Shown here in pieces: positions 1-64,000 of a DNA stretch of 64,000 nt. Position numbers and translations under genes: made by a program. Origin of the DNA: Turneriella sp. GTDB lineage: Bacteria; Spirochaetota; Leptospiria; Turneriellales; Turneriellaceae. Numbering within the stretch: position 1 is the stretch's first letter; the number at the start of each line of letters is the position of its first letter. The stretch lies in assembly GCA_019186965.1 (NCBI GenBank), contig JABARV010000003.1, positions 124,001 through 188,000 on the forward strand, in the 5' to 3' direction. The notes below the pieces were generated by a model that did no database searches, was not told the origin of the DNA, and saw nothing but the letters and a program-made list of their open reading frames with translations.

Positions 1-1564
1 GCGAAACGCTTTTTAAGCGGTCGTAAAACTCAAAAATCATTTCGGCGAGCGGCACCAAATAAATAATTTGTACGGTGGTGGGGTCAAGATAATTGAGTGA
101 AACATTTTCGCCGCGCTTATCGGCCAAGAGTTGTAAAATCGCACCCATATATTCCGAAGGTGAAATAATCGACATTTTGACGTATGGTTCTTCGATGTGA
201 TCAATTTCTCCCGGGTCGGGAAACTCCGCCGGGTTGTTCAACGCCACCATCGGCTTGTGCTGAAAATAGATATGGTACGTCACCGACGGCGCAGTCGTCA
301 AGAGCGCTAAATCAAACTCGCGCTCTAAACGCTCTTGCACAATTTCCATGTGCAAAAGCCCCAAGTAACCGACGCGGAAACCAAAACCCAACGCTTCCGA
401 GCTTTCGGGTTCGTAGATGAGCGCGGGATCGTTGAGTGCCAGCTTATCCATCGATTCTTTGAGGAGCGGGTAATCGTCACCGTTCACCGGAAAAAGACCG
501 GAGAACACCATCGGTTTTACCTCTTTATATTTAAAGAGCGGTTCGGTGGCGCGTTTTGCAGCGAGAGTAATTGTGTCGCCGAGCATCACATCCGCCACGT
601 TTTTGATGCCGGTGACGATATACCCCACCTCGCCCGCTTTTAAGGACGGTGTGGGCACGAGCTTTAGTTGCGAAATGCCGATTTCATTGACGGGGTGCGT
701 TACCCCTTTGCGCATAAAATAAATTTGATCGCCTTTTTTGATTTCACCGTCGAACACGCGTATTTTCTCAACGACGCCTCGGTACGCATCGAAGTAAGCG
801 TCGAAAACCAAGGCGCGTGCGGGAGCGTCCTGTGTCTTGGCACCCGACTCCGCCATCCGTGGCGTCGTGTGCCCTGACACCTCCTGTGTCTTGGCACCCG
901 ACTCCGCCATCCGTGGCGCCGTGTGCCCTGACACCTCCTGTGTCTTGGCACCCGACTCCGCCATCCGTGGCGCCGTGTGCCCTGACACCTCCTGTGTCTT
1001 GGGTTCAGGAATTTTATCGATAATCGCCTGCATGAGCGCTTCGACATTCAGTCCCGACTTACCCGAAACCGCCACCGCATCGTCGGGGTCAAGTCCCAAC
1101 GACTCGGCGATTTGTTTTTTCGTCTTTTCGACATCCGCCGAGGGCAAATCGATTTTATTGATGACGGGCAAAATATAGAGATCGGCTTCGAGGGCTAAAT
1201 AAAAATTCGCGAGCGTCTGTGCTTGCACACCTTGCGTCGCATCGACGAGAAGCAGCACGCCCTCGCAAGCCGCCAAAGAACGCGAAACCTCGTACGTGAA
1301 ATCGACATGGCCGGGAGTGTCGATGAGATTGAATAAATAAGTCTCGCCATTTTCACCCTTCCAGTAGAACGACGCCGAGTTGCTCTTGATGGTGATACCG
1401 CGCTCGCGCTCGATGTCCATGCTGTCTAGAATTTGGTCTTTGCCGGTGCGCTCGTCGGTGAGTTTTCCCAACCCTAAAAGCCTGTCGGCAAGCGTGCTTT
1501 TGCCGTGGTCGATGTGCGCAATAATCGAAAAATTGCGTATGTGCGAGCGTGGGATATCAGGCAT
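1..1564 (-). CDS. lepA: Elongation factor 4 (LepA), 3' end outside window, with an internal tandem repeat
   Basis: Ribosome-associated translational GTPase that back-translocates or remodels stalled ribosomes. The frame is open from ATG at 1564 to base 1, about 521 codons; the C-terminal part lies outside the window. Visible are the P-loop AHIDHGKST (about residues 16-24), the switch region SMDIERERGIT, the G3 motif DTPGH and the G4 motif NKID, then domain II and the EF-G-like domains (GYLGLLHMEI). Between the G domain and domain II, at residues about 188-246, three 18-residue repeats are inserted where E. coli LepA has only a short linker. The start is chosen because IRNFSIIAHID follows directly, as in other LepA proteins. 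The gene lies downstream of ruvX on the same strand. Confidence 0.93.
   Translation of the reverse strand, partial: MPDIPRSHIRNFSIIAHIDHGKSTLADRLLGLGKLTDERTGKDQILDSMDIERERGITIKSNSASFYWKGENGETYLFNLIDTPGHVDFTYEVSRSLAACEGVLLLVDATQGVQAQTLANFYLALEADLYILPVINKIDLPSADVEKTKKQIAESLGLDPDDAVAVSGKSGLNVEALMQAIIDKIPEPKTQEVSGHTAPRMAESGAKTQEVSGHTAPRMAESGAKTQEVSGHTTPRMAESGAKTQDAPARALVFDAYFDAYRGVVEKIRVFDGEIKKGDQIYFMRKGVTHPVNEIGISQLKLVPTPSLKAGEVGYIVTGIKNVADVMLGDTITLAAKRATEPLFKYKEVKPMVFSGLFPVNGDDYPLLKESMDKLALNDPALIYEPESSEALGFGFRVGYLGLLHMEIVQERLEREFDLALLTTAPSVTYHIYFQHKPMVALNNPAEFPDPGEIDHIEEPYVKMSIISPSEYMGAILQLLADKRGENVSLNYLDPTTVQIIYLVPLAEMIFEFYDRLKSVS
829..1001 (-). repeat. 54-bp in-frame tandem repeat (3 copies plus an 11-bp partial) inside lepA
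   Basis: Copies run 829-882, 883-936 and 937-990, followed by a partial copy at 991-1001. The only difference between full copies that I see is one base (t versus c near 866). The unit is a multiple of three and encodes TQEVSGHTAPRMAESGAK-like repeats in the LepA frame. Its two ends are roughly complementary (gtgtcttggcac near one end, gtgtgccctgacac near the other), so each unit could fold into an imperfect hairpin. Confidence 0.95.
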
Positions 1565-1644
1565 AGTGTTCACGCTTTCTTTCTGGAATTTTTGACAGGC
1601 GGTAAAGATAATTCGTCATATAGAGCTTGAAAATTAAGGCGTTT

Positions 1645-1690
1645 GTATTTAGGTCAGTACGGATTACAACCCTTCTACTGGCCTAAATAC
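1645..1690. repeat. Inverted repeat across the ruvX stop codon
   Basis: The arms 1645-1659 and 1676-1690 are complementary over 14 of 15 positions and are separated by 16 bases. The right arm includes the last codons and stop of ruvX, so the ruvX mRNA 3' end can fold into a strong hairpin before lepA. No clear run of T follows on the minus strand, so it is not a textbook intrinsic terminator. It may protect the mRNA end or weakly attenuate lepA. Confidence 0.6.
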
Positions 1691-2088
1691 CGCAAGAGTA
1701 CCAGCTTTGCCGCTTCACTATCCTGTGCACGTACCTTCTTTTTTCTACCCAATTGGGTTTGTGCCAAAAGCGCATCGGCTTCTTGGCTACTATACGATTC
1801 GTCAACAAGAGTTACAGGTAGCGCAAAAGCCGAAACAAGTTTTTTCTCAAACTCCCGGATTTCATGGTGGATTTCCCCTTCAACTTCGGAAAAAGGGAAA
1901 CCCAATAAAATCCGATTCACTTGTTCTTCTTTGAGAATTTTTTCGAGAGTTAAAAACAGAGCAGATTTCGTCGCGTCGAGGGTCGACAGCGCACGTGCAG
2001 TTATTCCGGGAAAGTTTCCCACAGCAAGTCCAATAAACTTTCTACCATAGTCAATGCACAAGAGGCGCTCCGTCTTTTCGCTTTGCAT
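1675..2088 (-). CDS. ruvX: YqgF/RuvX family RNase H-fold nuclease
   Basis: 137 aa, the usual family length. Members process the 5' end of pre-16S rRNA and were first predicted as Holliday-junction resolvases. The RNase H-fold acidic residues are visible: DYGRKFIGLAVG (Asp13), DESYS (Asp96/Glu97, replacing the common DERLT) and D123 in the final helix (DSEAAK). ATG at 2088 lies five bases after the hpt stop, so the two are probably co-transcribed. The gene ends inside an inverted repeat. Confidence 0.9.
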   Translation of the reverse strand: MQSEKTERLLCIDYGRKFIGLAVGNFPGITARALSTLDATKSALFLTLEKILKEEQVNRILLGFPFSEVEGEIHHEIREFEKKLVSAFALPVTLVDESYSSQEADALLAQTQLGRKKKVRAQDSEAAKLVLLRYLGQ

Positions 2089-2093
2089 TGCCC

Positions 2094-2660
2094 TTAAGCT
2101 TCATCGAAGAGCTTTAATTGGTTTGCATCGGTGACTTGCGCAATATAAGGAAGGTTACGCATAAAGCCTTTATAGTCGAGTCCTACGCCGACAACAAATT
2201 CGTCCGAAATTTCAAACGCTTTGTATTTCACGGGATACTTAAGTTTGTTGTGCTGCGCGACATTGTTGGGCTTTACTAAAAGTGCAGCCACTTCAAGCGA
2301 CAAAACACCTCGGCTTTTTAAAAGATCAATCATCGATTGGAGGGTTAAACCCGTGTCGACAATGTCTTCAGCGATAATCACATTTTCACCGTGTGGATCG
2401 TCGGTTAAGTCTTTTAAAATTTTAATGTTTCCCGAAGAAACCATTGCTTTTCCGTAGCTTGAAATTTCCATAAAATCGACTTTCACTGGCATTTCAATGG
2501 CACGGATTAAATCAGCCATAAAAACAAACGAACCACGTAAAGCCCCAATAACGCGCAAATAACTTTGCCCCGCGTAGTCGGCGGTAATTTGCTTACCGAT
2601 TTTAAGGATTCGCTCTTCGATTTCTTCCTTAGTAATGAGCGCAGGAACTGGCGTATACAT
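2094..2660 (-). CDS. hpt: Hypoxanthine (guanine) phosphoribosyltransferase
   Basis: 188 aa cytosolic purine-salvage enzyme that transfers phosphoribose from PRPP to hypoxanthine or guanine. The PRPP-binding loop EDIVDTGLT is at residues 98-106, and the family-typical GALRGSFVFMADLIRAI and VDFMEISSYG precede it. The start codon directly abuts the stop of the upstream CBS gene (TAAATG), suggesting translational coupling. It sits in a run CBS-hpt-ruvX-lepA. Confidence 0.93.
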   Translation of the reverse strand: MYTPVPALITKEEIEERILKIGKQITADYAGQSYLRVIGALRGSFVFMADLIRAIEMPVKVDFMEISSYGKAMVSSGNIKILKDLTDDPHGENVIIAEDIVDTGLTLQSMIDLLKSRGVLSLEVAALLVKPNNVAQHNKLKYPVKYKAFEISDEFVVGVGLDYKGFMRNLPYIAQVTDANQLKLFDEA

Positions 2661-3131
2661 TTAAATATTGGAATCTGCGACAAGCTTGCCGTAAGTTTTT
2701 ACAAGATCTGTTATTGAAATTACTCCAACAAGACCACCATTATCTAAAACAGGGATTGTGCGTTGGCCGTACGCCGAAAAAAGGCGCGCCGCCGAATCGA
2801 GAGAGTCGGTGGGTTTAAGCGAATAGAGTAGCGGTTTTTCGATAAGGCTTTCTAAAGAAGAGCGCAAGTAATCCATTTTATCGGAAAAACTTTCGATATA
2901 ACTTTTGTGTAAAAGGTCAAACGCGCTTAAAACAGACCACGGTTTGCCGTCTTTCATTACGATAATCCCGTGGATGCTATGTTCTATAAGGGTGCGTGCT
3001 GCAGTTGCGAGAAGGTCTTGTGAATCGAGCGTTACAACGTCTTTTTTCATAATATCGCCAACGCGCGTTTGGCGTATTTTAGTCAAGCGTGCATGCAGCG
3101 CGGATAATTTTTTTTCTTCCGTTGGTTCCAT
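2661..3131 (-). CDS. Two-CBS-domain protein
   Basis: 156 aa with two CBS domains, about residues 25-80 (RVGDIMKKDVVTLDSQDLL onward) and 95-150 (LYSLKPTDSLDSAARLF onward). CBS pairs bind adenine nucleotides and usually sense energy status or act as regulatory modules; there is no fused effector domain. Its tight coupling to hpt (stop and start adjacent) makes a purine-nucleotide sensing role attractive, but that is inference from position only. Confidence 0.85.
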   Translation of the reverse strand: MEPTEEKKLSALHARLTKIRQTRVGDIMKKDVVTLDSQDLLATAARTLIEHSIHGIIVMKDGKPWSVLSAFDLLHKSYIESFSDKMDYLRSSLESLIEKPLLYSLKPTDSLDSAARLFSAYGQRTIPVLDNGGLVGVISITDLVKTYGKLVADSNI

Positions 3132-3152
3132 AATTTCCCCTTCTGGTGCGTT

Positions 3153-3923
3153 TTATCGAAACGATATGTTGCGCCTCGACAATTCTTTATTAAGTTCGTT
3201 TTGGATTCTGTACCTAATGTTCTGATTAATTTCCTTTACAAAGCGTGCATCTTTAATGTCTTTTTTATTGTATTTTCCAAAATCAATCGGCGGTAAAAAT
3301 TTTATTTTCCATTTTGCGGGAAAAGGAAGAATATTAAGCGGCAAAGGAATCGATGCGCCGATTAAATCTTTGAACGTGTCGATTTTTGCTAAGTTGATTG
3401 TACTTTCTTCAGCGCCTATAATTGCGGCGGGAACAACGGGCGCTTGCTGCATAATAGCAAGCGGTACAAACCCAGGGTTAAACTCGACCATTTTGTACAT
3501 ACTGGAAGATACTTTGAAGTTACCTTCTGCCCCTTCGGGGAAAATAACGACCATATTTCCGTCGCGTAGTGCATTTAACCCTTCTTTAAGGTCTGCGGGA
3601 AATGTTCCCATAGCTCGGCTAAACGCGGCTAAAAAACCGTTGGAGAACCAAAACGTGTGTCCCATAGTACGGGGGATGCGCCGCGTAATTTTTTTAAGCG
3701 CCATAATCATCATAAACGCATCGTACCCAAGCGCATTTGAATGGTTGGGCACAATAAGCATACGGCCTTTTCCGCCATTTGGTAAATTTTCTGCACCTTC
3801 AATTTCTAACCTAAAATATGCAGCAAGAATATCGAATAAACTTTCGGGAAAAAATTTTATCGCACGCGCAAAAAACCGCGCTGTTTCTTCTGTCGCTTTA
3901 TCGGGGGTAGCAAATTTTCCCAC
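3153..3923 (-). CDS. Lysophospholipid/glycerolipid acyltransferase family protein
   Basis: 256 aa membrane-associated acyltransferase (LPLAT superfamily). NHSNALGYD at residues 60-68 is a longer-spaced version of the catalytic HX4D motif, more like the MGAT/DGAT-type LPLAT branch than PlsC. FPEGAEG at 128-134 is the acceptor-binding motif. It probably acylates a glycerolipid; the substrate cannot be told. It begins a minus-strand run and faces a plus-strand gene across a 206-bp divergent region holding a motif shared with another locus. Confidence 0.8.
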   Translation of the reverse strand: MGKFATPDKATEETARFFARAIKFFPESLFDILAAYFRLEIEGAENLPNGGKGRMLIVPNHSNALGYDAFMMIMALKKITRRIPRTMGHTFWFSNGFLAAFSRAMGTFPADLKEGLNALRDGNMVVIFPEGAEGNFKVSSSMYKMVEFNPGFVPLAIMQQAPVVPAAIIGAEESTINLAKIDTFKDLIGASIPLPLNILPFPAKWKIKFLPPIDFGKYNKKDIKDARFVKEINQNIRYRIQNELNKELSRRNISFR

Positions 3924-3984
3924 GCCGCAAAGAACTATACAAAGAGGCTCACGTCAAGCAGAATGATAACTTAAGAGCCAAACG

Positions 3985-4012
3985 GTGGCCAGACCGGAAC
4001 TCGCTGAGGCAA
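3985..4012 (+). promoter_or_regulatory. 28-nt motif shared with 40842-40869, in a divergent promoter region
   Basis: The core ccggaactcgctgaggcaa (3994-4012) is identical at both loci, and the full 28 nt differ at two positions. Here it lies 61 nt before the acyltransferase start (minus) and 117 nt before the metalloprotease start (plus). Spacing at the other locus is very similar. It could be an operator, a small RNA core or a dispersed repeat; the sequence alone does not decide. Confidence 0.5.
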
Positions 4013-4129
4013 TTTTTAATGTATTCCTGTTTTATCTTGACGAACTGTTTTAAAGCATGCCCTCCGAAAAAACCTGCAGTGGAATATGCTTTTGTTTTCC
4101 GTTCTTACCCGTAACACAAAAAAGCCATT

Positions 4130-5131
4130 ATGAAAAAGAAAATTTTATACACACTCGCCCTTGCTATTTTTGTTTTGGGAGCTATCAACTACCGTTGGGT
4201 TGTGTATGTTGCGCACCTTACAAAACACCAAGCCAAAGTAATTTTTTTCAAAGAGAGCATTTCCAACCTTTTAAAAAAAGAAAACCTTACCTTAAATGAG
4301 CGCACAGCATTGACAAATACGCTTAAGCTTCGCGCCGCTATTGAAAAACTCTACGGCATAAAAAACTCGAAAAGTTATACATCTTACTACAACTTGGGTA
4401 GAGAAGCTTTAGGATACAACATTACCATCGCGCCCGCGTTAAGCCTTACTCCCGAATCGTTCCATTTTTGGCCTATCGGAAGCTTTTCCTACTTAGGTTT
4501 TTTTGATAAAAAATACGCCGAAGCCTGGGCAAAAAAATACCGCGATGAAGGGTACGATGTACACCTTTCTGAAATTGGTGGCTATTCGACACTTGGTTGG
4601 TTTGAAGACCCCCTCTATTCTTCGCAGCTTAAATGGGGAGATATAAACCTTGCACACCTTCTCGCGCACGAAATTGCGCACGAAAGGCTTTATTTCAAAA
4701 ACAACACCGAACTTTCCGAGATGCTCGCGTCGTTTATTGAACAAAAGGCCGCACCCGATGCCATGAAATTAACACAGCTCTGGCGCGAAGAAGATAAAAA
4801 AAATGCTATTTTCAAAGCCAGACGCAAAAGGCTCATGCAAAAGCTATTGTCGCTCAGAGAAGAGCTACAACAACTCTATACTTCTTCATTAGATGACACC
4901 CAAAAGTTAAACAAAAAAAAGAAACTTATTGATACTGTAGAAAAGGAAATCGAACAAAAGAGAGATTACTACTCCGTTAAAGGGCGCATCGAGATCAACA
5001 ACGCTTCTTTAGCACAGCTAAAACGGTACACACCACACTCTCCCGTGTTCGAGGAAATTTTCAGTGCGTGCTTAAAAAAAGACAAAGCACACGTATATCC
5101 ATGTTGGTTTAGCGAGGTAGAAAAACTTTAG
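4130..5131 (+). CDS. Predicted aminopeptidase (COG4324-type zinc metalloprotease)
   Basis: 333 aa. Residues 4-28 form one N-terminal hydrophobic segment, a signal anchor or uncleaved signal. The zinc motif HEIAH is at 180-184, followed by a plausible third ligand at Glu197 in [10 protein letters not shown], matching the putative aminopeptidase family. A helical charged stretch (about 220-285) is probably coiled coil. It most likely acts in the periplasm. It is a lone plus-strand gene whose end overlaps the convergent fusA end by 4 bp. Confidence 0.75.
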
Positions 5132-7242
5132 CTTTTCTTTGCTGCAGCCTTTTCTGAAATTTCTTTCGAGATATTCGGCGGCACTTCTTCGTAGTGCTCG
5201 AACTGCATCGTGTACGCCGCACGGCCCTGTGTAATACTGCGCAATTCGGTTGCGTAACCAAACATTTCTGCCAGCGGAACAAGAGCATCCACCACGCGCA
5301 CATTACCGCGTTGGTTCATTGCATTTACTTTACCACGGCGGCGGTTTAAGTCACCCACTACGTCGCCCATATAGTCTTCGGGGGTTGTTACTTCGACCTT
5401 CATAATGGGTTCAAGGAGCACTGGGTTTGCTTTGCGGCAAGCGTCTTTAAACGCCATTGAACCCGCAATTTTAAACGCCAATTCCGATGAATCCACATCG
5501 TGGTACGAACCGTCGAAAAGCGCGACTTTGACGTCGACTACAGGATAGCCAGCCATGACCCCTGACGTGAGTGCTTCTTCTATACCTTTATTGACCGGTT
5601 GTATATATTCGCGTGGCACGACACCGCCCACGATTTTATTTTCAAATACATAACCACCACCCGGTTCGAGCGGCTCGACTTTAATCCAAACATGGCCGTA
5701 CTGTCCCCGACCACCGGTTTGTTTAATATATTTACCTTCTTGTTCGACTGCTTTGCGGATAGTCTCGCGGTATGCCACCTGTGGCTTACCCACGTTCGCT
5801 TCGACCTTAAATTCACGCTTCATACGGTCGACAAGAATCTCAAGGTGGAGCTCACCCATACCAGCAATAATGGTTTGTCCAGTTTCTTCATCCGTACGCA
5901 CGTGGAATGTTGGGTCTTCTTCAGCAAGGCGCCCCAGCGCGATACCCATTTTTTCTTGGTCACCCTTTGTTTTAGGCTCGACCGCAATATGGATAACTGG
6001 TGCAGGGAAAGTCATTTTTTCGAGAATCGATGGATTCTCTTCCATACAAAGTGTATCGCCTGTGGTTGTGTCTTTAAGGCCTACCGCCGCAGCAATTTCT
6101 CCTGTTGACACTTCTTCAATATCTTCGCGTTGGTTTGCGTGCATAAGAACGATACGCCCAATGCGTTCTTTATTTCCCTTAGTACTATTTAAAACGTACG
6201 AGCCCTTTTTTAGTTTTCCAGAATAGACGCGGAAAAATGTAAGTTTACCGATAAAAGGGTCGGCTGCAACTTTGAATGCAAGGGCAGCAAAAGGCTCATT
6301 GTCATCTGGATTGCGTAGAAGTGCAGGCTCTTCACCTGGCTCTTGGTCGATTTTAAACGCCTTTACGGGCGGAATATCGAGGGGGCTGGGTAAATAGGCT
6401 ACAACGGCGTCAAGAAGCGTTTGCACTCCTTTATTTTTAAAAGAAGAACCACAAAGTACTGGAAAAATTTTCATCGCGATCGTGCCTTCGCGAAGCCCTG
6501 CAACTAAATCTTCTTTAGATAGCGTACCCGACTCCAAATATTTCTCTGTGAGTGAATCGTTTACCTCAGCGACTGCTGAAACTAAAGCTTCGTGGTACTG
6601 TTGCGCTTTTTCTTTCATGTCGTCGGGAATGGGTTTACGTTCGTATTTTGCGCCCAACTCTTCACCCGACCAAACAACTGCTTCCATTGTAACTAAGTCA
6701 ACAACGCCAACGAAAGAGGCTTCGACTCCAATGGGTAACTGGATGGGAACAGCGTTTGCGCCCAAACGATCGCGCATCATGTCAACGGCGCGGTAGAAAT
6801 CTGCACCCATACGGTCTATCTTGTTTACGTAGCAAAGCCTTGGAACGCGGTAACGGTCGGCTTGGCGCCACACAGTTTCTGTTTGCGGTTCAACTCCTGC
6901 AACGCCATCGTACGCAGTTACTGCGCCATCCAAAACACGAAGCGAGCGCTCTACCTCGACGGTAAAGTCGACGTGGCCAGGTGTGTCGATAATGTTAATC
7001 TGAACTTTTTCGCCTGCAGCATCTTTCCAGAAACATGTAGTTGCGGCAGACGTGATGGTAATGCCACGTTCGCGCTCCTGCTCCATCCAGTCCATGGTTG
7101 CTGCGCCTTCGTGCACTTCGCCAATTTTATGCGACCTACCTGTATAGAAAAGAATACGTTCTGTGGTCGTGGTTTTTCCCGCATCGATATGCGCCATGAT
7201 ACCGATATTTCTAAGTTGTTTAAGCTCTACTTTCCGTGACAT
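5128..7242 (-). CDS. fusA: Elongation factor G
   Basis: 704 aa translocase GTPase of the canonical EF-G I type: P-loop AHIDAGKTT (17-25), [18 protein letters not shown] switch, [18 protein letters not shown], domain IV with GGRGQYGHV, and C-terminal [14 protein letters not shown]. It is last in secE-nusG-L11-L1-L10-L7/L12-rpoB-rpoC-S12-S7-fusA. No tuf follows, unlike many str operons. Its stop overlaps the convergent protease gene by 4 bp. Confidence 0.98.
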
Positions 7243-7286
7243 AATTTTTCCTTAAATTAAGGTAGGCGCATTAAAACGCGTTTGCA

Positions 7287-7760
7287 CTACCAAGCGTAAT
7301 GTGAGAATGCGCGGTTCGCCTCAGCCATCCGCTTTACTTCTTCTTTCTTTTTAATTGCGCCACCATTATTGTTGAGCGCATCCATAATTTCGTTCGCAAG
7401 TTTATCCGATTGTGTTTTACCCGAACGTTCACGTGCGGCATTTACCAACCAGCGGATTGCTAAAGATTGCTTTCGTGCAGGATAAACTTCAACGGGCACT
7501 TGGTACGTGACACCACCCACACGGCGTGATTTTACCTCAACCTGGGGTTTCACGTTTTCTATTGCTTTGTTGAATTGTTCAATCCCCGGCACGCCTGTTT
7601 TTTCTTCTACACGCGCCAAGGCGTCGTAAAAAAGCTGTGCAGCAGTTGATTTTTTTCCATCGTACATCATCGCGTTGATAAATTTTTGCACAAGTATACT
7701 GCCGTGTACCCCGTCACCACTGATGTTTCTTGTTAAACTTTTCGTTCTACGTCTTGCCAT
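7287..7760 (-). CDS. rpsG: 30S ribosomal protein S7
   Basis: 157 aa, normal length. It binds the 3' major domain of 16S rRNA and starts head assembly. Recognisable segments are VQKFINAMMYDGKKSTA, VEVKSRRVGGVTYQVPVEV and RWLVNAARERSGK. It lies between rpsL (21 nt upstream) and fusA (44 nt downstream), the classical str order. Confidence 0.98.
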   Translation of the reverse strand: MARRRTKSLTRNISGDGVHGSILVQKFINAMMYDGKKSTAAQLFYDALARVEEKTGVPGIEQFNKAIENVKPQVEVKSRRVGGVTYQVPVEVYPARKQSLAIRWLVNAARERSGKTQSDKLANEIMDALNNNGGAIKKKEEVKRMAEANRAFSHYAW

Positions 7761-7781
7761 AATTCCTCTTTAAATTTTGCC

Positions 7782-8156
7782 TTACGCCTTGGGACGCTTA
7801 GTTCCGTATTTTGAACGAGACTTGCGGCGTTTTTCTACACCCAACGTATCTAAAGAACCGCGTACAATGTGGTAACGCACCCCTGGAAGATCCTTTACCC
7901 TACCGCCGCGCACAAGGACGACCGAGTGCTCCTGTAAATTGTGGCCTTCACCGGGGATATACGCCGTAACCTCAATACCATTGACTAAACGCACACGAGC
8001 AACTTTACGTAACGCGGAGTTTGGCTTTTTAGGTGTCGCCGTCATAACGCGTGTGCAAACCCCCCGCTTTTGTGGGCTACTCTTGAGTGCTGGGGACTTT
8101 GTTTTATAAACCGATCTTTCACGGCCAAAGCGAATCAATTGGTTAATAGTTGGCAT
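7782..8156 (-). CDS. rpsL: 30S ribosomal protein S12
   Basis: 124 aa decoding-centre protein. [15 protein letters not shown] and [16 protein letters not shown] are intact. The lysines matching E. coli Lys43 and Lys88 are both present, so the sequence shows none of the classic streptomycin-resistance changes. A Shine-Dalgarno AAAGGA precedes the ATG. It follows rpoC after a short spacer containing a hairpin. Confidence 0.98.
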
Positions 8157-8238
8157 ACTTTCCTTTTTTAATCTTTAATTTTTATCTCGTTTTATTTTTT
8201 ACGGTATCGCTACGTGTGGGCAAATTTGTTTTTTTTGA

Positions 8239-8271
8239 CAGGGCGTCAACGCCTCTTAAGCGCTCGCCCTG
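8239..8271. other. GC-rich hairpin between rpoC and rpsL
   Basis: cagggcg and cgccctg form a 7-bp stem enclosing further partial pairing. On the transcribed (minus) strand it is followed by a run of A rather than T, so it is not a standard terminator. It could be an mRNA processing or stability site separating the rpoBC part from the S12-S7-EF-G part. Confidence 0.4.
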
Positions 8272-8278
8272 CCCTGCT

Positions 8279-8369
8279 TTATTCTTCGTCATCGGCAATT
8301 TCTTCGTCTTCAGAGTCTTCGTCCATTGAACGCCCAGCAGGTGCTAATGTTGCAACCTCTTCGGCTTTT
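8279..8369 (-). other. Out-of-frame acidic RpoC C-terminal tail
   Basis: Directly after the rpoC frame ends, the -1 frame continues without a stop through [20 protein letters not shown] and ends at TAA 8279-8281. This acidic tail looks like a natural RpoC end, whereas the in-frame ending KPKRLQH does not. The switch point is the AAAA run at 8366-8369. One extra A would join the frames. No canonical -1 slippery heptamer is present, so a sequence error or a real indel is likelier than programmed frameshifting. Confidence 0.6.
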
Positions 8370-11300
8370 CTTGTGCTCCGTTATACATCTCTTCAAGCTC
8401 CTCTTCTGTATAGAAAAGATCGCCCATAACATTTTTATACGCACGTACCGCACGGTAATCGCGCATGCCGGTACCTGCGGGAATTAAATGCCCAATAATG
8501 ATGTTTTCTTTCAAGCCCTCCAAAGGATCGTCTTTTCCTTTAATTGCAGCATCGGTAAGAACACGCGTCGTCTCTTGGAAAGACGCCGCAGATAAAAAGC
8601 TCTCCGAATTTAATGACGCTTTAGTAAGCCCCATAAGGATTGGCGTCGACGTTGCTTCAGCCCCTCCATCGCGCTCTACGCGTTGGTTTTCGCGTTTGAA
8701 AATCGCTCTATCAACTTGGCTCATTGGCACAAAAATTGTATCACCCGCGTCTATAACTTCAACTTTACGCATCATCTGGCGGATAATAATCTCGATATGC
8801 TTATCGTTAATGTATACACCTTGGAGGCGGTACACCTCTTGGATTTCGCGGATGAGGTAGCGTTGCGCAATTTCTTCACCCATAATCCTTAGTAAATCGT
8901 GCGGATCCATAACGCCATCGTCTAAAGGCTCCCCACGCGTAACCATTTCTCCGTCGTGTACTTGGATTTGCTTATGGAGCGGGATTGCAATAGAAACTGC
9001 ACTCTCTTCTGCTTCGTCTCCTTTAAGCCCTTCAGGAATAATTTTGAGTATGCGTTTTTCACGCACAATGGTTCCGGTATCGACCAACATGCCGTCTATT
9101 TCCGCCAAATGGCACGGATCTTTTGGGTGGCGTGCTTCAAAAAGTTCGTCGATGCGCGGAAGACCGCCCGTAATATCGCGTGTCTTTTCCGCTTTCGATT
9201 CAATTTTGGCGACGATATCCCCTTCTTGTACAGATGTACCGTTCTCGACCATAAGAATTGCACCGACGGGAAGCGGAGTTTCCGCGACAAGTTTCCCCTT
9301 CTCATAAATGTGCCCACGTGGAACTAATTTCTCGTTTTTATATGCGACAATTTTTTTAAGTTTTCCCGTGTTCCGGTCGTCCGCGTCTTCAACGCGTAAA
9401 TTTTTTCCATCTTCTACGTCGACAAGTTCAAGGCGTCCCGAATGTGTCGCAATGACAAGCGAGTTGTAAGGGTCGTATTCGCAAAGCAACTGGTTTGCTT
9501 TTACAATTTCTTTCTCGTCCACATGTAGAACAGAACCTGCGCCTAACTGGATTGCGTACTCGGAGGCAAGTAAGTGGATTTCATTTTTTTCAATAAAAAT
9601 AGTCCCTGCCGCAGGAGCATAAAGTAGCGAGGCGTGCCCCTCTTTTTCTTTAAGCTTACCTAAAATTTCTCCTTTAATAAGTTTCGCGCCATTTTCGTGC
9701 GTAAACTCAGTGAATTGCGATTTTGCATACCGCGATAAAATTTGCGCAATAACAATCGAGCCACGTTTCGCTAAAATTTTTTGCTTCTGCCGATTTTTTA
9801 CTTGGCGTCCTTGGATCTGCAATACAACTGCATCGTAAGGCGCTTTGATTGTACTTTCTGCAGATTTTGTCGTCGCTGTTCCACCAATGTGGAACGTACG
9901 CATTGTGAGCTGCGTTCCAGGCTGCCCAATCGACTGCGCCGCAATTGTTCCTACAGCCTCACCCTTTTCGACAGGTTGCAACGTCGATAAATCGATTCCG
10001 TAACAATGCGAACAAACACCCGCTACAGACTCACAGGTAAGGATTGAACGCACTTTAATTGTCTCGTAACCTAAGGTTTCAATTTGGCCTGCTATCTCTT
10101 CGGTAAGGAGCGTGTTGCGGATGTAAATAACTTCGTCGGTATTGGGGTCTTTGATGTCCTGCTGCAAATAGCGGCCGACAATTTTTTGCTTAAGGCTTAC
10201 AATGACTTTCTCGCCTTCTTTATCGGCTGTCATGTTAAAGCCGTCTGAGGTACCGCAATCTTCTTCGCGTATAATCACGTCTTGCGAGACGTCAACAAGG
10301 CGGCGAGTGAGGTATCCTGCGTCGGCTGTTTTGAGCGCTGTATCTGCCAAACCTTTACGAGCACCGGATGTAGAGATATAGAACTCCAAAACACCCAAAC
10401 CTTCTTTAAAGTTAGAGCGGATCGCAAGTTCGATAATATCTCCCGATGGTTTTGCCATAAGGCCACGCATCCCCGCAAGCTGGCGGATTTGTGAGCGCGA
10501 ACCACGAGCTCCCGACACAGCCATTGCGTAAATAGGATTAAACCCCGCTTGGTCTTCACTCAAGAGGGTAAAAAGGTCTTCAGTAATTTTTTCGTTTGCA
10601 TTCGTCCAAATATCGATAACCTTTTTGTAACGCTCTTCGTTGGTAATTACCCCTTTACGGTGTTCATTTTCTACACGTTCAACATCTTTGTTCGCTTTTT
10701 CGATAATGCGAACTTTCGATTCTGGAATTTTTACGTCTTCAATAGAAATTGTCGGCGCAAATTTCGTCGCAGATTGAAATCCTAAACGCTTGATTGCATC
10801 CAAAAATTTTACAGTTATCGCAGCGCCTTTAGCTTTGTAAAGGTCTGCAATAATCTCGTTTACGCCTTTATTGGTAAGCGCTTTATTTACGAATGGATAG
10901 TTTGCGGGGAGAAGCTGGTTAAAAATGAGACGCCCCGGAGTTGTCTCAAAAATTTTATCGTTTTGTACATAGCGAACTTTCGCGCGGTAATCGACCACAC
11001 CCCTATCAAGTGCATAGTTAAGTTCATCCATATTGTCATAAATAAACCCTTCCCCTTTTGCTCCCGCCAAGCTTGCCGTGAGGTAGTAAAGCCCCAAAAT
11101 CATATCTTGGGTCGGACCAACAATTGGTTGGCCGTTCGCAGGGTTGAGGAGGTTGTGTGCAGAAAGCATGAGCAGCCATGCCTCAAGTTGTGCACGCGGC
11201 GAAAGTGGAACGTGGATTGCCATTTGGTCGCCGTCGAAGTCGGCGTTAAATGCATGGCAAACAAGAGGATGCAGTTGTATTGCTTTACCTTCTACCAAAA

Positions 11301-12585
11301 CTGGTAAAAAAGCCTGTATACCCAAACGGTGGAGTGTAGGGGCGCGGTTAAGTAGTACAGGATGTTCGTGGATGACTTCTTCAAGGCCTTCAAAGACTTC
11401 GCGCTCTTCGTTTTCAATCATCCTTTTGGCAGATTTAATGTTCTGGGTGTACTCTTTATCGACAAGCCACTTCATAATGAAAGGCTTAAAGAGTTCCAAC
11501 GCCATTTTCTTTGGTATTCCACATTGGAAAATCTTGAGCTCTGGCCCTACAACAATAACGGTACGCCCCGAATAGTCAACACGCTTACCTAAAAGGTTTT
11601 GGCGAAAACGGCCTTGCTTTCCTTTAAGCATATCGGAGAGCGATTTAAGCGGACGGTTTCCTTTGCCTTTAATCGATTTCTTGCGGCGGCTATTATCGAA
11701 TAGTGCATCAACCGCTTCTTGTAGCATCCTTTTTTCATTCGAGACAATAATATCAGGAGCTTTAAGTCCCAAAAGACGCTTCAAACGGTTATTACGGTTA
11801 ATGACACGGCGGTAAAGATCGTTAAGGTCGCTTGTTGCAAAGCGTCCCCCTTCGAGCTGCACCATCGGGCGTAATTCTGGAGGGAGAACGGGTATTGTAT
11901 CAAGAACCATCCACTCTGGCCGGTTGTGGCTATCCCTAAATGCCTCTAAAATTTCTAAACGCTTCAAAATGCGCTTATCGCTAATTTTCTTCTTCGCTTC
12001 TAACTTGGTTCGGATAAGACGAATTTCTTCTTCGATATTGACCATCGCCAAAAGTTCTTTAACTGCGTCGGCTCCAATGGATGCATAAAATTTATCGCCG
12101 TAGAGTTCGACTAAACGCGAATATTCTTCTTGGGTGATAAGTTGCTTAAACTCAAGACCCGATTCGCTCGGCTCAATAACGACGTAGCGCTCAAAGTAAA
12201 GAACGCTTTTAATATCGTTTGCCGACATATCGAGCACCAACGCGATGCGGCTTGGGACAGTGCGGTAGTACCAAATATGCGCCACAGGGTACGAAAGCTC
12301 AATGTGCCCCATACGCTCACGACGGACTTTAGAGTGTGTCACTTCGACGCCGCACTTATCGCAAACAACGCCTTTGTAGCGGATCGACTTAAACTTTCCG
12401 CAGTAGCATTCCCAATCTTTGGTCGTACCGAAAATTTTCTCACAAAAAAGTCCATCACGCTCAGGCTTTAGTGTACGGTAGTTAATTGTTTCCGGCTTTT
12501 TTACTTCGCCTTTTGACCATTCGCGGATTTTATCCGGTGCGGCAAGTTTGATACGAATTTTATGAAAATCGTGGAATTCTCTCAT
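8344..12585 (-). CDS. rpoC: RNA polymerase subunit beta'
   Basis: 1413 aa as read, about the length of proteobacterial RpoC. The N-terminal zinc site CYCGK...VCDKCGVEV is present, the catalytic Mg motif NADFDGDQM spans residues 447-455, and the second zinc cluster ([15 protein letters not shown]) and the trigger-loop/bridge-helix region are intact. ATG at 12585 is 17 nt after the rpoB stop, in the normal operon order. The last seven residues are doubtful: a one-base shift near 8366-8369 would replace them with an acidic tail ending at 8279. Confidence 0.97.
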
Positions 12586-12602
12586 TTTTTTCCTCTTTTT
12601 TC

Positions 12603-15600
12603 CTAATTACCTGCTGTATTTTCAACAGAGTCGACTTTAATACGCCGGCGTACACGTGAAAATTCATCGTCTAAATCTGAAACTTCGACCGCTTTTTCTT
12701 CATGGTCGAGTATAGTGATGTCAAGCGCGAGAGAGCGTATTTCGCGGATAAGCACGTTAAAGCTTTCTGGTACGCCAGGCTTAATTGCCTGCACGCCTTT
12801 AACAATCGATTCGTACACACGCGCACGGCCTTGCATATCGTCTGATTTTACTGTAAGTAATTCTTGCAGTGTATGCGCCGCGCCATACGCTTCGAGCGCC
12901 CACACTTCCATCTCTCCCAATCTTTGGCCACCAAACTGCGCCTTGCCACCCAATGGTTGCTGCGTAACAAGCGAGTATGGCCCTGTCGAACGGGCGTGCA
13001 TTTTGTCCTCGACCATGTGGTGGAGTTTAAGCATATAAATTGTACCCACAAAAGCTGCCTGGCGAAAATGCTCACCGGTGCGCCCGTCGCGTAAGAGAAT
13101 CTTGGAATCGTGGCTCACGTCTGCTTTTTTTGCATACTCTTGGATATGGTGCCACTCTGCGCCGTCAAAAACTGGCGTTTCAAAATGGATACCCAATTTG
13201 TTTCCAATATACGCTAACTGTGTTTCAAAAATTTGTCCCAAGTTCATCCGCGAAGGGACACCAAGTGGATTCAATACAATATCAATCGGTGTGCCATCGG
13301 GAAGCATCGGCATATCTGCTTCATTGAGGATTGTGGAAATGACGCCTTTGTTTCCGTGGCGCCCTGCCATTTTGTCGCCGACAGAAATTTTACGTTTTTG
13401 TGCAACATAAACTTTTACCGATTCGACAATTCCTGGAGGAAGTTCATCGCCGTCGTCGCGTTTAAAACGCACGATATCGACAACGATTCCCGCGTGGCCA
13501 TTCGGAACACGCAAAGATGAATCGCGTACTTCTTTTGCTTTCTCGCCAAAAATAGAATGGAGGAGCCGATATTCCGGAGTTAAATCGGTTTCACCTTTAG
13601 GAGTAACCATCCCAACAAGGATGTCTCCCGCACGAACTTCTGCACCTACACGGATTATACCTTCGTCATCTAAATCGCGGAACGCCCTTTCGCTAATGTT
13701 AGGAATATCGCGCGTAATCGTCTCGCGGCCAAGCTTTGTTTCCCGCGCTTGTATTTCGAATTCTTCGATATGGATACTTGTAAAGGTATCTTCTCTTACT
13801 AACTTTTCAGAAAGGATGATAGCATCTTCAAAATTGTATCCATCCCACGGCATAAACGCCACAGTAATATTTTTACCAAGAGCCAACCTACCGTACTTGG
13901 TCGCAAGACCATCGGCCAAAAGTGTTGCCTTACGCGCAATGTTCTTATTAGGTTGGTTTAAGCGTCCTTTGACTAACTCACCCGCAAGCAAATCACCACG
14001 GTAAACAAAGTCCCCTTCGTTGACGACCGCTTTAAACGCGCCTTGGAAAGATTGCATAGGGAAGCGGAAGAGCTTTCCATTTTCTGCCTCTAAAAGCAAT
14101 TCACTTTTAGAAATTTTTGTAATTTTTCCATTTTCAGGAGCGTTGTGGCAGCCCACTAAAGCTTGGTGGTTGAGCGTCGTGCTTTGGTTTGTGCGTTTAA
14201 ATTTAACAAGACGGTATTTGTCTTTTGTTCCGTCTTCGCGTTCGATTTCAATTCCATCGGCGTCAATTTTGGTGACCATTCCATCGTAATCGGCAATGAC
14301 GCACACGCCTGAGTCGTACGCAATGGGAAACTCCATTCCTGTTCCAACATAAGGCATGTCGGGGTTAAGTAGCGGCACTGCTTGGCGTTGCATGTTTGAG
14401 CCCATGAGCGCACGGTTTGCGTCGTCGTGTTCCAAGAAGGGAATAAGGCTTGTGGAAAGCGAAATAACCTGTGTTGGAGCAACGTCCATAAGCTGGATTT
14501 CTTCCGGTGGCTTAAGAGGAAAGTCTCCCCTATAACGGCAGCTTACGAGTTTATCCAAAAACTCTCCACTATCGCCTAATTTTGCGTTCGCCTGCGCTAC
14601 AACGTAGTGGTCCTCTTCGTTTGCCGACAAGAACATTGTCTTGCCGGTATCTTTTCCTTTCTCTACAATGCGGTATGGCGTTTCTACAAAACCATACGGA
14701 TTAAGGCGTGAATACGTTGCCATCGACGTGATAAGACCAATGTTCGGACCTTCTGGTGTTTCAATGGGGCAAAGCCTTCCGTAATGCGTGTAGTGTACGT
14801 CACGTACTTCAAAGCCTGCACGCTCCCGCGTTAATCCGCCTGGTCCTAATGCGTTTAAACGGCGCTTGTGTGTAATCTCAGAAAGTGGATTGGTTTGATC
14901 CATAAACTGCGAAAGCTGGCTGGCGCCAAAAAACTCATTCAATACCGCTGTGATGGGCTTAATGGAGATAAGAAGCTGTGGCGTCATGATATCGACATCG
15001 TTCATGCTCATCCGCTCTTTCACCACACGCTCCATGCGTGAAAAGCCTGCTTTAAGCTGCGTCGTGAGAAGCTCGCCTACAGTTCTAACACGGCGGTTGC
15101 CCAAGTGGTCGATATCGTCGTACTGGTACCCTGGAACCTCGTGGATAAGGTTAACCATAAATTTGCATGTTTCAACGATATCTACGGGACGCAATGTTTG
15201 CGTATCTACGTCGTCTGCAAATTCCTTAGGATTTAAATGTTTGAACCGTGCATTAATTTTGTAACGTCCCACACTACCCATGTTGTACGTTTTGGGGTCA
15301 AAAAAGAGGCGGTGCAATTCTGCTTTTGCACGTTCAATATTTTTTGCATGTTTTTCCGCATCGCCGTGGTCGGGGCTATAATCGAGCGGCTTCTGGTTTT
15401 TGATGAATTCGATAAGAGCTTCTTCCGTAGAGTTTACTCCGTCTTTATCGAGCGAATTAAAAACAACACGGTGGTCTACGCCGCCCTTATTAACAATGAG
15501 TTCAATTTTTTCAATCTTCGCGTCCTTGAGAAGGTCCAAATTGTCTTCGTTTAGCGCATGCCCCGCTTCAATAAGGATTTCTCCCGTTTCTGGGTGTACA

Positions 15601-16352
15601 ATATCGGTGAGAGTACGACGCCCTATAAGCTTCGCCAAAGTTTTTGCCTGCACACCTTTAATTGTTACGCTTTCAGATTCGTAAAATAGGCGCAAAATTT
15701 GCTCGTCTGTGCCGTAGCCCAACGCTTTTAAAAGTAATGTAAAAGGAAATTTTTTACGGCGATCGATGCGTGCAATGAGAAGGCCCTTTGCGTCCATTTC
15801 AAACTCAAGCCATGAGCCTTTGTGGTCAGGAATAATACGTGATGAAAAAACATTTTTTGCTTCGTCGAAGAAAATAAAAATACCTGGAGAGCGGTGGAGC
15901 TGGTTTACAATCACGCGCTCTGCGCCGTTGATAACAAATGTTCCCGTAGGGGTCATCATAGGCAAATCGCCCATGTAAACTTCTTGCTCGCGCACCTCTC
16001 CTGTTTCGATAGCAATTAGCCGGATTGTCGCTTTAAGCGGAGAAGCATACGTAAAACCATTTACTTTGCAGTCCCAAATATCGCGCTTAGGTTCGCCTAA
16101 TGTGTACTCGACGAACTCGAGCACCACATCACCGTTAGAACTTTCAATAGGAAAACTATCTTCGAAAACAGATTGCAACCCTGTACGCTTCCGTTTCGCC
16201 ATGGGAACATCAACCTGCAAAAAAGCATCGTACGAAATTATCTGCACTTCGATGAGTGGCGGCACATCCAAAGACTTACGGATTTCCGCAAAATTTACAA
16301 TTTTGAACTGTGATGTATTTTCGCCAATATTGACTACGTTAGACTCGGCCAT
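12603..16352 (-). CDS. rpoB: RNA polymerase subunit beta
   Basis: 1249 aa. Rif cluster I is readable as [20 protein letters not shown] followed by RLNALGPGG. Residue 500 (codon 14853-14855) is Asn where E. coli has Ser531; this Asn has been linked to natural rifampicin resistance in Borrelia and Treponema. The catalytic lysine region ([13 protein letters not shown]) and C-terminal clamp ([24 protein letters not shown]) are intact. A GAGGGG ribosome-binding site precedes ATG 16352. It lies after a terminator-like hairpin downstream of rplL. Confidence 0.98.
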
Positions 16353-16392
16353 TGTACCCCTCTACACCTGCCTGTTGGAATAAAAAAAGGCA

Positions 16393-16432
16393 GTAAATAA
16401 AATAATAACCCACCGGATTTAAGCCCGGCAGG
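16393..16432 (-). terminator. Terminator-like attenuator between rplL and rpoB
   Basis: On the minus strand an 8-bp stem (cctgccgg with ccggtggg, two G-T pairs; plus arms 16409-16416 and 16425-16432) is followed by a T-rich stretch TTATTATTTTATTT. The position matches the known partial terminator between rplL and rpoB in E. coli, which lowers rpoBC expression relative to ribosomal proteins. Strength cannot be judged from sequence. Confidence 0.55.
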
Positions 16433-16471
16433 TTTCTGAAAAAGAGATTTTAATATGTAAAAAAAATCGCA

Positions 16472-16849
16472 TTACTTGAGCGCAATTTTGCCGCCCAAGG
16501 CTTCAATTTCTTTCTTAATTTTTTCTGCTTCTTCTTTTGAGACGCCTTCTTTAAGAACGCCCGAACCGCCCTCAACGAGCTTTTTTGCGTCCATAAGTGG
16601 CAAGTTTGTAATCTCACGCACTTTTTTGATTGCATCTACTTTCTTATCGCCACTAAAACCTTCCAGAACAACGTTAAATTCCGTTTTTTCCTCACCGGCA
16701 GGAGCTCCACCTGCCGCAGGCGCTGCAACTTGAGCAACAGCTACTGGAGCCGCAGCAGAAATACCAAATTTGTCTTCCATTGCTTTTACGAGCTCCGCCG
16801 CTTGAACGATTGTGAGCGAACCAATTTTGTCTAAGAGTTCCTGTACCAT
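16472..16849 (-). CDS. rplL: 50S ribosomal protein L7/L12
   Basis: 125 aa stalk protein that recruits translational GTPases. It shows the N-terminal dimerisation helices ([16 protein letters not shown]), an Ala/Pro/Gly-rich hinge (about 37-52), and the C-terminal factor-binding domain ([12 protein letters not shown]...[16 protein letters not shown]). It sits 39 nt after rplJ and before the rpoB attenuator. Confidence 0.97.
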
Positions 16850-16888
16850 ACTTTCTCCTTTAATCTTCCCGCTTATATAATTAAGCCA

Positions 16889-17416
16889 CTATTTTCCATT
16901 TTTTTCTGCGACACTTTTTATGCCGCGTGCCAATGAGGCCATAATATTGCTGAGCCCTCCAGCAATTCTTGTTGCAGGCGCGTTGATGAGCGAAGCAATT
17001 TGCGCCAAAATTTGCTCCTTGGAAGGTAAATCAGCAATAGCTTTAACGCCTTTCGCATCAAAAAAAGTGCTTTCCATTACGCCTGCCGTAAGCACCAATT
17101 TTTCATTATCTTTCGCAAAATCGCGTAAAACTTTTGCTACCGCCGGCACATCACTTTTTACAAACGCAATCGCGTTAGGGCCTTTTAATGTGCTATCGTA
17201 CGGAAAATCTTTTGCAACACCAGATTCCTTGAGGGCTAAACTAAACACATTGTTTTTTACAACTGTGTATTTGCCCCCTGCGTCGCGTAATTTTTTCCTG
17301 AGACTTGTTAAAGTGGCGACGTCAAGGCCTTGGTACTGCGTTACAATAAAGTTAGGATAACTCTTTAGGATACCTGTATATTCTTCACGCAACGTTGTTT
17401 TTTGAACTGATGCCAT
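16889..17416 (-). CDS. rplJ: 50S ribosomal protein L10
   Basis: 175 aa base of the L7/L12 stalk. N-terminal rRNA-binding domain with YQGLDVATLTSLRKKLRDAG and VVKNNVFSLAL, and a C-terminal helix that binds L12 dimers. The start overlaps the rplA stop by one base, so there is no untranslated leader for an L10 autoregulation site in front of rplJ; control, if present, must lie elsewhere. Confidence 0.97.
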   Translation of the reverse strand: MASVQKTTLREEYTGILKSYPNFIVTQYQGLDVATLTSLRKKLRDAGGKYTVVKNNVFSLALKESGVAKDFPYDSTLKGPNAIAFVKSDVPAVAKVLRDFAKDNEKLVLTAGVMESTFFDAKGVKAIADLPSKEQILAQIASLINAPATRIAGGLSNIMASLARGIKSVAEKNGK

Positions 17417-18099
17417 TAGCGCATTTCCTTAATGTTGATTTTTACCGCTGGCGTCATTGTACCTGTAACAAACATGGACACAACATAGTCGCCCTTAGCG
17501 TCCGAAGGTTTATCTTTAAGAATTGTTTGAAATACAGTTGCAGCGTTTTCTCTCATTTGTTCTGGAGTAAAAGAAAGTTTTCCCATGGGTACATGAACCA
17601 CGCCTGTTTTATCCGCACGGTATTCAATCCGCCCTGAGGTAAGCTGTGCAATAATTCCTTTGATGTCGGTTGTTACCGTCCCTGATTTTGGCTTCGGCAT
17701 GAGCCCACGCTTACCCAAGACCTGGCCTAACTTACCCACGTCTTTCATCATATCGGGAGTTGCGACCACGAAGTCGAAATCTACCCAACCACCTTGTATC
17801 TTTTGGATTAAATCGTCGTCACCCACGTAGTCTGCACCCGCTTGGCGTGCCTCTTCGGCTTTTTCGCCTTTTGCGAAAACAAGCACCTTTACCTTTTTAC
17901 CTGTCCCGTGTGGCAACTGCACAATGCCGCGCACGTTTTGTGTACTTTTATACTTTACGTTAAAGTGCCCTTCAAGTGTAGAATCAAATTTTGTATAAGA
18001 TACCTCTTTTACTATTTTGACGGCGTCTATAAGTGAATACTCTTTTTCTGGATTGATTTTTTCTGCCGCTGCGCGGTATTTTTTCCCGTGTTTAGCCAT
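17416..18099 (-). CDS. rplA: 50S ribosomal protein L1
   Basis: 227 aa L1-stalk protein. Typical segments are MAKHGKKYRAA at the N-terminus, VRGIVQLPHGTGKKVKVLVFAKG, and GRIEYRADKTGVVHVPMGK. The conserved 23S-binding region PKPKSGTVT is intact. It follows rplK after one base and overlaps rplJ by one base. Confidence 0.98.
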   Translation of the reverse strand: MAKHGKKYRAAAEKINPEKEYSLIDAVKIVKEVSYTKFDSTLEGHFNVKYKSTQNVRGIVQLPHGTGKKVKVLVFAKGEKAEEARQAGADYVGDDDLIQKIQGGWVDFDFVVATPDMMKDVGKLGQVLGKRGLMPKPKSGTVTTDIKGIIAQLTSGRIEYRADKTGVVHVPMGKLSFTPEQMRENAATVFQTILKDKPSDAKGDYVVSMFVTGTMTPAVKINIKEMR

Positions 18100-18100
18100 A

Positions 18101-18532
18101 TTAACCGCCTTGAACTGTTACACCCATAGAACGCGCAGTACCCGCTATGATGAGTTTCGCCGCCTCAATATCGTTCGCGTTTAAATCGGGCATTTTTTGT
18201 TTTGCAATCGCTTCAAGCTGTGCGCTTGTAAGAGAGCCAACTTTTTCTTTATTAGGTACTTTAGAACCGCTTTCAATTTTTGCAGCTTTTTTAATAAGGT
18301 CGCTCGCTGGCGGCACTTTGGTGATAAAAGTAAAGGAACGGTCGGAAAAAACGGTGACAATGACAGGAATAATGCTTCCTGTTTGTGCTTGTGTTTTTGC
18401 GTTAAACTGCTTGCAAAACTCCATGAGGTTGACGCCCTGTGGACCCAACGCAGTACCGACTGGAGGCGCTGGATTTGCCTTGCCCGCTGGTATCTGGAGT
18501 TTAACTTGCGCTATTATTTTTTTTGCTGCCAT
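18101..18532 (-). CDS. rplK: 50S ribosomal protein L11
   Basis: 143 aa. N-terminal proline-rich segment [25 protein letters not shown] (split here only for reading: it runs from about residue 10 to 34) and C-terminal rRNA-binding domain ending with [16 protein letters not shown]. It forms the GTPase-associated centre with 23S rRNA and is the usual partner of rplA in one operon. The 57-nt gap after nusG is the only space for an L1-type translational operator; I see no convincing one. Confidence 0.97.
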
Positions 18533-18589
18533 TTACGAACCTTTACTGTTTGCGAGCTACCATTTTCTTAAATCGCGACACGCCGCAAA

Positions 18590-19126
18590 CTATATTTTAC
18601 TAACTTGGAGATAATCAAGCTCCACCGGTGTCGCACGACCAAAAATCTCTACGCGTACGCGCACCTTGCCCTTTTCTGGATTTACATCGTCGATAGTACC
18701 CTGAAAATTCGCAAAAGGACCATCTATAATACGTACAATTTCTCCCTCGGAAAAGAAGATGCGTGGAGCTTGTTTTTCGTCTTGTACTGCCGGACCCATT
18801 TCGGTAAAAAGCGAATGCAACTCTTCTTCGCTCAACACCTGTGGCTCTGTACCAGTGCTCACGAAGCCCATAATTCCAGGAAGCGTACGTATTTTTTGGT
18901 GCAACTCGTCGGTAAGGTCGGCTTCCAGAAAAACATACCCGGGCATAAGTTTTTTCTTTACGACACGTTTTTTTCCGCCACGCAACTCTGCAACTTCGTG
19001 CAGCGGAATTTTCACCTGCCCCACCTTTGCGCCATCCGGCCATTTCTCCTTTTGCCGCTCGATAAGCTTTTTTACTTTATCTTCGTGCGACGAAAGAGTT
19101 GTAATAACATACCAGTGCATCGCCAT
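18590..19126 (-). CDS. nusG: Transcription termination/antitermination factor NusG
   Basis: 178 aa. N-terminal NGN domain (MHWYVITTLSSHEDKVKKLI... GYVFLEADLTDELHQKI...PGIMGFV) and C-terminal KOW domain (EGEIVRIIDGPFANFQG...VRVRVEIFGRATPVELDY). It couples RNA polymerase to Rho or ribosomal S10. The secE stop and nusG ATG are separated by one base, the usual secE-nusG pairing. Confidence 0.97.
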   Translation of the reverse strand: MAMHWYVITTLSSHEDKVKKLIERQKEKWPDGAKVGQVKIPLHEVAELRGGKKRVVKKKLMPGYVFLEADLTDELHQKIRTLPGIMGFVSTGTEPQVLSEEELHSLFTEMGPAVQDEKQAPRIFFSEGEIVRIIDGPFANFQGTIDDVNPEKGKVRVRVEIFGRATPVELDYLQVSKI

Positions 19127-19127
19127 A

Positions 19128-19313
19128 TTAACCGCCGAGCAAGAATGTTACAACACGGTCAATGCCGTCATCGACGAGGTACAGCAAAACGGCGAAAAGG
19201 ATAACAGTCACGAAAACGACTATCGTCGAGCGTGAAACTTCGTCCCACGAAGGCCAAACTGCTTTTCGTAGCTCTGCTTTTGCTTCAACGAAAAATTGCC
19301 AAATTTTTTTCAT
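19128..19313 (-). CDS. secE: Preprotein translocase subunit SecE
   Basis: 61 aa single-TM SecE: amphipathic helix VEAKAELRKAVWPSWDEVSRST (about residues 9-30) followed by one TM helix to about residue 54. It clamps SecY in the inner membrane. ATG 19313 is preceded by AAAGGAG at ideal spacing. Longer readings would run into tRNA-Trp and are rejected. The ribosome-binding site begins almost at the 3' end of the tRNA, so the two are probably cut from one transcript. Confidence 0.95.
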   Translation of the reverse strand: MKKIWQFFVEAKAELRKAVWPSWDEVSRSTIVVFVTVILFAVLLYLVDDGIDRVVTFLLGG

Positions 19314-19325
19314 AATACTCCTTTG

Positions 19326-19396
19326 CAGGGCAGGAAGGAATCGAACCCTCATTAACGGTTTTGGAGACCGTCGTTCTACCGTTGAACTACTGCCCT
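19326..19396 (-). tRNA. tRNA-Trp (CCA)
   Basis: 71-nt cloverleaf on the minus strand: acceptor AGGGCAG/CTGCCCT with discriminator G, anticodon loop CTCCAAA, and TTCGATT T-loop. The 3' CCA is not encoded. It lies 12 nt before secE, the tRNA-Trp/secE/nusG order found in many bacteria. Confidence 0.95.
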
Positions 19397-19433
19397 AAAA
19401 AATCCATTTCAGCCCGCGTAGCGGGCTGAAATG
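19397..19433 (-). terminator. Intrinsic terminator between tRNA-Thr and tRNA-Trp
   Basis: A perfect 13-bp stem (arms 19405-19417 and 19421-19433, loop gta) is followed on the minus strand by GGATTTTTT. This is a strong Rho-independent terminator for transcription coming through tRNA-Thr. Only a few bases separate it from tRNA-Trp, so a promoter for tRNA-Trp-secE would have to overlap the tRNA-Thr end, or the hairpin is read through. Confidence 0.75.
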
Positions 19434-19442
19434 AACAAATTT

Positions 19443-19514
19443 AGCCCACGACCGGAATCGAACCGGTGACCTTTTCCTTACCATGGAAACGCACTACCGA
19501 CTGTGCTACGTGGG
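19443..19514 (-). tRNA. tRNA-Thr (GGT)
   Basis: 72-nt cloverleaf on the minus strand: acceptor GCCCACG/CGTGGGC, anticodon loop ATGGTAA (anticodon GGT), T-loop TTCGATT. The discriminator base reads T, and CCA is not encoded. It is flanked on both sides by perfect hairpins. Confidence 0.93.
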
Positions 19515-19523
19515 CAAGTAATT

Positions 19524-19558
19524 AGCAAAAACATGTGCGTATAACGCACATGTTTTTG
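19524..19558. terminator. Perfect 15-bp hairpin upstream of tRNA-Thr
   Basis: Arms 19524-19538 and 19544-19558 are fully complementary with a 5-nt loop (tataa). Each arm contains an A5 or T5 tract inside the stem, so it could act as a terminator in either direction or as an RNA processing signal between tRNA-Ser(GCT) and tRNA-Thr. Confidence 0.55.
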
Positions 19559-19566
19559 CCACATTC

Positions 19567-19743
19567 GTTTGCACACAAGCGCACATCGTGTGCAGCGCAA
19601 GCCTAAGACATCCTGTCCTCAGTCTGCGGTTTGCGCAAAGACGCGCCTCGTGCGCGGCGCAAACCTCGGACATCCTGTCCTCAGTCTGCGGTTTGCGCAA
19701 AGACGCGCCTCGTGCGCGGCGCAAACCTCGGACATCCTGTCCT
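19567..19743. repeat. 62-bp tandem repeat, about 2.9 copies, downstream of tRNA-Ser(GCT)
   Basis: Copies start at 19567 (diverged), 19629 and 19691 (the last two nearly identical, the third ending early at the tRNA 3' end). Each unit contains an inverted repeat gtttgcgc...gcgcaaac around a GC-rich core and the word tgtcctcagtctgcgg. A near-identical word (tgtcctctgtctgcgg) flanks the 3' end of the second tRNA-Ser gene. The unit is not a multiple of three and I see no protein in it. Confidence 0.9.
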
Positions 19744-19744
19744 G

Positions 19745-19833
19745 CGGAGCAGGAGGGATTCGAACCCTCGGTACCAGTTACCTAGTACAACAGTTTAGCA
19801 AACTGCCGCTTTCGACCACTCAGCCACCGCTCC
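19745..19833 (-). tRNA. tRNA-Ser (GCT)
   Basis: 89-nt class II tRNA on the minus strand: acceptor GGAGCGG/CTGCTCC with discriminator G, anticodon loop TTGCTAA (GCT, reads AGC/AGU), long variable arm and TTCGAAT T-loop. CCA is not encoded. Its first 13 nt recur twice upstream within a 74-bp repeat. Confidence 0.95.
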
Positions 19834-19981
19834 TAATGTCGCGTGGCTTCGTGGCCCCACACCTCCGCTTCGCTACGGAGATGCAAGAGCATCACAGCCA
19901 CCGCTCCTAATGTCGCGTGGCTTCGTGGCCCCACACCTCCGCTTCGCTACGGAGATGCAAGAGCATCACAGCCACCGCTCC
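19821..19981. repeat. 74-bp tandem repeat carrying the tRNA-Ser 5' end
   Basis: Two full copies (19821-19894, 19895-19968) and a 13-bp partial copy (19969-19981). The beginning of each copy, cagccaccgctcc, is the complement of the first 13 nt of tRNA-Ser(GCT), so two extra tRNA 5' fragments lie upstream of the real gene. The remainder contains a small stem (ctccg...cggag). Confidence 0.92.
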
Positions 19982-20059
19982 ATACCAGAGGACAGATGAC
20001 GGAGAACAGAACACGTAAGATTGTCTCCGGTATTCTTTCTGTCCTCTGTCCTCTGTCTG

Positions 20060-20146
20060 CGGAGGAGGTAGGATTCGAACCCACGAGACCCGTGAAGGCC
20101 TAACGGTTTTCAAGACCGCCGCAATCGACCACTCTGCCACTCCTCC
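20060..20146 (-). tRNA. tRNA-Ser (TGA)
   Basis: 87-nt class II tRNA on the minus strand: acceptor GGAGGAG/CTCCTCC with discriminator G, anticodon loop CTTGAAA (TGA, reads UCN), variable arm and TTCGAAT T-loop. CCA is not encoded. Its 3' flank carries ctgtcctctgtcctctgtc, related to the 62-bp repeat beside the other tRNA-Ser. Confidence 0.95.
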
Positions 20147-20192
20147 CCTTTTTATACACCCTGCTTAACCTACAGAAAAACAACGGAGCAAT

Positions 20193-20212
20193 AAAAAAAG
20201 ACCTGCCGGTCT
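20193..20212 (-). terminator. Short terminator-like hairpin in the tRNA-Ser(TGA) leader
   Basis: AGACC/GGTCT stem (plus 20199-20212) with loop GGCA, followed on the minus strand by seven T. It lies between the promoter at 20261-20290 and tRNA-Ser(TGA), so it would cut the transcript after roughly 55-60 nt unless read through. The stem is only 5 bp. Confidence 0.4.
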
Positions 20213-20260
20213 ATGCCACCAGTACTAAAAAATTAAACATCGCGTCAATGTGTAATCAGT

Positions 20261-20290
20261 ATTATACATCTAAACGGCAAATTCTGTAAA
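20261..20290 (-). promoter_or_regulatory. Sigma70-type promoter for the tRNA cluster
   Basis: On the minus strand TTTACA (plus 20285-20290) and TATAAT (plus 20261-20266) are spaced by 18 bases. The -10 box is a perfect consensus match. The start point would be near 20254, about 110 nt before tRNA-Ser(TGA). Confidence 0.6.
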
Positions 20291-20328
20291 AAATGTTGCC
20301 ACCGCCGGATGGAAAGTAAAGCCAGCTT

Positions 20329-21756
20329 ATGGCCGATAAAAACACCAAAGCAGAAATCCAGCGCATTTTCGAACTCCAGAAAAAATTCAAGTGGAGCCTA
20401 CGGGAAACCACTGCGCACGAGCGCCGCGAGAAATTAAAAAAACTCAAAGAAAAAATCCTTGCTGAAAGCGAAAATTTATACCAAGCCCTGTGGCAAGATT
20501 ACAAAAAACCACGCGAAGAAGCCGATCTTGCTGAAGTGTTGCCTATCATGGCTGAAATCCATGACGCAATTAAAAACCTGCCCGATTGGATGCGTCCCAA
20601 AGTTGTTGAAACGCCAATACACTTAGGCACCGGCCGCAGCGAAGTGCATTACGAACCCCTTGGGCAAACTCTCATTATTGCGCCGTGGAACTACCCCTTC
20701 AACCTAAGCATTGGCCCCCTTATAAGCGCAATTGCCGCAGGTAACACGGTGGTGCTGAAACCTTCTGAACTTGCACCCAATACTGCCGCGTTCTTAGAGC
20801 GCATTTTGAAAGATTTATTTTACGAAGAAGAAGTTGCTGTTTTTCAAGGCGATGCTTCCGTTTCGACAGAGCTTTTGAAGCTCCCCTTTGACCACATGTT
20901 TTTTACCGGTGCACCCAGTATTGGTAAAATTGTGATGAAAGCAGCCGCCGAACACCTTTCGGTGTGTACTCTCGAATTGGGCGGTAAATCTCCCGCGATC
21001 GTCGAAAACACCGCCGACATCCGCGAAGCGGGAAAGCGTATCGCGTGGGGTAAGTGGGTTAACGCAGGCCAAACCTGCATTGCGCCCGACTACGTTCTTG
21101 TTTCCGAAGATAAAAAGGATGCACTCATCGACGCAATACACGATACTGTAAAATCGTTCTATGGCCAAACACCAATTGAATGGCGCAACTCCCCCGATTT
21201 TTGCCGCATTGTAAACCGCCGCCACTACGACCGCGTGAAAGGTCTTTTAGACGACGCCAAAAAACACGGTGCAGAAATTGCATTTGGCGGCGATACTGAC
21301 GAGCACGACAACTACATTTCACCCACAGTGGTAACCAATATCGCCGAAGGTAGCGAAATACTTAAAGAAGAAATTTTTGGGCCGCTATTACCCGTTGTGA
21401 CCTACCGCCACCTCGACGAAGCGTTGGAGTACGTGCGCCGGGGTGAAAAGCCACTTGCAGTCTATGTTTTTTCAGCCTCTGAAAACGCGATTGAAAATAT
21501 TTTACGCAACACTGCTGCAGGCGGCACATCGGTAAACGATTGCCTCATGCAATTTGCGAACCCCAAATTACCTTTTGGCGGCTCGAATAACAGCGGTCTC
21601 GGCCGCTACCACGGTTACTACGGATTTAAAGCGTTCTCACACGAGCGTGCGGTGTTTAGGCAATCACGCCTTTTTAACCCGATGCAGATTTTCTATCCGC
21701 CGTATGGAGGTTCGTTTAGAGAAACATTCCAGAAGTTCATCCGCCACATTATGTAG
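20329..21756 (+). CDS. Aldehyde dehydrogenase, ALDH3-like
   Basis: 475 aa NAD(P)-dependent aldehyde dehydrogenase. APWNYPFNLSIGPLISAIAAGN (118-139), VVLKPSEL, FFTGAPSIGK, catalytic Glu216 in LELGGKSP and Cys250 in GQTCIAPDY are all present. Length and APWNYP/C-terminal FLPFGGS-like text (KLPFGGSNNSG) place it near class 3 fatty-aldehyde dehydrogenases. It probably oxidises medium or long-chain aldehydes. A hydrolase gene follows 42 nt downstream on the same strand. Confidence 0.92.
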   Translation: MADKNTKAEIQRIFELQKKFKWSLRETTAHERREKLKKLKEKILAESENLYQALWQDYKKPREEADLAEVLPIMAEIHDAIKNLPDWMRPKVVETPIHLGTGRSEVHYEPLGQTLIIAPWNYPFNLSIGPLISAIAAGNTVVLKPSELAPNTAAFLERILKDLFYEEEVAVFQGDASVSTELLKLPFDHMFFTGAPSIGKIVMKAAAEHLSVCTLELGGKSPAIVENTADIREAGKRIAWGKWVNAGQTCIAPDYVLVSEDKKDALIDAIHDTVKSFYGQTPIEWRNSPDFCRIVNRRHYDRVKGLLDDAKKHGAEIAFGGDTDEHDNYISPTVVTNIAEGSEILKEEIFGPLLPVVTYRHLDEALEYVRRGEKPLAVYVFSASENAIENILRNTAAGGTSVNDCLMQFANPKLPFGGSNNSGLGRYHGYYGFKAFSHERAVFRQSRLFNPMQIFYPPYGGSFRETFQKFIRHIM

Positions 21757-21798
21757 CCATGGTTGACCCACACTCTTAATTCTAACGTTTGACCTTGT

Positions 21799-22782
21799 AT
21801 GGCAGATTATCTTACCTTTTTGCCCGAAAAGGCGCCTAAGCGTAACCTATTAGTACAGATTTTTTTCGAGATTTTGTATATCGTACGCTACACCCTTCTT
21901 TACTTACCCGGATTATTATTACGCCCATCGGACATTACAGAAGGAGAAAAAAGGCCAGTTGTTCTTGTATCAGGCCTTTGGGGTTCGCCCCTAACGTGGA
22001 GTAGCGCACGCGCCGCTTTAGCCAAACAAGGCCATCCCGTATACGTTGTACGCCTTGGGTTCCAATGCGGAAATTTGCGCAAGTACAGTAAAAAGCTCCA
22101 AGAGTTTCTCGAAACACACGCCTTAAACGACTGTTATCTTGTTTGCCACTCAATGGGAGGCCTTGTTGCCGCACACATGGGGTACAAAGGACGCGACAGG
22201 GTACGAAAAATTTTTACATTAGGAACTCCGTTCCGTGGGCATTACCTCGCAATCCTTGTTCCCTTTACGTACGCAACGTTGCAGATGATTCCCTTTTCGC
22301 GTTTTATAAAAGAAACAAAAGAGAAATACCGCACTCTTACAAGCATACAAGCAGTCTTTGCTTCTTTTGACGAAATCCTCTTCTCAGATTATCTCAACAT
22401 CCCCGGACGCTTTGACGATGTAAAACTTAAACAAATCGGCCACTGCAATCTTTTCATGGGACCTTCGGGAATTGAATGTATCCAAGAACTCATTTTGGCA
22501 GAAGAAGCAAAGGACCCAAAGCCCGTACCTGTAAAAAAAGGCGCCGATTCCAACACAGAAAAAAAAATTCCTGACCCTACATTTAAGAAAAAAGCTCCTA
22601 AGAAAAAAGCTTATAAAAAGCCTGCTCCTAAAAAAAAGCCAAAAGCAGTAAAAAAAGCAGTAAAAAAAGCAGTAAAAAAAGCAGTAAAAAAAGCAGTAAA
22701 AAAAGCAGTAAAAAAAGCAGTAAAAAAAACAGTAAAAAAAACAGTAAAAAAGAAACCTCTACCTAAAAAATCACGCAGGTAG
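21799..22782 (+). CDS. Alpha/beta hydrolase (lipase-like) with lysine-rich repeat tail
   Basis: 327 aa. Residues 53-235 are an alpha/beta hydrolase core: LVSGLWGSPLTW oxyanion region, nucleophile Ser118 in CHSMGG, LGTPFRGH, and a likely catalytic His215. A hydrophobic stretch (about 18-42) may hold it at the membrane. From about residue 241 the protein is a basic Pro/Ala/Lys tail ending in nine four-residue AVKK/TVKK repeats, resembling tails of bacterial histone H1-like and polyanion-binding proteins. It probably hydrolyses lipid or polyester at a negatively charged surface. The 3' end overlaps purN by 12 bp. Confidence 0.8.
   Translation: MADYLTFLPEKAPKRNLLVQIFFEILYIVRYTLLYLPGLLLRPSDITEGEKRPVVLVSGLWGSPLTWSSARAALAKQGHPVYVVRLGFQCGNLRKYSKKLQEFLETHALNDCYLVCHSMGGLVAAHMGYKGRDRVRKIFTLGTPFRGHYLAILVPFTYATLQMIPFSRFIKETKEKYRTLTSIQAVFASFDEILFSDYLNIPGRFDDVKLKQIGHCNLFMGPSGIECIQELILAEEAKDPKPVPVKKGADSNTEKKIPDPTFKKKAPKKKAYKKPAPKKKPKAVKKAVKKAVKKAVKKAVKKAVKKAVKKTVKKTVKKKPLPKKSRR
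22645..22752 (+). repeat. 12-bp tandem repeat (9 copies) encoding AVKK/TVKK
   Basis: The unit gcagtaaaaaaa is repeated exactly seven times from 22645 to 22728, then twice with a leading a (22729-22752; the last copy ends in g). Each unit adds four residues without shifting frame. The A-run and identical copies make it prone to slippage. Confidence 0.97.
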
Positions 22783-23424
22783 TTTTTTTAAATACTGTTG
22801 TATCGCCCGCCAATAAAGTTGGTGCTCTGCTTTTAGGATACGCCTACTGAGCGTTTCTACCGTGTCTTTGCTTTGTACTGGCACTGCACTTTGTGCAAGA
22901 ATTTTTCCCGTGTCCATTCCTCTATCTACCAAGTGTACGGTGCATCCTGTAATTTTGACTCCATAGTCTAACGCCTGTTTTTGTGCATTAAGCCCGGGAA
23001 ATGCAGGCAAAAGCGCGGGATGTATATTCAAAATACGGTTGGGAAATGCATTTAAAAGAGGCGCTGTAATAAGTTTCAAATAGCCAGCACAAATGACCAA
23101 AGTTGGATTTTCTTTTTTAAGCCGCTCCGCTAAACGTGCGTCAAAGCCCTCACGGCTTTCTCCTTTTTTTTTAGGAAAAAGTTCTGTTGGTACTCCGTAT
23201 TTTTGTGCAAGCCCCAACCCAGTCGCTTCACGGTCGCTTAAAACTAAAATACATTCTGCATCAAGTTTTTGGAGCCGCATTGCATCTAACAAAGCGCGCA
23301 TATTACTTCCACGACCAGAAACAAGGATGGCTAACCGCGCTTTTTGAGGCGGTTTACCGGTAAAAAGTGTACGCAATGCTTTCATGAAATAGCCAAATGG
23401 GAAAACTGGCAGATAGAATACCAC
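22771..23424 (-). CDS. purN: Phosphoribosylglycinamide formyltransferase
   Basis: 217 aa from the GTG at 23424; an ATG at 23385 (MKALRTLF) would give 204 aa and is equally possible, neither having a clear ribosome-binding site. It transfers formyl from 10-formyl-THF to GAR in purine synthesis. LVSGRGSNMRALL, the catalytic NIHPALLPAFPG (Asn133 and His135 in the long form) and GCTVHLVDRGMDTG are intact. It converges with, and overlaps, the hydrolase gene, and lies 6 nt after the UDP-xylose synthase gene. Confidence 0.93.
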   Translation of the reverse strand: MVFYLPVFPFGYFMKALRTLFTGKPPQKARLAILVSGRGSNMRALLDAMRLQKLDAECILVLSDREATGLGLAQKYGVPTELFPKKKGESREGFDARLAERLKKENPTLVICAGYLKLITAPLLNAFPNRILNIHPALLPAFPGLNAQKQALDYGVKITGCTVHLVDRGMDTGKILAQSAVPVQSKDTVETLSRRILKAEHQLYWRAIQQYLKKLPA

Positions 23425-23430
23425 ACCTCT

Positions 23431-24399
23431 TTATTTACTTTTTGCATTTTTTATCTCTTCTGAAAAATACGCAAGGGTTTTTTGCAAACCTTCTTCCAAG
23501 TCTACTTTTGGTGTCCAGTTAAGGAGCCTTTGCGCTTTTTCAATAACAGGACGGCGCACCTTAGGATCATCTTCAGGTAGCGGAAAATTTTTTACCTGCA
23601 ATTTTTTTCCTGTAACTTTTTCAAGTACGCCTACAAGTTCGCGTATAGTAAACTCGCGTGGGTTACCCAAATTTACAGGACCATCGTATTTTTCACGTGG
23701 CAGTTTTTGTAGGGATAAAATTCCCGCGATTAAATCCGAAGCATAACAAAAAGAACGCGTCTGAGAACCATCGCCATAAACAGGCACCGGTGCGTCTTTA
23801 AGCGCAGCAATACAAAAGTTTGAAATAACACGGCCGTCGTCGGGGTACATATACTCCCCATACGTATTAAAGATGCGAAAAAGGCGTACATCCGCCTTTT
23901 TGAAACGTACATAATCTTGCGCGAGGGTCTCTGCCGCTCTTTTACCTTCATCGTAACAGCTACGTATTCCAACGGGGTTTACATTCCCCCAATACGACTC
24001 TGGTTGTGGATGCACTAAAGGATCTCCGTAAATTTCGGACGTTGATGCGTGGAGCACCATTGCCCCATGAGAATCTGCGATGCGTAAAATATTGTGCATT
24101 CCCAAAACGGAAGTTTCCCAAGTAAAGATGGGATCTTTTTGGTAATGCGGCGGCGATGCAGGGCATGCCAAATTAAAAATAACGCCAAATTTTCCAAAAC
24201 GCGATACGGGAAGATTTTCGGGAGAAGTTATACGGATATCTAAATTGTGGAAATCTATGGCGCCTGCAACTTCGTTTAAATTTTTACGGCTTCCTGTATA
24301 AAGGTTATCCCAAACGGTAACCTGTGCCCCTTCTTTAAGAAGCGCACGAACAAGATGGCTTCCTAAAAAACCAGCGCCACCTGTAACCAATGCATGCAT
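23431..24399 (-). CDS. uxs: UDP-glucuronate decarboxylase (UDP-xylose synthase)
   Basis: 322 aa short-chain dehydrogenase. Rossmann motif GGAGFLGSH (7-15), LACPASPPHYQKDPI, TSEIYGDPLVHPQPE, YWGNVNPVGIRSCYDEGKR with catalytic Tyr/Lys, and the family-specific RIFNTYG. Converts UDP-glucuronate to UDP-xylose with bound NAD, supplying a pentose for surface polysaccharide. No glycosyltransferase genes are adjacent. Confidence 0.93.
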   Translation of the reverse strand: MHALVTGGAGFLGSHLVRALLKEGAQVTVWDNLYTGSRKNLNEVAGAIDFHNLDIRITSPENLPVSRFGKFGVIFNLACPASPPHYQKDPIFTWETSVLGMHNILRIADSHGAMVLHASTSEIYGDPLVHPQPESYWGNVNPVGIRSCYDEGKRAAETLAQDYVRFKKADVRLFRIFNTYGEYMYPDDGRVISNFCIAALKDAPVPVYGDGSQTRSFCYASDLIAGILSLQKLPREKYDGPVNLGNPREFTIRELVGVLEKVTGKKLQVKNFPLPEDDPKVRRPVIEKAQRLLNWTPKVDLEEGLQKTLAYFSEEIKNAKSK

Positions 24400-24455
24400 G
24401 GGTTATTTTAGAAATGCAAAACACACAGGAAAGCGCTTAGGAGTTTCACAAAGTT

Positions 24456-25628
24456 TTAGTCGATGGGTACGTATACTTCGCCATCCATAAGGATACGTGC
24501 GCTACGGCTCATAATAGCTTTGGTAACAACCCAGTCTGTTCCAGACTTAGCCGCTTTTGCTCCAACACGTAGCGTTCCCGAAGGATGCCCAAAGGTTACA
24601 ACCTCTCTTTCTATGCCTCCTGCTGCTAAATTTACAAGGGTTCCAGGAACTGCCGCTGCAGTGCCAATGGCAACTGCACATGTCCCCATCATCGCGTGGT
24701 GTAATTTCCCCATAGAAAGCGCACGCACGTTAAGATCGATTTGTGAAGCGTCTACATCTTTACCGCTCGATGCTTTGTAAGAAAGCGCTTTGGAAACAAA
24801 TGCAATTTTGGGTGTGTGCTGCCGTGAGAGGGCATCTTCCAGATTTTGTATAAGCCCCATTTTAAGAGCTCCATAAGAGCGAATTTTTTCAAACATTTCT
24901 AAAGCCTTCGTATCCGAATTTATATCGCCTTGGAGTTCCGTTCCTTTATAACCAATATCTTCTGCATTTAAAAACACCGTAGGAATTCCTGCGTTGATAA
25001 GGGTTGCTTTCAATTTCCCTATTCCCGGAACTTCCAGCTCATCGACAATGTTTCCTGTGGGGAACATAGAGCCTTCACCGTCTGCGGGATCCATAAATTC
25101 AAGTTGGATTTCTGCGGCGGGAAACGTAACTCCGTCAAGTTCAAAATCCCCTGTTTCTTGTACATTCCCGTTGGTAATAGGAACATGCGCAATAATTGTC
25201 TTCTTTATATTTGCTTGCCAAATTTTTACAGTACATATCCCGTTTTCTGGGATTTTCTCTTTTGGAATAAGCCCACTTTTAATGGCAAACGGCCCCACCG
25301 CAGCGGAAAGGTTTCCGCAGTTACCGCTCCAATCGATAAAGGGTTTACCAATAGCTACTTGCCCAAAAAGATAGTCTACATCGTGGCCTTCCATACTTGC
25401 ATGGGAGATAATTACTGTTTTGGAGGTCGACGAAGTTGCTCCTCCCATTCCGTCGGTATGCTTTTCGTAAGGGTCAGGGCTTCCGATAACGCGCAAAAGG
25501 AGTGCATCACGCTCTTTACCTGCATGTTGGCAAAGGGGTGGCAGATCGGCTAAATTAAAAAAAACGCCTTTCGAGGTTCCACCGCGCATATACGTTGCGC
25601 GAATTCTTGTTTGTGGTTTAAATTGCAT
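24456..25628 (-). CDS. prpF: PrpF-family 2-methylaconitate/methylitaconate isomerase
   Basis: 390 aa from ATG 25628, chosen because IRATYMRGGTSKGVFF follows as in other PrpF proteins; an upstream TTG would add 18 residues. PrpF moves the double bond of 2-methylaconitate in the AcnD-dependent methylcitrate route. The catalytic-lysine segment GGTSKG, GMGGATSSTSK, GNCGNLSAAVGPFAI and MMGTCAVAIGTAAAVPG are present. No prpB, prpC or acnD is visible, so the exact substrate is unsure. A long hairpin lies just upstream. Confidence 0.88.
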   Translation of the reverse strand: MQFKPQTRIRATYMRGGTSKGVFFNLADLPPLCQHAGKERDALLLRVIGSPDPYEKHTDGMGGATSSTSKTVIISHASMEGHDVDYLFGQVAIGKPFIDWSGNCGNLSAAVGPFAIKSGLIPKEKIPENGICTVKIWQANIKKTIIAHVPITNGNVQETGDFELDGVTFPAAEIQLEFMDPADGEGSMFPTGNIVDELEVPGIGKLKATLINAGIPTVFLNAEDIGYKGTELQGDINSDTKALEMFEKIRSYGALKMGLIQNLEDALSRQHTPKIAFVSKALSYKASSGKDVDASQIDLNVRALSMGKLHHAMMGTCAVAIGTAAAVPGTLVNLAAGGIEREVVTFGHPSGTLRVGAKAAKSGTDWVVTKAIMSRSARILMDGEVYVPID

Positions 25629-25667
25629 AAGCTTGTTTAGAAAATAGAGACAAGCTGAAAAGCTAAG

Positions 25668-25701
25668 GAGCCTGTGCGCCAACTCGTTGGAGCACAGGCT
25701 C
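25668..25701. other. Hairpin between yhaM and prpF
   Basis: Outer arms gagcctgtgc (25668-25677) and gcacaggctc (25692-25701) enclose an inner ccaa/ttgg pair. On the minus strand no strong T-run follows. It could end the crcB-yhaM transcript or sit in the prpF leader. Confidence 0.5.
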
Positions 25702-25713
25702 TAAGGTGGTTTC

Positions 25714-26688
25714 TTACCTAAGAAAAATTTCTCTACCCAAATATTTGCTATATTCCGACCAAGCGCTATCCATGCCGCGTTCAAGCGAAGTTCGTTTAAG
25801 TTCATTAAAAATAAACTGTGTGGAATCGACTGCGTCTGCAGCGTGCACCAAATACGCCTCCAGAAAGCGCGGCTCTTCAATCGCACCCCAAATACGCTTG
25901 CCTTGGTGTGAAAGTATAACATGCTCCAGTTTCGCTTGCGTCAAAGGGTGCATTTTTGATTTAACAAGTTTTACTTTTAACCTTTCGTAGCTTAAAAGGG
26001 TATGTCCTTTAAGACGCCCTGCTTCGCTATGTTCATAGTGGCTAAGTAAAAAATCATACTCATCGACTTTTCCAATATCGTGCAAAAACGCTCCGGCGAG
26101 CGCGAGGTCTGCATCGGCGTGTGGGTATATCTTGCAAAATTCTGCAACGGTATGCATAACGTTACACGTATGCTCCATGAGGCCGCCAATGTATGCGTGG
26201 TGTACCCCTCGCGATGCAGGCGACTCGATAAAAAGCCGCATAAACGCACGGTCTTTCAAAAATTCAATACACACCTCGCGTAATTCATTCGAGGTAATTT
26301 TTTGCAAGAGCGTGCGAATCTCCTGATAAATTTGGCGGCGTGAGTGCGGGGTACGTGCCCAAAACCGGCTGAGTTCTCCCTCCCCTTCTTCTACACTTTC
26401 TATTTTTGTAAGTTTTATTTGTTTAACATTTTGGAATTCTTCGACAATTCCTTGTATACGGATAATTTTTCCTGGTTTGGCAATTGCAGAAATTTTTTTA
26501 AGTTCTACTGCATTCGCAAAGTAAATTGCAGGCATGTGTCCAGAGGCATCTGCAAGGATTAAACGCAAAAAAGGTTTATTGTTTTTTGCTGTTTGCAAAA
26601 AAGCACGGCGCACAAGAAATTTTCCTTCTTCGAGTAGTCCATTTTGTAGATCGCGTATAAAAGGCGCACGTTCAACAGAAAATCCCAT
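25714..26688 (-). CDS. yhaM: YhaM-type 3'-5' exoribonuclease (OB fold plus HD domain)
   Basis: 324 aa from ATG 26688, which has GAGGT five bases upstream, lying within the last codons of crcB. N-terminal OB fold (about 20-110: GKFLVRRAFLQTAKNNKPFLRLILADASG) and HD metal-binding domain with GGLMEHTCNV, AGAFLHDIGK and HVILSHQG. Degrades RNA, and in Bacillus also single-stranded DNA, from the 3' end. Co-directional and translationally linked to crcB. Confidence 0.88.
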   Translation of the reverse strand: MGFSVERAPFIRDLQNGLLEEGKFLVRRAFLQTAKNNKPFLRLILADASGHMPAIYFANAVELKKISAIAKPGKIIRIQGIVEEFQNVKQIKLTKIESVEEGEGELSRFWARTPHSRRQIYQEIRTLLQKITSNELREVCIEFLKDRAFMRLFIESPASRGVHHAYIGGLMEHTCNVMHTVAEFCKIYPHADADLALAGAFLHDIGKVDEYDFLLSHYEHSEAGRLKGHTLLSYERLKVKLVKSKMHPLTQAKLEHVILSHQGKRIWGAIEEPRFLEAYLVHAADAVDSTQFIFNELKRTSLERGMDSAWSEYSKYLGREIFLR

Positions 26689-26689
26689 A

Positions 26690-27073
26690 CTACCTCGTTG
26701 CAACAAAAGCCCAGTGGAAAAGAAGAAAACCTAATACGATGTTGAGCGCTACGTAAAGTACTGCAAGCGCCGTAGATCCGGAATTATGAAGGCGATACGC
26801 ATCCAAAACCATTGAGCTAAAAGTGGTAAGCCCTCCTAAAAATCCAGCTAAAAGAAGATCTGACGCATGTTTGTCCAAACTCCGCTTTTCAAAAATGAGA
26901 ACCGCAGCATAACCTGCAAGAGCAGCGCCTGTAAGGTTTGCTACAAGGGTGCCGTAAGGAAAACGTACCCCAAAAAAATAGAGCGAGAATTTTGATATCC
27001 CAAAACGTAAAAGCGAACCTATACCCCCGCCTAAAAAAACTGCAATAATTGAAAAAAATGTTACATCAGCCAT
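26690..27073 (-). CDS. crcB: Fluoride channel CrcB/Fluc
   Basis: 127 aa with four TM helices. GGGIGSLLRF, GTLVANLTGAALAG and GFLGGLTTFSSM are the Fluc signatures, including the pore Asn and the TTFS fluoride pathway. It works as an antiparallel dimer exporting fluoride. ATG 27073 (MADVTFF) overlaps the nadB end by 8 bp; a longer start would reach further into nadB. No fluoride riboswitch is possible in the space available. Confidence 0.92.
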   Translation of the reverse strand: MADVTFFSIIAVFLGGGIGSLLRFGISKFSLYFFGVRFPYGTLVANLTGAALAGYAAVLIFEKRSLDKHASDLLLAGFLGGLTTFSSMVLDAYRLHNSGSTALAVLYVALNIVLGFLLFHWAFVATR

Positions 27074-28718
27074 AGTGTTTTTTTCCCGGAAAATGCCGTG
27101 GCTCAATAATTGTGTCTGCACGCGAAGGTTCACGGTGCTCTGGATAATCTGTCATAAAATGTAACCCCCTACTTTCTTTGCGTTTAAGCGCAGAACGTAT
27201 AGTCAACTGTGCGACAAGCGCAAGGTTACGTAGTTCCAAAAGGTCGAGAGAAATAACAGTGCGGTTATAAAAATCGATAATTTCTCCATAAATAACGTCA
27301 AGCCTTCTGAGCGCACGCTCCAAACGTAGCGTTGAACGTACAATACCTACGTAGTCCCACATGAGCGAGCGTATTTCTTTAAAATCGTGGCTTACCAAAA
27401 CCCATTCTTCGGGGTTTTTTGTATTGGTATGGTCCCACTCTCCTAAATTTTGTGCTGTTTTTCGGTACGAATTTATTTTTGTGTCGCTTGCCGCCCTTAC
27501 AATATGCTTTGCTGCACGCGCCGCAAAAACAAGACCTTCTAAAAGCGAGTTGGAAGCAAGGCGGTTACCGCCATGGACGCCAGTGGATGCAACCTCGCCA
27601 ATTGCGTATAAATTTTCAAGATCTGTTTTTCCCTCGTAATCGACAAGAACTCCACCGCACGTGTAGTGGACTGCTGGAACAACAGGAATGGGTTCTTGGG
27701 TAATATCGATGTTATATTTTTCTTTAAGTGTACCGTAGATAAGAGGAAAATGTTCACGGACAAAGCTGGCGTCTTTATGTGAAATATCGAGGTAGACATA
27801 GTCCAAACCATCACGTTTTAATTCTGCATCGATTGCGCGTGCAACGATATCGCGTGGCGCAAGCTCACGCATTTCATGGTAGTCGACCATAAAGGCGCGG
27901 TTTGTTTTTGGATTTTTTAAAATCGCACCTTCGCCACGCATTGCCTCGGTAATTAGGAACGCCGGAGTTCCTGGCGGATTTTTTCCTTTGAGCGCGAGCG
28001 CTGTGGGATGGAACTGGAAAAATTCCATATTGCGAATACGGCAACCCGCACGGTACGCGAGTGCAATTCCATCGCCTGTAGAAACCGGTGGGTTCGTTGT
28101 TACGGGGTATACGCGGCCAGCGCCGCCAGAGGCAAGAACGGTGAAATCCGCCTTTTCTAAATGAATTTTTCCCGAAAGGACATCTAAAATATACGCGCCA
28201 AAAACAACCGTTGAATTACCACGTTCTTTAAGATGGTGTTCGCTCGCCAATTCGACCACGCAATGCTTTGTGAGTATGCGTATATTTTTCTTTGCATAAA
28301 TTTTTTTGAGTAAAAACGATTCAACCGATCGCCCCGTGTGGTCGTGGTCGTGGAGTACACGCGATTCGTTATGCCCCCCCTCGCGCCCAAAATGCAGCTT
28401 ACCGTCTTTGCCTCGCGTAAAAGGCATTCCCAAGTCGATAAGTTCTTCTACACAGCGCACTCCTTCGTGGACTAAAATTTCAACAGCTTTTTCGTCACAG
28501 AGCCCTGCGCCTGCTATAAGGGTATCTTCAAAATGTTTTTGCGGATTGTCCCAAGTACCAAGCGCGGCGGCAATTCCGCCTTGTGCATACGTTGTCGCCG
28601 CGTTGTCCACGGCGTCTTTTGTAACGATTGTTACATAACCATGTTCGGAGGCCTTAAGCGCAAAAAAGAGCCCCGCAATTCCAGAACCTATAACAAGATA
28701 GTGCGGTATTTGGGTCAC
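27066..28718 (-). CDS. nadB: L-aspartate oxidase
   Basis: 550 aa flavoprotein for the first step of NAD synthesis. FAD-binding VIGSGIAGLFFALKAS at residues 9-24, TYAQGGIAAALG, FHPTAL, LITEAMRGEGA, and HGGNRLASNSLLEGLVFAARA near the C-terminal FAD site. The active-site Arg regions are intact. nadA and nadC are not in the window. It probably forms an operon nadB-crcB-yhaM. Confidence 0.95.
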   Translation of the reverse strand: MTQIPHYLVIGSGIAGLFFALKASEHGYVTIVTKDAVDNAATTYAQGGIAAALGTWDNPQKHFEDTLIAGAGLCDEKAVEILVHEGVRCVEELIDLGMPFTRGKDGKLHFGREGGHNESRVLHDHDHTGRSVESFLLKKIYAKKNIRILTKHCVVELASEHHLKERGNSTVVFGAYILDVLSGKIHLEKADFTVLASGGAGRVYPVTTNPPVSTGDGIALAYRAGCRIRNMEFFQFHPTALALKGKNPPGTPAFLITEAMRGEGAILKNPKTNRAFMVDYHEMRELAPRDIVARAIDAELKRDGLDYVYLDISHKDASFVREHFPLIYGTLKEKYNIDITQEPIPVVPAVHYTCGGVLVDYEGKTDLENLYAIGEVASTGVHGGNRLASNSLLEGLVFAARAAKHIVRAASDTKINSYRKTAQNLGEWDHTNTKNPEEWVLVSHDFKEIRSLMWDYVGIVRSTLRLERALRRLDVIYGEIIDFYNRTVISLDLLELRNLALVAQLTIRSALKRKESRGLHFMTDYPEHREPSRADTIIEPRHFPGKKHYG

Positions 28719-28757
28719 AAAGATATATCTAAAAGAAGAAACGCGACGGCGAGAGAT

Positions 28758-29477
28758 TTAGGATTGTTGTTCCGTAATCCAATGGTTTACTTTCGCAAGT
28801 ACAATTTGTGGAATTTCGTGCTGGCCATCAAAACCAACGAGATCTCCCTTACCGCCATTTGCCGCCAACAATTGGAAAAGGCGCTCCGCTGCCGCATAAG
28901 GGAGCACGGGGTCAAGCCTACCGTGCGACTGTATAAAAGAAAGAACTTTTCCTTGCGAAAGGTATTTCTCCCGCGCTTGGGTTTCCCACCCGACACGATT
29001 CACCAAAGTTCCTGAAAAAAGGATGAGTCCTTTAAAATACTTGGGGTGCGACAGCGTAATTTCTGTAGCCATCATAGCGCCTTGTGAAAACCCACCAAGA
29101 TACGTTTTCTCAAAATCACACCCTAAGCCTTCCATAATAGAAATAACTTTTTCACGAGCCTCTGCCATTCCCGGGGGGAGCGATTTCGACAAATCGCGCA
29201 AACCACCCTCACGGCGTATACGCTCAATTTCGACCCAATCGATGGGAAACCACGCACGCCCTTCGTTAGAAAAACCCAAATCAACATTTAAAATTCCTTC
29301 GGGGAAAAGGTAGCGTGTCCCTTGCGGAAACGCAAGGTAAGGAGCCAAAGGCGCCAAATCAAACGCATTAGCCCCATACCCATGCATGCAAAAAAACGTA
29401 GGCGCATCTTCTTTTCCGGGAATTTCAATTACTTTAACGCCATTTACTATACGCTCAACATACTTTAAGGGCTGCAT
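28758..29477 (-). CDS. Phospholipase/carboxylesterase family hydrolase
   Basis: 239 aa soluble alpha/beta hydrolase of the carboxylesterase/thioesterase (abhydrolase_2) type. Complete triad: Ser131 in GGFSQGA, Asp189 in SHGRLDPVLP, His220 in GQHEIP; HGYGANAFDL provides the oxyanion hole. It probably acts on short acyl esters or acyl-thioesters. It starts a minus-strand unit opposite the Mla operon across a 106-bp divergent region. Confidence 0.87.
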   Translation of the reverse strand: MQPLKYVERIVNGVKVIEIPGKEDAPTFFCMHGYGANAFDLAPLAPYLAFPQGTRYLFPEGILNVDLGFSNEGRAWFPIDWVEIERIRREGGLRDLSKSLPPGMAEAREKVISIMEGLGCDFEKTYLGGFSQGAMMATEITLSHPKYFKGLILFSGTLVNRVGWETQAREKYLSQGKVLSFIQSHGRLDPVLPYAAAERLFQLLAANGGKGDLVGFDGQHEIPQIVLAKVNHWITEQQS

Positions 29478-29539
29478 GGGTCGAAATTGGGGTGGGATTA
29501 AGCAAGTAAAGTAAATCGTTTACACGTAGGCGACTTAAC

Positions 29540-29570
29540 ACGACTATACTTTACTAAAATATAAATTCTA
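29540..29570 (+). promoter_or_regulatory. Possible promoter of the Mla/MCE operon
   Basis: AT-rich tract just before the mlaE-like start with ttaaca upstream and aatata/tataaa about 17-18 bases later; tatact is an alternative -10. Weak evidence, based on position and composition only. Confidence 0.3.
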
Positions 29571-29583
29571 CTTTATTTAGAGC

Positions 29584-30393
29584 ATGAAAGGCAAAATCAG
29601 TAAAATTATTCCCTTTGCGGAAAAAATCGGTACAGGGGTTTTAGGGCTTTTAGAGGCCCTGGGTGCGTTTGCAATTTTCGCTGGCCAAACGTTTAGGTTC
29701 GTTTTTACTCCGCCTTTTGACTTACGTAGTTTGCTTTACCAAATGGGAGAAATTGGCGTAAAATCGATTCCCGTAGGTGTCGTAAGTTCTTTCTTTGTAG
29801 GGATGGTAATGGCGCTCCAATTGGGCGGCCCAATGGAGCAACAAATCCAAGGGATTTCCACTTTCATGGGCGGAGGAATTTCGCTTGCAATGGTACGCGA
29901 GCTCGCACCGGTTTTAACATCGGTGCTCCTTGCAGGGCGTGTTGGCTCGTCGATTGCGGCAGAAGTCGGTACGATGAAAGTTACCGAACAAATCGACGCA
30001 TTGTCGACTCTTGCAACAAATCCCGTCCACTACCTCTGTGTACCGCGTTTTCTCGCCGCGCTTTTTTGTATTCCGATGATTACCGTTATGGCAATTGTCG
30101 TTGGAGTTTTTGGCGGTGCCCTTATCTCCAATATTAGTTTAGATATTCCATACAACCTCTACTTCGATTCTGCGCGAACCCTTGTGCGTAGCAAAGATTT
30201 AATTTCAGGCGTTGGAAAAACATTTTTCTTTGGGGCTGAAATCGCACTCATCTCGTGTTTTTCTGGGTTTCGCGCACGCGGGGGCGCCGAGGGCGTGGGT
30301 CAAGCGACGATACAAGCGGTAGTTTTTTCTTTTATGATGATTATCGTCTCTGACTATTTTATTACGTATATCTTTCAACTTTTTGGCTTATAA
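29584..30393 (+). CDS. mlaE: MlaE-family lipid ABC permease
   Basis: 269 aa inner-membrane permease with about five TM helices. The family core is clear: MVRELAPVLTSVLLAGRVGSSIAAEVGTMKVTEQIDAL at about residues 102-139. It partners the ATPase encoded next and MCE proteins to move phospholipids between inner and outer membranes. It is first gene of a four-gene plus-strand operon. Confidence 0.93.
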   Translation: MKGKISKIIPFAEKIGTGVLGLLEALGAFAIFAGQTFRFVFTPPFDLRSLLYQMGEIGVKSIPVGVVSSFFVGMVMALQLGGPMEQQIQGISTFMGGGISLAMVRELAPVLTSVLLAGRVGSSIAAEVGTMKVTEQIDALSTLATNPVHYLCVPRFLAALFCIPMITVMAIVVGVFGGALISNISLDIPYNLYFDSARTLVRSKDLISGVGKTFFFGAEIALISCFSGFRARGGAEGVGQATIQAVVFSFMMIIVSDYFITYIFQLFGL

Positions 30394-30430
30394 TGGAAAG
30401 AACACTTAGTAATAGAAGCACAACCACTCT

Positions 30431-31189
30431 ATGAAAGACGTACACGTAAAACTCGAGAATGTTTACAAAAGCTTTGGTCCAAAGCATATCTTGCGTGGAA
30501 TTAATTTGGATATCCAAAGGGGCGAAATTATTTATATTATCGGGAAAAGCGGTTCGGGAAAATCTGTAACCCTTAAAAATATTACAGGACTAATGCGTCC
30601 CGATAACGGTCGCATCCTTATAGATGGGTACGACATACACAATGTCGACGACAATATGCTTAACGAAATACGACAAAAGATGGGAGTTCTTTTCCAAATG
30701 GCGGCGCTTTTTGATTCAATGCCGGTTTTTGAAAATGTTGCATTTGCGCCGCGCCGCTTTACCAAAATGGGCGAAGAAGAAATTAAAAATCTTGTACGCG
30801 GAAAGTTGGAACTCGTTGGTTTAAAAGGCGTCGAAAACCTTAACCCTTCTGCGCTTTCGGGAGGAATGCAAAAACGCGTTGGTCTTGCGCGGGCGATTGC
30901 GCTAGACCCCGAGATTGTGCTTTACGACGAACCCACAACGGGGGTCGATCCCATTTTGGGAGCGGCTGTCGACGATCTAATTAGTTCGCTCAACGCCAAA
31001 ACGGGTGTAACCTCGATTGTAATTTCGCACGACATGACTTCGGTCTTTCGTACTGCACACCGTATTGCAATGCTCTACGATGGCGTTTTTCGCCTTGTCG
31101 GAACACCTGCCGAATTTAGAAATTCGGATGACCCTGTGATACGGCAATTCGTTGAAGGTAACGCTGAGGGACCAATTCCCATTTTATAA
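30431..31189 (+). CDS. mlaF: MlaF-family ABC ATPase
   Basis: 252 aa. Walker A IGKSGSGKS (about 37-45), Q-loop LFQMAALFDSMPV, signature LSGGMQKRVGLARA, Walker B EIVLYDEPTTGVDP and H-loop ISHDM. The FQMAALFDS text is typical of MlaF/Mkl ATPases. It sits 37 nt after the permease gene. No MlaB (STAS) gene is present. Confidence 0.95.
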   Translation: MKDVHVKLENVYKSFGPKHILRGINLDIQRGEIIYIIGKSGSGKSVTLKNITGLMRPDNGRILIDGYDIHNVDDNMLNEIRQKMGVLFQMAALFDSMPVFENVAFAPRRFTKMGEEEIKNLVRGKLELVGLKGVENLNPSALSGGMQKRVGLARAIALDPEIVLYDEPTTGVDPILGAAVDDLISSLNAKTGVTSIVISHDMTSVFRTAHRIAMLYDGVFRLVGTPAEFRNSDDPVIRQFVEGNAEGPIPIL

Positions 31190-31197
31190 GGAAAAAC

Positions 31198-32088
31198 ATG
31201 GATAAAGAAAGAAAAACACGGCTTATGGTTGGGCTAATGACCATAATTTCTGTAGTTACATTTGTAGCACTACTTGCTATTTTAGGCCGCTGGCAAATTG
31301 CCGGAGATGGGCTAAAAATCCACTTACGCTTCCGTTTTTTAAATAACCTTTCCACAGGGGCGCCTGTACGTATTTCGGGCGGACTGCCTGTAGGTTTTGT
31401 CGAACACATTTACCAAAAGGATTTAAAAACGTATGTACAACTTGCGCTAAAAAAAGAACTTTTAAATAAAATTCCCAAACGTGTAGAAACAGTATTTGCA
31501 ATTTATACGACTGGGCTTATGGGGCAAAAATATATCAACATTACAATTCCCGACCCCAAAGAAAATGAAGTTTACTTCCAAAATGGCGACGAATGGGTGG
31601 GGATTGATCCCCCTTCTGTAGACCAAATGATGATGGCATTTTCAAGTTGGTTCGATGGTAAAAACGGCGGTCAAATTCTCGCTGAAATTATGAAGGAAAC
31701 CGAAACATTCCTTTCGAACTTAAACGGTATTGTTAACGAAAACAGGGGTGACATCCGCACAACAATAAAACAGGCACGTATATCTTTTACATCGCTTTCC
31801 GCACAACTGGATACTTTGATGCAAAAGCTAAACATCCTTTCAAAAAATTTTACCGACATCTCGAATCAAAATAAACAAGACATCCAAATTATGCTCGAAA
31901 ACATGTCTAAAATTTCGCGCGACCTTAACCTTATTACACAGCGGATAAACTCTGGACGCGGTTCCGTAGGCAAACTTATACAAGACGAAGAACTTTACAA
32001 AAACGCAAACGAAGCAGCGTACCACGCACGCGAACTTTTTCGTAAACTTGAAGAGAATCCCTCGCTCTTTCTCAACAAAGGAAACTAG
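31198..32088 (+). CDS. MCE-domain (MlaD-like) protein 1
   Basis: 296 aa. One N-terminal TM (about 8-28), a single MCE domain (about 36-120: LRFRFLNNLSTGAPVRISGG...GLMGQKYINI), then a long helical tail with amphipathic repeats ending near GRGSVGKLIQDEELY. MCE proteins oligomerise into rings carrying lipid through the periplasm. It starts after a GGAAAAAC-type ribosome site 8 nt beyond mlaF. It is clearly similar to the next gene product. Confidence 0.92.
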   Translation: MDKERKTRLMVGLMTIISVVTFVALLAILGRWQIAGDGLKIHLRFRFLNNLSTGAPVRISGGLPVGFVEHIYQKDLKTYVQLALKKELLNKIPKRVETVFAIYTTGLMGQKYINITIPDPKENEVYFQNGDEWVGIDPPSVDQMMMAFSSWFDGKNGGQILAEIMKETETFLSNLNGIVNENRGDIRTTIKQARISFTSLSAQLDTLMQKLNILSKNFTDISNQNKQDIQIMLENMSKISRDLNLITQRINSGRGSVGKLIQDEELYKNANEAAYHARELFRKLEENPSLFLNKGN

Positions 32089-32089
32089 G

Positions 32090-33028
32090 TTGGGTAAACG
32101 TATAAAGCAACCTCTTTCCCCCGCAGAGGCGCTCCGCCGCCGCTCTATACGCATTGGCGCTTATGTGCTCCTTGCAAGCTTTTTTTTAGTTATCGCTGCA
32201 ATTGTGGGTACGCGTATCCATACCGCCCGTTCGGGATTTACTATCGACGTCGCTTTTTCTTTCCTGAGTAATTTAACAAAAAATGCTCGGGTTCTTCTTG
32301 CAGGCGGCAAACAGGTTGGGTATGTACAAGATATTTTTCAAAACGAGTACCAAACGTATGTACGCCTCTATTTAGACAACAGCCTCAAAAATAAAATTCC
32401 ACGTACTAAAGAAACGCAAATATCTATTTTTAGCAACAACCTTATGGGGCAAAAATATATAAACCTGCAATTTGAAGAATTGAAGCAAGGGGAAACTGTT
32501 ATCCGCGAAGGAGAAACGGTTAGAGGAATATCTCCGCCCTCTTTTGAGCAAATGATGCTTTCATTTTCCAGTTGGTTTGAAGGAAAAAGCGCGGGCGAGG
32601 TCGCTGAAGAAATTTTTGCAAAAGCCGCGCTCCTCCGGCGCGATATCGACACTGTTTTCAACGAAAACCGCGAAGATTTAAACGCAACAATTGCCGGAGC
32701 CAAAAATTATTTTGCAAACATCTCGGCACAATTTGATTCGTTTAAAAACAACCTTACTTTGATTGCGCACAATAGCGAAGATATTTTAACCGCTCAGCAG
32801 CAAAGCCTAAGCGACCTTATTGAAAACACCTCGAAGGTGGCAAAAAACTTGGAAACTCTCGAAAAGGCTTTAGGGTCTAATAGAGGCACATTAGGAAAAT
32901 TTAGCAACGAAAGCAAGGCACTGCGCGAAAATATTCGTCTCACTTCTGAATACAGCCGCTCTTTCCTCAAGTGTATCCAAGAGCGTCCGTGGGTTATTAT
33001 CTACAAAGAGTCGTGCCGTACGCGGTAA
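32090..33028 (+). CDS. MCE-domain (MlaD-like) protein 2
   Basis: 312 aa from TTG 32090, chosen because AAAGGA stands 7 nt upstream and the previous stop is one base away; a longer in-frame reading overlaps the first MCE gene. TM at about 22-44, MCE domain with LSNLTKNARVLLAGG and NLMGQKYINL, and a helical tail containing MMLSFSSWFEGKSAGE, matching MMMAFSSWFDGKNGGQ in protein 1. Probably arose by tandem duplication and may build hetero-oligomeric MCE rings. Confidence 0.9.
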   Translation: MGKRIKQPLSPAEALRRRSIRIGAYVLLASFFLVIAAIVGTRIHTARSGFTIDVAFSFLSNLTKNARVLLAGGKQVGYVQDIFQNEYQTYVRLYLDNSLKNKIPRTKETQISIFSNNLMGQKYINLQFEELKQGETVIREGETVRGISPPSFEQMMLSFSSWFEGKSAGEVAEEIFAKAALLRRDIDTVFNENREDLNATIAGAKNYFANISAQFDSFKNNLTLIAHNSEDILTAQQQSLSDLIENTSKVAKNLETLEKALGSNRGTLGKFSNESKALRENIRLTSEYSRSFLKCIQERPWVIIYKESCRTR

Positions 33029-33084
33029 GGAACCTCGAAAAAAGCCGCAAGTTGGCATTCGCGATTTTTTGGGCTTCATGGTAG

Positions 33085-34677
<1,593 letters not shown>

Positions 34678-34699
34678 TTATAACGAAGAATAACCATCT

Positions 34700-36430
34700 A
34701 TGCTATCTTTTTTCCGTAGCGCGGCAGTACGTTGCCGCGTAGGATTTCGCCGGACGTTTGCCGCAATAGTGCTCCTTTTGCTCTTTGGAATTTCGTTTCC
34801 CTCAGCGCAGGATGCCTCGACACCTGCACCGCTACAAATGGAGGCGACCAAAAGGGGGGATGCTAAAAAAACACTTAGCGTCGAAACCGATAAATTTTCA
34901 ATCCTGTTTTCAGAACAAGGAGCACGCATCGTTGAGTTTAAAAATCGCGACAAAACATACCCCCGCCGCGATGGGGCTAATATTGTGCTCCCCAGAACAG
35001 AAATATTCCTTTCTCCCTATTTAGGCGCAACCGGAACAACGCAATACGTAGACGGCAACCTCGCCGCAATGATGTACTCTGCGTTTGACTTTAAAAAAGA
35101 AGAAACAGCCACTGCGATAAAAATTACTGCAACTTCACCTATACGCTTGCTTCTCGATAAAAAGAAATACGATGTTTTAGTCACGAAAGAATTTACGTTT
35201 TTAAAGCACTCCCCGTATTTTAAATTCGTTATCTACTTAGAATCGCAGTCTACCGTAAAATTGCAAAACATAATGCTCTATGCTTTACCCATACTGGGGC
35301 CTACTCCCGAAAACCAAGCAAGCTTTCGCGACTACCACCATTATACCGACCAAGGCAAAGTTGAATTTGCCTATGCGGGTTCTTCGGGTGGTTTTGGTTG
35401 TGGCGGTGCAACAACGCACGAAAAATTGAGTAAAGGCCCCACCGAATTTTTTGGCAGCTCTTCGCGCTTTCTTATCCTTAATATGCAGCCTCTTTTCCAA
35501 ACGCGTTCAGCAAGCATTACTCCAGAATATAGGGATCCACAAACAAAACAACTTTTACAAACACAGGCGCTCCACATCAACATGGGGGACATCGTTCTCG
35601 AAAAAAATAGACCTTACAACTTTGAATATATTGGATACATGGGACCAAAGGTTGACGATGCAACTTTTCCCTCCGATAATGCGCGCAAAGACATGCCCGA
35701 CGTAGCTAAATTTAATAAATCGTATTTTAGCAAATCGTTCGATTTTGGTATCACAGAACCTATCCGTGATATTTTGGTTGTTGCACTTAACCTATTCTAT
35801 AAGCTTATTCCCAATTACGGCGTCGGTATTATCCTTATCGCGCTCTTGCTTAAATTAGCATTTTTTCCATTAAACCAAAAGCAAGCCGACGCAATGAAGC
35901 GTATGGGTGAATTGCAGCCAAAAATTAAAGAGCTCAATGAGAAGTACAAAAACAATCCTCAAGAAAAGCAAAAAAAGATGATGGAGCTTTACAAAGTCCA
36001 CAAAGTAAATCCTGTTTCTGGGTGTTTACCGATGCTTATACAGCTCCCTGTTTTTATTGCGATGTATTCCGCATTTTCCGACGCGTACGATTTATGGAAG
36101 TCTCCCTTTATACCGGGCTGGATTCCCGATTTATCGCAGCCTGATATTTTCTTTTCGCTACCTTTGTCGATACCCTATATAGGCGGTTTTGCAATCCACT
36201 TACTCCCCATCATTATGACATTCTCACAGTACTACCAGACAAAACTAACTCCAACTTCGGGGGACGCAAACCAACAAAAAATTATGCGCTTTATGCCGTT
36301 TATGATGCTCTTCTTGTTTTACAAAATGCCGTCAGGGGTTGTTCTTTACTGGACGGTGCAGAACGCTCTGTCTATTGTGCAGCAGGTGTATACAAACCAC
36401 CAAAAAAAGAAAGAGCCACAAAAGGTATAA
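34700..36430 (+). CDS. yidC: Membrane protein insertase YidC
   Basis: 576 aa of the Gram-negative type: N-terminal TM (about 18-38), large periplasmic domain (about 50-340), and C-terminal insertase core with YGVGIILIALLLKLAFFPLN, NPVSGCLPMLIQLPVFIAMY and FMPFMMLFLFYKMPSGVVLYW. Inserts and folds inner-membrane proteins with SecYEG. It is followed by jag and mnmE as in many genomes, but rpmH and rnpA are not upstream; thiC is instead. Confidence 0.96.
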   Translation: MLSFFRSAAVRCRVGFRRTFAAIVLLLLFGISFPSAQDASTPAPLQMEATKRGDAKKTLSVETDKFSILFSEQGARIVEFKNRDKTYPRRDGANIVLPRTEIFLSPYLGATGTTQYVDGNLAAMMYSAFDFKKEETATAIKITATSPIRLLLDKKKYDVLVTKEFTFLKHSPYFKFVIYLESQSTVKLQNIMLYALPILGPTPENQASFRDYHHYTDQGKVEFAYAGSSGGFGCGGATTHEKLSKGPTEFFGSSSRFLILNMQPLFQTRSASITPEYRDPQTKQLLQTQALHINMGDIVLEKNRPYNFEYIGYMGPKVDDATFPSDNARKDMPDVAKFNKSYFSKSFDFGITEPIRDILVVALNLFYKLIPNYGVGIILIALLLKLAFFPLNQKQADAMKRMGELQPKIKELNEKYKNNPQEKQKKMMELYKVHKVNPVSGCLPMLIQLPVFIAMYSAFSDAYDLWKSPFIPGWIPDLSQPDIFFSLPLSIPYIGGFAIHLLPIIMTFSQYYQTKLTPTSGDANQQKIMRFMPFMMLFLFYKMPSGVVLYWTVQNALSIVQQVYTNHQKKKEPQKV

Positions 36431-36480
36431 TCTACCAGAATTAAACAAAAGAACAAAACAATAAGATTAACGAGGATACT

Positions 36481-37251
36481 ATGCAAATTTTAGAAGTGCA
36501 AGCTTTGGATGAAAAAGAAGCGTTAAAACAAGGTCTTGAATATTTAGGTACAGACGAAAACTCGGTCGAATTTAGCGTACTTAAAAAAAGTAGCTCCGGT
36601 TTTTTTGGGCTTGGCCAAAAAACTGCGGGCATCTATAAAATTAACGCAATCCGCGGAAAAACTCCGCTTGCAGTTATCATCCGTGGGGTTATATCGACAC
36701 TCCTTAAGCACATGGGCTATTCTGTTACAGTGAAAGACTACGTAAACGTCGAAGAAGGCAAACTCATGGTTACTTTAGAAAGCGAATACGCAGGGTACAT
36801 CATCGGTAAGCATGGACGCACCCTCGAAGCGCTCCAATTTATGACAAACCTCATCGTCGAAAAAATTACTACAGAACAGCCTAAAATTCTTCTCGACATT
36901 GAAAACTACCGCGAGCGCCGCGCACAGCACCTTATGGAAATTGCGCGTAAAACGGGCGAGTATGTTTTGCGCACAGGAAAAAGCCGCCTTTTAGATCCTT
37001 TAAATCCGTACGAACGCCGCCTTATCCACATGGCCCTTCAAGATAACGAAAACGTTAAAACCGAATCCGAAGGAAATGGCGTCTATAAGCGCGTGCGCAT
37101 TTTCCGCGTCGCCCAACCAAGCGCTCCCGAAGCAGAAATTGGAAACGAACTTGTCACAGAAGAAAATTTAGGTAACATTGAATTCGACGCCGGAAAAGAT
37201 CCCGAAGGCGCAGAAGATATCGAATTTAAAGACGAGAACTTTAACCGCTAA
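36481..37251 (+). CDS. jag: Jag/KhpB RNA-binding protein
   Basis: 256 aa with Jag-N (about 1-50, including SSSGFFGLGQK), a KH domain (about 75-150, YIIGKHGRTLEALQFMTNLIV) and R3H domain (about 155-215, LNPYERRLIHMALQDN). KhpB-type proteins bind RNA with KhpA and affect division and envelope functions. An acidic tail follows. Position between yidC and mnmE is the classical one; 50 nt after yidC. Confidence 0.93.
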   Translation: MQILEVQALDEKEALKQGLEYLGTDENSVEFSVLKKSSSGFFGLGQKTAGIYKINAIRGKTPLAVIIRGVISTLLKHMGYSVTVKDYVNVEEGKLMVTLESEYAGYIIGKHGRTLEALQFMTNLIVEKITTEQPKILLDIENYRERRAQHLMEIARKTGEYVLRTGKSRLLDPLNPYERRLIHMALQDNENVKTESEGNGVYKRVRIFRVAQPSAPEAEIGNELVTEENLGNIEFDAGKDPEGAEDIEFKDENFNR

Positions 37252-37253
37252 GA

Positions 37254-38588
37254 GTGTCTGACGCTATATGCGCCCTTTCCACTGCGCCCGGACGCGCCGC
37301 TATTGCTATAATCCGCGCGTCGGGAGAAGGCGTACTTAAAGCGGCTGAAAATTTCTTTTTTCCTAAAAATAAAAAAAACATACACGACCTAAAGGCGCGT
37401 GTAACACACTACGGTACGCTTGAAGAAAATGGCACACTCATCGACGATGCCATTTTTATCCCGTTTAGAGGCACGTCTTCTTTTACCGGTGAAGAAAGTT
37501 TTGAAATCCACTGCCATGCAAATGCTATTATTATTCGGCGCATCCTTGAAATCTTATATAAAAGAGGGGTTCGTCCTGCTGCCCCTGGAGAATTTACGCG
37601 CCGTGCATACCTTAACGGTAAGCTTGACATCGACGCGGCGCAGGCAATCCAAGAAATTATCGACGCGAAAAATATAGCGAGCCTTAACGCAGCGCACCTT
37701 TTGCAGCGCGGCGCATTCCGTACAAACTTACTTGGGTTGCGCTCTTTACTCCTAAACCTTTTAGCCGACCTAAACGCCGAGTTAGATTTTATCGACGAGG
37801 ATATTGCGTTCGCAACCCTCGATAAAAAAATAAATACGATAACAGGCGTCCAAGAACATATCCATCAGCTTTTGGAAGACTCTCGCCGTTTCTCTGCTTA
37901 TAAAGATGGCGTCCATATCGCAATTGTGGGTGAACCCAACGCAGGAAAATCTTCCCTCATGAATAGGCTTTTAGGCGAAGAGCGCTCCATTGTAAGCGAT
38001 ATAGCAGGAACAACACGCGATTACATTGAAGGAGAGCTTACCCTTGCTGGATTAAATGCACGTCTTTTCGACACGGCAGGGTTAAACCCTAAAAGCCAAG
38101 ACCCAATTGAACGCATGGGAATTGATAGGACACAGGAGCTTATAAGAAAAGCGCACATTGTATTGCACCTTATCGATGGCTCTAAGGCGGATGCACCTCG
38201 GCCTTTACAAATTTCCAGTGGGGCGACGCTTTTTCGTGTTGTAAATAAAATAGACATTTTGTATGCGCCGGATAAAGAAAAGAACACACTCTATATTTCG
38301 GCCAAAACGGGCGAAGGTATACCAGATCTCCTTATAGCTATGGAAAAACACATCTACGGCAACCTTCCACAAAACGTACTTTCCCTAAATGAATGGCAAC
38401 GCGAAATTTTATCGCGCATACACGCAACTTTGGTAGATGCAAAAAAAGCGCTCTTAGAAGAAGAGCTTCCCGAAGTTGTTACACACCTTGTCGACAATGC
38501 AGTCCAGTTGATTGCAACCCTAACCGGCCAAGTTTCCTCCGAAGATGTTTTAGGGCGAATTTTTAGCCGGTTTTGTATCGGGAAATAG
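37254..38588 (+). CDS. mnmE: tRNA modification GTPase MnmE
   Basis: 444 aa from GTG 37254, two bases after the jag stop. N-terminal THF-binding domain (ICALSTAPGRAAIAIIRASG), helical domain, G domain with P-loop GEPNAGKSS (226-234) and DTAGL, and the C-terminal FCIGK with the essential cysteine. With MnmG it makes cmnm5U34 in tRNAs. mnmG is not in the window. Confidence 0.96.
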   Translation: MSDAICALSTAPGRAAIAIIRASGEGVLKAAENFFFPKNKKNIHDLKARVTHYGTLEENGTLIDDAIFIPFRGTSSFTGEESFEIHCHANAIIIRRILEILYKRGVRPAAPGEFTRRAYLNGKLDIDAAQAIQEIIDAKNIASLNAAHLLQRGAFRTNLLGLRSLLLNLLADLNAELDFIDEDIAFATLDKKINTITGVQEHIHQLLEDSRRFSAYKDGVHIAIVGEPNAGKSSLMNRLLGEERSIVSDIAGTTRDYIEGELTLAGLNARLFDTAGLNPKSQDPIERMGIDRTQELIRKAHIVLHLIDGSKADAPRPLQISSGATLFRVVNKIDILYAPDKEKNTLYISAKTGEGIPDLLIAMEKHIYGNLPQNVLSLNEWQREILSRIHATLVDAKKALLEEELPEVVTHLVDNAVQLIATLTGQVSSEDVLGRIFSRFCIGK

Positions 38589-38607
38589 CAAAATTTTATT
38601 TTTGACG

Positions 38608-39300
38608 CTACCTGCTTCCAAAAATCGCGCTACCGATGCGCACATGCGTTGCGCCTTCTTGGATGGCAATTTTAAAGTCTCCCGACATGCCCATCGAAAG
38701 GATGTTTTCGTAAGTTAAAAAAAATTTCTGCGCTGCGATGTTTTCAGAAAGCGATCGCAAGTGAGCAAACGCTTTGCGGATGGTTTTCTCTTCGTCGGTG
38801 TGCTCTGCCATCGTCATGAGTCCCCGCACGCGGATGGCGCTCTTTTGAGCGACGTATTCACAAAGTGCGTCAAGTGCGTCGGGATGAACGCCGGATTTAT
38901 TTTCTTCGCCGCTGCAATTCACCTGAATGAGCACGTCGACACCGCTTTCGCCGTTGGGGTTTGTCGCAAAGTGCTGCGCTAATTTGTCTGCAAGTGAGAC
39001 GCGGTCGAGTGTGTGGAGGATGACCCCTTGGGGCAACAGCTTCACCTTGTTGGTCTGTAACTGCCCGATTAAATGCCAGCGTATATTTTTAGCGAGCGTA
39101 GCGTTTTTTTTCTCCACAAGCTCGGCGATGCGATTTTCACCGAAATCGACTTGCCCCAATGCAGCAAGCGCATCGACTTGGGCGACGGGGTGCGTCTTGG
39201 AAACCGCAATGAGGTGCACATCTGCGGGAGAGCGTCCACACGCCACGGTTGCCGCGTAGATTTCTTCTTTAACGCGTTGATAATTTTCGTTTAAGCTCAA
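38608..39300 (-). CDS. yggS: YggS/PLPBP family PLP homeostasis protein
   Basis: 230 aa TIM-barrel protein binding pyridoxal phosphate through Lys35 (IAVSKTHP). DFGENRIAELVEK, WHLIGQLQTNK and LSMGMSGDFKIAIQEGATHVRIGSAIFG are family signatures. Non-enzymatic PLP buffer. TTG start at 39300 overlaps the TGA of the upstream lipoprotein gene (39297-39299), so translation is coupled. Confidence 0.93.
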   Translation of the reverse strand: MSLNENYQRVKEEIYAATVACGRSPADVHLIAVSKTHPVAQVDALAALGQVDFGENRIAELVEKKNATLAKNIRWHLIGQLQTNKVKLLPQGVILHTLDRVSLADKLAQHFATNPNGESGVDVLIQVNCSGEENKSGVHPDALDALCEYVAQKSAIRVRGLMTMAEHTDEEKTIRKAFAHLRSLSENIAAQKFFLTYENILSMGMSGDFKIAIQEGATHVRIGSAIFGSR

Positions 39301-40772
39301 GGTCCTTTATACCCGGGGGTTGCAACCGTACCTTCGCTTATGTCATCAGGAGCCATATACGACGTATTGACGTTTACCGAAGCAGTAGCATAATTACTGT
39401 CACCCGTGCTTGTTGTCACCCAACCAGCGCTTGCACACGATGTCGCAGCACTTGTTATACTGTTGAGCCTCATGGATTGTTTGGGCACATTAAGTCCGCC
39501 ATTTACCCCTTTTCCCCCCCATGCGGGCGATGTACAATTTGTTAACGCTTGGATTGTTGTGCCTTGTGCGTCTTCGATGGCTAAATTGGTGCCACCAGTT
39601 GGGAGCGATATACTCGATGTGGTGTAATCAAACTGGGTAAACGCTTCTGTGGTTTTTTCTCCAATAGTATAAACACCACCCGCGGGTATTGTTGCGCATA
39701 AAGGTAGCACCAAATCACCGCCCCCCGTTGCCGCTCCTTTAATTTTCCAACCTGAAACATTGATAGCACTACCAGTGTTATTATAGAGTTCTATAAATTC
39801 ATCTTCTGTTGCAGAAACACCGGAAATACTTTTACTCCCCATCCACAAAATTTCACTGAAATAGACGCTACCGGCAACCCCTGCTGTAGGACGGCAAGTA
39901 GCAAAGGGGTCGTACCACGTCGAATAATCGGGAATGTCGTACACACTACCGGGTTTATCGTAATGCCCTTCGGCAAGCATCTTCACGTTGATTTCAATAC
40001 GCGGAGAAATAAGGTCGGGTTCAATGGGCCTCTTCCATGTTGAAGCTGTTATATCGAACCGGTCTTCGGAATCCTGTGCTGCCTTTATCGCCTTAAAGTG
40101 CACTGCAAAGTATGCATAAAAACGATCGCCATCTTTTACAGGGTGGTTTAAACTATTAAAAAGGTTATAATCCAAAATATACGACGAGGCGTATCCCCGC
40201 CCATTCGTTGCATAGCCTTGCAGCGTATACGTGGTTAAATCTTTGTTGAATTTACGGATTGGGTGCGAGTTTACTCCGCATTCGTATTTTCCATAATTAG
40301 GATTTCCTACGAAATTAATTTTACGGCACTGCCACACATCGGCATCGGGAAACCCTGGTGGATCAGCAGGTTTTGTATCGAAGGGATAACTATTCCCCTC
40401 GGCGACAAGCATCGGCAAGTACGAATTGAAATCTGCATCGTAACCAAAATACCCAGGTTCATTGGTAAATCCTAAAGCATCCACTTTTTCATTTTTAAAG
40501 ATGAGTAAATCCTCGCATTTTTGGGGATCGGATGCTGTGGTGCAGCTTAAACTATAATCTTTTTTACGATAGATATAGAGAGCGACCATGCTCTGTTCGT
40601 TAAAACGCGAATCTTTGACGATTCCCTTGTTAGTAAGGTTAGCGACAATTTGGCCTTGCGCAGTTTGCTGCAATGCGCCTTGGTTGGGCGCCTCGTCGCT
40701 TACCGAACCCGCATAACAGTTAAGGAAAAAGGTTACAGGCAAGACGCAGAAAATTTGTGCAACGCCCTTCAT
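39297..40772 (-). CDS. Lipoprotein with C-terminal lamin-tail domain
   Basis: 491 aa from ATG 40772. Signal peptide with lipidation site FFLNC (Cys19); Asn before Cys is unusual for E. coli but tolerated in spirochaete lipoboxes. The middle (about 20-300) has no domain I recognise but is Tyr/Asp-rich. About 305-430 is a lamin-tail domain: VYFSEILWMG...DEFIELYNNTGSAINVSGWKI...VLPLCATIPAGGVYTI. Probably displayed on the outer membrane. It divides a divergent region with a small membrane protein gene and shares the 28-nt motif with the 3985 locus. Confidence 0.82.
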   Translation of the reverse strand: MKGVAQIFCVLPVTFFLNCYAGSVSDEAPNQGALQQTAQGQIVANLTNKGIVKDSRFNEQSMVALYIYRKKDYSLSCTTASDPQKCEDLLIFKNEKVDALGFTNEPGYFGYDADFNSYLPMLVAEGNSYPFDTKPADPPGFPDADVWQCRKINFVGNPNYGKYECGVNSHPIRKFNKDLTTYTLQGYATNGRGYASSYILDYNLFNSLNHPVKDGDRFYAYFAVHFKAIKAAQDSEDRFDITASTWKRPIEPDLISPRIEINVKMLAEGHYDKPGSVYDIPDYSTWYDPFATCRPTAGVAGSVYFSEILWMGSKSISGVSATEDEFIELYNNTGSAINVSGWKIKGAATGGGDLVLPLCATIPAGGVYTIGEKTTEAFTQFDYTTSSISLPTGGTNLAIEDAQGTTIQALTNCTSPAWGGKGVNGGLNVPKQSMRLNSITSAATSCASAGWVTTSTGDSNYATASVNVNTSYMAPDDISEGTVATPGYKGP

Positions 40773-40841
40773 CGGTTCAATGGTACCTACCACGACGGTT
40801 TGGCAAGCGTTTTCATAAGTATAAATTAGTTAGGTTCCTGT

Positions 40842-40869
40842 GTGACCAGGCCGGAACTCGCTGAGGCAA
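40842..40869 (+). promoter_or_regulatory. 28-nt motif shared with 3985-4012, in a divergent promoter region
   Basis: Same core (40851-40869) and orientation as the copy at 3985-4012. It lies 69 nt before the lipoprotein start (minus) and 126 nt before the small membrane protein start (plus). The conserved spacing on both sides argues for regulation rather than chance. Confidence 0.5.
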
Positions 40870-40995
40870 ATTTTCCGCACATTTTGAGTCGCTATTTTGG
40901 CTTCGCGAGTTTCGGCCTACCCACGAGGCTGCGCAAGTTGGCGCATGAGGCTCTAAAGCAATTGACGCGCCGTTTAGAGAGCATTAAAAGGCAGC

Positions 40996-41211
40996 ATGGC
41001 AAACACACCGCAAAAAAAACCATTAATCGATAAAATTCTTCTCATTGGCGCGTTCGTAACTTTTATCGTCATAACCGTACTTTTCTCTCCCATGCTGCTT
41101 ATGGCAGTACTTCTTGCGGCGCTCCCAATGGTTGTTATGGTAATCCTCATTACCCCAACTATCCACCTCAACGTTCTCGAGCGGCAAACCGAAGCAAACC
41201 GCGAGAAGTAA
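40996..41211 (+). CDS. Small membrane protein of unknown function
   Basis: 71 aa. Charged N-terminus, then two closely spaced hydrophobic segments (about 13-35 and 36-55) that could form a helical hairpin, then a charged end (LERQTEANREK). AAAGGCAG precedes the ATG. I do not recognise a family. It lies 29 nt before ribB on the same strand and may be co-transcribed. Confidence 0.6.
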   Translation: MANTPQKKPLIDKILLIGAFVTFIVITVLFSPMLLMAVLLAALPMVVMVILITPTIHLNVLERQTEANREK

Positions 41212-41240
41212 TCTACGCCGCTTGGCGCGCTCGCGCGTTC

Positions 41241-42341
41241 ATGCTAAAGAGTATCACTAAATTTCCACTGCGCCGCAAAGGTATATCTGGGGTTGTCGAC
41301 GTCCCCACGGCGCTTAAAGAATTCAAAGCAGGGAAAATGCTCATCGTTACCGATTCAGAAGATCGCGAAAACGAGGGCGACCTTGTAATCTCTGCCGACG
41401 ATACAACCGCAGAAACCGTCAACTTTATGGCAAAGTTTGGGCGTGGGCTCATCTGTGTTCCCGTAACTGCGGACAAAGCACAAACCCTCCATTTTGAACC
41501 GATGGTGAAGCATAACGAAGATACGCGCAAAACCGCGTTTACAGTGTCTGTCGATGCAAAAGAAAAAACTTCCACAGGAATTTCTGCACACGATCGTTTT
41601 TATACAATAAAAAAAATTGCAGACCCTTCGTCGCGTGCATCAGACTTTATGCGCCCAGGGCATATTTTTCCGCTAGTTGCAGTCTCAGGCGGAGTGCTTG
41701 TACGCGCAGGGCATACAGAAGCATCGGTAGACTTATGCCGTTTAACACAAAAAAATCCCGTCGGCGTTATATGTGAAATTATGAAAGACGACGGTACCAT
41801 GGCGCGGATGCCCGACCTCATTAAATTTTCACGAGAGCATGGTTTGCCAATCCTTACCATCGAAGCTTTAATCGAGTACCGCCGTAAAAGCGAACAAACA
41901 ATTTCTTTCTCGCACAAGGCAAAACTTAAAACCAAGTGGGGCGATTTTACTGCGTACTATTTTAATTCTGCTATTGACGATAATGTCCACTTAGCCCTTA
42001 CACGGGGAAAAATAGAAGGAGCATCCCCTATTCTTGTGCGAGTCCACCGCGAAGATGTACTCGCAGATGTTTTTGGTATTGTACCACGCAAAAATTATAT
42101 GCGTATTGACGATGCAATGATAGCTCTTTCAAAATCAAAGCGCGGTGTGTTTCTTTTTTTGGGACAAAAATCCTCACAGGTAATTCCCGAAAACGACAGG
42201 ACTCTACGCGAATACGGGATTGGCGCACAAATTCTAACACACTTAGGTATCAAAAAAATTAAACTACTTACGCGCAACCCACGCCGCGTTGTGGGGCTTG
42301 AAGCTTTTGGCCTTGAAATTGTAGAAACGTCAGCAGAGTAA
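41241..42341 (+). CDS. ribB: 3,4-dihydroxy-2-butanone-4-phosphate synthase with degenerate GTP cyclohydrolase II domain
   Basis: 366 aa. Residues about 15-220 form an intact RibB domain: DSEDRENEGDLVISAD, DFMRPGHIFPLVA, GHTEASVDLCRLT. Residues 225-366 follow the RibA fold (HLALTRGKIEG, RVHREDVLADVFG, GIGAQILTHLGIKKIKLLTRNP), but the three zinc cysteines and the catalytic GRGIGL-type loop are missing. So only the RibB activity of riboflavin synthesis is expected; the second half may be structural. Confidence 0.9.
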   Translation: MLKSITKFPLRRKGISGVVDVPTALKEFKAGKMLIVTDSEDRENEGDLVISADDTTAETVNFMAKFGRGLICVPVTADKAQTLHFEPMVKHNEDTRKTAFTVSVDAKEKTSTGISAHDRFYTIKKIADPSSRASDFMRPGHIFPLVAVSGGVLVRAGHTEASVDLCRLTQKNPVGVICEIMKDDGTMARMPDLIKFSREHGLPILTIEALIEYRRKSEQTISFSHKAKLKTKWGDFTAYYFNSAIDDNVHLALTRGKIEGASPILVRVHREDVLADVFGIVPRKNYMRIDDAMIALSKSKRGVFLFLGQKSSQVIPENDRTLREYGIGAQILTHLGIKKIKLLTRNPRRVVGLEAFGLEIVETSAE

Positions 42342-42342
42342 T

Positions 42343-43236
42343 TTGTCTACTCCACCTAAAAACGCCAAAAAGATACTTACAACATACATGCGGATGATTA
42401 AGTTCTCGCATACACTTTTTGCCCTTCCCTTTGCGCTTGCTGCAGTTGTTGTTATTTATACGCGCTACCCCAACCTTGTTTCACTCCCGTACACCAAAAT
42501 ACTTTGGATACTTGCTGCATTTACGGGGATGCGTAGCTTTGCAATGGCAGTAAACCGTATTGCCGACAGGGCTATCGACGCAAAAAATCCACGCACGCAA
42601 AATAGAGAAATTCCTGTAGGAGCTTTGTCGGTAAAAGCTGTAGCAGTTTTTGCATTTATTTCTCTGGGAGTTTTGTGCATAAGCGCGTACATGCTTTCTC
42701 CCCTTGCTGCGTATCTTGCGCTTCCAGCGGCAATTGCCGTTGCGTTTTATAGTTATACAAAAAGGTTTACTTGGCTTTGCCATTTTTGGTTGGGCTTTGC
42801 CATTGGGATGGCTCCCTTAGCGGTCTATATTGCACTTATCGCAGATATACGCATTGAAGCAATTTTGATGGGCGCGTCTTTAGCATTTTATATCGCGGGT
42901 TTCGATATTTTGTATGCGTTACAAGACATTGCTTTCGATAAGGAAAACGGTGTTTACTCAATTCCCGCTCGCTTTGGCATCCACGGCGCTATGTGGATTT
43001 CACGTGTGTCGCACTCCATTTCACTTTTTTTTATTGGATTACTTATTTATTTTTTACACTTAAATTTTTTTGCATGGATATTTTTTATTTTACTTACGGG
43101 ACTTTTCGTGACAGAACATTTACTTGTGGGTTCTGCTAAAAATCCCCTCTTCCATAAAATTCCCGTAGCTTTCTTTCACGTGAATTCAGCATTCAGCTTC
43201 GTTTTTTTAAGCACCATTGCGGTTGGAATATTTTAG
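42343..43236 (+). CDS. UbiA-family prenyltransferase, MqnP/UbiA-like
   Basis: 297 aa, eight or nine TM helices. First Asp-rich motif NRIADRAIDAKNPRT and second DILYALQDIAFDKENG are those of quinone prenyltransferases; the text is closest to MqnP of the futalosine menaquinone route, though UbiA is possible. It attaches an isoprenoid to an aromatic acid in the inner membrane. TTG start one base after the ribB stop region implies co-translation with ribB. Confidence 0.88.
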   Translation: MSTPPKNAKKILTTYMRMIKFSHTLFALPFALAAVVVIYTRYPNLVSLPYTKILWILAAFTGMRSFAMAVNRIADRAIDAKNPRTQNREIPVGALSVKAVAVFAFISLGVLCISAYMLSPLAAYLALPAAIAVAFYSYTKRFTWLCHFWLGFAIGMAPLAVYIALIADIRIEAILMGASLAFYIAGFDILYALQDIAFDKENGVYSIPARFGIHGAMWISRVSHSISLFFIGLLIYFLHLNFFAWIFFILLTGLFVTEHLLVGSAKNPLFHKIPVAFFHVNSAFSFVFLSTIAVGIF

Positions 43237-43294
43237 CCGCGCCTTATATAACGAACTATTCTCGTTGCCTTAATACACAACGTTAGCGTATTTT

Positions 43295-44983
43295 CTACCG
43301 CGAGCGCGTAGATTTCTTTTTATGTTTTTTTTGCATAGCGCGAGCGGCTTTTTTATTAGTTTTTAGCAACTCGAACGCTAAACTATCTTCTAATAGCGTA
43401 ATTTTTAACGGCACAACAGATGGCAATGCGTCTTTATAATGTTCAATAATTTCTTGGAATTTAAAACGGGCGGTAAGCGCGTCTTTACGTTTACGCAAAA
43501 CTTTGATCTCGAGTTGAAATCCCTCAAACGCTGAAATTGCGGCGTCTTCATTAGGAAATTTTTTTGTATCGATAAGCTGAATTGAAGACACGCCCTTTTT
43601 TATCTTCGCTTTTTTAAAAGAATTTTCCGACGGCAAAAGGCGGTACTCAAACCGAGGGGATATCCTCTTTTTATTCTTAGTTAAGAAAAAGAGGCGTGCA
43701 TTGACTGCCTTTGGAATTGTGGTATTGCGTACCAAATGGATATCGTATTTAAACGTATTTCTTTCTGTGGGTTTACTCGTGTCGACTGTTTGCGAAAAAT
43801 TTCGATAACCTTTCTGTTCAAGGGTTATCGTATGCGTTTTATAACTTAAAATAGGTACTTTAAAATATCCGTCGTCTTTAGTTTCCACTTCTTGGCTTTG
43901 TTCGCCTCCTTTCAAAAGAAAACGCGTAGAAATTGTTTTTGTACTTTCTCCCGAATATACTGTGCCTTCAAAATTTAAACGCAAGAGGGGGCGCGCAAAA
44001 TCGGGAACGTTAGCATAATAAATGTCAAAAGTACCAAAGCCTTCTGGACGGTTCGAGGCAAAATACATACGCTTTCCCGAACTAATAACCGTTGGGTACT
44101 CATCGTCAAATTCGCAGTTGAAAGGCTTTCCCAAATTTACGGGAGAAATCCACCCTTCGGCAAGGATCGCAGGAGTTTCGGGATTTTTTAGCCTTGCGCT
44201 AGATTGCGTAAAATAAATATCGTAACCGCCTACGCCCCCCTCTTTATTCGAAGAAAAATAGAGCGTAGTACCGTCGCTGTGGATTGAGGGTGTTACTTCG
44301 GAATCTTTCGTATTGATTCCTTCGGCATTTTGTGGCACTCCCCATTTACCTTTTTCTTCGTCGCGTACGCTTAACCAAATATCGTCGCCGCCTTTACCGC
44401 CCGGGCGGTCTGAGGAAAAAAACAAAAATTTTCCGTCTTCAGAAATGGAAGGCATACGGTCGTGGTAATCGGTGTTGAGCTCTTCCACAGGAACTGGTTC
44501 AATCCACTTTCCTTCGCGCCAAATAGTATAATAAATATTGGTAAGTTTAGGCCCAAGCCTTTTTCCCTCGGCAAATGAGGAAAAATACATCTCGAATTCT
44601 CCCGTAGGCAAACGGCGCAGCGTTGGATGCCCATCGAGGCGTATTGAATTTATAGGGAAACCGACATTTGCCGCAATAGCAAATTCGGGTAAATCGTTAT
44701 ACATATCTTTGGCGGAATTTTTAGCATACCACAAATCGAAATCCCCCGAAGGCCCTGCAACTGGCTCGCGGTTTGTTTGGAAAAAAAGAAATTTTTCATC
44801 GGGAGTAATAAAAGGCGTATACTCGTTATTGGGTGAATTAATCCCCTTGCCCAAATTTGTTACCGCTGCAATTTCTGGAGGGGTAATGGGGTACGAAGAA
44901 GGTAGAGCATACACTCCTTTTGCGAGTAGAAGAAGTAAAAAACTACGAAAAATTATACTGAACACTTGTTCACCTTTAACCAA
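43295..44983 (-). CDS. Exported PD40 beta-propeller protein
   Basis: 562 aa. Signal peptide with likely cleavage after VYA (about residue 26). Repeated PD40/TolB-like blades: FITPDEKFLFFQTNR, SISEDGKFLFFSSDRPGGKGGDDIW, SIHSDGTTLYFSSNKEGGVGGYDIYF, VISSGKRMYFASNRPEGFGTFDIYYA. A carboxypeptidase-regulatory-like beta domain (about 345-415) follows, then a basic C-terminal tail. Likely periplasmic or outer-membrane-associated scaffold. No OmpA domain. It is downstream of the exporter gene on the same strand. Confidence 0.8.
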   Translation of the reverse strand: MVKGEQVFSIIFRSFLLLLLAKGVYALPSSYPITPPEIAAVTNLGKGINSPNNEYTPFITPDEKFLFFQTNREPVAGPSGDFDLWYAKNSAKDMYNDLPEFAIAANVGFPINSIRLDGHPTLRRLPTGEFEMYFSSFAEGKRLGPKLTNIYYTIWREGKWIEPVPVEELNTDYHDRMPSISEDGKFLFFSSDRPGGKGGDDIWLSVRDEEKGKWGVPQNAEGINTKDSEVTPSIHSDGTTLYFSSNKEGGVGGYDIYFTQSSARLKNPETPAILAEGWISPVNLGKPFNCEFDDEYPTVISSGKRMYFASNRPEGFGTFDIYYANVPDFARPLLRLNFEGTVYSGESTKTISTRFLLKGGEQSQEVETKDDGYFKVPILSYKTHTITLEQKGYRNFSQTVDTSKPTERNTFKYDIHLVRNTTIPKAVNARLFFLTKNKKRISPRFEYRLLPSENSFKKAKIKKGVSSIQLIDTKKFPNEDAAISAFEGFQLEIKVLRKRKDALTARFKFQEIIEHYKDALPSVVPLKITLLEDSLAFELLKTNKKAARAMQKKHKKKSTRSR

Positions 44984-45015
44984 GAATAAAAAGTTAAATA
45001 AACCGCCAACAATGT

Positions 45016-46995
45016 TTAATCCTTAAACTGCATATCAAAGAGTTTTTTATAATCTCCTTTCTTCTTTAGTAGCGCCCGGTGTGTCCCCCGCTCGACGATG
45101 CGCCCATCCTTGAGCACCAAAATCATATCTGCGTTATAAATCGTCGAAAGCCGGTGTGCAATTACAATCGTGGTGCGGTTTTTCATAAGCTTTTCTAAAG
45201 CACGCTGGACAAGGCGTTCCGACTCGGTATCCAGTGCACTTGTTGCTTCGTCTAAAATAAGTATTTCTGGATTTTTAAGGAGCGCCCGCGCAATAGAAAG
45301 GCGCTGCCTTTGTCCACCAGAGAGCATAAGTCCCCTTTCCCCAACTACGGTATCGTATCCTTTGGGTAAAAGGCTGATGTATTCATGTGCATAAGCCATT
45401 TTCGACGCTTTTAAAATATCCGAATCTGAAATATCGGTACGCCCGTACGATATATTCTCTCGCACCGTACCGTTAAAGAGGAAAATATCCTGAGTAACCA
45501 TTCCTACTTTGTCGCGCAAGTCCGCAATTTTTGCATCACGGATGTCTATTCCATCGAATAAAATTTTTCCTTCTGTGGGGTCGTAAAAGCGCAAGGTTAA
45601 ATCTGCCAATGTCGATTTACCCGCACCCGAATGCCCCACGAGCGCAACGGTCGAACCAATTTTTGCTTTAAAATTTATGCCGTGTAAAACTTTTTTTTCC
45701 GTATTGGGGTACGAAAAACTTACATGAGAAAATTCAATTTCTTTTTTAAGCACGGGAAGTTTAACCGGTTGAGGTGGATCTTCGATTTCGCCTTTCATGT
45801 CGATAATTTCAAAAACCCTTTCACCAGAAGCAATCGCCCTCTGTACCAAGTTAAACCACGTTGCCATCTGCTTAATGGGGCTTAATAAAATCATGAGTGT
45901 AAAAACGAACGTAAAAAAACTGCCCGATGTCATTTCGCCGCCAATAATTAAATTACCGCCATAAACAATAAGCCCTACAACAATAAACGACGTCGCCAGC
46001 TCAACAAGCGCAGGACCCAACTGGTGCGACACCCTGTTCCTAAAATTTTGTGTGTAAAGGTTATGGTTAATTACTTCAAACCCCTTGGTTTGGTAATCTT
46101 CCATTGTAAACGCACGGATAACACGAATCCCCGAAATAACTTCTTGTAAATGCCCGTTTAAATCGGCAAGCCCAGTTTGTTCGTTTCGCGTAATGCGCCG
46201 AATTTTTCCTGAAAAATAACTTACGGGTAAAAGAATAATGGGAACCCCCACCATGGTAATGAGTAAAAGCTTGGCGCTAATAAGGTACAAAATAAAAATG
46301 TGCGTAATAATAATAAAAAAATTATTGATGGAAAGCCTAAGCTCAATCGATGTCGCTTCTGAAAGCGTTGTCACATCGTTGATGATACGGCTCATAAGGA
46401 CGCCTGTTTTCTCGCGTACAAAATACGAAAGAGGTAAACGCATCATGCTTTTATAAAGTGCACGGCGGATATCCATCACAGAAAGAAGCCCCGTTGCAGT
46501 AAGAAAAAAAACTGTGCCAAAATCAAAAATAAGCCGCAATAAAAAAATAGGAATAACGGCAATCCCCACGTATTTAAGAATCATAGGCGCAGGGAGTGTA
46601 ATCAAGGCGCTATTGACTGCGAGTTTTTTTTCTCCAACAAAAAGAGAAAAAGTATTTTGTACAGCCGTCGTTTGTTTACGGATTGCTTCTTCTGTCCAAT
46701 TTTTTTCTGCGAGGTAGTAATCGGGCGCAGGATGCTTTGCAAAAAGCGCTTTTAATTCATTTCCACGGTGCGAAGCAACCAACGCGTCTATTTCTTTTTG
46801 TTCAAAATGCAACTGGAATGGTTTTGTGGAACCTGTCTCGATAACATCAAAAATGGGTTTAAGCGAAGTTAGGCTAAGTCCGTTAAAGACCGAAAGCATT
46901 ACCGACATAAAAAGCCCCAATACAAAACGCATACGGTAGGGCTTTGCATAAGACAAGATGCGTAGGTACGCGTTACGCTTTTTTTCACGGGGCAT
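45016..46995 (-). CDS. MsbA-like ABC exporter with large extra periplasmic loop
   Basis: 659 aa half-transporter: TM domain plus ATPase. Walker A GHSGAGKST, signature LSGGQRQRLSIARALL, Walker B ILILDEATSALD, H-loop IAHRLST are complete. Between TM1 (about 22-45) and TM2 (about 140-165) there are roughly 90 residues, far longer than the short loop in E. coli MsbA, predicted to be periplasmic. Likely exports a lipid or lipid-linked sugar such as lipid A core. No LPS gene is adjacent, so the substrate is inferred. Confidence 0.88.
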   Translation of the reverse strand: MPREKKRNAYLRILSYAKPYRMRFVLGLFMSVMLSVFNGLSLTSLKPIFDVIETGSTKPFQLHFEQKEIDALVASHRGNELKALFAKHPAPDYYLAEKNWTEEAIRKQTTAVQNTFSLFVGEKKLAVNSALITLPAPMILKYVGIAVIPIFLLRLIFDFGTVFFLTATGLLSVMDIRRALYKSMMRLPLSYFVREKTGVLMSRIINDVTTLSEATSIELRLSINNFFIIITHIFILYLISAKLLLITMVGVPIILLPVSYFSGKIRRITRNEQTGLADLNGHLQEVISGIRVIRAFTMEDYQTKGFEVINHNLYTQNFRNRVSHQLGPALVELATSFIVVGLIVYGGNLIIGGEMTSGSFFTFVFTLMILLSPIKQMATWFNLVQRAIASGERVFEIIDMKGEIEDPPQPVKLPVLKKEIEFSHVSFSYPNTEKKVLHGINFKAKIGSTVALVGHSGAGKSTLADLTLRFYDPTEGKILFDGIDIRDAKIADLRDKVGMVTQDIFLFNGTVRENISYGRTDISDSDILKASKMAYAHEYISLLPKGYDTVVGERGLMLSGGQRQRLSIARALLKNPEILILDEATSALDTESERLVQRALEKLMKNRTTIVIAHRLSTIYNADMILVLKDGRIVERGTHRALLKKKGDYKKLFDMQFKD

Positions 46996-47051
46996 GTGTA
47001 ATAACCAAATCGCCTATTTTAAACATGGTGTAAACGAGGAGCCTGTGGCTC

Positions 47052-48212
47052 TTACAAACCATGCCTGCGTGAGAGCCGAGTGCGCTCGCTCGACAGCAAT
47101 TCTACCTCGTGGAGGGTTGTTTGGAAATTATGCCTACGCAACGAAGCAACAACGCTCACAAGGTACTGCGCGGCCGGCAAGCTAACAGTTACCGAAGTTC
47201 CAACGCCGCGCTCGCTTTCAAAACGGAAGCGCCCCCTGTTTGCTTTCACAAGCTCGCGTACAATTTCTAAACCATACCCATGCGATGAAAAATTCCACGG
47301 CCTACGGTCTTTCACCTTTTCTGTATTTGGCATTTGCCCAAGTCCTGTATCTTGTATTTTGAGCTCGATGCGGTTCCCTTTTACAGCAAGAGACACCAAC
47401 GCCATCCCTCCGGGGATATTATGTTTAATCGCATTATTTAAAAGATTATTTAAAATTTTCTCCATCTGCACGGGGTCAAATTCAGCGGGAATATCTGGAG
47501 TAATTTCTTGTTTAAGCGCCAACCCGTAACTTTCAAAAATAATCGTGTAAAGTTCTACAATTTGCGTAACAAACGTCGAAAAATTATACGGCACTAAAGT
47601 GGCTCGGCGTTTTTTTGTCATTAAACGCGCCGCGTCTAAAGTTTGTCCCGCAGTGCGTAAAGTCGAATAAATTGCCGTGCGTATAGTATCTAACCGTAAA
47701 CGCAGCCGTGCGGGAATTTCATCATCGCTGAGGACTAAATGTTCTAAACTTGCAATAAGCGTAGAAAATGGCGTTTTAAGGTCGTGCGAATATTTTCCAA
47801 AAAGGTCTAATTTTTTTTCAAATTTTTGTTTCTCTTTAGCTTTCATCAATGTGTAGCGGCGTTTTGCCAATTTATCTTGGCTTTCGGCAAGTAAGCTAAG
47901 CCTTTTAAGTTTAGCAGCCGTATCCAATGCATCAAGTTTTAGGCAAAGCGCTGGATAAATTTGGCTGATAAACTCTTTCGCTTTTTTTTTATTACCTTGA
48001 ATACGTAACGCAATCCTTGAATGTTTATGTAAGCAAAAAAAGCCTTTAATGTGGGTTAGAACCTTGTCCTCTGTGGCATAATGCCAAAGCCCCATTGCAT
48101 CTGCAATTGCTACCTCTTCTAAAGAAAATTTTGTGCGGCAATACCTAAATATAACTTGGGAAAACTCTCTATACGTTTGCGCTCGGCTAATTTTTGCGAT
48201 AAATTTTTTCAT
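47052..48212 (-). CDS. Soluble orphan sensor histidine kinase
   Basis: 386 aa with no TM segment. Residues 1-100 may be a divergent GAF-like input domain; a helical linker follows (100-140). His143 in YSHDLKTP is the phosphorylation site; NLLNNAIKHN (256-265), DTGLGQ (288-293) and HGYGLEIVRELV (311-322) are the N, G1 and G2 boxes. A 35-residue C-terminal extension follows the ATPase domain. Its ATG overlaps the mfd stop (TAATG). No response regulator is adjacent. Confidence 0.88.
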   Translation of the reverse strand: MKKFIAKISRAQTYREFSQVIFRYCRTKFSLEEVAIADAMGLWHYATEDKVLTHIKGFFCLHKHSRIALRIQGNKKKAKEFISQIYPALCLKLDALDTAAKLKRLSLLAESQDKLAKRRYTLMKAKEKQKFEKKLDLFGKYSHDLKTPFSTLIASLEHLVLSDDEIPARLRLRLDTIRTAIYSTLRTAGQTLDAARLMTKKRRATLVPYNFSTFVTQIVELYTIIFESYGLALKQEITPDIPAEFDPVQMEKILNNLLNNAIKHNIPGGMALVSLAVKGNRIELKIQDTGLGQMPNTEKVKDRRPWNFSSHGYGLEIVRELVKANRGRFRFESERGVGTSVTVSLPAAQYLVSVVASLRRHNFQTTLHEVELLSSERTRLSRRHGL

Positions 48213-51200
48213 TATCTATCCGAGGGTACGCCAAGCGAAATTAGTAGCGCTTTTAGTTCTCTAAAAAATGCAATTTGCGGCTCTCTCTTAATGTCAAGAT
48301 TTATCCGTTTTACGTCACTTTTATCTAACGATACCCGTTTATCACGCGTTAAAAGAGCGGTAACACGCGCCATATCAAGCCTATGGTTTGCAGCAACGAT
48401 GAGGTGTACTCCGTCGCGTTCATTTTCTAAACTACCACCAAGTTCAATTTTTTCGATGCGTAGTAAATTTGCGATAAGGCGTATCTCTTCATAAACAAGC
48501 ATGCGCTCAACCAAGTCGGGCGCAGCGCCAAACCTATCGAACAAACTTTCACTTACCAAATGGAACTCATCGAGGGTTTGCGCAGAAGAAAAAGCTTTGT
48601 AAAATTCCATTTTCTCCCGCGTATCTCTAATATATTCATCGGGGAAATACCAATCGCAGGGAAGAGTAATCGTCGAAATGAATTCCTCTTCCTGTATTTT
48701 TCCTTTAAGCTCTTCTAATTTTTCTGAAAGCATTCGAGAGTAAAGCTCAAAACCAATCTCCATAATTTCGCCGCTTTGCTCCCTACCCAATAAATTCCCC
48801 GCGCCGCGAATTTCTAAATCTTTAAGAGCAATCTTAAAACCCGAACCTAAATCGTCGTACTCCGCCAAAACTTCAAGCCTGCGTTGTGCATCGCTATTTA
48901 CTAAAGCGCCTTTGTCCACCGGGTAGAAAAAATACGCAAACGCTTGCTTCTCTGAACGCCCCACGCGTCCCTTAAGCTGGTAAAGTTGGCTTAAACCAAA
49001 TTCGTGCGCAGAAAGTACGGCGAGTGTATTACAATTAGGAATATCGATACCCGATTCGATAATTGTAGTGCTTACTAAAATATCGTACGCGTGTTGGTAG
49101 AAATCAACCATCACCTCTTCAATTTCATTTTCGGGCATTTGTCCATGCAAAACTGCAATGCGTGCGCTCGGCACAAGCGCATGTATCCTTGCGGCCTGTG
49201 CGTCGATAGTTTTTACTTTATTGTGCAACACGTACGCCTGACCGCCGCGCTCGAGTTCACGCTTTAACGCCAAACGCAAAAATTCTTCGTTTTCTTTTAA
49301 AACATGCGTTTCAATTTTACGGCGCTCCGCAGGCGGTGTTTCAATAATTGAAAGGTCGCGTATTCCCGCTAGAGACATGTGCAAAGTCCGAGGAATTGGC
49401 GTTGCGGTAAGGGCAAGAGAATCTAAATTGTATTTCATTTGCCGTAGCTTTTCTTTATGCTCAACCCCAAAACGCTGTTCTTCGTCGATAATAAGTAAAC
49501 CAAGCGATTTATATTTTATATCGTTCGCGAAAAGAGAATGCGTACCAATAATGATGTCGATTTTTCCTTCTGCAATTTTATTTTTTATATCACGGCTCTC
49601 TGAAGGCGTTCGAAACCTACTTAAAAAATCTATAGTAACGGGGTAATCCGCAAAGCGTTTCGTAAAACTGCGAAAATGCTGGAATGCCAAAATTGTCGTT
49701 GGGCACAAAATAGCTACTTGCTTTCCAGCCATTGCAGCTTTAAACGCCGCACGGATTGCCACTTCTGTTTTTCCAAAACCCACATCGCCGCACACAAGGC
49801 GATCCATCGCCTTCTCGCTTTCCATGTCGCGCTTAATTGCATAAATTGCCTCAAGCTGGTGTTCAGTTTCGGTAAAAGGAAATGCTGCTTCAAAATCGTG
49901 TTGGAACGAACTATCGGGAGGAAACGCAAAGCCTTTTTGCTGCTGCCGAAGAGCATAAAGCTCCAGCAGTTCTTCGGCGATTGAATCTATAAGGCGTTTT
50001 ATACGCGCACGAGTTTTAGCCCAAGTGGACTTTTTTCCCAAATAGTCAAGGCGTGGATTTTCTGCTTGGCCAATATATTTATGGACGAGGTGTAATTGGT
50101 CGAGTGGTACAAAAAGTTTGTCGCCATCTTGGAACACAAGCTCCAGAAAATCACGTTCTACTTGAATCCTTTCGCCGTTAGAACGAAGACTACCAGAAGA
50201 AGTTCCTACAACTTTCATTCGGCATAATTTTGAAAACCGTCCAATTCCATAATTAACATGGACGATATAGTCGCCTTCTTTGAGGTCGGTATAGCTCTCG
50301 AGAATGCGGCTTATTTTTTTATCGCCGGCAAATTTTGTGACAACGCGGCCAAAAACATCACGTTCTGTATAAAAAGAAAAATTTTCGTGAACAACGCCAC
50401 TCGGATAAAAAAAAGGAAGAAAATGCGGAGTATGTACTCCACTTAACGCGCTTGTAAGCCTATCGCGTTGGCCTTCCGATTCAATCACAAAATAAATAGG
50501 TTTATGGGGAGTATCTTGAAGCGTATCTTTAAGTCTGCCTAACCTTCCACCAAAATGCTGAGCTTCTTTAAATACACCCTCTTCTTTTTTAGCATCGTAA
50601 GGAGGAATGATTTTTGCCCCTGCAAAAAAGTTATTTAAACTTTCTTTAGTAACAAATAATTTTTCTGGAGAAAGTCGAAATTTCTCTCCACTTTTTTCGT
50701 AAAGGTAAGTACGTTCTTGGCTGAGCGTCTCCAAACGTTGAAAGACCTTTTCACTTTCGACAACAAATACCGATGTACCCTGTGAACTTTTCCAATACTC
50801 TGCAATCGAAGAAGTTTTACGCAGCTCTGGATAAATATCTGCGTACCCTGCGCGATTATTTCCTTTCGTTTCCAAAATTGGTGGTAAGGAAAAATTATCA
50901 CGCAAAATTTTTGTAGCAAGCTTTTCTATATCTTCTTTCAAAGAAGATATATTTGGGCGAAGAGCGCAAAGCTCAATTTCAGGAAGCGAAAGAAAACTGC
51001 GTTGCGTCTCGTGCGAAAATCCTTTAATCGTTTCGACTTCGTCGCCAAAATAATCCAGCCGTATAGCGTACATTAAATCGGGAGGGAAAATATCCACGAC
51101 GCTCCCCTTAACACAAAATTCTCCCGGCTTTGTAACAGGAGGAGGTTCTGCATGGACATAACCTGAGTTTAATAGAAACTCTACAAGTTTTTCTCGGATA

Positions 51201-51655
51201 AGAGTTCCCCCTGCTTTTACACGTAAACTATGCGATGCTGTTTCTTCATCGGCAATGTACTCCGATACTCCCTCTGCAGAGGCAAAAATAAGGCATGGTT
51301 TTTGGCTAATAATAAGACGCTCTGCCTGTGTTCGTAAATATTCTTTTTCTTTATCCGCTTCTGCAAAACTATACGGAATAACTCCCCACGAAACAAGGGT
51401 GCCCAATGCAAATTTTTCTTCGGTAAATAATAAAAGCGCCCGTAACGCACGGTAGCATTCGAGCGCTGTATTATCATCCGGCACAACGTAAAGTACACGT
51501 TCGGGCGATTTTTGGTAGTTAAAGTAAGCTGCTAAAGGAATTGCCGCTGAAGGTAAATTTGTAGCAAATTCGCCTCGCCTAAATTCGGAGGTAATAACTT
51601 CGAACGCACTTTGGATTTCTTTTGGTAAAGAATTTTTAGTTTTCGTCTGTGCCAA
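48212..51655 (-). CDS. mfd: Transcription-repair coupling factor
   Basis: 1147 aa from TTG 51655, chosen because AGGA is 7 nt upstream and the length matches E. coli Mfd (1148 aa); a start at 51742 would overlap trmL by over 100 bp. UvrB-homology region, RNAP-interaction domain (GDYIVHVNYGIGRF), and RecG-like motor: GDVGFGKTEVAIRAAF (Walker A), IDEEQRFG (Walker B), TATPIPRTLHMSL, ESGIDIPNCNT, QLKGRVGRS. Dislodges stalled RNAP and recruits UvrA. Confidence 0.96.
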   Translation of the reverse strand: MAQTKTKNSLPKEIQSAFEVITSEFRRGEFATNLPSAAIPLAAYFNYQKSPERVLYVVPDDNTALECYRALRALLLFTEEKFALGTLVSWGVIPYSFAEADKEKEYLRTQAERLIISQKPCLIFASAEGVSEYIADEETASHSLRVKAGGTLIREKLVEFLLNSGYVHAEPPPVTKPGEFCVKGSVVDIFPPDLMYAIRLDYFGDEVETIKGFSHETQRSFLSLPEIELCALRPNISSLKEDIEKLATKILRDNFSLPPILETKGNNRAGYADIYPELRKTSSIAEYWKSSQGTSVFVVESEKVFQRLETLSQERTYLYEKSGEKFRLSPEKLFVTKESLNNFFAGAKIIPPYDAKKEEGVFKEAQHFGGRLGRLKDTLQDTPHKPIYFVIESEGQRDRLTSALSGVHTPHFLPFFYPSGVVHENFSFYTERDVFGRVVTKFAGDKKISRILESYTDLKEGDYIVHVNYGIGRFSKLCRMKVVGTSSGSLRSNGERIQVERDFLELVFQDGDKLFVPLDQLHLVHKYIGQAENPRLDYLGKKSTWAKTRARIKRLIDSIAEELLELYALRQQQKGFAFPPDSSFQHDFEAAFPFTETEHQLEAIYAIKRDMESEKAMDRLVCGDVGFGKTEVAIRAAFKAAMAGKQVAILCPTTILAFQHFRSFTKRFADYPVTIDFLSRFRTPSESRDIKNKIAEGKIDIIIGTHSLFANDIKYKSLGLLIIDEEQRFGVEHKEKLRQMKYNLDSLALTATPIPRTLHMSLAGIRDLSIIETPPAERRKIETHVLKENEEFLRLALKRELERGGQAYVLHNKVKTIDAQAARIHALVPSARIAVLHGQMPENEIEEVMVDFYQHAYDILVSTTIIESGIDIPNCNTLAVLSAHEFGLSQLYQLKGRVGRSEKQAFAYFFYPVDKGALVNSDAQRRLEVLAEYDDLGSGFKIALKDLEIRGAGNLLGREQSGEIMEIGFELYSRMLSEKLEELKGKIQEEEFISTITLPCDWYFPDEYIRDTREKMEFYKAFSSAQTLDEFHLVSESLFDRFGAAPDLVERMLVYEEIRLIANLLRIEKIELGGSLENERDGVHLIVAANHRLDMARVTALLTRDKRVSLDKSDVKRINLDIKREPQIAFFRELKALLISLGVPSDR

Positions 51656-52193
51656 TTTTTTTCCTACTAAAATATGTACGTGGGTATTTATTCTCTTCGT
51701 GCATCGCGTGCGGAAATACTTTTGCAACATAAGCGTAAGCAACTACCGCAACACAATTAGAAAGGTTTAAGCTACGCACCTTCCCCGACATTGGCAAAGA
51801 GACTTTATGCTCGATACGGCGCAAAAGTGAAGGCGGAAGGCCCATAGTTTCGTTCCCAAAAAGTAAAACGTCTTCGGGCAAATACCCAAATTCAAGAGCA
51901 GAAACACTTGCGCTTTTTGTTACCGCTACAATACGCCGCTGTGCATACGCCTCATAAAATTTTTTAAACCGTGTGTAATGTTTAAACTCCAAATACTCCC
52001 AATGGTCAAGCCCTGCCCGCCGCACCTGCCTTTCCTCGAAACTAAACGCAGCGCGGCCTGTTACAACCAAAGGGCTTTGGAGGGCAACGCACAACCGTGC
52101 AACGTTACCGGTATTCTGGGGAATTTGCGGACGGTGGAGGACAACCGTTGGTCCGCAGAAACTATTTTGCGAAGTGCTCGAAGCCGTCAACAT
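51636..52193 (-). CDS. trmL: tRNA (cytidine(34)-2'-O)-methyltransferase, TrmL-type
   Basis: 185 aa from ATG 52193; the true start may be slightly later. SPOUT-fold methyltransferase: VVLHRPQIPQNTGNVARLC, RRAGLDHWEYL, LLFGNETMGLP and RSLNLSNCVAVVAY are the TrmL signature blocks. 2'-O-methylates position 34 in leucine tRNAs in E. coli. It overlaps thiL by 32 bp upstream and mfd by 20 bp downstream, so the cluster is tightly packed. The C-terminus has about 25 extra residues. Confidence 0.9.
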   Translation of the reverse strand: MLTASSTSQNSFCGPTVVLHRPQIPQNTGNVARLCVALQSPLVVTGRAAFSFEERQVRRAGLDHWEYLEFKHYTRFKKFYEAYAQRRIVAVTKSASVSALEFGYLPEDVLLFGNETMGLPPSLLRRIEHKVSLPMSGKVRSLNLSNCVAVVAYAYVAKVFPHAMHEENKYPRTYFSRKKIGTDEN

Positions 52194-53061
52194 ACGCCAC
52201 AACTTTACCATGGCGCCTATACTCGACGCCATAGCTGCCGACTGACTTAATATATCCGACATAGTGAAAAGCAGAAGCATTTTTTGCAGCAATCCCAAAA
52301 ACAGCTAAATCTTCTGCTGCACCCAAAATATCTTCTAAACTTTTTATTTTCGCGTGTGACAATAAAATTTTATCTACGTCGACACAAAGCTGTGCATTAT
52401 TTTCTTTCGCCAAAATACGCAGCGTCTTATCCAACGAATCTGATTGATCGAGAGCTGCTTTTATGCTTTTGTGTGCAGGCAAACTTTCAAGAATTTGCGG
52501 TTTTAGAAAAAAGCGTGCAATGCGCTGCGGGGTAGATGGATTTTTTTCTAAAATTTTCCTCGCCCATTCGCTTCCGCCCACTTTACCAATCTGGAAAATT
52601 TTATCGTGTACAAAAACTTTTTTTGCACGCCTTGGAATAAATTTTCCTTTAGAACCTAAAATAGTCATCGTAAATACATCCGAAAGTGCACGCGTTGAAT
52701 CTCCACCAATTAAAGTGATGCTATATCTACAAAGCAGACGGTCTAGCTCTTTGAGAAATGGTTCTATGAAACTATCCGTTGCGCTCTTAAGGCTCAAATT
52801 TAAATTGAGCAAAGCGTATTGTGGCGTAATTCCTTTGCATAAAAAATCAGACCAATTACGCGCAAAAAGTTTATAAGCAATATCGGATGCCTTAACCCAC
52901 GCACGCTTGTAGTGTATATTTTCAATTAAACTATCGGTTGCCGCATACGTATTTTTTTCCGTACGTAGATAAGCAATATCATCGCCTACAATTAAATTTT
53001 TTTTCGAAGACCTAAGGTTTTTTATATAAGAGATAATTTCATCTTCGCTAAGTAAAGGCAC
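52162..53061 (-). CDS. thiL: Thiamine-monophosphate kinase-like protein
   Basis: 299 aa, somewhat short and divergent. GDDIAYL (about 26-32), TDSLIENIHYKR, SDFLCKGITPQYALLNL, LIGGDSTRA and a C-terminal VDGFEHF match the ThiL/PurM-like ATP-binding fold that makes thiamine diphosphate. A related AIR-synthase-fold enzyme cannot be excluded, but ThiL is the best match. It sits between proC (20 nt) and trmL. Confidence 0.8.
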   Translation of the reverse strand: MPLLSEDEIISYIKNLRSSKKNLIVGDDIAYLRTEKNTYAATDSLIENIHYKRAWVKASDIAYKLFARNWSDFLCKGITPQYALLNLNLSLKSATDSFIEPFLKELDRLLCRYSITLIGGDSTRALSDVFTMTILGSKGKFIPRRAKKVFVHDKIFQIGKVGGSEWARKILEKNPSTPQRIARFFLKPQILESLPAHKSIKAALDQSDSLDKTLRILAKENNAQLCVDVDKILLSHAKIKSLEDILGAAEDLAVFGIAAKNASAFHYVGYIKSVGSYGVEYRRHGKVVAYVDGFEHFAK

Positions 53062-53080
53062 AAACGTGTTTTATAGAAAA

Positions 53081-53869
53081 TTACTTTTCTCCAGACATCT
53101 CTCTTGAACGCCGTGCGGCAATTGCAACAGCTTCCATAACTGCATTAGGAAAGCCGCGTGCATGGAGCGACTTTAACGCAACAGCAGTCGTTCCCCCTGG
53201 GCTTGTTACATCGTGTATTAAATTCTGTGGCGCATCTTGCGATTGGCGCACAAGCTCGGCAGAACCTAAAACAGTGTGTACCGCCAAACGGCGGCTATCT
53301 TTCCGCGAGAGTCCCAAGAGTACTCCTGCGTCTTCTAAGTTTTGCAAAAAAAGGTACACGTACGCAGGTCCAGAACCCGAAAGGCCAGTGACTGCATGCA
53401 ATAATTTTTCATCTTCAAGGTGGAGCGCTTCACCCACACTTTCAAAAATTTCCTTTGCGGTATCTATATCTTCTTGCGTACAAAATTTATTTCCTGTGAA
53501 CGCGGTAATTCCACGCTTAATGACAAGAGGGGTATTTGGCATTGCGCGTATGGTCGGTCCGTTTTCTTTACGCGCTTCATCTATTGCGTTAAGGGAAACT
53601 CCAGCTGCAATACTTAAAAGCAGCCTATGGTCGCGCAATTTGCTTACAGCATCTTTCACTTGAGCTGGTTTTACCGCAACAATAACCGGCCCTGCGGCAG
53701 AAAAGAGAGAATCTATATTTTCTACGATACGAATTTTTTTTACAAGGGATGGGCGTAGGCTTTTGATAACCTCTCCACTTTTTTCAAATGCAACGACTTC
53801 AAACTTACCGCTCAACGCCTGTGCAAACGCAGAGCCTATTTTCCCCAAACCAATGATGCCAACTGTCAT
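53081..53869 (-). CDS. proC: Pyrroline-5-carboxylate reductase
   Basis: 262 aa. N-terminal Rossmann motif GIIGLGKIGSAFAQAL, AVKPAQVKD, RAMPNTPLVIKRGITAF, and the C-terminal dimer domain with GSGPAYVYLFLQNLEDAGVLLGL and DVTSPGGTTAVALKSL. Final step of proline synthesis. Start overlaps the upstream transporter-PSD gene end by 4 bp (ATGA). Confidence 0.96.
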   Translation of the reverse strand: MTVGIIGLGKIGSAFAQALSGKFEVVAFEKSGEVIKSLRPSLVKKIRIVENIDSLFSAAGPVIVAVKPAQVKDAVSKLRDHRLLLSIAAGVSLNAIDEARKENGPTIRAMPNTPLVIKRGITAFTGNKFCTQEDIDTAKEIFESVGEALHLEDEKLLHAVTGLSGSGPAYVYLFLQNLEDAGVLLGLSRKDSRRLAVHTVLGSAELVRQSQDAPQNLIHDVTSPGGTTAVALKSLHARGFPNAVMEAVAIAARRSREMSGEK

Positions 53870-56193
53870 TTTTTTGCCGCCTTTACTTTTTTATTTTTTT
53901 GTGGAGTTGCTTCTGTTTTTGGTGCCGATTTCTTTTTAGAAAACAACGCAATGGGTTGCCCCAAGAGCATTTTCTGTTTCTCTTCAAACTCGAGTAACTC
54001 TACTGTGTCTTTCTCAAATAACAACATTACCGTAGAACCCATTTCAAAGCGGCCCAGCTCAGCGCCTTTGCGTATGTAGATTTCTTCTTCGTATAGATGT
54101 TCTTTTGCAAGCCGTATCCATCGGTTCGTCGCAATATTGGGGTCGTACGTGACGCAAATTTTTCCTACCGACGTCGCTCCTACTTTTACTAATGCAACAA
54201 GGCCACGCGCTGTTTCAATGTAGGTTATAAGGCGTTCGTTTTTCGAGAAAAGCTGGTTTATAGAATTAACCGCAAGGTTATTCACCGGAAAAAGTTTTCC
54301 GGGTTGGTAGTAGTACCCCAAAATACGGCCTTCGACGGGCGAGTGGATACGGTGGTAATCTTGCGGGGAGAGGTAAATCGTCATATAACAGCCGCCTAAA
54401 AATCTTTGGAAATAACGGTTGTTTCCTAAAAGGTTTTGGAGCGACGACTGCATTCCCTTAGATTGTAAAAGCTGTCCTTTATCGAGACTACCTGCGATAA
54501 GAAGCCTGCCGTCGACAGGAGAAATAATTACATTTTCTTTTTCATCAATAAGCCGCGAGCCATTTTTAAGTGCGCGGGTAAAAAATTTATTGAGCGATTC
54601 GTAATCAGAAATTTCGAGTTCTGCTTCTTGCACATTAATTTTATACACACGCGCAAACGCCAAGATAATCGGCGTCATAATAAAGCGCGGTAAACGTAGC
54701 CCTGCTAAAAATCCGTTAAGTTTTGATACCATATTTTTAGGAAGCACGGTTAAAAAAAGAACAGCGAACTTCACCGCTAAATCGTGCTTGTGCGGGAAAA
54801 AAGAAAAAAATTCGCGGGCAAGCCGTCTCACCTCGCGCATTTTTTGCAAAAGTCCCGTTAAAAAAATAAAAGCGAGAAAGGAAAAAAGGATTGAAGATAA
54901 AAGAACTTTGTCTCCCAAATTTGAAACTTTTGCCGAAAGGGCAAAAGTGGCGACGTACAAAAACCGAGCAGGCCAAATTAGTGAACGCCATCCCAATGCG
55001 GCAAAAAAACGTTCAATGATTAAAATCCAAACCGCTGCGGCAATCGAACCCAAAGAAAATGTAGCAAGCGCTATAATGAGAAATCCTCCATGCCCCAAAG
55101 ACAGGGAAAAAACATGGATAAGAGAATACTGGATTTGTGCGATAATTTCGCCTGCTGACGCAAAATGAACCACGCTTGGTTTTATCTCCGGCAAACCAAT
55201 TGCATAAGCTAAACACAAAAGAGGAATTACCAGCGTCGTATAAAAAAGCGAGGTCGACATGGAAACAAGCCCTTGTTTAACAGCGTAATCGTTAATCGAC
55301 GCCGCCGTTACCGCGCTAGATATTCCCGTTGCTTCTTCGGGTGCAACAATTCCAGTAAACGCAATCGACTTAAAAACAACAAATGAAGTTAGAAGTCCTG
55401 CGGTAAGGCTTTTAAAATTAAAAGCTTCGTTCCACGCGCTTACAATAAAGCTGGATGCTTTGGAAGAGTTTTGTAATACAAGAAAAATTGAAAGGATAAT
55501 AAGTAAACCCGTGGCAATGGGAGAGATAAACGCAGAAATTCTCGCTACGCGGCGGATACTCCCCAAGCTTAAGAACAACCCAATAAGCGCCATAACAAAA
55601 AGCGTCGTCGAATTAGAAAAAAACTCTCTGCCCAACTGCTGCGAAAATTTTGATTTTGCTGTAATTTGGTAAAAATTTTGCCATAAATCTGCCTGGACTG
55701 CCGCGCCCCAAACAAAAGAAATAACAAGCGCCAAAATTATGTAAATGGCGCTCCCGCGTTTTTTCCAAAATGTGGTGTTGAGAAACTCTTGTGCCCCCCC
55801 AAGCCAACCAGATTCCGTTTTTTGGCGGTAACGCACCGCAAGCGTTCCAGACGCAAAGCGAAGCGTTGCAAGTAAAAAGCCAAAAAGTATCACCCAAATA
55901 ATTGACGCCGAACCACCCCACAAAACGACTACGGGAATCCCCAAAAGCACCGCCGCGTTTGCTTGGATACTCCCCGCCAAAAACATGGCGCGAAGGTTGT
56001 TAATTTCACCTGCGCGGTGCATGCGGGGAATTGTTGTTCCTTCGTCTTCACGGCCAAGCCCTGTTAGCGCAATACGGAATCCAAATATAATATAGCGTAA
56101 CGGAACGAAGCGTAAGTAAAATGTGTAAACTACCGAAACACCTAAAAGGAGGATAAAAATCGCAACCGAAAGGTAGGCTTCAAGGCTATGCAT
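53866..56193 (-). CDS. psd: Amino-acid symporter-like / phosphatidylserine decarboxylase fusion
   Basis: 775 aa with two parts in one frame. Residues 1-450: about ten TM helices resembling the sodium:alanine symporter (AGCS) family (LWGGSASIIWVILFGFLLATL, APEEATGISSA, YAVKQGLVSM), though the usual GNIAGVA core is not seen. Residues about 475-755: phosphatidylserine decarboxylase with SPVDGR (558-563), YLSPQDYHRIH (607-617), GKLFPVN, NERL, and the self-cleavage site MGST with Ser720, which would become the pyruvoyl group. Makes phosphatidylethanolamine at the inner membrane. The Lys-rich tail is short. Overlaps proC by 4 bp. Confidence 0.88.
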   Translation of the reverse strand: MHSLEAYLSVAIFILLLGVSVVYTFYLRFVPLRYIIFGFRIALTGLGREDEGTTIPRMHRAGEINNLRAMFLAGSIQANAAVLLGIPVVVLWGGSASIIWVILFGFLLATLRFASGTLAVRYRQKTESGWLGGAQEFLNTTFWKKRGSAIYIILALVISFVWGAAVQADLWQNFYQITAKSKFSQQLGREFFSNSTTLFVMALIGLFLSLGSIRRVARISAFISPIATGLLIILSIFLVLQNSSKASSFIVSAWNEAFNFKSLTAGLLTSFVVFKSIAFTGIVAPEEATGISSAVTAASINDYAVKQGLVSMSTSLFYTTLVIPLLCLAYAIGLPEIKPSVVHFASAGEIIAQIQYSLIHVFSLSLGHGGFLIIALATFSLGSIAAAVWILIIERFFAALGWRSLIWPARFLYVATFALSAKVSNLGDKVLLSSILFSFLAFIFLTGLLQKMREVRRLAREFFSFFPHKHDLAVKFAVLFLTVLPKNMVSKLNGFLAGLRLPRFIMTPIILAFARVYKINVQEAELEISDYESLNKFFTRALKNGSRLIDEKENVIISPVDGRLLIAGSLDKGQLLQSKGMQSSLQNLLGNNRYFQRFLGGCYMTIYLSPQDYHRIHSPVEGRILGYYYQPGKLFPVNNLAVNSINQLFSKNERLITYIETARGLVALVKVGATSVGKICVTYDPNIATNRWIRLAKEHLYEEEIYIRKGAELGRFEMGSTVMLLFEKDTVELLEFEEKQKMLLGQPIALFSKKKSAPKTEATPQKNKKVKAAKK

Positions 56194-56239
56194 CGGTTCA
56201 AAGTTGTGTCTAACGTGAGAATGGCAAGCACTTCACGGA

Positions 56240-57076
56240 TTATCCAGCCTTGTGTGTAATAAACCGTGAGAGGACTAAAAACACAACTCCCGCTATAGAA
56301 ATCGTTAAAGGTAGAATTAAAAACGATGACTTTATCGCACTAATAACATTTTGGGTATACCCTATTCCGCTTAAAAACCCAAATATATTGCCACCTAAAC
56401 TTTTAAATAAACCATCCAAAAGTCCATACGGAATAAAAAGAAAAACTCCTGCAAGAAAAGAAGATATTCCAACAACCAAAAGAAATTTCCGTAAAGTACG
56501 CAAAAGAAGCATTAAAGTAACAACTACAAGAAGAACAATAACTATCGAAGAAATATAGAACCTTTTAAATTTTTTGTACTCAGGAGCTATTTTTGAGCGT
56601 ACATCCTCCAATTCTTCTGGTGAAACCTTTGCGATTTTTAAGACATCAAATTTTTTGGGAATAGGTATATCGTTTTTAAGAGCTGTTAAATCGTAAACAA
56701 TATCCAGTTTTTCTTTATCTCCCTGGAAGTACTCAAACGTAGAGGCGATATTTTTTTTGGTTTGTGCCTTTATTTGTGGTCCAAGAGTTTTTAAAACATA
56801 GGGCAAAATTTCTAAAGTTATTCTCTGTTCTGTAGCATTGCCAGTTTCTGCTACACCATCTTCTAAATCCTCATCTTTTTGCGTGTGCTTTTTTTCTGCT
56901 TCTTCTTTTTTGAGTTTAGCAAATACTTCGGGCGCCCTCGATAAATCGATAGTATCGAGTGCGTTTGAGTACAACACAGGATTTAAAAATGTACGTTTAA
57001 ACGTAAAACTTAATCCTGCAAAAAATAAAGATACAAAAAGAAAAAAAGCCAGCAAAACAGTTAAAAATTTACGCAT
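56240..57076 (-). CDS. Four-TM membrane protein of unknown function
   Basis: 278 aa. TM1 at about 4-26, then a hydrophilic, Glu/Lys-rich extracytoplasmic domain (27-170), then three TM helices (about 174-195, 198-222, 245-268). I recognise no family. It lies between the decarboxylase (12 nt) and the transporter-PSD gene (46 nt) and is probably co-expressed with both. Confidence 0.7.
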   Translation of the reverse strand: MRKFLTVLLAFFLFVSLFFAGLSFTFKRTFLNPVLYSNALDTIDLSRAPEVFAKLKKEEAEKKHTQKDEDLEDGVAETGNATEQRITLEILPYVLKTLGPQIKAQTKKNIASTFEYFQGDKEKLDIVYDLTALKNDIPIPKKFDVLKIAKVSPEELEDVRSKIAPEYKKFKRFYISSIVIVLLVVVTLMLLLRTLRKFLLVVGISSFLAGVFLFIPYGLLDGLFKSLGGNIFGFLSGIGYTQNVISAIKSSFLILPLTISIAGVVFLVLSRFITHKAG

Positions 57077-57088
57077 ATTACCTCCAAT

Positions 57089-59344
57089 TTATTTTTGCGG
57101 AACGCAGTCGACAAAATAATCAAACGTACCGCGTTCGTTAGGCTCCTCGACAAGCCCGTGGAATTCATTTTGGAATCCAGGAAAACGGTCGTTAAAATCA
57201 CGCACAAATTTCAAGTACTCAAGTATTGTTGTATTGATGCGCTCTCCCGGAATAAGAAGGGGAATTCCCGGCGGGTATGGCGTTAAAAGTACCGCTGTCA
57301 CACGGCCTTCTACAGCGTCTATAGGAAGCCTTTCGGTTTTACGGTGCGCCATTAATGCGAACGCCTCGGCAGGAGGCATCACTGCTTCCATGGGAGAAGT
57401 ATACATTTCGGTCGTAAGCTGGGCAATGTTACGCGCCCGGTACACTGAATGGATGTCGAAGCACAGGTCTTTAATTCCCATACGGCTATACTGCGGGTAT
57501 TTTGACGCAAACTGGGGCATTGCACGCCACAAAGGACGGTTGTGGTCGAATGCTTCTTTAAACTGTTGTAGCTCCGTAACGAGGGTATTCCATCTACCTT
57601 TTGTAATACCAATCGTGAACATTATAAAGAAAGAATAAAGTCCTGTTTTTTCGACAACAATCCCATGCTCGGCGAGGTAGTGCGTTACAACCATTGCAGG
57701 GATTCCCCATTCGTCAAAAGTCCCGTCGAGGCGAAGCCCGGGAGTAATTATTGTTCCTTTAATAGGATCGAGCATATTAAATCCTGGAGCAACCCCTTCG
57801 AAACCATGCCACGCAGCGCCAGGATCTAAAAACCAATCTTCGCGTGCGCCGATTCCCTCTTCAGCCAAAGTCTCAGGACCCCAAACTTTAAACCACCAAC
57901 CACCACCCCACTCACGCTCAACTTTACGCATCGCACGGCGGAAATCCAACGCTTCTAAAATGGATTCCTCGACAAGCGCAGTCCCCCCAGGAGCTTCCAT
58001 CATTGCAGCGGCAATATCACAGCTTGCAATAATCGCATACTGTGGGCTTGTACTTGTGTGCATGAGGAAAGCTTCGTTAAAAATATCCCTATCCAAAATT
58101 TCTTTTTCAGAATTTTGTACGAGGATTTGGCTTGCTTGCGAAAGCCCTGCAAGAAGCTTGTGCGTCGATTGGGTAGAAAAAACTAAACTTTCTTTTGTGC
58201 GCGGGCGACCCTCACCAATAGCGTGCATATCTTTGTAATACGGATGGAAAGCGGCGTGCGGTAGCCACGCTTCGTCGAAATGGAGGTTATGGATTTTTCC
58301 GTCTAACTTCTCTTTAATTTTTTCGACATTGTAGATAATTCCATCGTAGGTACTCTGCGTAATGGTTAGGATACGCGGCTTTCCTTTCACTTTATTTGCG
58401 AAGGGATGATTTTTTATTTTTTTCTCAATACTTTCCCAAGTAAATTCGTTTTCGGGTATTGGACCAATAATTCCGTAGTGGTTCCGCGTGGGAGTTAAAA
58501 ATACAGGAATTGCTCCCGTCATGGTAATTGCGTGGAGGACAGACTTGTGGCAATTGCGGTCGACAACGACAACATCCCCTGGAGCTACCGCAGAATGCCA
58601 TACAATTTTATTTGAAGTTGAAGTTCCATTCGTCACAAAGTATACAGTATCGCACTGGAAAATACGTGCAGCGTTTACTTCGCTCTCGACAACTGGCCCA
58701 CGGTGGTCTAAAAGCTGCCCCAATTCCTCCACCGCGTTACACACGTCTGCGCGTAACATGTTCTCGCCAAAAAATTGGTGGAACATACGACCAACAGGGC
58801 TTTTCAAAAAAGCAACCCCACCCGAGTGCCCAGGGCAATGCCACGAATACGAACCGTCGTATGCGTACTGCGTAAGCGCACGGAAAAAAGGCGGTGGCAA
58901 CTTGTCGAGGTATGTATTAATTTCACGCACAATGTAACGCGCAACAAATTCGGGAGTATCTTCGTGCAGGTGGATAAACCCGTGCAGTTCTTTTAAAATT
59001 GTGTTGGGAATATGCCGGCTTGTACGTGTTTCTCCATAAAGGAAAACAGGGATGTCTGCGTTACGGCGGCGGATCTCGCGCACAAAGGCATCAAGCTGCA
59101 CAAGGACTTTTGGCTCTTCGCCATTTTCCGTAGCGATAAACTCTTCGTCGTCGACCGAGACGATAAACCCGCCAGCGCGGCTTTGCTGCTGTACAAAGCT
59201 TGAAAGGTCGCCATAATTTGTTACCCCAATAACCTCCATCCCTTCTTTTTCGATAGCAGATGCAAGGGCGCGTATACCAACGCCGCTATTATTTTCGGAG
59301 CGGTAGTCCTCGTCGATAATAAAAACAGGAAAATTAAATTTCAT
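57089..59344 (-). CDS. Orn/Lys/Arg decarboxylase (fold type I PLP enzyme)
   Basis: 751 aa from ATG 59344, preceded by AAGGGG. N-terminal response-regulator-like wing domain (about 1-130), PLP domain with WHCPGHSGG, Lys396 in QSTHKLLAG binding PLP, FDEAWLPHAAFHP, and C-terminal domain ending in DYFVDCVPQK. Length and motifs match bacterial basic-amino-acid decarboxylases (arginine AdiA, lysine CadA, ornithine SpeC). Arginine is my slight preference from TSTSPQYAIIASCD, but substrate is not settled. Feeds polyamine synthesis or acid resistance. Confidence 0.9.
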   Translation of the reverse strand: MKFNFPVFIIDEDYRSENNSGVGIRALASAIEKEGMEVIGVTNYGDLSSFVQQQSRAGGFIVSVDDEEFIATENGEEPKVLVQLDAFVREIRRRNADIPVFLYGETRTSRHIPNTILKELHGFIHLHEDTPEFVARYIVREINTYLDKLPPPFFRALTQYAYDGSYSWHCPGHSGGVAFLKSPVGRMFHQFFGENMLRADVCNAVEELGQLLDHRGPVVESEVNAARIFQCDTVYFVTNGTSTSNKIVWHSAVAPGDVVVVDRNCHKSVLHAITMTGAIPVFLTPTRNHYGIIGPIPENEFTWESIEKKIKNHPFANKVKGKPRILTITQSTYDGIIYNVEKIKEKLDGKIHNLHFDEAWLPHAAFHPYYKDMHAIGEGRPRTKESLVFSTQSTHKLLAGLSQASQILVQNSEKEILDRDIFNEAFLMHTSTSPQYAIIASCDIAAAMMEAPGGTALVEESILEALDFRRAMRKVEREWGGGWWFKVWGPETLAEEGIGAREDWFLDPGAAWHGFEGVAPGFNMLDPIKGTIITPGLRLDGTFDEWGIPAMVVTHYLAEHGIVVEKTGLYSFFIMFTIGITKGRWNTLVTELQQFKEAFDHNRPLWRAMPQFASKYPQYSRMGIKDLCFDIHSVYRARNIAQLTTEMYTSPMEAVMPPAEAFALMAHRKTERLPIDAVEGRVTAVLLTPYPPGIPLLIPGERINTTILEYLKFVRDFNDRFPGFQNEFHGLVEEPNERGTFDYFVDCVPQK

Positions 59345-59459
59345 GGTTAACGCCCCTTTTATGAATGCGCGATAGAGCGAGAACCTCAAAGAAGTTTTCT
59401 AAACGTACATACCTACATTCCAATGGACTACCTCTTTCGCTTTTAAATTTTTACTCTAC

Positions 59460-60314
59460 ATGCGCGGCGCCATTCGCCAATTCTTTTTCTACACACAGGT
59501 TTTAAGTCTTGATGTCACCTTCGGCGTTTTGGGTTCGGGCGCATTTGCCAAAAGCGTTCTTAACGCTAAAATGAAAAGCGTGTGGTGGTTTCTGCTGCCT
59601 GCAAGCGTTTGGGTTATATATACCGCAGACCACTTAATGGATGCACGCAAAGTAGGGAAAAACGCCGTCAATGCGCGGCATAAATTCCATGCAGACCATT
59701 TTACTGTTATCTTTTTTGTCATGGTTTGCGTCGCTATTTTATGTGCGCTCGCCGCTATTTTTTTTCTTCCCGAAATTGTTTTAACTGGCGGTATCTTTGT
59801 CGCTGCGTTTGCGCTTTTCCACCTTGTTTTTGCGTACTGGGGAAAAATACGTTTTGGTAAAGAAATTTCTGTTGCGCTAATTTATTCGTGCGGCGTTTGG
59901 TTTGCACCTTTCCTTAACAGGCGTATCCCTATTTCTACTTTAGAAATCTTTGCATTCGCTTTTTTTATACTTGCAGCGCTCCTTAATCTTTTTATGAACT
60001 CGGTTTTGGAGCACCATCTGGACGCAGAAGAAAATTTAGTCTTTGGGGTAAAGCATAGGCTTATGGAAAAAATACGCTTGGGGATAATTATCCTTTCAAC
60101 TTCCAGCGGCGTTTTTTTACTTTTCTCCATGCTTTACTTTGCTTTTATTGGCGGCTCTATTTTTTACGCTAAATCTTCTTTATATGTATCCATTTTATGC
60201 ATAACGCCTGGAGTAATCCTATACTATGAAAAATATTTTATACAAGACCAACGCTACCGAATCGCTGCCGAATGGGTATTTATGTTAGGGCTTTTTCTTT
60301 TACCTACCCCCTAA
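59460..60314 (+). CDS. UbiA-superfamily-like integral membrane protein
   Basis: 284 aa with about eight TM helices. YTADHLMDARK (about 56-66) resembles the first Asp-rich motif of UbiA enzymes in a reduced form, and LLNLFMNSVLEHHLDAEENL (about 176-195) stands where the second would be. Probably a prenyltransferase-like protein of unknown acceptor. The next gene, a methyltransferase, begins at the base after its stop, suggesting a shared pathway. Confidence 0.65.
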   Translation: MRGAIRQFFFYTQVLSLDVTFGVLGSGAFAKSVLNAKMKSVWWFLLPASVWVIYTADHLMDARKVGKNAVNARHKFHADHFTVIFFVMVCVAILCALAAIFFLPEIVLTGGIFVAAFALFHLVFAYWGKIRFGKEISVALIYSCGVWFAPFLNRRIPISTLEIFAFAFFILAALLNLFMNSVLEHHLDAEENLVFGVKHRLMEKIRLGIIILSTSSGVFLLFSMLYFAFIGGSIFYAKSSLYVSILCITPGVILYYEKYFIQDQRYRIAAEWVFMLGLFLLPTP

Positions 60315-60971
60315 ATGAAAAAAAACACTTTGCGCATCCAAAAAGGATTTAACCTAATCGCACCTGTATACGATTTTTTTGCTACATTTTTTTTTGCTAA
60401 CCTACTCCACCGTGCGCAAACCTTCCATACCGCACAATTAAAAAAAGCCAAAAAAACTCTTATCGTGGGCGGCGGTACAGGAAAAATTCTTGCAGAACTT
60501 ATAAAATCAAAAGTCTCCGATAAATACCACTATATCGATATCTCCCCAAAAATGATTGCACTTACAAAAAAACGTATTTCTTCTATGAAACTTTCTTCTT
60601 TAGAAATCGTATTTGAATGTTCTCCTATTGAAGAAGCGCATACAACCACTTACGATCTTATTGTAACGCCGTTTGTACTCGACTCCCTCGATAAAGATAC
60701 CCTTCCTTTAGTTTTTGAAAAACTACGCGCCTCTTTATCTCCCAAAGGAGAGTGGCTTTTTGTCGACTTCCATATTCCTTCGGGAAAAATGCGCTTCGTC
60801 TCGAAGGCAATTATAAAAATTCTCTACTTTGCATTTAACCTCTTATGCTCGTTACGTGTGTATAGCCTTCCCCCCTTTGAAAAATATTTTGCAAAATACG
60901 GATTTACTCTGCTTTCCGAAAAGTTTTTTCTAAAATCTCTTTTAGTTTCCCGCGTATATCGTTTAGGCTAA
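60315..60971 (+). CDS. Class I SAM-dependent methyltransferase
   Basis: 218 aa. SAM-binding motif I LIVGGGTGKIL (about 49-59), acidic motif II YHYIDISPKMI, motif post-II YDLIVTPFVLDSL and LSPKGEWLFVDFH. The closest general type is the UbiE/ubiquinone-menaquinone-type or small-molecule methyltransferase. Translationally linked to the UbiA-like gene, so a lipid or quinone-like substrate is plausible. Confidence 0.82.
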   Translation: MKKNTLRIQKGFNLIAPVYDFFATFFFANLLHRAQTFHTAQLKKAKKTLIVGGGTGKILAELIKSKVSDKYHYIDISPKMIALTKKRISSMKLSSLEIVFECSPIEEAHTTTYDLIVTPFVLDSLDKDTLPLVFEKLRASLSPKGEWLFVDFHIPSGKMRFVSKAIIKILYFAFNLLCSLRVYSLPPFEKYFAKYGFTLLSEKFFLKSLLVSRVYRLG

Positions 60972-60980
60972 GTTACTCTT

Positions 60981-62555
60981 ATGTACACAATCCTCTCCCG
61001 CGAACAAATGCGTAAATACGATAAAATCGCAATAGATAATTTATGCATACCAAGTATTGTACTTATGGAAAACGCAGGTCGCGGCGCAGCAGATTTTATA
61101 AAACAACTTTTAAATACGTGTAAAAAAGAAAATCCCAAAGTTGCCGTTGTGTGCGGTATGGGCAATAACGGCGGCGACGGTTTCGTTGTCGCACGCCAAC
61201 TTGCTGGAAAAGCGTACATAAACGTTTTCTATACCGATAGCGGTTCAAATTTTACTAAAGACGCCGCAATAAATTACAATATTCTCGCTGCAACGCGTGT
61301 GTCTATCCATAAACTTAAGTTGGATGCCGACGACACTTTTGAAAAGCACATAACCGAAGCGGATTTCATCGTCGACGCTATCTTTGGCACAGGACTTACT
61401 CGAGAAGTTTCTGGAATTTACTCGCAGGTAATCCAAAAAATAAATAATACCAACGCATGCAAAATTTCTCTCGACATTTGCTCAGGGTTAAATGCTAATA
61501 CAGGAGAAATTTTTGGCGTTGCCGTGAAAGCAGATTATACCATAACGTTTGCACACCCGAAGCAAGGACTCTTTACTCCTCAAGGAAAAGATTACACGGG
61601 AAAAATTCATACTGTGCATTTGGGTTTTGACGATAGCATAATTCTAAAAGAAGTGGGAACCGCTGCGCGTCTTTTAAAAAAAGAGGACATTGCTTCTTTT
61701 TTTATACCGCGCAGCGCAAAAACGTATAAGCACCGTGCAGGGGATATCCTCGTTGTCGGAGGCTCTACAGGAAAAACGGGCGCTCCTAAACTTACGGCAA
61801 TTGCAGCGCTACGCTCCGGTGCGGGACTTTCAACTATACTAACATGGACTGAGTGCCTAAATACACAAGGCACAAATACCGACGAAATTATGTGGATGGA
61901 GTTAAACCGCAAAAATCTTAAAGAAAGCATTTTGAACGCCCTACAAAAAAGGGCAAGCATTGCCGTTGGGCCAGGGCTTGGGCTTGACGCAGATGCACAT
62001 AAAACTCTCGAAATAATTTTATCTAACGCAGATGTTCCCGTAATTCTTGACGCGGATGCGTTAACGCTTCTTGCAACTGGCGCAGAAATACTTAAAAAAT
62101 CGCATCCAAAAAAGATCCTTACTCCGCATAGCAAAGAACTCGCACGCCTTTTAGGAAAAACCGTTTTGGAAATTGAGGCCGACCGTTTTGCCTCTGTTAA
62201 AGAAGCCGCGCAAAAAACAAACGCAGTTGTTGTGTTAAAGGGTGCACACACTCTCATCCAAGAACCTAACGGCGCTTGCTTTGTCTCGCCGTTTGCCAAT
62301 CCAGTACTAGCAACTGCAGGTTCGGGAGACACCCTTACCGGAATTATCGCTGCGCTTGCTTCGCACCTATCCCCTTTAGAAGCTGCGTGCGCGGGAGTTT
62401 TTCTCCATGCGTATACTGCCCATGAATGGACGCGTATTCACAAAAGCGATCGTGGCCTTGTTGCCTCTGACATTGCAAAACTTTTGCCGCAAACAATTGG
62501 GAAATTTTTAACGCGTGAGGCGATACTCCGCGAGCGTACGGGTATAATATTCTAA
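60981..62555 (+). CDS. nnr: Bifunctional NAD(P)H-hydrate epimerase/dehydratase
   Basis: 524 aa repair enzyme for damaged NADH and NADPH hydrates. Residues 1-215: epimerase (YjeF-N) with MENAGRGAADFI and CGMGNNGGDGFVVARQL. Residues about 235-520: ADP/ATP-dependent dehydratase (YjeF-C) with GDILVVGGSTGKTGAPKL, VGPGLG, ILDADAL, LTPHSKELARLLG and AGSGDTLTG. It is ten bases after the methyltransferase. Its 3' end overlaps the convergent ATPase gene by 48 bp. Confidence 0.94.
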   Translation: MYTILSREQMRKYDKIAIDNLCIPSIVLMENAGRGAADFIKQLLNTCKKENPKVAVVCGMGNNGGDGFVVARQLAGKAYINVFYTDSGSNFTKDAAINYNILAATRVSIHKLKLDADDTFEKHITEADFIVDAIFGTGLTREVSGIYSQVIQKINNTNACKISLDICSGLNANTGEIFGVAVKADYTITFAHPKQGLFTPQGKDYTGKIHTVHLGFDDSIILKEVGTAARLLKKEDIASFFIPRSAKTYKHRAGDILVVGGSTGKTGAPKLTAIAALRSGAGLSTILTWTECLNTQGTNTDEIMWMELNRKNLKESILNALQKRASIAVGPGLGLDADAHKTLEIILSNADVPVILDADALTLLATGAEILKKSHPKKILTPHSKELARLLGKTVLEIEADRFASVKEAAQKTNAVVVLKGAHTLIQEPNGACFVSPFANPVLATAGSGDTLTGIIAALASHLSPLEAACAGVFLHAYTAHEWTRIHKSDRGLVASDIAKLLPQTIGKFLTREAILRERTGIIF

Positions 62556-63746
62556 CGTCGGTGCTTGCGGCACACCTGCTTTTTTTTCAATTTGTTCTCG
62601 CGCAAGTTCTCTTTCTGCACGAAGGCAAACATCGCGTATTGCACGTACCGAAAGCGTAATAAACTTTTTTGCAAGGGTACGGTTATCTTCTTCGGGTAGC
62701 TGTTTAGCAAAAAAACGGAGCAACTCTCGGATATCTTCTTCAGTTGGTTCGTTAAATTCCAAAATGCTATCAAAACGCGAAAGGAGGGCGCTATCTAAAT
62801 CTTGTGGGCGGTTTGTTGCCCCCACTGTAATAATATTCGACTGGGTTTCAAGCCCATCAATTTTTCGTAAAAGCACCGAAAGTAAACGCCGTGATGCTTC
62901 AAAAAGTTTTTCGTTACGCGAAGGCGCCAAAGCGTCTATTTCGTCCAAAAACAAAATGAGGGGTTTATGGTACGCCATCGCAGCGTCGAAAATTCCTGCA
63001 AGGCGTTTTGTTGATTCGCCGTAGTACGCCGAAAGTAAATTTTCGAGGGGAACGTGCACAACAATAAGCGCTGCTTCTTTACCAACGTGGCGTGCCATCG
63101 TTGTTTTACCCATCCCTGGTGGGCCTGTAAAAAGGACTGCACGTGGACGGTTTACCGCAAATTCGGCGCGGGTTTGCTGCGCAATGCGGTCGTAAACTTC
63201 TGGATTTTTTAACGGCAATATTAGTGTTTCTCGTAATTTTTCTTTAAGCCGAGAAAATGCCGCAATCTCTGGCATTTTATCTTCGGGACGGTACACGTAG
63301 CATCCCATTTGTACAAGTTCTTCGATTGCATCGGTGGCTTTGGGGCGCCCCAAAGCCCTCTTGAGTAATGCGCCAATGAGGGATAGCTCCGCCTGCGTTA
63401 ACGCTCCCTTTTTTGTAATCTCAAGAGCTTTTTCGCCATAAAGTCCAGAGACACGAATTTTTATGCGCTCTAAAATCCCTTCGCTTGAAAATAAATTTTC
63501 GTTGAGCGCCTGTACCGAAAGAAACGATTTTTCAAACGTATGTAAGCGCCAATTTTCAATATGCCTTTTGGCGATTGCAAGCACGTCTATAAGGAGGGAA
63601 TCTGTAACTTCGGGAACTTCGGTACGTAAGTTAAACTCACTGCGCTCAAAGCTAATAGTAATTTTTTGCTTATCGACGTTGACTTCTTCTGCTACACGTT
63701 CGACTTCCGCACGTATTTCGCTCAGTTGTACATTAGGGCTTGCCAT
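62508..63746 (-). CDS. AAA+ ATPase of the katanin/spastin/FtsH-like AAA class
   Basis: 412 aa from ATG 63746; an upstream TTG at 63755 is also possible. Residue numbers here count from that TTG. The first 160 residues are mainly helical and of no family I recognise. AAA module: Walker A GPPGMGKTT (211-219), Walker B LILFLDEIDAL (266-276), sensor 1 GATNRP, and SRFD arginine-finger region. No protease, kinase or nuclease domain is fused. Probably a protein-remodelling ATPase. It overlaps nnr by 48 bp convergently and follows a secreted protein gene. Confidence 0.8.
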   Translation of the reverse strand: MASPNVQLSEIRAEVERVAEEVNVDKQKITISFERSEFNLRTEVPEVTDSLLIDVLAIAKRHIENWRLHTFEKSFLSVQALNENLFSSEGILERIKIRVSGLYGEKALEITKKGALTQAELSLIGALLKRALGRPKATDAIEELVQMGCYVYRPEDKMPEIAAFSRLKEKLRETLILPLKNPEVYDRIAQQTRAEFAVNRPRAVLFTGPPGMGKTTMARHVGKEAALIVVHVPLENLLSAYYGESTKRLAGIFDAAMAYHKPLILFLDEIDALAPSRNEKLFEASRRLLSVLLRKIDGLETQSNIITVGATNRPQDLDSALLSRFDSILEFNEPTEEDIRELLRFFAKQLPEEDNRTLAKKFITLSVRAIRDVCLRAERELAREQIEKKAGVPQAPTLEYYTRTLAEYRLTR

Positions 63747-63772
63747 CGTGGGCAATTATGGAGCTTTCAACC

Positions 63773-64000
63773 CTACGCCAAGCTATTCCACAGTGCCCAG
63801 ACAAAGAGCCTGTGGCGAGAATACCTTGCACCGAATAAGTAAGTCAACGCGGGTAATACGTGACTTTCGATTTGCGCCTGATACGCTTCTTCGGTGACAA
63901 AATTTTCCTCTTGGTTCAGTTCGTTGTCTACAAGAGATTTTGGTAGTGTGGTGCTCGCCCTTAAAGGCAGCGCGAAGAGAAGAAAGCCGGCTAAAAAAAA
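63773..64000 (-). CDS. 5'-truncated small secreted protein
   Basis: The minus strand is open from base 64000 to the TAG at 63773-63775, 75 codons before the stop. The visible N-terminus FLAGFLLFALPLRAS looks like the end of a signal peptide with cleavage near RAS, followed by a hydrophilic mature part (VDNELNQEENFVTEEAYQAQ) and a C-terminus with RHRLFVWALWNSLA. No family recognised. The true start is beyond the window. The ATPase gene begins about 26 nt downstream, so the two are probably co-transcribed. Confidence 0.55.
   Translation of the reverse strand, partial: FFLAGFLLFALPLRASTTLPKSLVDNELNQEENFVTEEAYQAQIESHVLPALTYLFGARYSRHRLFVWALWNSLA

Follow-up and report, generated by a model that had tools for sequence, protein, structure and literature searches.

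The window, by which we mean the whole analyzed stretch of 64 000 nt, carries on its minus strand a tRNA operon in the order tRNA-Ser(TGA), tRNA-Ser(GCT), tRNA-Thr(GGT) and tRNA-Trp(CCA), followed by nusG, rplK, rplA, rplJ, rplL and rpoB. NusG was assigned by Pfam, and the remaining protein genes were named by eye from their open frames. The features in the direction of reading are:

20248-20243, minus strand: promoter-like hexamer TTGACG upstream of the tRNA operon (read by eye, no program prediction)
20212-20193, minus strand: terminator-like hairpin AGACC..GGTCT with a T run, upstream of the tRNA operon (read by eye, no program prediction)
20059..20146, minus strand: tRNA-Ser(TGA), upstream operon gene (ARAGORN)
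19982..20058, minus strand: remaining Ser-Ser spacer with a separate GACAGAGGACAG-type hairpin (by eye)
19969..19981, minus strand: distal copy of tRNA-Ser(GCT) nt 1-13, exact match to 19821-19833
19908..19968, minus strand: unit 1 remainder, 61 nt, hairpin-forming, identical to 19834-19894
19895..19907, minus strand: proximal copy of tRNA-Ser(GCT) nt 1-13, exact match to 19821-19833
19834..19894, minus strand: unit 2 remainder, 61 nt, hairpin-forming, directly 5' of tRNA-Ser(GCT), homologous to the single unit of genome G008
19744..19833, minus strand: tRNA-Ser(GCT), intact (ARAGORN; Rfam tRNA 60.1 bits)
19567..19743, minus strand: 62-bp repeats, 2.9 copies, with hairpins, between tRNA-Ser(GCT) and tRNA-Thr (Tandem Repeats Finder and by eye)
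19443-19515, minus strand: tRNA-Thr(GGT) (ARAGORN)
19325-19396, minus strand: tRNA-Trp(CCA) (ARAGORN)

Two identical 74-bp units (19834-19907 and 19908-19981, minus strand) abut tRNA-Ser(GCT), and Tandem Repeats Finder reports an array at 19821-19981 (period 74, 2.2 copies, 100% match, score 322). The sequence GGAGCGGTGGCTG, which is nt 1-13 of tRNA-Ser(GCT), occurs on the minus strand at 19969-19981, 19895-19907 and 19821-19833; the last of these sites is the 5' end of the gene itself, and both upstream copies are followed by the same 61-nt stretch. An earlier note on this DNA had stated that the first 13 nt of the tRNA are duplicated upstream and that each 74-bp unit opens with the tRNA 5' end, giving two extra fragments. 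ARAGORN, Tandem Repeats Finder and our reading of the minus strand confirm the duplication as exact, and both fragments are exact matches. With 100% identity over 161 nt, chance is excluded as an explanation of the array, which occupies a single locus in the whole 3.08-Mb genome. For the 74-nt unit the predicted folding energy is -37.2 kcal/mol (z -4.1; 0 of 200 shuffles); it contains a CTCCG..CGGAG stem, and the element CCGAAGACGGAG is absent from it. Rfam searches at the Ser locus and at ten sister loci returned intact tRNAs only, and the units scored as no tRNA. Hidden tRNAs, tRNA pseudogenes or known RNA families were considered as identities of the units and found no support in Rfam; sub-threshold matches at the Ser locus to plastid, microRNA and sRNA families were taken as chance.

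Several observations concern the surroundings of the array. The 62-bp repeats at 19567-19743 bear GGACAGGATGTCC hairpins, the loop of which we take to resemble CsrA-binding sequences; similar units are present in the sister loci L019 and L020, and by eye no clear copy of a tRNA 3' end was seen in the repeats of the window. Upstream of the operon, terminator-like stems with other bases were noted in the sister loci L018, L019, L006 and L020. Since sister genomes thus keep a terminator-like hairpin with different stem bases, the region 20193-20248 suggests attenuation upstream of the tRNA-nusG-ribosomal operon. The D stem of tRNA-Thr(GGT) (19443-19515) reads GCAC/GTGC, compared to GCTC/GAGC in relatives. 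Elsewhere in the window, a 54-bp repeat (3.2 copies, 99% match) is located at 828-1002, and a 12-bp repeat (9.2 copies) at 22641-22751 encodes a lysine-rich KKAV tail of a predicted alpha/beta hydrolase.

We compared the same junction in related genomes. The genome belongs to a Turneriella-like spirochaete. By NusG the closest named relatives are Leptospiraceae/Spirochaetes bins, and the order containing the genome is presumably GTDB Turneriellales. tRNA-Ser(GCT) was recovered from 13 of the 18 order genomes searched, and exact copies of its nt 1-13 were observed upstream of the gene in 6 of these 13: two in our own genome, one in G008, two each in G017 and G016, two in G004 together with one copy with two mismatches, and two in G014 together with two copies with two mismatches (G002, with one weak 13-nt match with 3 mismatches, was left out of this count). 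Such copies are absent upstream of tRNA-Ser(GCT) in G010, G012, G007, G005, G003 and G015, where the matches listed correspond to the 5' end of the neighboring tRNA-Ser(TGA). In G010, G012 and G007 the operon is the same but lacks units, so that close relatives show an empty site, and in G012 (locus L020) a spacer resembling 19982..20058 was recognized by eye, again without any unit. Outside the 13-mer the G008 unit is homologous to our own (score 65.1 versus a maximum of 36.4 in 500 shuffles), with one hairpin swapped for another. The units of G004, G014, G016 and G017, compared by eye, have little in common with ours beyond the tRNA copy; in G016 and G017 such units also precede tRNA-Ser(TGA). 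The Ser-Ser spacer itself measures 45-488 nt in 13 of 13 genomes inside the order, compared to 0-14 nt in 18 of the 19 measurable genomes (20 fetched) of the class outside the order and 75 nt in the remaining one, and for this reason the long spacer of the order looks like a derived state.

The Ser array is one case of a lineage-wide class and not an isolated scar. We took the tRNA neighborhoods of seven genomes (our own, G007, G010, G008, G012, G004 and G005) and searched up to 400 nt upstream of each gene for its own 5' end, using an 11-nt query with at most one mismatch in direct or inverted orientation and masking other tRNAs. In the five genomes of the genus, 25 of 144 genes have such a copy (5 of 32 in our own genome and, among the tRNA matches listed, 7 of 30 genes surveyed out of 38 in G007, 5 of 28 out of 33 in G010, 3 of 25 out of 30 in G008 and 5 of 29 out of 33 in G012), although some of them may be chance or neighboring copies, e.g. 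G010 Gly(gcc) and G007 Arg(tct). The two other order genomes gave 1 of 27 (27 of 32 matches listed, G004) and 0 of 31 (31 of 37, G005). The same test was negative for all 44 tRNA genes from 20 genomes that belong to the class but not to the order and for all 126 tRNA genes (64 loci) from other phyla. As a further control we swapped the flanks among the genes of one genome and counted exact 10-nt matches, which gave means per genome of at most 0.8 for direct and at most 1.35 for inverted copies. The inverted counts of G010 and G008 (2 and 1) are close to their control values (1.35 and 0.7), and inverted copies are therefore convincing mainly where they are long, as in the 20 nt upstream of G008 tRNA-Thr, the 19 nt upstream of G010 tRNA-Thr and the 17 nt upstream of G007 tRNA-Arg(TCG). 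Units recur at the same isoacceptors, at Asn in 4 of the 5 genus genomes and at His and Ile2/Met(cat) in 3 each. Because the class is also present in G007, which consists of two contigs with 4.4 Mb and 38 tRNA matches, it is not only an artefact of metagenome assembly. G007 fits the isolate Turneriella parva DSM 21527, for which the genome report gives 4,409,302 bp, 2 scaffolds and 38 tRNA genes (PMC3746428).

Many units follow a common plan. They open with nt 1-11 of the tRNA, go on with the short hairpin [A/T]CCGAAGACGGAG and another one that differs between species, and then repeat the D loop; the tRNA start in reverse complement and a short A-rich tail close the unit, after which the next unit or the intact tRNA begins. 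Many can thereby fold into a hairpin with the tRNA 5' end as one arm. In our own genome three units were counted at Val(GAC), two at Ile2/Met(CAT), two at His and one at Asn. A mirrored version made up of three 90-bp units lies 3' of tRNA-Asp. In the Ile2/Met(cat) unit the tRNA end, the D-loop copy and the complementary arm are kept in three species, while hairpin 2 changes. The complementary arm is near-complete in 21 of 37 distinct units (p<=0.01 compared to shuffles); 16 of the 37, including our own Ser unit (7/11, p=0.77), failed this test, so the hairpin rule is not universal and a fixed complementary arm in every unit is ruled out. Units longer than 170 nt (G007 Arg(tcg) and G012 Cys) were dropped from the folding and arm tests as distant chance matches. 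Of the 19 exact matches to the cassette CACCGAAGACGGAG in our own genome, 10 lie no more than 300 nt from a tRNA gene, where 0.11 would be expected, and on the level of clusters this holds for 6 of 13; the remaining copies are found in attC-like sites and other palindromes.

Some related loci were recorded as well. The attC-like sites with CACCGAAGACGGAG (L162-L167 and L179, G000 C1 301-329 kb and C14; L305, L306 and L308-L310 in G007) look by eye like a possible chromosomal integron. At tRNA-Arg(TCT), 193-bp repeats (L157 1-400, G000 C2; L159, C10 end) are nearly full-length copies of the tRNA that two inserts interrupt, the first in the D arm and the second in the T loop. Both contigs (C2 and C10) stop in the array, and the intact tRNA-Arg(TCT) is consequently missing from the assembly; the end of C10 carries what we take to be an Illumina adapter. 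In locus L213 (G010) the tRNA-Arg(TCT) gene has A3 opposite C70, a mismatch, and the upstream unit keeps the pairing G3.

For single tRNA genes we determined the position of the first copy relative to a TTGAC motif. In unit-bearing genes TTGAC and the first copy are 44-89 nt apart (Ile2/Met(cat) 47 and 68; Val(gac) 44, 76 and 89; Asn 45, 45, 65 and 56; Arg(acg) 62), and in orthologues without units TTGAC precedes the tRNA by 35-77 nt (Ile2/Met 62, 76, 47 and 35; Val 54, 42 and 40; Asn 42, 41 and 38; Arg(ACG) 44, 43, 67, 77 and 47), where the cat genes, up to three per genome, share one label and unit-less genomes are represented by the nearest value, one cat gene per genome being chosen by eye for Ile2/Met. 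TTGAC was not found at G012 Ile2/Met(cat) and G005 Arg(ACG), and His and Arg(TCT), which sit inside clusters, are uninformative on this distance. Judged by this spacing, the first copy appears to stand at the former tRNA start wherever TTGAC was seen. As the units lie between promoter and tRNA, the arrays should be transcribed together with the tRNA, which we infer from the operon position and from the TTGAC distances at the sister loci.

The earlier note had also proposed that the leader fragments compete for the 3' half of the tRNA, and had suggested folding the precursor from 20254, just upstream of TTGACG, to 19745, at the 3' end of tRNA-Ser(GCT). As an equilibrium prediction for unmodified, protein-free RNA without tertiary structure (growing prefixes were folded by minimum energy), this competition is borne out: the mean probability of the native acceptor helix of tRNA-Ser(GCT) is 0.67 for the tRNA alone versus 0.01 with two units, and the distal copy is predicted to take the 3' strand of the tRNA with P 0.99. 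Holding units and tRNA apart would cost 6.8 kcal/mol. With shuffled unit remainders our own precursor gave a mean of 0.19, and 60% of the shuffles were equal to or better than the real remainder, from which it follows that the predicted competition is due mainly to the copied 13-mer and not to the rest of the unit. We compared 23 precursors in this way. The real remainder surpassed at least 95% of shuffles in protecting the native helix in six of them (our own Ile2/Met and Asn, G007 Ile2/Met, G010 Val, G012 Val and G017 Ser), while in the other 17 the real units did not surpass 95% of the shuffled ones, and many real units abolish native acceptor pairing at equilibrium. A protective fold, by which real units would shield the tRNA better than shuffled ones, was accordingly rejected as a general property.

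These folds bear on the question whether the leader is functional, in the sense that three elements compete, namely the copy of the tRNA end, the complement of that copy and the genuine 5' end, and the array sets the share of precursor that is correctly folded and cut by RNase P. The six protected precursors, the predicted capture of the 3' strand by the distal copy in the window, the complementary arm in 21 of 37 units and the recurrence of units at the same isoacceptors (Asn, His and Ile2/Met(cat)) in several species are consistent with such a function, but the 17 unprotected precursors, the frequent predicted loss of native pairing and the lack of units at Ile2/Met(cat) in G008 and G010, which makes them dispensable there, speak against it, and we consider it improbable. 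We give similarly little credence to its most specific form, a cis-acting folding switch before certain tRNA genes in which tandem 5'-end mimics and complements would compete in the nascent transcript and tune the RNase P maturation of that tRNA. Some role of the units in tRNA maturation is possible. A scar left by an integrative element (phage or island) with its attachment site in the tRNA gene, as the earlier note had envisaged, is very unlikely. A short direct repeat at a tRNA gene and an empty site in relatives would fit an integration; however, the copied end is the 5' and not the 3' end, no integrase adjoins the array (Pfam assigned the five flanking frames to Aldedh, hydrolase, Formyl_trans_N, epimerase and NusG), and the same plan is found at several tRNAs, the units of other genera being unrelated. 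No match turned up in searches of phages, plasmids and viral contigs. The note itself had held that unrelated units before the same tRNA in relatives would point away from integration, and the relatives indeed combine the same 13-nt copies with largely unrelated units.

A mobile palindromic cassette could insert in the D arm (near nt 12/13), or at the mirrored place in the T arm, and regenerate the tRNA end, tandem copies then arising by recombination. For this speak CCGAAGACGGAG and a variable hairpin at the same D-arm place in the Ile2/Met, Val, His, Asn and Arg units, the mirrored arrangement in the three 90-bp units after tRNA-Asp, the location of 10 of 19 own-genome cassettes near tRNA genes, the further copies in attC-like and other palindromes and two Y1_Tnp open frames in our own genome (in the family, 6 of 13 genomes gave Y1_Tnp matches). 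Yet the Ser unit has the CTCCG..CGGAG stem only, without CCGAAGACGGAG, none of five examined Y1_Tnp loci has a cassette nearby, G012 (82% complete) contains 21 cassettes and no Y1_Tnp match, and an arm complementary to the end of each particular tRNA cannot stem from a fixed element; we therefore regard such a cassette as a rather unlikely origin. Mobilization of the REP/RAYT kind is unsupported, with a single-locus array and no cassette at the five Y1_Tnp loci. In our view the array probably arose by tandem duplication in place, from the 5' boundary of the tRNA onward and with hairpin cassettes aboard, as one case of the order-wide class. The common ancestor with G008 would have acquired, in front of the tRNA, a segment consisting of the first 13 nt of the tRNA and a hairpin cassette, and the unit would then have doubled in our own genome. 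Units of this class consist of nt 1-11/13 of the tRNA, hairpins, in many cases the tRNA end in reverse complement, and a short A-rich tail, and are located in presumably transcribed leaders; they probably come and go through slippage and template switching where hairpins form. They are probably tolerated because the intact tRNA is last in the array, the units self-fold and RNase P could still cut the true 5' end. Slippage that includes the gene boundary had been offered by the earlier note as the other origin, and the repeats do straddle the gene start; simple slippage, however, leaves the shared cassette [AT]CCGAAGACGGAG at different tRNAs and the inverted 5'-end copies at sister loci unexplained. 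A purely neutral reading predicts no conserved plan, and the Ile2/Met(cat) plan kept in three species counts against it. Against duplication counts that, compared by eye, the bases before the copy and before the tRNA agree over 8-9 nt only at our own His, G010 His, G008 Asn and G012 Arg(acg), and over 0-4 nt in most other arrays.

As a rule, the leader of a tRNA gene contains no copies of the gene that could compete with it. With its recurrent self-complementary copies of the tRNA 5' end in such leaders, this lineage offers a natural test of how tRNA folding and the choice of the RNase P site cope with decoys, and of how tandem repeats arise from hairpins. A further lesson is that a short direct repeat at a tRNA gene is not necessarily an integration scar. 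In the open-licence papers searched we found no report of 5'-end tRNA repeats in bacteria, which is a weak negative. Among known systems, REP/BIME elements with RAYT (Y1_Tnp) are alike in being dispersed intergenic hairpin cassettes, and Y1_Tnp genes are present in some of the genomes, but here the Ser unit is restricted to a single locus, the examined Y1_Tnp genes have no cassette and the arms follow the local tRNA. According to one study, some attenuator candidates resemble the rtT transcript of the tyrT operon and belong to BIMEs (PMC2965389). attL/attR scars share the direct repeat of a part of a tRNA gene, whereas here the 5' end is repeated, without recombinase or element and recurrently with unrelated units. 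The tandem repeats of E. coli tyrT/tyrV (rttR/tpr) were reportedly described by Bosl and Kersten in 1991. We checked tyrT of MG1655 and found a period of 178 with 3.1 copies and exact copies of the 19-nt tRNA 3' end, with no 5'-end copy beyond the two genes. Both kinds of array consist of tandem units, each with an exact fragment of the adjacent tRNA; in E. coli this is the 3' end and lies downstream, whereas in the Turneriella-type arrays it is the 5' end (nt 1-13 at Ser) and lies upstream; a complementary arm is frequently present, and the arrangement recurs at several tRNA genes. The tyrT/tyrV array of E. coli, with its repeated 3' end, is the nearest known kind, and the present arrays are best read as its 5'-end equivalent.

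Follow-up and report, generated by a model that had tools for sequence, protein, structure and literature searches.

A symporter-derived membrane domain fused to phosphatidylserine decarboxylase in Turneriella and its class of spirochaetes

Phosphatidylserine decarboxylase (Psd) is a textbook enzyme that stands alone in most bacteria, while nearly a whole class of spirochaetes bears it only in fusion with a transporter-derived membrane domain. We describe this fusion from the window, a stretch of 64,000 nucleotides from Turneriella sp. (contig JABARV010000003.1, positions 124,001 to 188,000), in whose genome the fusion gene is the only Psd and the only member of the AGCS family of sodium:alanine symporters that we found. 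The reading that we favour, with a probability of about 60%, is that the fused half was initially a working symporter and that, in the lineage of the window, it has become a membrane scaffold and possibly a regulator of the cell's only Psd. Intermediates span the way from a canonical symporter to a domain that is no longer recognisable from its sequence, and therefore offer a rare natural series of a transporter losing its job and perhaps gaining another. Each half belongs to a known family, and public genomes already contain the proteins; in the literature searched, mostly beyond subscription journals, we found no published description of an AGCS-Psd fusion, in agreement with an earlier note on this DNA, which knew of no described system of this kind. 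The fusion makes the tethering or regulation of phosphatidylethanolamine (PE) synthesis in these spirochaetes directly testable.

The fusion gene is a minus-strand ORF with an ATG start and no internal stop codons (Table 1), and its start Met lines up with that of its congeners. Pfam matches both halves above their cut-offs: residues 60-462 to PF01235 (Na_Ala_symp; 89.7 bits against 24, E 3.2e-25) and residues 534-749 to PF02666 (PS_Dcarbxylase; 197.3 bits against 22, E 2.8e-58); such a two-domain match is far above chance level and recurs in about 40 genomes. Among solved structures, E. coli PSD and the symporter AgcS match best in sequence. In NCBIfam, the Psd model TIGR00163 scores 210.3 bits against a cut-off of 111.75, and the agcS model TIGR00835 scores 85.5 bits, below its curated cut-off of 272.65. 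As judged from sequence, the window protein is a Psd by family membership, and its membrane half is of AGCS descent but is not classed as an AGCS symporter, given its replaced motifs and its curated score. These results uphold the earlier note's central claim of a single frame that joins a symporter-like domain to a complete Psd, and shift its boundaries. The membrane half, described there as about ten transmembrane helices in residues 1-450, has the layout of AgcS, with about eleven helices and an extent of residues ~8-468 by structure; the Psd, given as residues ~475-755, is a complete enzyme whose start we now place near residue 474-484.

Table 1. Features of the fusion gene and its downstream neighbours in the window
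Feature	Position	Strand	Basis
Fusion gene: AGCS-like membrane domain + phosphatidylserine decarboxylase, 775 aa (stop codon included)	53866..56193	-	ORF; Pfam/NCBIfam; class-wide single-frame orthologues
AGCS/LeuT-fold domain, residues ~8-468	54790..56172	-	PF01235 at 60-462; AlphaFold model vs AgcS 6cse
NAAV, residues 79-82, replacing AGCS GTGN	55948..55959	-	Alignment
PEEATGI, residues 285-291, replacing AGCS NEAGLGS	55321..55341	-	Alignment
Phosphatidylserine decarboxylase domain, residues ~484-755	53929..54744	-	Pfam; TIGR00163; E. coli PSD 7cnz, Z 25.4
MGST, residues 718-721; predicted self-cleavage Gly719-Ser720, pyruvoyl at Ser720	54031..54042	-	Sequence; invariant residues
proC (pyrroline-5-carboxylate reductase)	53081..53869	-	TIGR00112, 232 bits; conserved neighbour within order
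ThiL/PurM-like gene (named by sequence resemblance), third of the fusion-proC-thiL block	52162..53061	-	Synteny

The ancestry of the membrane half is most visible in its fold. In an AlphaFold model of the window protein (pLDDT 81.8), this predicted half superimposes on AgcS, the Na+/alanine symporter of Methanococcus maripaludis (PDB 6cse/6csf, PF01235), with a Z-score of 43.7 and an rmsd of 2.5 over 421 aligned residues. The two share the whole membrane fold, and their sequence similarity is weak but almost full-length; fold and Pfam match together bear out AGCS ancestry and speak against a non-transporter family, which the earlier note had listed among its possible refutations. Unlike AgcS, the window protein carries a C-terminal Psd, and its core motifs have been replaced, as that note had suspected in calling the core degenerate. 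When the window protein is aligned to 18 stand-alone AGCS and to 7 fused domains that are canonical or nearly so, the AGCS motifs GTGN, GGPGxxFWMW, GIGNMVQ and NEAGLGS, whose cores (GxGN, GGPGxxxWMW, GNxxQ, NExGxGS) are common to nearly all sampled stand-alone AGCS, are substituted by NAAV, GGSASIIWVI, GAAVQ and PEEATGI; binding residues were assessed through these family-wide motifs. Because of this replacement, the delivery of serine or another amino acid by the window protein, also suggested earlier, is unsupported; such delivery could plausibly occur in the canonical relatives described below, though not in the window copy. With the helices taken from the model and the C-terminus set inside, the K/R charges of the membrane half number 19 inside and 7 outside, and this fit with the positive-inside tendency supports the modelled topology and a cytoplasmic Psd.

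The Psd half corresponds to the whole E. coli enzyme (PDB 6l06, 7cnw-7cnz), including its N-terminal helices and its catalytic and processing residues. The GST self-cleavage motif and the Asp and His residues that align to the E. coli PSD active site are present, the MGST cleavage site at Ser720 is found as previously proposed, and G719, S720, T721, D561, H614 and H617 are invariant in an alignment of 38 fusion proteins. Psd enzymes of this type cleave themselves before the Ser of the GST motif to become pyruvoyl enzymes, and E. coli Psd acts on the cytoplasmic membrane face; whereas the E. coli protein stands alone, the window Psd is preceded by ~470 residues of transporter-derived sequence. 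We propose that a PssA-type synthase supplies phosphatidylserine (PS), that the Psd half would cleave itself at Gly719-Ser720 into a beta chain of ~79 kDa (membrane domain plus Psd beta) and a pyruvoyl alpha chain of ~6 kDa, and that the processed enzyme would make PE. After cleavage, the membrane half would still be covalently joined to the beta chain, and could serve as a built-in integral-membrane scaffold, possibly also as a regulator, that keeps Psd at the cytoplasmic leaflet, with the cytoplasmic loops of the former transporter as a platform facing the enzyme. The membrane half may also hold a regulatory ligand site, and its conserved, rewritten core would leave room for a new ligand. 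A pssA-like gene was detected in 21 of 21 genomes tested; its score in the window genome is under the curated cut-off, and in T. parva over it.

The earlier note's other suggestion, a re-purposed membrane anchor, comes nearer to this proposal, but is incomplete. At its N-terminus, the Psd half retains membrane-associating helices of its own, like those of E. coli Psd, so that there is more to the membrane half than a simple anchor, and an additional anchor is not obviously needed; likewise, the high conservation of the rewritten core within Turneriella means that a bare anchor is not a full explanation.

To trace the fusion, we sampled 48 genomes from the class to which Turneriella and Leptonema belong, with its families labelled f1 to f6. 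The architecture that the earlier note described from the window is present in one frame in 40 of them, which amounts to 40 of the 45 genomes with a Psd, a few of the frames running off their contigs; both the complete Turneriella parva genome (G005) and Leptonema illini (G029) have it intact. G031 has the fusion interrupted by contig ends, and in G036 (L100:1218-3441) a single frame shift divides it into ORFs of 310 and 381 aa, which may be a sequencing error or a real split. Psd stands alone in three of the 48 genomes (G014, G016, G027) and was not found in three others (G013, G037, G046); these absences, as well as the stand-alone Psd of G027 (L045:698-1546), which sits on a very long branch, could reflect lineage-specific simplification or incomplete genomes. 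In the remaining phylum sample, stand-alone Psd frames measure at most 487 aa, barring one of 618 aa in G054, which we rejected: its Psd is ordinary, the frame upstream of it is spurious, and a PssA-like gene comes next. The plasmid collection yielded single-domain matches only, none over 80% of the query, and no fusion. A peptide-pattern scan of genome contigs matched three Turneriella-like MAGs, the patterns being too specific for a wider reach.

In a tree of AGCS domains, a branch with support of 100/99 separates 26 of 26 sampled fused domains from 18 of 18 stand-alone carriers. This tree and the motif tables were built from hand-picked ORFs; the seed profile, which includes a few stray ORFs, served for domain location only. 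That the fused domains lie together behind this branch points to one ancient fusion, subject to the caution that long branches demand: a Na+/alanine-type symporter appears to have been fused once in front of psd, in the ancestor of the class. Under the same caution, the joint grouping lends no support to two independent fusions, one canonical and one degenerate, which we had also considered. The Psd tree joins the Turneriella proteins in one group with fused relatives from f1 and f4 (support 88/97). Some of these relatives, G008-G012 of f1 and G017 of f4, possess an intact symporter half with complete GTGN, GGPGALFWMW, GIGNMxQ and NEAGLGS motifs and Pfam scores of ~395-436 bits, and there, as in the f1 genomes at large, no AGCS other than the fused copy was found; the fused half of G015 is nearly canonical at 350 bits. 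Since the symporter is still intact and canonical in the fusions of these related genera, transport is probably the ancestral state of the fused half, and, going by their sequences, the halves of G008-G012 and G017 probably still transport a small amino acid. In Turneriella and its neighbour G007, all core motifs are replaced, and so they are, with different letters, in the Leptospirales-like families f5 and f6, which implies decay or rewriting of the core on at least two occasions. Several f6 members have separate canonical AGCS genes besides the fusion. AGCS falls below Pfam detection in six fused members; one protein without a Pfam match, L022, is modelled with the AgcS fold (Z 35.9 over 391 residues), from an alignment that included some recognisable members. 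The membrane half has been lost in f3 and apparently also in G027. As a truly bifunctional transporter-decarboxylase, the best candidates are the proteins of G008-G012 and G017 (L010-L013, L029, L049).

That the fusion is an artefact of assembly or annotation is practically out of the question: the window does come from a draft genome (G000; 3.08 Mb in 27 contigs), but the same ORF with the same neighbours occurs in the complete T. parva genome, where the frame is unbroken, and in about 40 independently sequenced genomes. With 40 open frames at hand, we rejected the assembly join or frameshift that the earlier note had allowed for, and also its other reservation, two separate genes at the same place in relatives: none were found, f3 having Psd alone there with an unrelated gene upstream, and G036 showing a frame break in an otherwise matching ORF pair. 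It is also very improbable that the fused domain is a neutral relic, inherited baggage kept only because the reading frame begins there. Such a relic could be lost, as the half was in f3 and apparently in G027, and could diverge fast, as it does, the mean identity between Turneriella species being 67% in the membrane half and 90% in the Psd half. However, dN/dS is 0.05-0.14 in the membrane half and 0.02-0.03 in Psd, with synonymous sites near saturation and some pairs not computable, and values so far under 1 indicate a half that diverges faster but is clearly constrained; purifying selection acts on both halves. Furthermore, the domain stays in one open frame in 40 genomes, and its fold persists even below Pfam detection. 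Constraint also seems to be redistributed. Measured against stand-alone AGCS, the relative excess of conservation on the cytoplasmic side reaches 0.51 (95% interval 0.34-0.69) in f5 and 0.46 (0.15-0.79) in f6; for the canonical fused set it is 0.16 (0.01-0.31), and for Turneriella 0.18, which is not significant (-0.04 to 0.40). On the modelled topology, conservation in the fused proteins has moved towards the cytoplasmic, Psd-bearing face, clearly in f5 and f6 and at the borderline in Turneriella. Within Turneriella, few stretches of the domain are as well conserved as the rewritten segments of its former core (61-120 and 286-330), a hint of some new function in binding or transport, as opposed to a passive scaffold.

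This strongly conserved core, with dN/dS well below 1, is also what one would expect if the membrane half were still a working carrier of small solutes, be it alanine, glycine, serine or a new substrate, physically linked to Psd for metabolic coupling or regulation, and the high-scoring, intact symporter halves that are the sole AGCS of G008-G012 and G017 point the same way. We nevertheless consider such a carrier unlikely in the window protein, in which all four motifs are replaced and the agcS score is far under its cut-off; the same core has decayed in f5 and f6, and several f6 members keep a separate canonical AGCS. More doubtful still is a lipid translocase or lipid-substrate channel, which would move PE or present PS during synthesis by Psd. 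A fusion of synthase and flippase has a precedent in MprF, which combines an aminoacyl-phosphatidylglycerol synthase and a flippase in one protein (PMC8131360). Both MprF and the window fusion join a phospholipid-modifying enzyme to a large membrane domain; their families and lipids differ, however, and the flippase role belongs to MprF, being only putative for the fusion. This reading is favoured by the position of Psd, which is on the PE-producing side of the membrane, and by the former substrate region, which has been remodelled but stays conserved. Against it, the canonical relatives would need some different role, MprF is not known to share a fold with the LeuT-fold half, and a lipid translocase of this type with the LeuT fold is not known to us. 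We accordingly give little credence to the scenario that a LeuT-fold amino-acid symporter could have been converted in place, more than once, into a PS-presenting or PE-translocating module coupled to Psd.

At the locus, the ATG of proC overlaps the TGA stop of the fusion (ATGA, 53866-53869), so that the two are probably co-translated; the overlap suggests that translation of a gene for lipid synthesis is coupled to that of a gene for proline synthesis. Within the order of Turneriella, the fusion-proC-thiL block is conserved in f1 and f4. The stand-alone Psd of f3 (G014, G016), from the same order, occupies the same proC-thiL slot, as shown for G016, but lacks the membrane half. Since the gene upstream of Psd in G016 is unrelated to the AGCS half, the latter was lost and not split off, and the retention of Psd in its slot shows that the membrane half is dispensable in f3. 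Just upstream of the fusion in the window, a membrane protein of 278 aa (56240-57076) matches no family over cut-off and is absent beside the T. parva fusion; farther upstream lies an Orn/Lys/Arg decarboxylase (57089-59389), which does not neighbour the fusion in T. parva either. At 59460-60971, a prenyltransferase-like protein of the LA_0991 family (272.9 bits, cut-off 300) is directly followed by a UbiE/CpaM-type methyltransferase, and the two are possibly a lipid or quinone modification pair.
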